DNA of 10,545 bases from a bacterium (GCA_040757115.1 JBFLYA010000104.1:1-10545), one strand, 5' to 3'; shown: positions 1 to 10,545, numbered from the stretch's first letter. Notes: generated from the letters alone by a model not told the origin. Program-made: numbers and translations.

Positions 1-141
1 AATTTGTTGTTTTCCACAATCAATTTCTACCTATTTCTATAAATTTCAATCTATTTCTATTATCTTATCTCCATATCACTCTTATCTCCTTATCCCCTTT
101 CTTACACTTTTGATATATAGCCTGAATGGTTACCTAAAGTT
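1..141. repeat. AT/pyrimidine-rich tail with short degenerate repeats
   Basis: No coding region is supported here. Positions 20-60 contain repeated short phrases of the kind ctatttctat, and 61-115 is a pyrimidine-rich tract. An inverted copy of the tag seen in other spacers (TGAATGGTTAC, the reverse of GTAACCATTCA) lies at 123-133, eight bases from the methyltransferase stop codon. I see no rho-independent terminator for the methyltransferase. Confidence 0.6.
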
Positions 142-810
142 TTATAATTTTTGGGCCGTAATTATCCAGCGAGAGTCTTTCTTAGATAAATCCAGCCCCA
201 TTAATCTTTCCCGACATTCAAGGTCGGTAATTTCAAAATTCACCAGTAATTCTTTTATCTCATTCAGGCTAAAGAAATGTTGCGGTAGGTTTCCTTCGAC
301 ATCGCCTGGAAGAAGGAATGTTTTTTCTTCGATTTCCTCTCCTTTACCACATTCTGTATCACGGTCTGAACGAAGTGCTAAAAATAGTATTCCTTTTTGC
401 GTCAGGACTCTTTCAATCTCTTGTATTCCTTTTTTTGCCTCTTTAATTAAGATATGGTCTAAAGTTCCCAGACAGATAACCACATCAAAATATTCTGAAG
501 GATATGGTATTTGGGTTAGTGTATTTTTTTTTAGTTCTGCGGTTAGACCTTCCTGGTTTAACCAATTTTGTGTAATCTGGAGTGATTTTTGTGAAATGTC
601 TATTCCATAGACATTAAAGCCTTTTTTGGCTAAATAGATGAGGTGTCTTCCATTACCACAGCCTAAATCTAAGATGCGGTTCACTTTTCTTTGTTTTCTT
701 TCAATCTCTTTCGCCACAAATTGAACCAGGCACTCACCCGGAACCCACATAACATAAGTTCCATCGCCGTAGAATTTATCCCAGGTTTCTTCAAATTTAT
801 AATGTTCCAT
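142..810 (-). CDS. Class I SAM-dependent methyltransferase, substrate unknown
   Basis: This 222-residue soluble protein has the Rossmann-type SAM-binding fold. Motif I is ILDLGCGNG at residues 46-54, followed by the acidic ribose-binding residue in VYGIDIS (Asp71). Motif IV is FDVVICLGTLDHI at about 108-120, and a motif V-like segment (RVLTQKGILFLAL) follows. The length fits a complete small methyltransferase of the Methyltransf_11/25 type. Nothing seen identifies the substrate: no DNA- or RNA-binding extension is visible and no membrane segment is present. It lies downstream of fliM on the same strand, where fliN or fliY is often found, but a 304-bp repeat-filled spacer separates them, so a flagellar role is only a guess. 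The start was chosen at the first ATG (808-810). No clear Shine-Dalgarno sequence precedes it; a copy of the spacer tag begins four bases upstream. Small-molecule, glycan or protein methylation are all possible. Confidence 0.9.
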   Translation of the reverse strand: MEHYKFEETWDKFYGDGTYVMWVPGECLVQFVAKEIERKQRKVNRILDLGCGNGRHLIYLAKKGFNVYGIDISQKSLQITQNWLNQEGLTAELKKNTLTQIPYPSEYFDVVICLGTLDHILIKEAKKGIQEIERVLTQKGILFLALRSDRDTECGKGEEIEEKTFLLPGDVEGNLPQHFFSLNEIKELLVNFEITDLECRERLMGLDLSKKDSRWIITAQKL

Positions 811-814
811 ATTT

Positions 815-866
815 GTAACTATTCAACCACAGATGGGCAGGGATGAAATACTGATTTTAATTTTTG
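815..866 (+). repeat. Unpaired repeat end beginning with the GTAACTATTCA tag
   Basis: The segment opens with GTAACTATTCA (815-825) followed by accacagatgggcaggg, a known style of interspersed repeat in environmental genomes. Its tag faces into the spacer like those of the neighbouring elements, but no matching right-hand end is seen before the next element starts at 867. It may be one half of an element interrupted by the 867-1107 element. It occupies the position where a ribosome binding site for the methyltransferase would be expected. Confidence 0.55.
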
Positions 867-1107
867 GTAACCGTTCACTTAATCCTTTACCGCAGAGACG
901 CAAGAGTTCGCAGAGAGGAAAATATCTTTTTTTTCGTGTTTTTCGCTGTTTAAAAAGGCTTAAAAACAGTTAGTTAAAAGTAAGTATTAAAAGATTAATA
1001 AACAACGAAAGACCCGAAATGCACAAAAAAAAGAAATTTCTGTCTCTGGTGAATAGATTTTAATTTTTTTCTCTGCGTCTTTGTGGCATCTTGCGGTGAA
1101 CGGTTAC
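867..1107. repeat. 241-bp nested inverted-repeat element with perfect 12-bp ends
   Basis: The ends are exact inverted copies: GTAACCGTTCAC at 867-878 and GTGAACGGTTAC at 1096-1107. Inside them the outer arms are imperfect inverted copies of a cgcagagacgcaag-type repeat (about 888-918 against 1069-1095). A second, inner pair of arms built on a T-run plus cgtgtttttcg lies at 923-952 against 999-1037. The structure is therefore palindromic at two nested levels. It ends eight bases before the fliM stop codon. No open reading frame of substance is present. It looks like a non-autonomous, MITE- or REP-like element; transcribed, it would fold into a long hairpin 3' of fliM. Confidence 0.75.
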
Positions 1108-1114
1108 TGTAATT

Positions 1115-2059
1115 TTACTCCTCTCCTCCTGAGTCAATGCGTCCAATTATTTGTGTTGCTATGCGAGTTCCGATAATTCCTGGTCGGCATTTAAACTTAG
1201 GTATTTCATTGGCATACATAACTAATGGCTCATCCACCTTAGTTTTTAATCTCATGACATCACCTTCTTTTAATTCTAACATATCTCGCATAGTTACTTC
1301 AGTTTTACCTAACTCTACAATAAGAGGGATATTTACATCGGCTATAGTTTTTCGCATTTTAGCCATATCTTCCGGGGAGACGGTTGATTTTATTTCTTCT
1401 GATAGGGCAGGTTCACCTTCACCAGTGAATTTTGAAATTATTGGTTCTATTGTAAGGAAAGGTAGGCAAAGAGTCATATTTCCTGTTGTTTCACCTGTTT
1501 TTACTTCTATGGTTCCAACAAGTACTTTTTCCTGCGGGGAAGTAATCTGAACAAACTGTGGATTTGATTCAATCCTTTTGACCTGAGGGGTTAAGGTAAT
1601 TACATTTGCCCAGCCATTTTTTAAATCTATAACAAAATCTCTCATAATACCTTCTACCACCTCAAATTCAATATCTGTCAATCCACGTGTCAGTGAAATA
1701 ACCTCACCCTTACCACCTAATAATCTATCAATAAAATTAAATATCACATTAGGCGTTACCTCAATTAACGCCATACCTTTCAACGGACTCATATCTATCA
1801 TTCCGAGCACCGTTGGGACTTGAATAGTTTTGACAAAATCAGCATAGGCAAATTGAGTAACGGTTAAAACTTTTGTTTGAACTGTAGAGGCTAATTTAGC
1901 CGATAAAGAGGAGGCAACTTTCTGAGAAAAGGCATCAAATATTACTTGTAGAGAAGCAATTTTTTCCTTACCGACATCTTTAGTTTTTCTAAAATCAAAT
2001 TCTACAACCCGTTTTTCAAGCTCTTTTAAATCCTCGGTTATATCTTTTTTTTTAGTCAC
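1115..2059 (-). CDS. fliM: Flagellar motor switch protein FliM lacking the N-terminal CheY-binding segment
   Basis: FliM forms the middle of the cytoplasmic C-ring, binding FliG above and FliN/FliY below. The family core starts at FDFRK (residues 21-25). The CheC-like middle domain follows, with the conserved SPLKGMALIEVTP and DRLLGGKG stretch (about 91-118; GGKG corresponds to the family GGxG loop that contacts FliG). The C-terminal SpoA/FliN-like domain is at about 235-310 (MRDMLELKEGDVMRLKTK). The protein has 314 residues, slightly short for the family. The missing part is the N-terminal LSQxEIDxLL peptide that binds phosphorylated CheY; here the first 20 residues are a charged MTKKKDITEDLKELEKRVVE. 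The start is a GTG with a GGGGGA sequence seven bases upstream. An in-frame stop at 2078-2080 rules out a longer N-terminus in this frame. Assignment is secure; the functional meaning of the absent peptide is inferred. Confidence 0.96.
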   Translation of the reverse strand: MTKKKDITEDLKELEKRVVEFDFRKTKDVGKEKIASLQVIFDAFSQKVASSLSAKLASTVQTKVLTVTQFAYADFVKTIQVPTVLGMIDMSPLKGMALIEVTPNVIFNFIDRLLGGKGEVISLTRGLTDIEFEVVEGIMRDFVIDLKNGWANVITLTPQVKRIESNPQFVQITSPQEKVLVGTIEVKTGETTGNMTLCLPFLTIEPIISKFTGEGEPALSEEIKSTVSPEDMAKMRKTIADVNIPLIVELGKTEVTMRDMLELKEGDVMRLKTKVDEPLVMYANEIPKFKCRPGIIGTRIATQIIGRIDSGGEE

Positions 2060-2066
2060 CTTATTT

Positions 2067-2074
2067 TCCCCCGG
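2067..2074 (-). promoter_or_regulatory. Ribosome binding site deciding the GTG start of fliM
   Basis: Read on the minus strand, CCGGGGGA ends seven bases before the GTG at 2059-2057. The nearest in-frame stop is just upstream (2078-2080), so this GTG is the earliest possible start and the purine-rich site supports it. Confidence 0.6.
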
Positions 2075-2120
2075 TATTTATAGCAGTTATTATTCAAAAC
2101 TTTACTTAGAATTAAATTTT

Positions 2121-2196
2121 CTACCAATATATCGTTCCTACGGAACTGCTTGATTTGTCTATCTATTCCTACCAATATTATGTTCCTAACGGAACG
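2121..2196 (+). repeat. Two direct copies of a ctaccaata...gttcc-hairpin repeat
   Basis: Copies at 2121-2146 and 2169-2196 share ctaccaatat and end in a small hairpin, GTTCC-loop-GGAAC (GTTCCTACGGAAC and GTTCCTAACGGAAC). The loops differ in length by one base while the stems are kept. This is an interspersed repeat type; no function can be read from it. It lies in the fliL-fliM spacer (2060-2352), which has no gene. Confidence 0.65.
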
Positions 2197-2278
2197 ATTA
2201 TTCTCATGCCTTATTTATGGGTATTATCCTATGTAAACTTCCACTTAATAACCGCTATAGAATTGAGTAAACGGTCAG

Positions 2279-2335
2279 CCAGTGATGAGTAAGCAGAACT
2301 CAGTGACTATGGATTTTCGGCTCATTGTTCACTGG
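2279..2335. repeat. Short imperfect inverted repeat in the fliL-fliM spacer
   Basis: The left arm ccagtgatgag (2279-2289) pairs imperfectly with ctcattgttcactgg (2321-2335); the right arm has four extra bases. Related cagtga/actgag words recur between them. No T-run follows on either strand, so it is not a convincing terminator. Confidence 0.45.
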
Positions 2336-2352
2336 ATAGTGAGCACTCATAC

Positions 2353-2892
2353 CTATTGAACAAGTATTTGAAAATGGATATCCTCAATTTTCCCTTCTCG
2401 TAATATCTCATTGAGTGCCTTTTTCAATTCTTCTTTTAATGCCTTTTTCCCCTCAACGGTTCCTACCTCTATTGTTTTCCCTATGAGAACAGTATTAATA
2501 ATATCCTTAATTTGAGTTTCTCGTTCACCTAATTCTGCAGATAGCATATCATATTTTTCAGCATCATAATATAAAGTTACATCACTAATTTTAACATAGT
2601 GGTCTTCTTCAGGGTCAGATAATCTGGCGAGGTATGCCCCAATCTGATAAACATGTAGAGGTTTTGGAGGGAGTTTTTCCTCATGAGTGGTTTCTGGTTC
2701 AAATTCTAATTCAGGTGGAGTTGCTCGTTTTCCCGCGACGAACCAGGCAACAAGAGCGGCAATTACAAGGACTACTACCGCCACAATCGCTATCATCAGT
2801 ATATTTGGTAAGCCACCCTTCGGCTTACCTTTCTCTTCACCTTCTGCGGCCTCTTCACCCGCAGTTGCTTCTGCTTTTTCCTCTTCTGCCAT
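2353..2892 (-). CDS. fliL: Flagellar basal body-associated protein FliL
   Basis: FliL is a single-pass inner-membrane protein that surrounds or supports the MotAB stator at the motor. The 179-residue protein has an acidic, Ala/Glu-rich cytoplasmic segment (residues 1-28), one membrane segment (about 29-53, ILMIAIVAVVVLVIAALVAW) and a periplasmic domain. The domain shows the family pattern: a PKPLHVYQIGAYLARLSD strand, a HYVKISDVTLYYD strand, an ETQIKDIINTVLIGKT helix, a LKEELKKALNEILREGKI helix and the terminal FQILVQ. Length is usual for the family. The ATG at 2892-2890 is supported by an AGGAGT sequence nine bases upstream. It lies between flbD and fliM, as in many operons, but motA and motB, which often separate flbD from fliL, are absent. 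Family assignment is firm although FliL sequences diverge widely. Confidence 0.92.
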   Translation of the reverse strand: MAEEEKAEATAGEEAAEGEEKGKPKGGLPNILMIAIVAVVVLVIAALVAWFVAGKRATPPELEFEPETTHEEKLPPKPLHVYQIGAYLARLSDPEEDHYVKISDVTLYYDAEKYDMLSAELGERETQIKDIINTVLIGKTIEVGTVEGKKALKEELKKALNEILREGKIEDIHFQILVQ

Positions 2893-2900
2893 AATAGATT

Positions 2901-2907
2901 ACTCCTG
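2901..2907 (-). promoter_or_regulatory. Ribosome binding site of fliL
   Basis: CAGGAGT on the minus strand, about nine bases before the ATG. It lies in the narrow strip between the start codon and the repeat element beginning at 2918, so the element stops short of the translation signal. Confidence 0.75.
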
Positions 2908-2917
2908 TAAATATCTT

Positions 2918-3240
2918 GTAACTATTCACCACGAAGAGCACGAAGGACACGAAATGGAATTTAAGGTCTTGTAATTTTCGGTAGTGTCTGACAATAACTA
3001 CAATTCTTTTAACCACAAAGATCACAAAGAGTTTCACAAAAGAGTCAAAGATTTTTGAGAGAATAAATTTTTCCCTTTATTTCTTTGTGTATTCTTTGTG
3101 TACTTTGTGGTTAATTTCAGAGACCATCTAATTTTCTTCGTGTTCTTCGTGGTGAATAGTTACGCGCATCCAATGACTCTATTCGATAATTCATCAAATT
3201 TCACTTCGTGCTCTCCGTGCCCTTCGTGGTGAATAGTTAC
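2918..3240. repeat. 323-bp nested inverted-repeat element with GTAACTATTCACC ends
   Basis: The left end GTAACTATTCACCACGAAG (2918-2936) is matched perfectly for 19 bases by the reverse complement of 3222-3240; similarity continues imperfectly through repeated CACGAAG-type units to about 2962 and 3199. A further right-type end lies inside at 3131-3163 (ending ggtgaatagttac). An inner inverted pair of accacaaag-type arms lies at 3011-3031 and 3083-3112. The element fills nearly the whole flbD-fliL spacer, ending 12 bases from the flbD stop. Small open frames across it only read the repeat and are not genes. It is probably a non-autonomous mobile or REP-like element; mobility is not shown by the sequence. 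Confidence 0.8.
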
Positions 3241-3252
3241 CGCCGTAGTTTT

Positions 3253-3450
3253 TCAATCTTCATTTCCAAACATCCCCATCTTTTTCCGATATTCTATAAT
3301 TCTTGAAATTATTGTCTCAATATTTTCTTTCACGATATATTTGGTTCCGGAGATAAGGGTTATCGTGGTATCAGGGTTAGCTTCCATATTTTCGATTTGA
3401 TGTGGGTTAAGAAAAAATTCACGACCATTAAGTCGAGTTAGTTTAATCAT
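3253..3450 (-). CDS. flbD: FlbD family flagellar protein
   Basis: FlbD here means the small PF06289-type protein found just downstream of flgE in many flagellar operons, not the Caulobacter response regulator of the same name. The 65-residue protein matches the family along its whole length: MIKLTRLNGREFFLNPHQIE at the start, then EANPDTTITLISGTKYIVKE and a C-terminal helix (ISRIIEYRKK). No membrane segment or catalytic motif is visible. Its biochemical role is poorly defined in the family; it is thought to act in flagellar regulation or assembly. GGTGAT lies a few bases before the ATG and serves as a moderate ribosome binding site. It is separated from flgE by 551 bp of repeats, whereas in most operons the two genes nearly abut. 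Confidence 0.95.
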   Translation of the reverse strand: MIKLTRLNGREFFLNPHQIENMEANPDTTITLISGTKYIVKENIETIISRIIEYRKKMGMFGNED

Positions 3451-3466
3451 TTATCACCATTAAAAA

Positions 3467-3532
3467 GGCACAGTGCCAGGTGAAAGAATATATTTCTCTC
3501 TGTGCAATTTGTGGATTATTTGACTTGCACAG
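3467..3532. repeat. Cluster of short palindromes upstream of flbD
   Basis: GGCACAGTGCC at 3467-3477 is a perfect palindrome with a one-base centre. The words ctgtgcaa (3500-3507) and ttgcacag (3525-3532) form a second stem. Both share the gcacag/ctgtgc word. They lie 17 to 82 bases upstream of the flbD start and could shape its leader or bind a regulator; no specific regulator is recognisable. Confidence 0.4.
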
Positions 3533-3570
3533 TTTGAATTATTTCCTTCCACCTGACCTATGCCTCTGCC

Positions 3571-3910
3571 CCAGTGACTCGTACGTGTTTAGCGTGTTCC
3601 AAATTGCGTTGATTTGAGACTTAACTCTTTGTTAAACAATAGGATACCGGTGCGAAATATTCCACAAGGAGTTTAATGCAAATATCAAACTGTAAAAATC
3701 AAAATGACAAAGCAAAATGCAAAAATACTTGTAAGGCAATAAATTAAACACGAAGTCAAGATTTTTGATATTTGATATGTCATTTTGCATTTTAATATCT
3801 AATTTTTGATTTTGTATTACACAACTTGTTGTGTTTGAAGTAGTTTCGCACTCAGTCAGTACCATTCATTTGTGCTCTCTGACCACGCTAAACAGGTACG
3901 GTGACTCTGG
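3571..3910. repeat. 340-bp nested inverted-repeat element between flgE and flbD
   Basis: The ends (3571-3600 and 3881-3910) are imperfect inverted copies sharing TGTTTAGCGTG. Three more inverted pairs sit inside: gtgcgaaa (3650-3657) with tttcgcac (3844-3851); arms built from aaaatgacaaa/gcaaaatgc words (about 3676-3727) with their inverse (about 3760-3815); and the perfect stem ACACAA-CTTG-TTGTGT (3819-3834). GGTGAC-TCTG-GTCACC at 3900-3915 overlaps the right end. The minus-strand open frame at 3632-3865 only translates the repeat. The rest of the flgE-flbD spacer (3916-4001) holds nothing recognisable. Confidence 0.65.
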
Positions 3911-4001
3911 TCACCTTCCTAAAATTTCATTCTTTATCTAAAAATGTAACCTTTAACTGGTGGAAAACTGTGAAAAATATAGGATGTGTCCCTACTTTCT
4001 A

Positions 4002-7000
4002 TTATAGTCTCTTCATCGCGATAATATCAATAAACATTTGGTCTGCGGTAGTTACGGTTCTTGAATTAGCCTGGAAGGCGCGCTGGGCAATAATCATATC
4101 AGCAAATTCTTGAACTAAGTCAACATTTGATTTCTCTAACTGACCTGCACTTATCGTTCCTCGTCCATCTAATCCTGGTTTACCTATGGAAGAAGTGCCA
4201 GAATTAACTGTTTCCGCAAAGGTTGTTGCATCAAGTTTTGCCAGACCACTTGGATTATCAAATTTAGCCATAGATATCTGGCCAATATCTTGCGTTTGGC
4301 CATTATCATATTCAGCAATAACTACCCCTTCTGAATTTATCTTTGTTTTTTCATCAATAAGTTTTCCTATCCTATATCCATTCTGTTCACTTACCTTTGC
4401 TGTAGATGGGTTTGAAGAAAGTTGTGTAACTTGATTAAAGTCAGGCATAATTTTACTTGGATTTTGACCCTTTTCTGGTGGTGGTGCACCCTCAGTTTCT
4501 GGTGGAGTAGGTGTTGGTGGTGGGTCAAAGTATATCCCTTTATATCTTGAACCCGGGTCTAACGGGTCAGATGGTGACTCAAATATTTGAGAATTTTCTT
4601 TATCCAGTAGACCATTACCTGTAAAGGCTAAGATACCATATCCCGCTATCTTCTCTCTTTCTACTGGATTCATTATATACCACAGCCATTTATTGTAACT
4701 TAATCTCTCAAATTGGAAATTCCCTTTATAAGGATTTCCCAGAGAGTCATAGATATCTTGCGGAGTAGTATATTGATATTCTGATTGTAGTTTCAGATTT
4801 GTGGTTACTGCCTCTCCAGAATCGGCTAATTGAGGAATAGCGTTACTTGGGTAATTCGTTTTCGTGGTATTTGGTGTAAAGGTGATATTTTCTGGTCCTT
4901 CATTTCCATTAGGGATAAAGACATCAACCGCCAGCGGGAATATCCGACGATAATCCACGGTTACTTGACCCGCACCTAATGTCCCTGGATTTCTCACCTC
5001 CCATATAGTACCAGTTGGGTCTGGCATATAGTATTGTGAACCAGCATTTGGTTGTAAAAGGATACAATCAACTCCATTAGTTCCTTTGTTATCTTCGAAT
5101 ATCCAATCTGTTCGTGGTATAATTCTGCCATCTACTTTTACAACTAAAGATGTATCATCTACATCTGGATTATCTAAATCAAACGAATTTAATCGGGTAT
5201 AACTTACCAGGTAAGACCCTGGTGTTGTCAGAATTATTTGGTCCCTTCCACCAGGTCCGGTGCCGTCTGAAAATACCCAGGAATTTTCACCTACAACTCC
5301 CCCTCCAATGATATTCTTTATCAGAATAGTTGATTCATCTACATCAGCATTATTCAGGGTAATAAGTGCCGTGCTTCCCCTATACATTCCTTCGTCAATC
5401 ACCTGGGTACCACGCCTTCCCAGACCTGCTTCACCTACTTCTTCATTTCTAATCACATTAGGTATGATATTTACTCTAAATAAATCATTTCCTGTCCCAA
5501 ACAATCCTGTTGTTTCCCTCCATCCATCTTCTGGTCCAGGAACCTCTATTTCTAAATCCATAACAGAGTTATTATTACCTCCAACCTTTGTCCCTGTAGC
5601 AATATTGATTGCAGAAAAGAAAGGATGTAATCCTGTTTCTTCCAGGGTTATTTCATCACCCTCTTCACGACTTCTAATGCTAAATTTATCCATATCGGCA
5701 TGATAGGTTAGAACTACCCTGGCTTCACTGGCATTGATTTCATCGATTAAAGCATTTATTGTTGGATAATTAGCCGGAGTGATTGACCGCGACATATATA
5801 TTCCACTTCTCGAGGTAATTTTGATTGTTCCATCTACCGTGCCTCCTTCAAATTGGTCCCAACCAGCGGCCAGGTTTAGTGTTCGGTCTCCGCTTAATAC
5901 CTTTGAACTACTGTAAATAACTGGAGAAGCCTCTGTATCAACATAATTATCAATTACCTGACCATTTTTATCTAATTGTAATATCCCTCGTGCCTCTACG
6001 GTTTTATTATAGTAATAGTCTGCCACGATTGTATCTGTTTCCTGAACCGGTGAATGGGGGACCCCAATCCAGGCAAGCCCAGGATTTAGAATATTAGCCG
6101 CTGTCCAGAAACCATTAACATCAGTCTGGTGAATTCTGATACCAAGATTTGCCGGATTAGTATTTATCAAATAGAATCTATCCTTTTGTGGGTCATATCT
6201 AAGAATAAGCGGCATTGGTGAGGCAAGGATATCTGAGTAAGCATCATTAAAGAGATTAATAAACGATTGCACCGTGCCACTTCTAGTGCCTAAAGTTCCT
6301 CTCAGTCCGTCGGTCCATACCTGATGAATATTATTATTCGATGACCAGCTGGTCCACACACCCGGACTTACTTCCCACATAACAGAAACACAACTTGAAA
6401 GTGCAGGCACAGTATTGAATCCACCTCGGAGAAAAGATTGTGTTAAATCTAATGTATTTTTTACTATCTCTTCACGGCTTTGCGGATTTGCATCAGCGGC
6501 TATTGTTACCCAGCTTTTACCTGGTACGGCATTCATATGAAATCCTTCTCCGGGTAATTTAGCCAGACTAAGAAATCCCGCTGAGTTGGTTTGAATCGCT
6601 GAAATTGCCTGAGTATTCGTCATAAAAAATTTATCTTCTTTAGCACTATATGAGAGTTTCACAATACCATTTGTTTTGGTTTTTACAAGAGACATAAATT
6701 CTTCCACTGAGTTAAATGTGCTTAACATTGGTGATGTCCAGTCTCCACCTTGCCATCTAAATGTTACCTGACTGGCAAGCATTGAACTTGTCCACAGACC
6801 AGTAGCCGCGGCACACCAATTAAACCCTGCCTCTCTAAAAGCTCTGGTAACATTTAATGTATCTGTTACCACCTCTTCACTACTACTTGCTGAATAGAAA
6901 GTAATCTGGTCATTTCCACCTACACCCTGGTTATTATGGAATTTATAGGTTGTGCCTGGTTGAACCTGACCGTTTACCTTTATTTGTAATCTTGTTGGGT

Positions 7001-8489
7001 CAACAGTTGAATTATGCATATTATAACCATTTCTTTTATAATCAACAGCAATTGTGGCTCCGGCTAAAGGTGCATAAGGAAAATATAGTCGGTCAACACC
7101 ATTTGAAGATACTCCAAATCTCATATCCTCACCATCATCATCAAAATAATAAATAGAAGTTTGCTCTGAATTAGTAACAGCCATAGATGCCTTTCCGGCT
7201 AAAGTAATCATCATTGAACCAGTTGGTTTAGTAATGTATACCTCAAGAGTAGTAGGGTCTATATCCGGGTCACCTAAATCAAACACTTTGGTGACACTAT
7301 CACCCATACCTATTATTTTTCCAACGACTTTACCGGGGTCCAGGGAATTTGGGCCTCGCAGTGGGTCACCACGTTCGAAATGATAAGCATTAGTTGTGAT
7401 AAAATTAGTGGTAGTTGGGTCAACTGCCTTCCAGCGATAATAATTACGGTCTGGATGTTGCGGGTCAAGAAGATGTTCAAATTGGAGTTCCATCCTGGCA
7501 TTGACATTATAGGTAAATGGTGCTTGTTCTGTGCCGCTCGTAATGAATACTTGCGTAAAGAACCCATGCCCTGGTGTATCAGCTACCTCACCTAATGATA
7601 CCTCAGCATCTGCATTATCTGGTGTAATAATAAATTTATCACTTTCATATTTGATGGTTACATTTGCTTGTGCCGAGATATTGATTGCATTCATCAAGGC
7701 AGAAGGTGTTTCATATCCACCTTCTCCTCCAACTTTATATGTTACACCATTGATAATAATTTTCCCATCAGGTGTTTCATTAAATCCTGCCTGGTTCCAC
7801 GGTTTTGTAATGTCTATTCCTCCCCGGTCTTTGGAAACTGGCACGACACTCGCCACACTTTTCATAAAAGATAAATTTTTAAAATCTACCGGTAATACTT
7901 GTTGAGATTTGAGGTCACCTGTAAATTTAACAGACTCAGTGGCTTTCCCGGGCATAATATCACCTTTAATTATCTTTACCCCTCTCAATTCACCAGTACT
8001 ATCGATTATAGTCCTATTAGCCGCATCTTTTAGAAGTTGTCCTGTAACAGGGTCTCTCTGGGCATTCCACCCTAAAACCTTAAATCCATTTCCTGGATTT
8101 ACCAGATTTCCATCCCTATCGAAATCAAAACTTCCTGCTCTTGTATAGCGAAAGTTAGGACTCACACCGTCACTCAGAATAAAAAAGCTTTTTTCTCCAT
8201 TTATGGCTAAATCAGTATTTCTCCCCGTAGGCTGTAATTGACCTTGTGTAAATACTGTCTGGATAGTAACCAGGTTTGTCCCTAAACCAACCTGCTTTGG
8301 GAGTATACCTCCCACATTCTCACGCGGTGCTACCGCACTTTTAAGATTTTGGTTAAGAATGTCTTCAAACGACACACTCGACCGCTTAAAACCAGTAGAG
8401 TTGATGTTGGCTAAATTTTCCCCTATTACATCTAACCACATCAAGTGAGATTTTAAACCACTTACCCCTGAAAAAAATGATCCTATCAT
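4002..8489 (-). CDS. flgE: Giant flagellar hook protein FlgE with a ~1000-residue repeat insertion
   Basis: FlgE polymerises outside the cell into the universal-joint hook. The N-terminus is canonical (MIGSFFSGVSGLKSHLMWLD, ENLANINSTGFKRS), as are the D1 region to about residue 195 (TGRNTDLAINGEKSFFILSD, FTGDL), the later DIYDSLGNPY segment (about 1245) and the C-terminus (NGYRIGKLIDE, SGQLE-like AGQLEKSNVDLVQEFADMI, final QRAFQANSRTVTTADQM). Between about 195 and 1235 lies an insertion. It holds four flagellin/hook IN-like units (about 262-322, 592-655, 735-800, 905-970) with a core like YxxxxDKFxIxx, and four units of a second type centred on D-x-D (Asp411, 497, 1049, 1109), the last two spaced 60 residues apart. 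A proline-rich stretch (PPPTPTPPETEGAPPPEKG) lies at about 1322. Three cysteines are scattered in the insert. At 1495 residues it is several times the usual 400-700. A strong ribosome binding site and upstream promoter support the start. Confidence 0.97.
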   Translation of the reverse strand: MIGSFFSGVSGLKSHLMWLDVIGENLANINSTGFKRSSVSFEDILNQNLKSAVAPRENVGGILPKQVGLGTNLVTIQTVFTQGQLQPTGRNTDLAINGEKSFFILSDGVSPNFRYTRAGSFDFDRDGNLVNPGNGFKVLGWNAQRDPVTGQLLKDAANRTIIDSTGELRGVKIIKGDIMPGKATESVKFTGDLKSQQVLPVDFKNLSFMKSVASVVPVSKDRGGIDITKPWNQAGFNETPDGKIIINGVTYKVGGEGGYETPSALMNAINISAQANVTIKYESDKFIITPDNADAEVSLGEVADTPGHGFFTQVFITSGTEQAPFTYNVNARMELQFEHLLDPQHPDRNYYRWKAVDPTTTNFITTNAYHFERGDPLRGPNSLDPGKVVGKIIGMGDSVTKVFDLGDPDIDPTTLEVYITKPTGSMMITLAGKASMAVTNSEQTSIYYFDDDGEDMRFGVSSNGVDRLYFPYAPLAGATIAVDYKRNGYNMHNSTVDPTRLQIKVNGQVQPGTTYKFHNNQGVGGNDQITFYSASSSEEVVTDTLNVTRAFREAGFNWCAAATGLWTSSMLASQVTFRWQGGDWTSPMLSTFNSVEEFMSLVKTKTNGIVKLSYSAKEDKFFMTNTQAISAIQTNSAGFLSLAKLPGEGFHMNAVPGKSWVTIAADANPQSREEIVKNTLDLTQSFLRGGFNTVPALSSCVSVMWEVSPGVWTSWSSNNNIHQVWTDGLRGTLGTRSGTVQSFINLFNDAYSDILASPMPLILRYDPQKDRFYLINTNPANLGIRIHQTDVNGFWTAANILNPGLAWIGVPHSPVQETDTIVADYYYNKTVEARGILQLDKNGQVIDNYVDTEASPVIYSSSKVLSGDRTLNLAAGWDQFEGGTVDGTIKITSRSGIYMSRSITPANYPTINALIDEINASEARVVLTYHADMDKFSIRSREEGDEITLEETGLHPFFSAINIATGTKVGGNNNSVMDLEIEVPGPEDGWRETTGLFGTGNDLFRVNIIPNVIRNEEVGEAGLGRRGTQVIDEGMYRGSTALITLNNADVDESTILIKNIIGGGVVGENSWVFSDGTGPGGRDQIILTTPGSYLVSYTRLNSFDLDNPDVDDTSLVVKVDGRIIPRTDWIFEDNKGTNGVDCILLQPNAGSQYYMPDPTGTIWEVRNPGTLGAGQVTVDYRRIFPLAVDVFIPNGNEGPENITFTPNTTKTNYPSNAIPQLADSGEAVTTNLKLQSEYQYTTPQDIYDSLGNPYKGNFQFERLSYNKWLWYIMNPVEREKIAGYGILAFTGNGLLDKENSQIFESPSDPLDPGSRYKGIYFDPPPTPTPPETEGAPPPEKGQNPSKIMPDFNQVTQLSSNPSTAKVSEQNGYRIGKLIDEKTKINSEGVVIAEYDNGQTQDIGQISMAKFDNPSGLAKLDATTFAETVNSGTSSIGKPGLDGRGTISAGQLEKSNVDLVQEFADMIIAQRAFQANSRTVTTADQMFIDIIAMKRL

Positions 8490-8493
8490 TTAA

Positions 8494-8505
8494 ATCCTTC
8501 CTCCC
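8494..8505 (-). promoter_or_regulatory. Strong ribosome binding site of flgE
   Basis: The minus strand reads GGGAGGAAGGAT just before the ATG at 8489, with overlapping AGGA words at workable spacing. It is the best Shine-Dalgarno match in the window, fitting a gene whose product is needed in many copies. Confidence 0.8.
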
Positions 8506-8556
8506 TTTTTTTAATTTTTGTTACTATATTATAGAAATTTTTTTGTATGTGCTTAT

Positions 8557-8707
8557 CGTTTATGGTTACAAGGATGCGTTTGGTTTTCGTAAAAAGTTTA
8601 GAGTTTCGATTACCTTAATTCGAGGTTCTCCCCCACGCTCCAGCCGGATTTTTTACCCAACCTCTAATGCACACCTTAAACGAAACGCCTTTCGTAACTA
8701 TAGAACG
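8557..8707. repeat. ~150-bp imperfect palindrome in the predicted flgE 5' leader
   Basis: The ends cgtttatggttac (8557-8569) and gtaactatagaacg (8694-8707) pair with few mismatches. Pairing continues inward through gcgttt/aaacg words for about 30 bases. A second, perfect inner stem gaggtt (8622-8627)/aacctc (8659-8664) closes the central part. If transcription starts from the promoter at 8732-8760, the whole palindrome lies in the leader RNA and could fold into a two-level hairpin. It does not match a riboswitch class I recognise and may simply be a palindromic interspersed repeat. Confidence 0.6.
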
Positions 8708-8731
8708 CTAAACAGATACATATTGTCATAT

Positions 8732-8760
8732 AGTATATAAATTAATCTCTTTTTTGTCAA
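8732..8760 (-). promoter_or_regulatory. Sigma70-type promoter for flgE
   Basis: Minus strand: TTGACA (8760-8755), a 17-base AT-rich spacer, then TATACT (8737-8732). The -35 box is perfect and the -10 box differs from TATAAT at one base. Transcription would begin near 8725, giving a leader of roughly 235 nucleotides before flgE. It suggests flgE can be expressed apart from fliK. It is a housekeeping-type rather than a sigma28 or sigma54 signal. Confidence 0.7.
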
Positions 8761-8808
8761 GTAAAATTTAACAATTTATGTAAAAAAAATATTATTTTAT
8801 CTTATCTC

Positions 8809-8975
8809 ATTGTAATTGTTAGACTTACAATCTACCCATAAAATCGGATAGATTCTCCTGAAAATAGGAAGTAGAGAGTAGAAAGTAGAGAGTAGAGAGA
8901 AAATCTTTCCTCCACCTGTTTTTTCCTATTTCCCCTGAAAATGTCCGTAAGTTATTGTAATTGCTTGACTTACAA
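8809..8975 (+). repeat. Pair of 22-bp direct repeats around a 14-bp tandem repeat
   Basis: The 22-mers at 8809-8830 and 8954-8975 (attgtaattg...gacttacaa) agree at 20 of 22 bases. Between them lies AAGTAGAGAGTAGA twice in perfect tandem (8869-8896), itself flanked by the inverted pair aaataggaa (8862-8870)/ttcctattt (8923-8931). The phrase cctgaaaat occurs at 8857 and 8935 and again at the start of each 142-bp unit downstream. The segment is a patchwork of interspersed repeats with no gene. Confidence 0.65.
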
Positions 8976-8995
8976 AACTACATTTTTCATCGTCA

Positions 8996-9024
8996 TTTGT
9001 GAGTCGTAGACTCATGAGCGTTTC
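8996..9024 (+). repeat. Hairpin-flank repeat, copy A
   Basis: TTTG, then the stem TGAGTC-GTA-GACTCA (9000-9014), then CATGAGCGTTTC (9013-9024). The same flanks occur at 9305-9333 and 9372-9404. This copy abuts the left edge of the 142-bp duplication. Confidence 0.65.
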
Positions 9025-9304
9025 CCCTGAAAATAGCGAATTAGTGAATTAGAGATTAGTGAATTAGTATAGTATCCACAGACTCGTATCCTCTGGTTTA
9101 GAACAGATATTCCCCCTTAATAAAGGGGGTTAGGGGGTTGTTCTTCCATTATTTTCATCCCCTTTCCCCTGAAAATAGCGAATTAGTGAATTAGAGATTA
9201 GTGAATTAGTATAGTATCCACAGACTCGTATCCTCTGGTTTAGAACAGATATTCCCCCTTAATAAAGGGGGTTAGGGGGTTGTTCTTCCATTATTTTCAT
9301 CCCC
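9021..9304 (+). repeat. Perfect 142-bp tandem duplication
   Basis: Positions 9021-9162 and 9163-9304 are identical over all 142 bases by eye, and the match runs three bases further (ttt). Each unit is composite: a cccctgaaaat start, gaattag/gattag words repeated four times, a ccacaga...tctgg segment, and the hairpin CCCCCTT-AATA-AAGGGGG (9112-9129 and 9254-9271) followed by gttagggggttgtt. The CCCCCTT hairpin type is widespread in environmental bacterial genomes. Perfect identity points to a recent duplication or an assembly artefact. Confidence 0.9.
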
Positions 9305-9333
9305 TTTGTGAGTCGCAGACTCATGAGCGTTTC
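9305..9333 (+). repeat. Hairpin-flank repeat, copy B
   Basis: Nearly identical to copy A: stem TGAGTC-GCA-GACTCA (9309-9323) followed by CATGAGCGTTTC (9322-9333). The single difference from copy A is in the loop (GTA to GCA). It abuts the right edge of the 142-bp duplication. Confidence 0.65.
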
Positions 9334-9371
9334 CCCTAAAACCTGAACCATCAAACCCATTTTCATCTTCC

Positions 9372-9404
9372 TTTGTGCCCACTCCCTGTGGGCATGAGCG
9401 TTTC
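9372..9404 (+). repeat. Hairpin-flank repeat, copy C, with an unrelated stem; adjoins the fliK stop
   Basis: TTTG and CATGAGCGTTTC flanks are kept (last 12-mer at 9393-9404), but the stem is TGCCCAC-TCCCT-GTGGGCA (9376-9394), different in sequence from copies A and B. An additional stem CATGAG/CTCATG (9393-9409) overlaps the fliK stop codon. The hairpins lie just 3' of fliK on the minus strand and may protect or end its transcript, but no T-run follows, so an intrinsic terminator is not supported. Confidence 0.6.
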
Positions 9405-10545
9405 TCATGCTATAAAATCAATTTTTGAGATAAACCAAAATAATTTATTACCACCTGGACTTGCATTTATTAATATCCTATTCTCATCACCTCTTTCCCC
9501 CACCTTTTCGTCCTCTTCATTGTAGGAAGATATTTTTATATTATCAATATACCTTTGATGTCTTTCTTCTAAATTTTTTCCTGGTTCCTGACCAACATAG
9601 ACTTCAATACCCTGTAAATCAAGTCCCTTTTCTACAAGGATTTCTTTTAAGGAAGCAAGTTCTGACTCAATTAATTCTTTTAATTCAAAGTTTTCTACGA
9701 CAAATTTAGCGAATATCTTTCCATCCTGCTGGGTTATTTTTAATTCTAATTTACCCAGATATTCGGGCTTGAGTTTAACCTGAATCTCCGAACTATCTTT
9801 TTTCAGATGAAGAGATGCTTCTTCTATGAATTCATAAAGTATTTCCTTAAATATTAAATTAGTCATACTTGCATCAGGTAATGAAGCTGGGATTTCTACC
9901 CTATTTGTCCCTTGAATCGCTGAATTGTAAGTTAAATTTATATTATTATCCTTTAATACCCCAGATTCATCTTGCTGATTTACTCTATTTTCAGTAAAGA
10001 CTATTCTCTTTTTTACTGATTTAAACATTTCTGGTAAATTTATAAATGATTTTTGTTTATCTTCTGGTTTAATGTTATCTTCCTCTTTTTCTCTCTTAAA
10101 ATTCATACTCTCTTGAAATAATACTGGTAGTATTCTATGGAGTAATTCTACTCCTTTTTCTTGATGCATTGGAATAAAAGTATTTTCTTGTGGTTTAAAA
10201 ATAGGCAATTTAGACATCTCTTCTATCTTTTCAACTCCTACTTTTTGCATAAGTGATAATAGTGAATCTTCATTATTGCGGATTGCGGATTGCGGATTGC
10301 GAATTGGGTTATCATCTATAAAATTTTGGATTTTAGATTTTGGATTTTGGATTTGTGGGATATCTATCTTTATCGTTGTCCCAACTACTAATTTCGGCTC
10401 CTCTTTTTTAACCTCTGGTGGCATATTATGTTTTGGTTGTTCTTGCTTTGTTTCCATTTCTATCTTCTCATCTTTTATCATCGTCCCGAGTATTATTTCC
10501 GGCTCCTTTGCCTTAACCTCAAACGGCTTACCAGTATTTAATTGC
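9405..10545 (-). CDS. fliK: Flagellar hook-length control protein FliK, 5' end outside the window
   Basis: FliK is a secreted molecular ruler that stops hook growth and switches the export gate to late substrates. The recognisable part is the C-terminal Flg_hook domain (PF02120-like), about 9600-9830: SSEIQVKLKPEYLGKLELKI, then FVVENFELKELIESELASLK and EKGLDLQGIEVYV. The N-terminal part is hydrophilic, Lys/Glu/Pro-rich and low in complexity, as expected of the ruler region. The frame stays open from the ATG at 10481 to the window edge (21 further codons). Those codons carry a copy of a sequence repeated inside the protein, so this ATG is probably internal and the gene is truncated by the window. 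Two heptamer repeat arrays are built into the coding sequence. The C-terminal tail (NKLFWFISKIDFIA) is unusual. No flgD follows, though it commonly does. Confidence 0.9.
   Translation of the reverse strand, partial: QLNTGKPFEVKAKEPEIILGTMIKDEKIEMETKQEQPKHNMPPEVKKEEPKLVVGTTIKIDIPQIQNPKSKIQNFIDDNPIRNPQSAIRNNEDSLLSLMQKVGVEKIEEMSKLPIFKPQENTFIPMHQEKGVELLHRILPVLFQESMNFKREKEEDNIKPEDKQKSFINLPEMFKSVKKRIVFTENRVNQQDESGVLKDNNINLTYNSAIQGTNRVEIPASLPDASMTNLIFKEILYEFIEEASLHLKKDSSEIQVKLKPEYLGKLELKITQQDGKIFAKFVVENFELKELIESELASLKEILVEKGLDLQGIEVYVGQEPGKNLEERHQRYIDNIKISSYNEEDEKVGERGDENRILINASPGGNKLFWFISKIDFIA
10275..10350 (-). repeat. Two heptamer repeat arrays inside the fliK coding sequence
   Basis: On the plus strand, ATTGCGG and close variants repeat about 4.7 times at 10275-10307, and ATTTTGG and close variants four times at 10323-10350. 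On the coding strand they read as NPIRNPQSAIRN and IQNPKSKIQN, parallel peptides of the form NPxSxIxN. These heptamers are typical of intergenic interspersed repeats, but here both sit in frame in the ruler region. Confidence 0.8.
10362..10520 (-). repeat. 54-bp in-frame direct repeat in fliK, 105-bp period
   Basis: Segments 10362-10415 and 10467-10520 align without gaps at roughly three quarters identity, and encode EVKKEEPKLVVGTTIKID and EVKAKEPEIILGTMIKDE. The 105-bp offset is 35 codons, so the frame is kept. The upstream copy crosses the ATG at 10481, which argues that this ATG is not the true start and that further units may lie beyond the window. Confidence 0.75.

Follow-up and report, generated by a model that had tools for sequence, protein, structure and literature searches.

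A giant, module-built flagellar hook protein conserved in a bacterial clade with no recognisable flagellin

Campylobacter jejuni has a flagellin filament. Its hook protein, FlgE, contains 851-865 amino acids (PDB 5jxl and 5az4) and forms a hook 280 Å wide (PMC5097172, PMC5069557). In C. jejuni and Caulobacter FlgE, D3 domains are carried at the same site in domain D2 that holds the much larger insert described here (PMC5069557); in long FlgE proteins this site accommodates D3/D4. Two further systems bear on the present locus. The hook-basal bodies of Buchnera retain export and basal body components but have no filament (PMC3459982), and polyhook mutants of Salmonella demonstrate that a filament-free FlgE tube is physically possible, although as a mutant phenotype of an ordinary-sized FlgE and not as an evolved state (PMC6972891).

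The window analyzed here is a stretch of 10,545 nucleotides of bacterial DNA (GCA_040757115.1 JBFLYA010000104.1:1-10545). An open reading frame on its minus strand encodes a FlgE of 1495 amino acids with zero internal stops. The features of the window are as follows.

4002..8489, minus strand: flgE, giant flagellar hook protein of 1495 amino acids (open reading frame, Pfam, NCBIfam, PDB, orthologues)
7902..8489, minus strand: FlgE N-terminal core, residues 1-196, comprising D0, D1, and the first D2 strand (Pfam/PDB; boundary read against C. jejuni FlgE, PMC5069557)
7521..7841, minus strand: module A1, residues 217-323, flagellin-IN/FliD type (self-comparison; PF07196 found here in orthologues)
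7299..7520, minus strand: conserved linker Lk1, residues 324-397
7032..7298, minus strand: module B1, residues 398-486 (profile self-comparison)
6876..7031, minus strand: module B2, residues 487-538 (profile self-comparison)
6522..6872, minus strand: module A2, residues 540-656 (profile self-comparison)
6057..6470, minus strand: module A3, residues 674-811 (profile self-comparison)
5895..6056, minus strand: conserved linker Lk2, residues 812-865
5580..5894, minus strand: module A4, residues 866-970 (self-comparison; the sole part with a usable model)
5376..5579, minus strand: conserved linker Lk3, residues 971-1038
5196..5375, minus strand: module B3, residues 1039-1098 (profile self-comparison)
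4941..5195, minus strand: module B4, residues 1099-1183 (profile self-comparison)
4002..4940, minus strand: FlgE C-terminal part, residues 1184-1495, comprising the rest of D2, D1, and D0 (FlgE_D2, Flg_bbr_C)
9405..10545, minus strand: C-terminal part of fliK, hook-length ruler (PF02120; the frame extends past the window)
3253..3450, minus strand: flbD (PF06289)
2353..2892, minus strand: fliL (PF03748)
1115..2059, minus strand: fliM, motor switch (PF02154; TIGR01397 above cut-off)

The Pfam-defined parts of FlgE are confined to the two ends of the protein and occur in canonical order: the rod N-terminus (residues 8-35), D1 (residues 95-167), FlgE_D2 (residues 1229-1372), and Flg_bbr_C (residues 1449-1486). 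The last three exceed the Pfam cut-offs. The rod N-terminus scored 18.4 bits in the window protein, slightly below the cut-off of 20.7, and 24 bits, above the cut-off, in the genome search. FlgE was the best full-protein NCBIfam model for the window protein. The broader model TIGR03506 (FlgE/F/G) matched with 260.8 bits against a cut-off of 70.25, and the FlgE equivalog NF004241 matched in two pieces with 314.5 bits against a cut-off of 469 that was set without such an insert. Alignment to C. jejuni FlgE (5jxl) covered residues 4-149 and 1358-1493 and left the middle unmatched. The gene lies in a hook-gene neighborhood with fliK, flbD, fliL, and fliM. No flgD was found within the window; it adjoins flgE in one other giant-FlgE genome (G004, confirmed) and, by reading, in G009 and G016. 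The window protein is a genuine FlgE encoded by a single intact gene. A preliminary sequence-only reading had taken it for one real protein, and the uninterrupted frame, the canonical ends, and full-length orthologues (below) bear this out. That reading placed the insert at residues 195-1235, which is essentially correct; we place it at about residues 197-1228, a length of ~1,030 residues. It also expected the insert at the D2/D3 site, and the insert does start directly after the first D2 strand, a placement made by reading against the C. jejuni structure (PMC5069557). The two proteins share a conserved D0/D1/D2 core, extra domains at the same D2 site and, in prospect, a wide hook, but the C. 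jejuni insert is about 386 residues long, and the insert sequences do not match.

Profile self-comparison of the insert revealed two module types at the protein level, A (about 105-138 residues) and B (about 55-85 residues), with four copies of each. Type B follows the rough pattern DVDxTxLxVxVxG...F.DN.G.GG.D.I.F. A unit of the form A-linker-B-B is present twice (residues 217-538 match 864-1152, E 1.9e-22 over 267 columns), and the A2-A3 pair, whose members share 35% identity (E 1.9e-25), sits between the two copies. Repeats at the DNA level are weak, indicating that the duplications are old. Linker Lk1 resembled FlgE_D2, but hhalign gave the similarity no significance. Sequence searches of the PDB with modules A and B gave no match, module B had no counterpart among solved structures, and PHROGs gave no solid match.

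Giant FlgE is present in 12 genomes from four families of one small phylum. Eleven copies from independent draft assemblies, the window's own included, are full-length at 1495-1522 amino acids, and long FlgE in relatives was what the earlier reading had named as support; the twelfth is truncated at a contig end. Identity is 95% within the genus, 72-73% within the family, 50-52% within the order, and 44-46% in two further families, and the insert is nearly as conserved as the ends. Relative to the sister genus, dN/dS is 0.14-0.23 for the insert and 0.08-0.12 for the ends. The insert is under purifying selection. The window genome is a draft of 462 contigs, with repeats in the neighboring fliK and in the upstream region, so that a misassembly, a gene fusion, or a decaying gene had to be considered. 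Such an origin is extremely improbable. Full-length copies in 11 independent assemblies exclude a local misassembly, equal length and architecture persist down to about 40-45% identity, and the frame has no stops and a dN/dS well below 1. Changes between two congeneric genomes cluster in loops (about residues 411-445, 558-575, 685-750, and 1040-1100). We do not claim positive selection there because dS is also raised in one cluster and the excess of pN over pS was not repeated in other pairs.

FlgE length was surveyed in stop-to-stop frames among the matches listed for 130 genomes outside the phylum. The median was 570 amino acids and the longest protein 1138, which roughly agrees with the earlier statement that known FlgE proteins mostly span 400-700 residues, but seven of these outside genomes have a FlgE of more than 1000 amino acids. 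As a protein, giant FlgE belongs with the known long FlgE proteins, which it exceeds in length. No ordinary FlgE was found in the window's family, its order, or the sister families. A frame of 25,495 amino acids in genome G011 proved to be an artefact of missing bases.

Type A is most probably a flagellin IN motif/FliD-type module, an assignment made from Pfam matches in orthologues and from the predicted fold. PF07196 (flagellin IN) scored 24.1, 30.5, and 24.1 bits at the A1 position of the orthologues L014, L015, and L016, above the cut-off of 22.7. The window protein itself gave no PF07196 match up to E 5, and its tie to the family runs through alignment to these orthologues and through the fold. 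The predicted fold is b-b-a-b-b-b, and flagellar proteins supply all of its best structural matches (FliD D2, FlgK, H. pylori FlgE2, and flagellins). AlphaFold did not model the whole insert reliably (pLDDT 33). The predicted models had mean pLDDT values of 45 and 33, with 60-82 across the A module, and the matches to FliD D2 and FlgK reached middling Z-scores of up to 7.5; we therefore interpret only module A, and only jointly with Pfam. The separate outer domains that the sequence-only reading named as support are backed by sequence modules, of which structure prediction yielded a usable model for A4, and not by a structure model of the whole insert.

One domain of H. pylori FlgE2 (5npy) aligned with the predicted module A over 92 residues (VIA-align Z 5.8, rmsd 2.8), so that giant FlgE is not the only hook protein with such a module. 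However, the H. pylori protein is a 618-residue chain with a single aligned domain, as opposed to four A and four B modules. PF07196 is usually found in flagellin, FliD, and FlgK; here the related module is present in four copies in FlgE, in genomes without those proteins (below). In the flagellin-bearing members of the phylum, A modules occur in FliD (6/6 genomes) and in a single FlgK. Large flagellins also contain them; the ones checked, from G008 and G013, have three each. FlgE proteins of medium length (975-1071 amino acids) carry them in G008, G012, and G013, and so do frames resembling FlgE in G011. The shortest FlgE proteins of the phylum (575-595 amino acids, G010 and G015) are without them.

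The phylum set comprised 19 genomes: 12 with giant FlgE, six with other FlgE, and G014, which falls inside the giant clade and in which neither FlgE nor flagellin was detected. Profile searches of the 12 giant-FlgE genomes, which are drafts, found Flagellin_N, FliD_C, and FlgK_D1 in none (0/12 each). Likewise, no recognisable FlgL was found in any of the 12 by profile search; the Flagellin_N profile also detects FlgL-sized proteins. Among the members with other FlgE, the corresponding counts were 6/6 for Flagellin_N, 6/6 for FliD_C, and 5/6 for FlgK_D1. The genes flgK and flgL often come after flgJ, and in the genomes looked at other genes follow flgJ. In a tree of FlhA the giant lineages form one clade (100/99), so the losses of the filament genes were probably one event, and the tie between giant FlgE and the missing filament therefore rests on one clade. 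A general rule that long FlgE means no flagellin was rejected: Flagellin_N matched in 23/23 genomes tested outside the phylum, nearly all of which have a long FlgE, making the link specific to the giant clade.

Components of the flagellar base are kept. FlhA is present in 11/12 giant-FlgE genomes (the exception is G007), and MotA is present and highly conserved in 12/12 according to a profile built from the phylum's own MotA, which overturned a loss suggested by PF20560 alone. FliK is detectable in most of these genomes. FlgH, FlgI, and FlgG were confirmed in the window's genome, FlgD in G004, MotB in G017, and FliP, FlhB, FliR, and FliA in G006, where a FlgM-like open reading frame shares a contig with fliA (by reading only). 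MotB lies beside MotA in only two of the four families (f4 and f8). In the other two, f1 and f2, which belong to the window's order, it is not adjacent to MotA, and the contigs examined yielded no MotB. Compared with a standard flagellum, the giant clade lacks recognisable genes for flagellin, FlgK, FlgL, and FliD and keeps the export gate, the switch, and the stator protein MotA.

Loss of the filament genes with retention of export genes, together with the placement of MotB in f1 and f2, would suit a non-propelling hook-basal body for export or attachment, in which the shell would serve contact or stability, as the Buchnera precedent suggests (PMC3459982). We regard this as unlikely, since MotA is conserved throughout, MotB accompanies it in f4 and f8, fliM lies in the window itself, and MotA, MotB, and FliM would be costly for a static tube. 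Buchnera is not known to have a flagellar motor, whereas the giant clade keeps MotA and FliM and has an enlarged and conserved FlgE.

Alternatively, a filament may be present whose subunit has no relation to flagellin or has diverged from it greatly, with giant FlgE forming a wide hook below it. FliK, in most giant-FlgE genomes, and FliA, in G006, normally serve the switch to late (filament) substrates, and most of the clade encodes large secreted proteins in which a module similar to A4 is present. However, the example from the window genome, a 2486-residue A4-bearing protein, has an apparent signal peptide and DUF11 and beta-propeller domains, without coiled-coil ends, and the clade also lacks recognisable adaptors (FlgK, FlgL) and a recognisable cap (FliD). 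This makes such a filament rather improbable.

With the filament genes missing, MotA kept throughout and FlhA nearly throughout, and the rod, rings, FlgD, FliK, FliA, and switch parts present in the members inspected, the giant hook is probably the main, and perhaps the only, extracellular axial polymer of a flagellum that would be filament-less or end in its hook. We infer that FlgE is exported through the flagellar gate and polymerizes on the rod, beneath FlgD, as the usual tube of 11 protofilaments, built by the D0/D1/D2 core. The A and B modules of the D2 insert would point outwards as a thick shell around this tube, giving the hook a surface decorated with modules such as those borne by flagellins, FliD, and FlgK in the sister lineages. 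FliK would set the length of the hook, with no filament to follow. The organelle could serve as a propeller, an adhesive stalk, or an export tube. Scaling the cross-section with mass from C. jejuni (280 Å, 851 amino acids; PMC5097172) gives an estimated hook width of about 37-39 nm. The large outer domains foreseen by the sequence-only reading are very likely, but its thick sheath-like hook needs revision because every giant-FlgE genome lacks recognisable flagellin, HAPs, and cap: together with the flagellin-IN/FliD-type modules, this points to a hook without a recognisable filament rather than an ordinary thick-sheathed hook. Its suggestion of an adhesive outer layer found no direct support. 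Several points count against a hook that serves as the axial polymer. Relatives with flagellin have A modules in FlgE too, and the loss was probably a single event; FliK and FliA persist; a strongly diverged flagellin could escape profile searches, and the genomes are drafts; MotB was not found in the f1 and f2 contigs examined, nor FlgD in the window; and the insert as a whole has no reliable model. It is possible, though doubtful, that the module-coated hook has in fact replaced the flagellin filament, with a normal motor rotating a hook whose length is set by a repeat-built FliK ruler and propulsion provided by the hook alone.

In the literature searched, coverage of which was incomplete, no filament-less flagellum with a giant FlgE was described. 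Likewise, a conserved giant hook with MotA present and without flagellin, HAPs, or cap appeared as a system in none of the papers searched, Buchnera being the nearest precedent (PMC3459982). The genomic context weighs more here than the length of FlgE. If the preferred reading holds, this is a natural flagellum that functions without a filament, and the flagellin-bearing sisters, in which FlgE, FliD, flagellins, and one FlgK already carry A modules, represent an intermediate state. It would then become testable how far the roles of hook and filament interchange, whether a rotating hook moves the cell, and what FliK and FliA control after the loss of flagellin. For genome annotation, the presence of flgE, fliM, and motA need not imply the presence of a filament.

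FliK is the hook-length ruler, and in Salmonella 405 amino acids correspond to a hook of about 55 nm (PMC6972891). The fliK frame on the window's contig has at least 1381 amino acids, is open to the contig end, and contains one assembly gap and about 11-12 copies of an 83-residue repeat. A ruler of this length makes a long hook plausible, the repeat counts in drafts being uncertain. The FliK frames of the three other family members likewise run off their contigs, and the coordinates of the G006, G016, and G018 frames place them at contig ends. A long FliK is also present in the flagellin-bearing genomes G008 and G013.

The two congeneric giant FlgE hook proteins differ mostly within a small number of short insert loops, which are perhaps exposed tips.

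Residues 411-445, 558-575, 685-750 and 1040-1100 of the window's FlgE: variable loops.

A module closely resembling A4, the fourth flagellin-IN/FliD-type module of the insert (residues 866-970), was found at residues 1973-2066 of another large protein of the window's genome. Most of the genomes with a giant FlgE encode large proteins of a similar kind.

L050:2543-10000 (G000:C92), minus strand: 2486-residue protein with an apparent signal peptide, DUF11 and β-propeller domains.

In FliK, encoded beside the giant flgE, an 83-residue unit is repeated in tandem, in about 11-12 copies. The contig end cuts the frame, and one assembly gap lies inside it; contigs are also broken at the FliK genes of several relatives. 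The 900-bp non-coding stretch from fliK to flgE, the position of flgD in relatives, carries an exact tandem duplication. No flgD open reading frame was found within the window.

9405-10545, extending to L053:13551, minus strand: fliK, at least 1381 residues.
9021-9307: 142-bp exact tandem duplication.

G014, a 97% complete genome placed within the giant-FlgE clade, has FlhA, MotA, and FliK but no match to FlgE, flagellin, FlgK, or FliD, reflecting either further loss or an assembly gap. G011 and G012, two phylum members with flagellin and non-giant FlgE, each have several FlgE-like genes (L054, L055, and L056), in tandem in G012. In neither of them was MotA clearly recognised, and FlgK gave no match in G011. 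A 25,495-residue frame in G011 was rejected as an artefact of withheld bases.

Genome G001 has a second, diverged set of export genes, with a 39% identical FlhA and an adjoining protein kinase and FHA protein. This set is perhaps a non-flagellar type III system.

L133 (G001:C3:25000-44999): second FlhA/FlhB/FliR/FliQ/FliP-like gene set.
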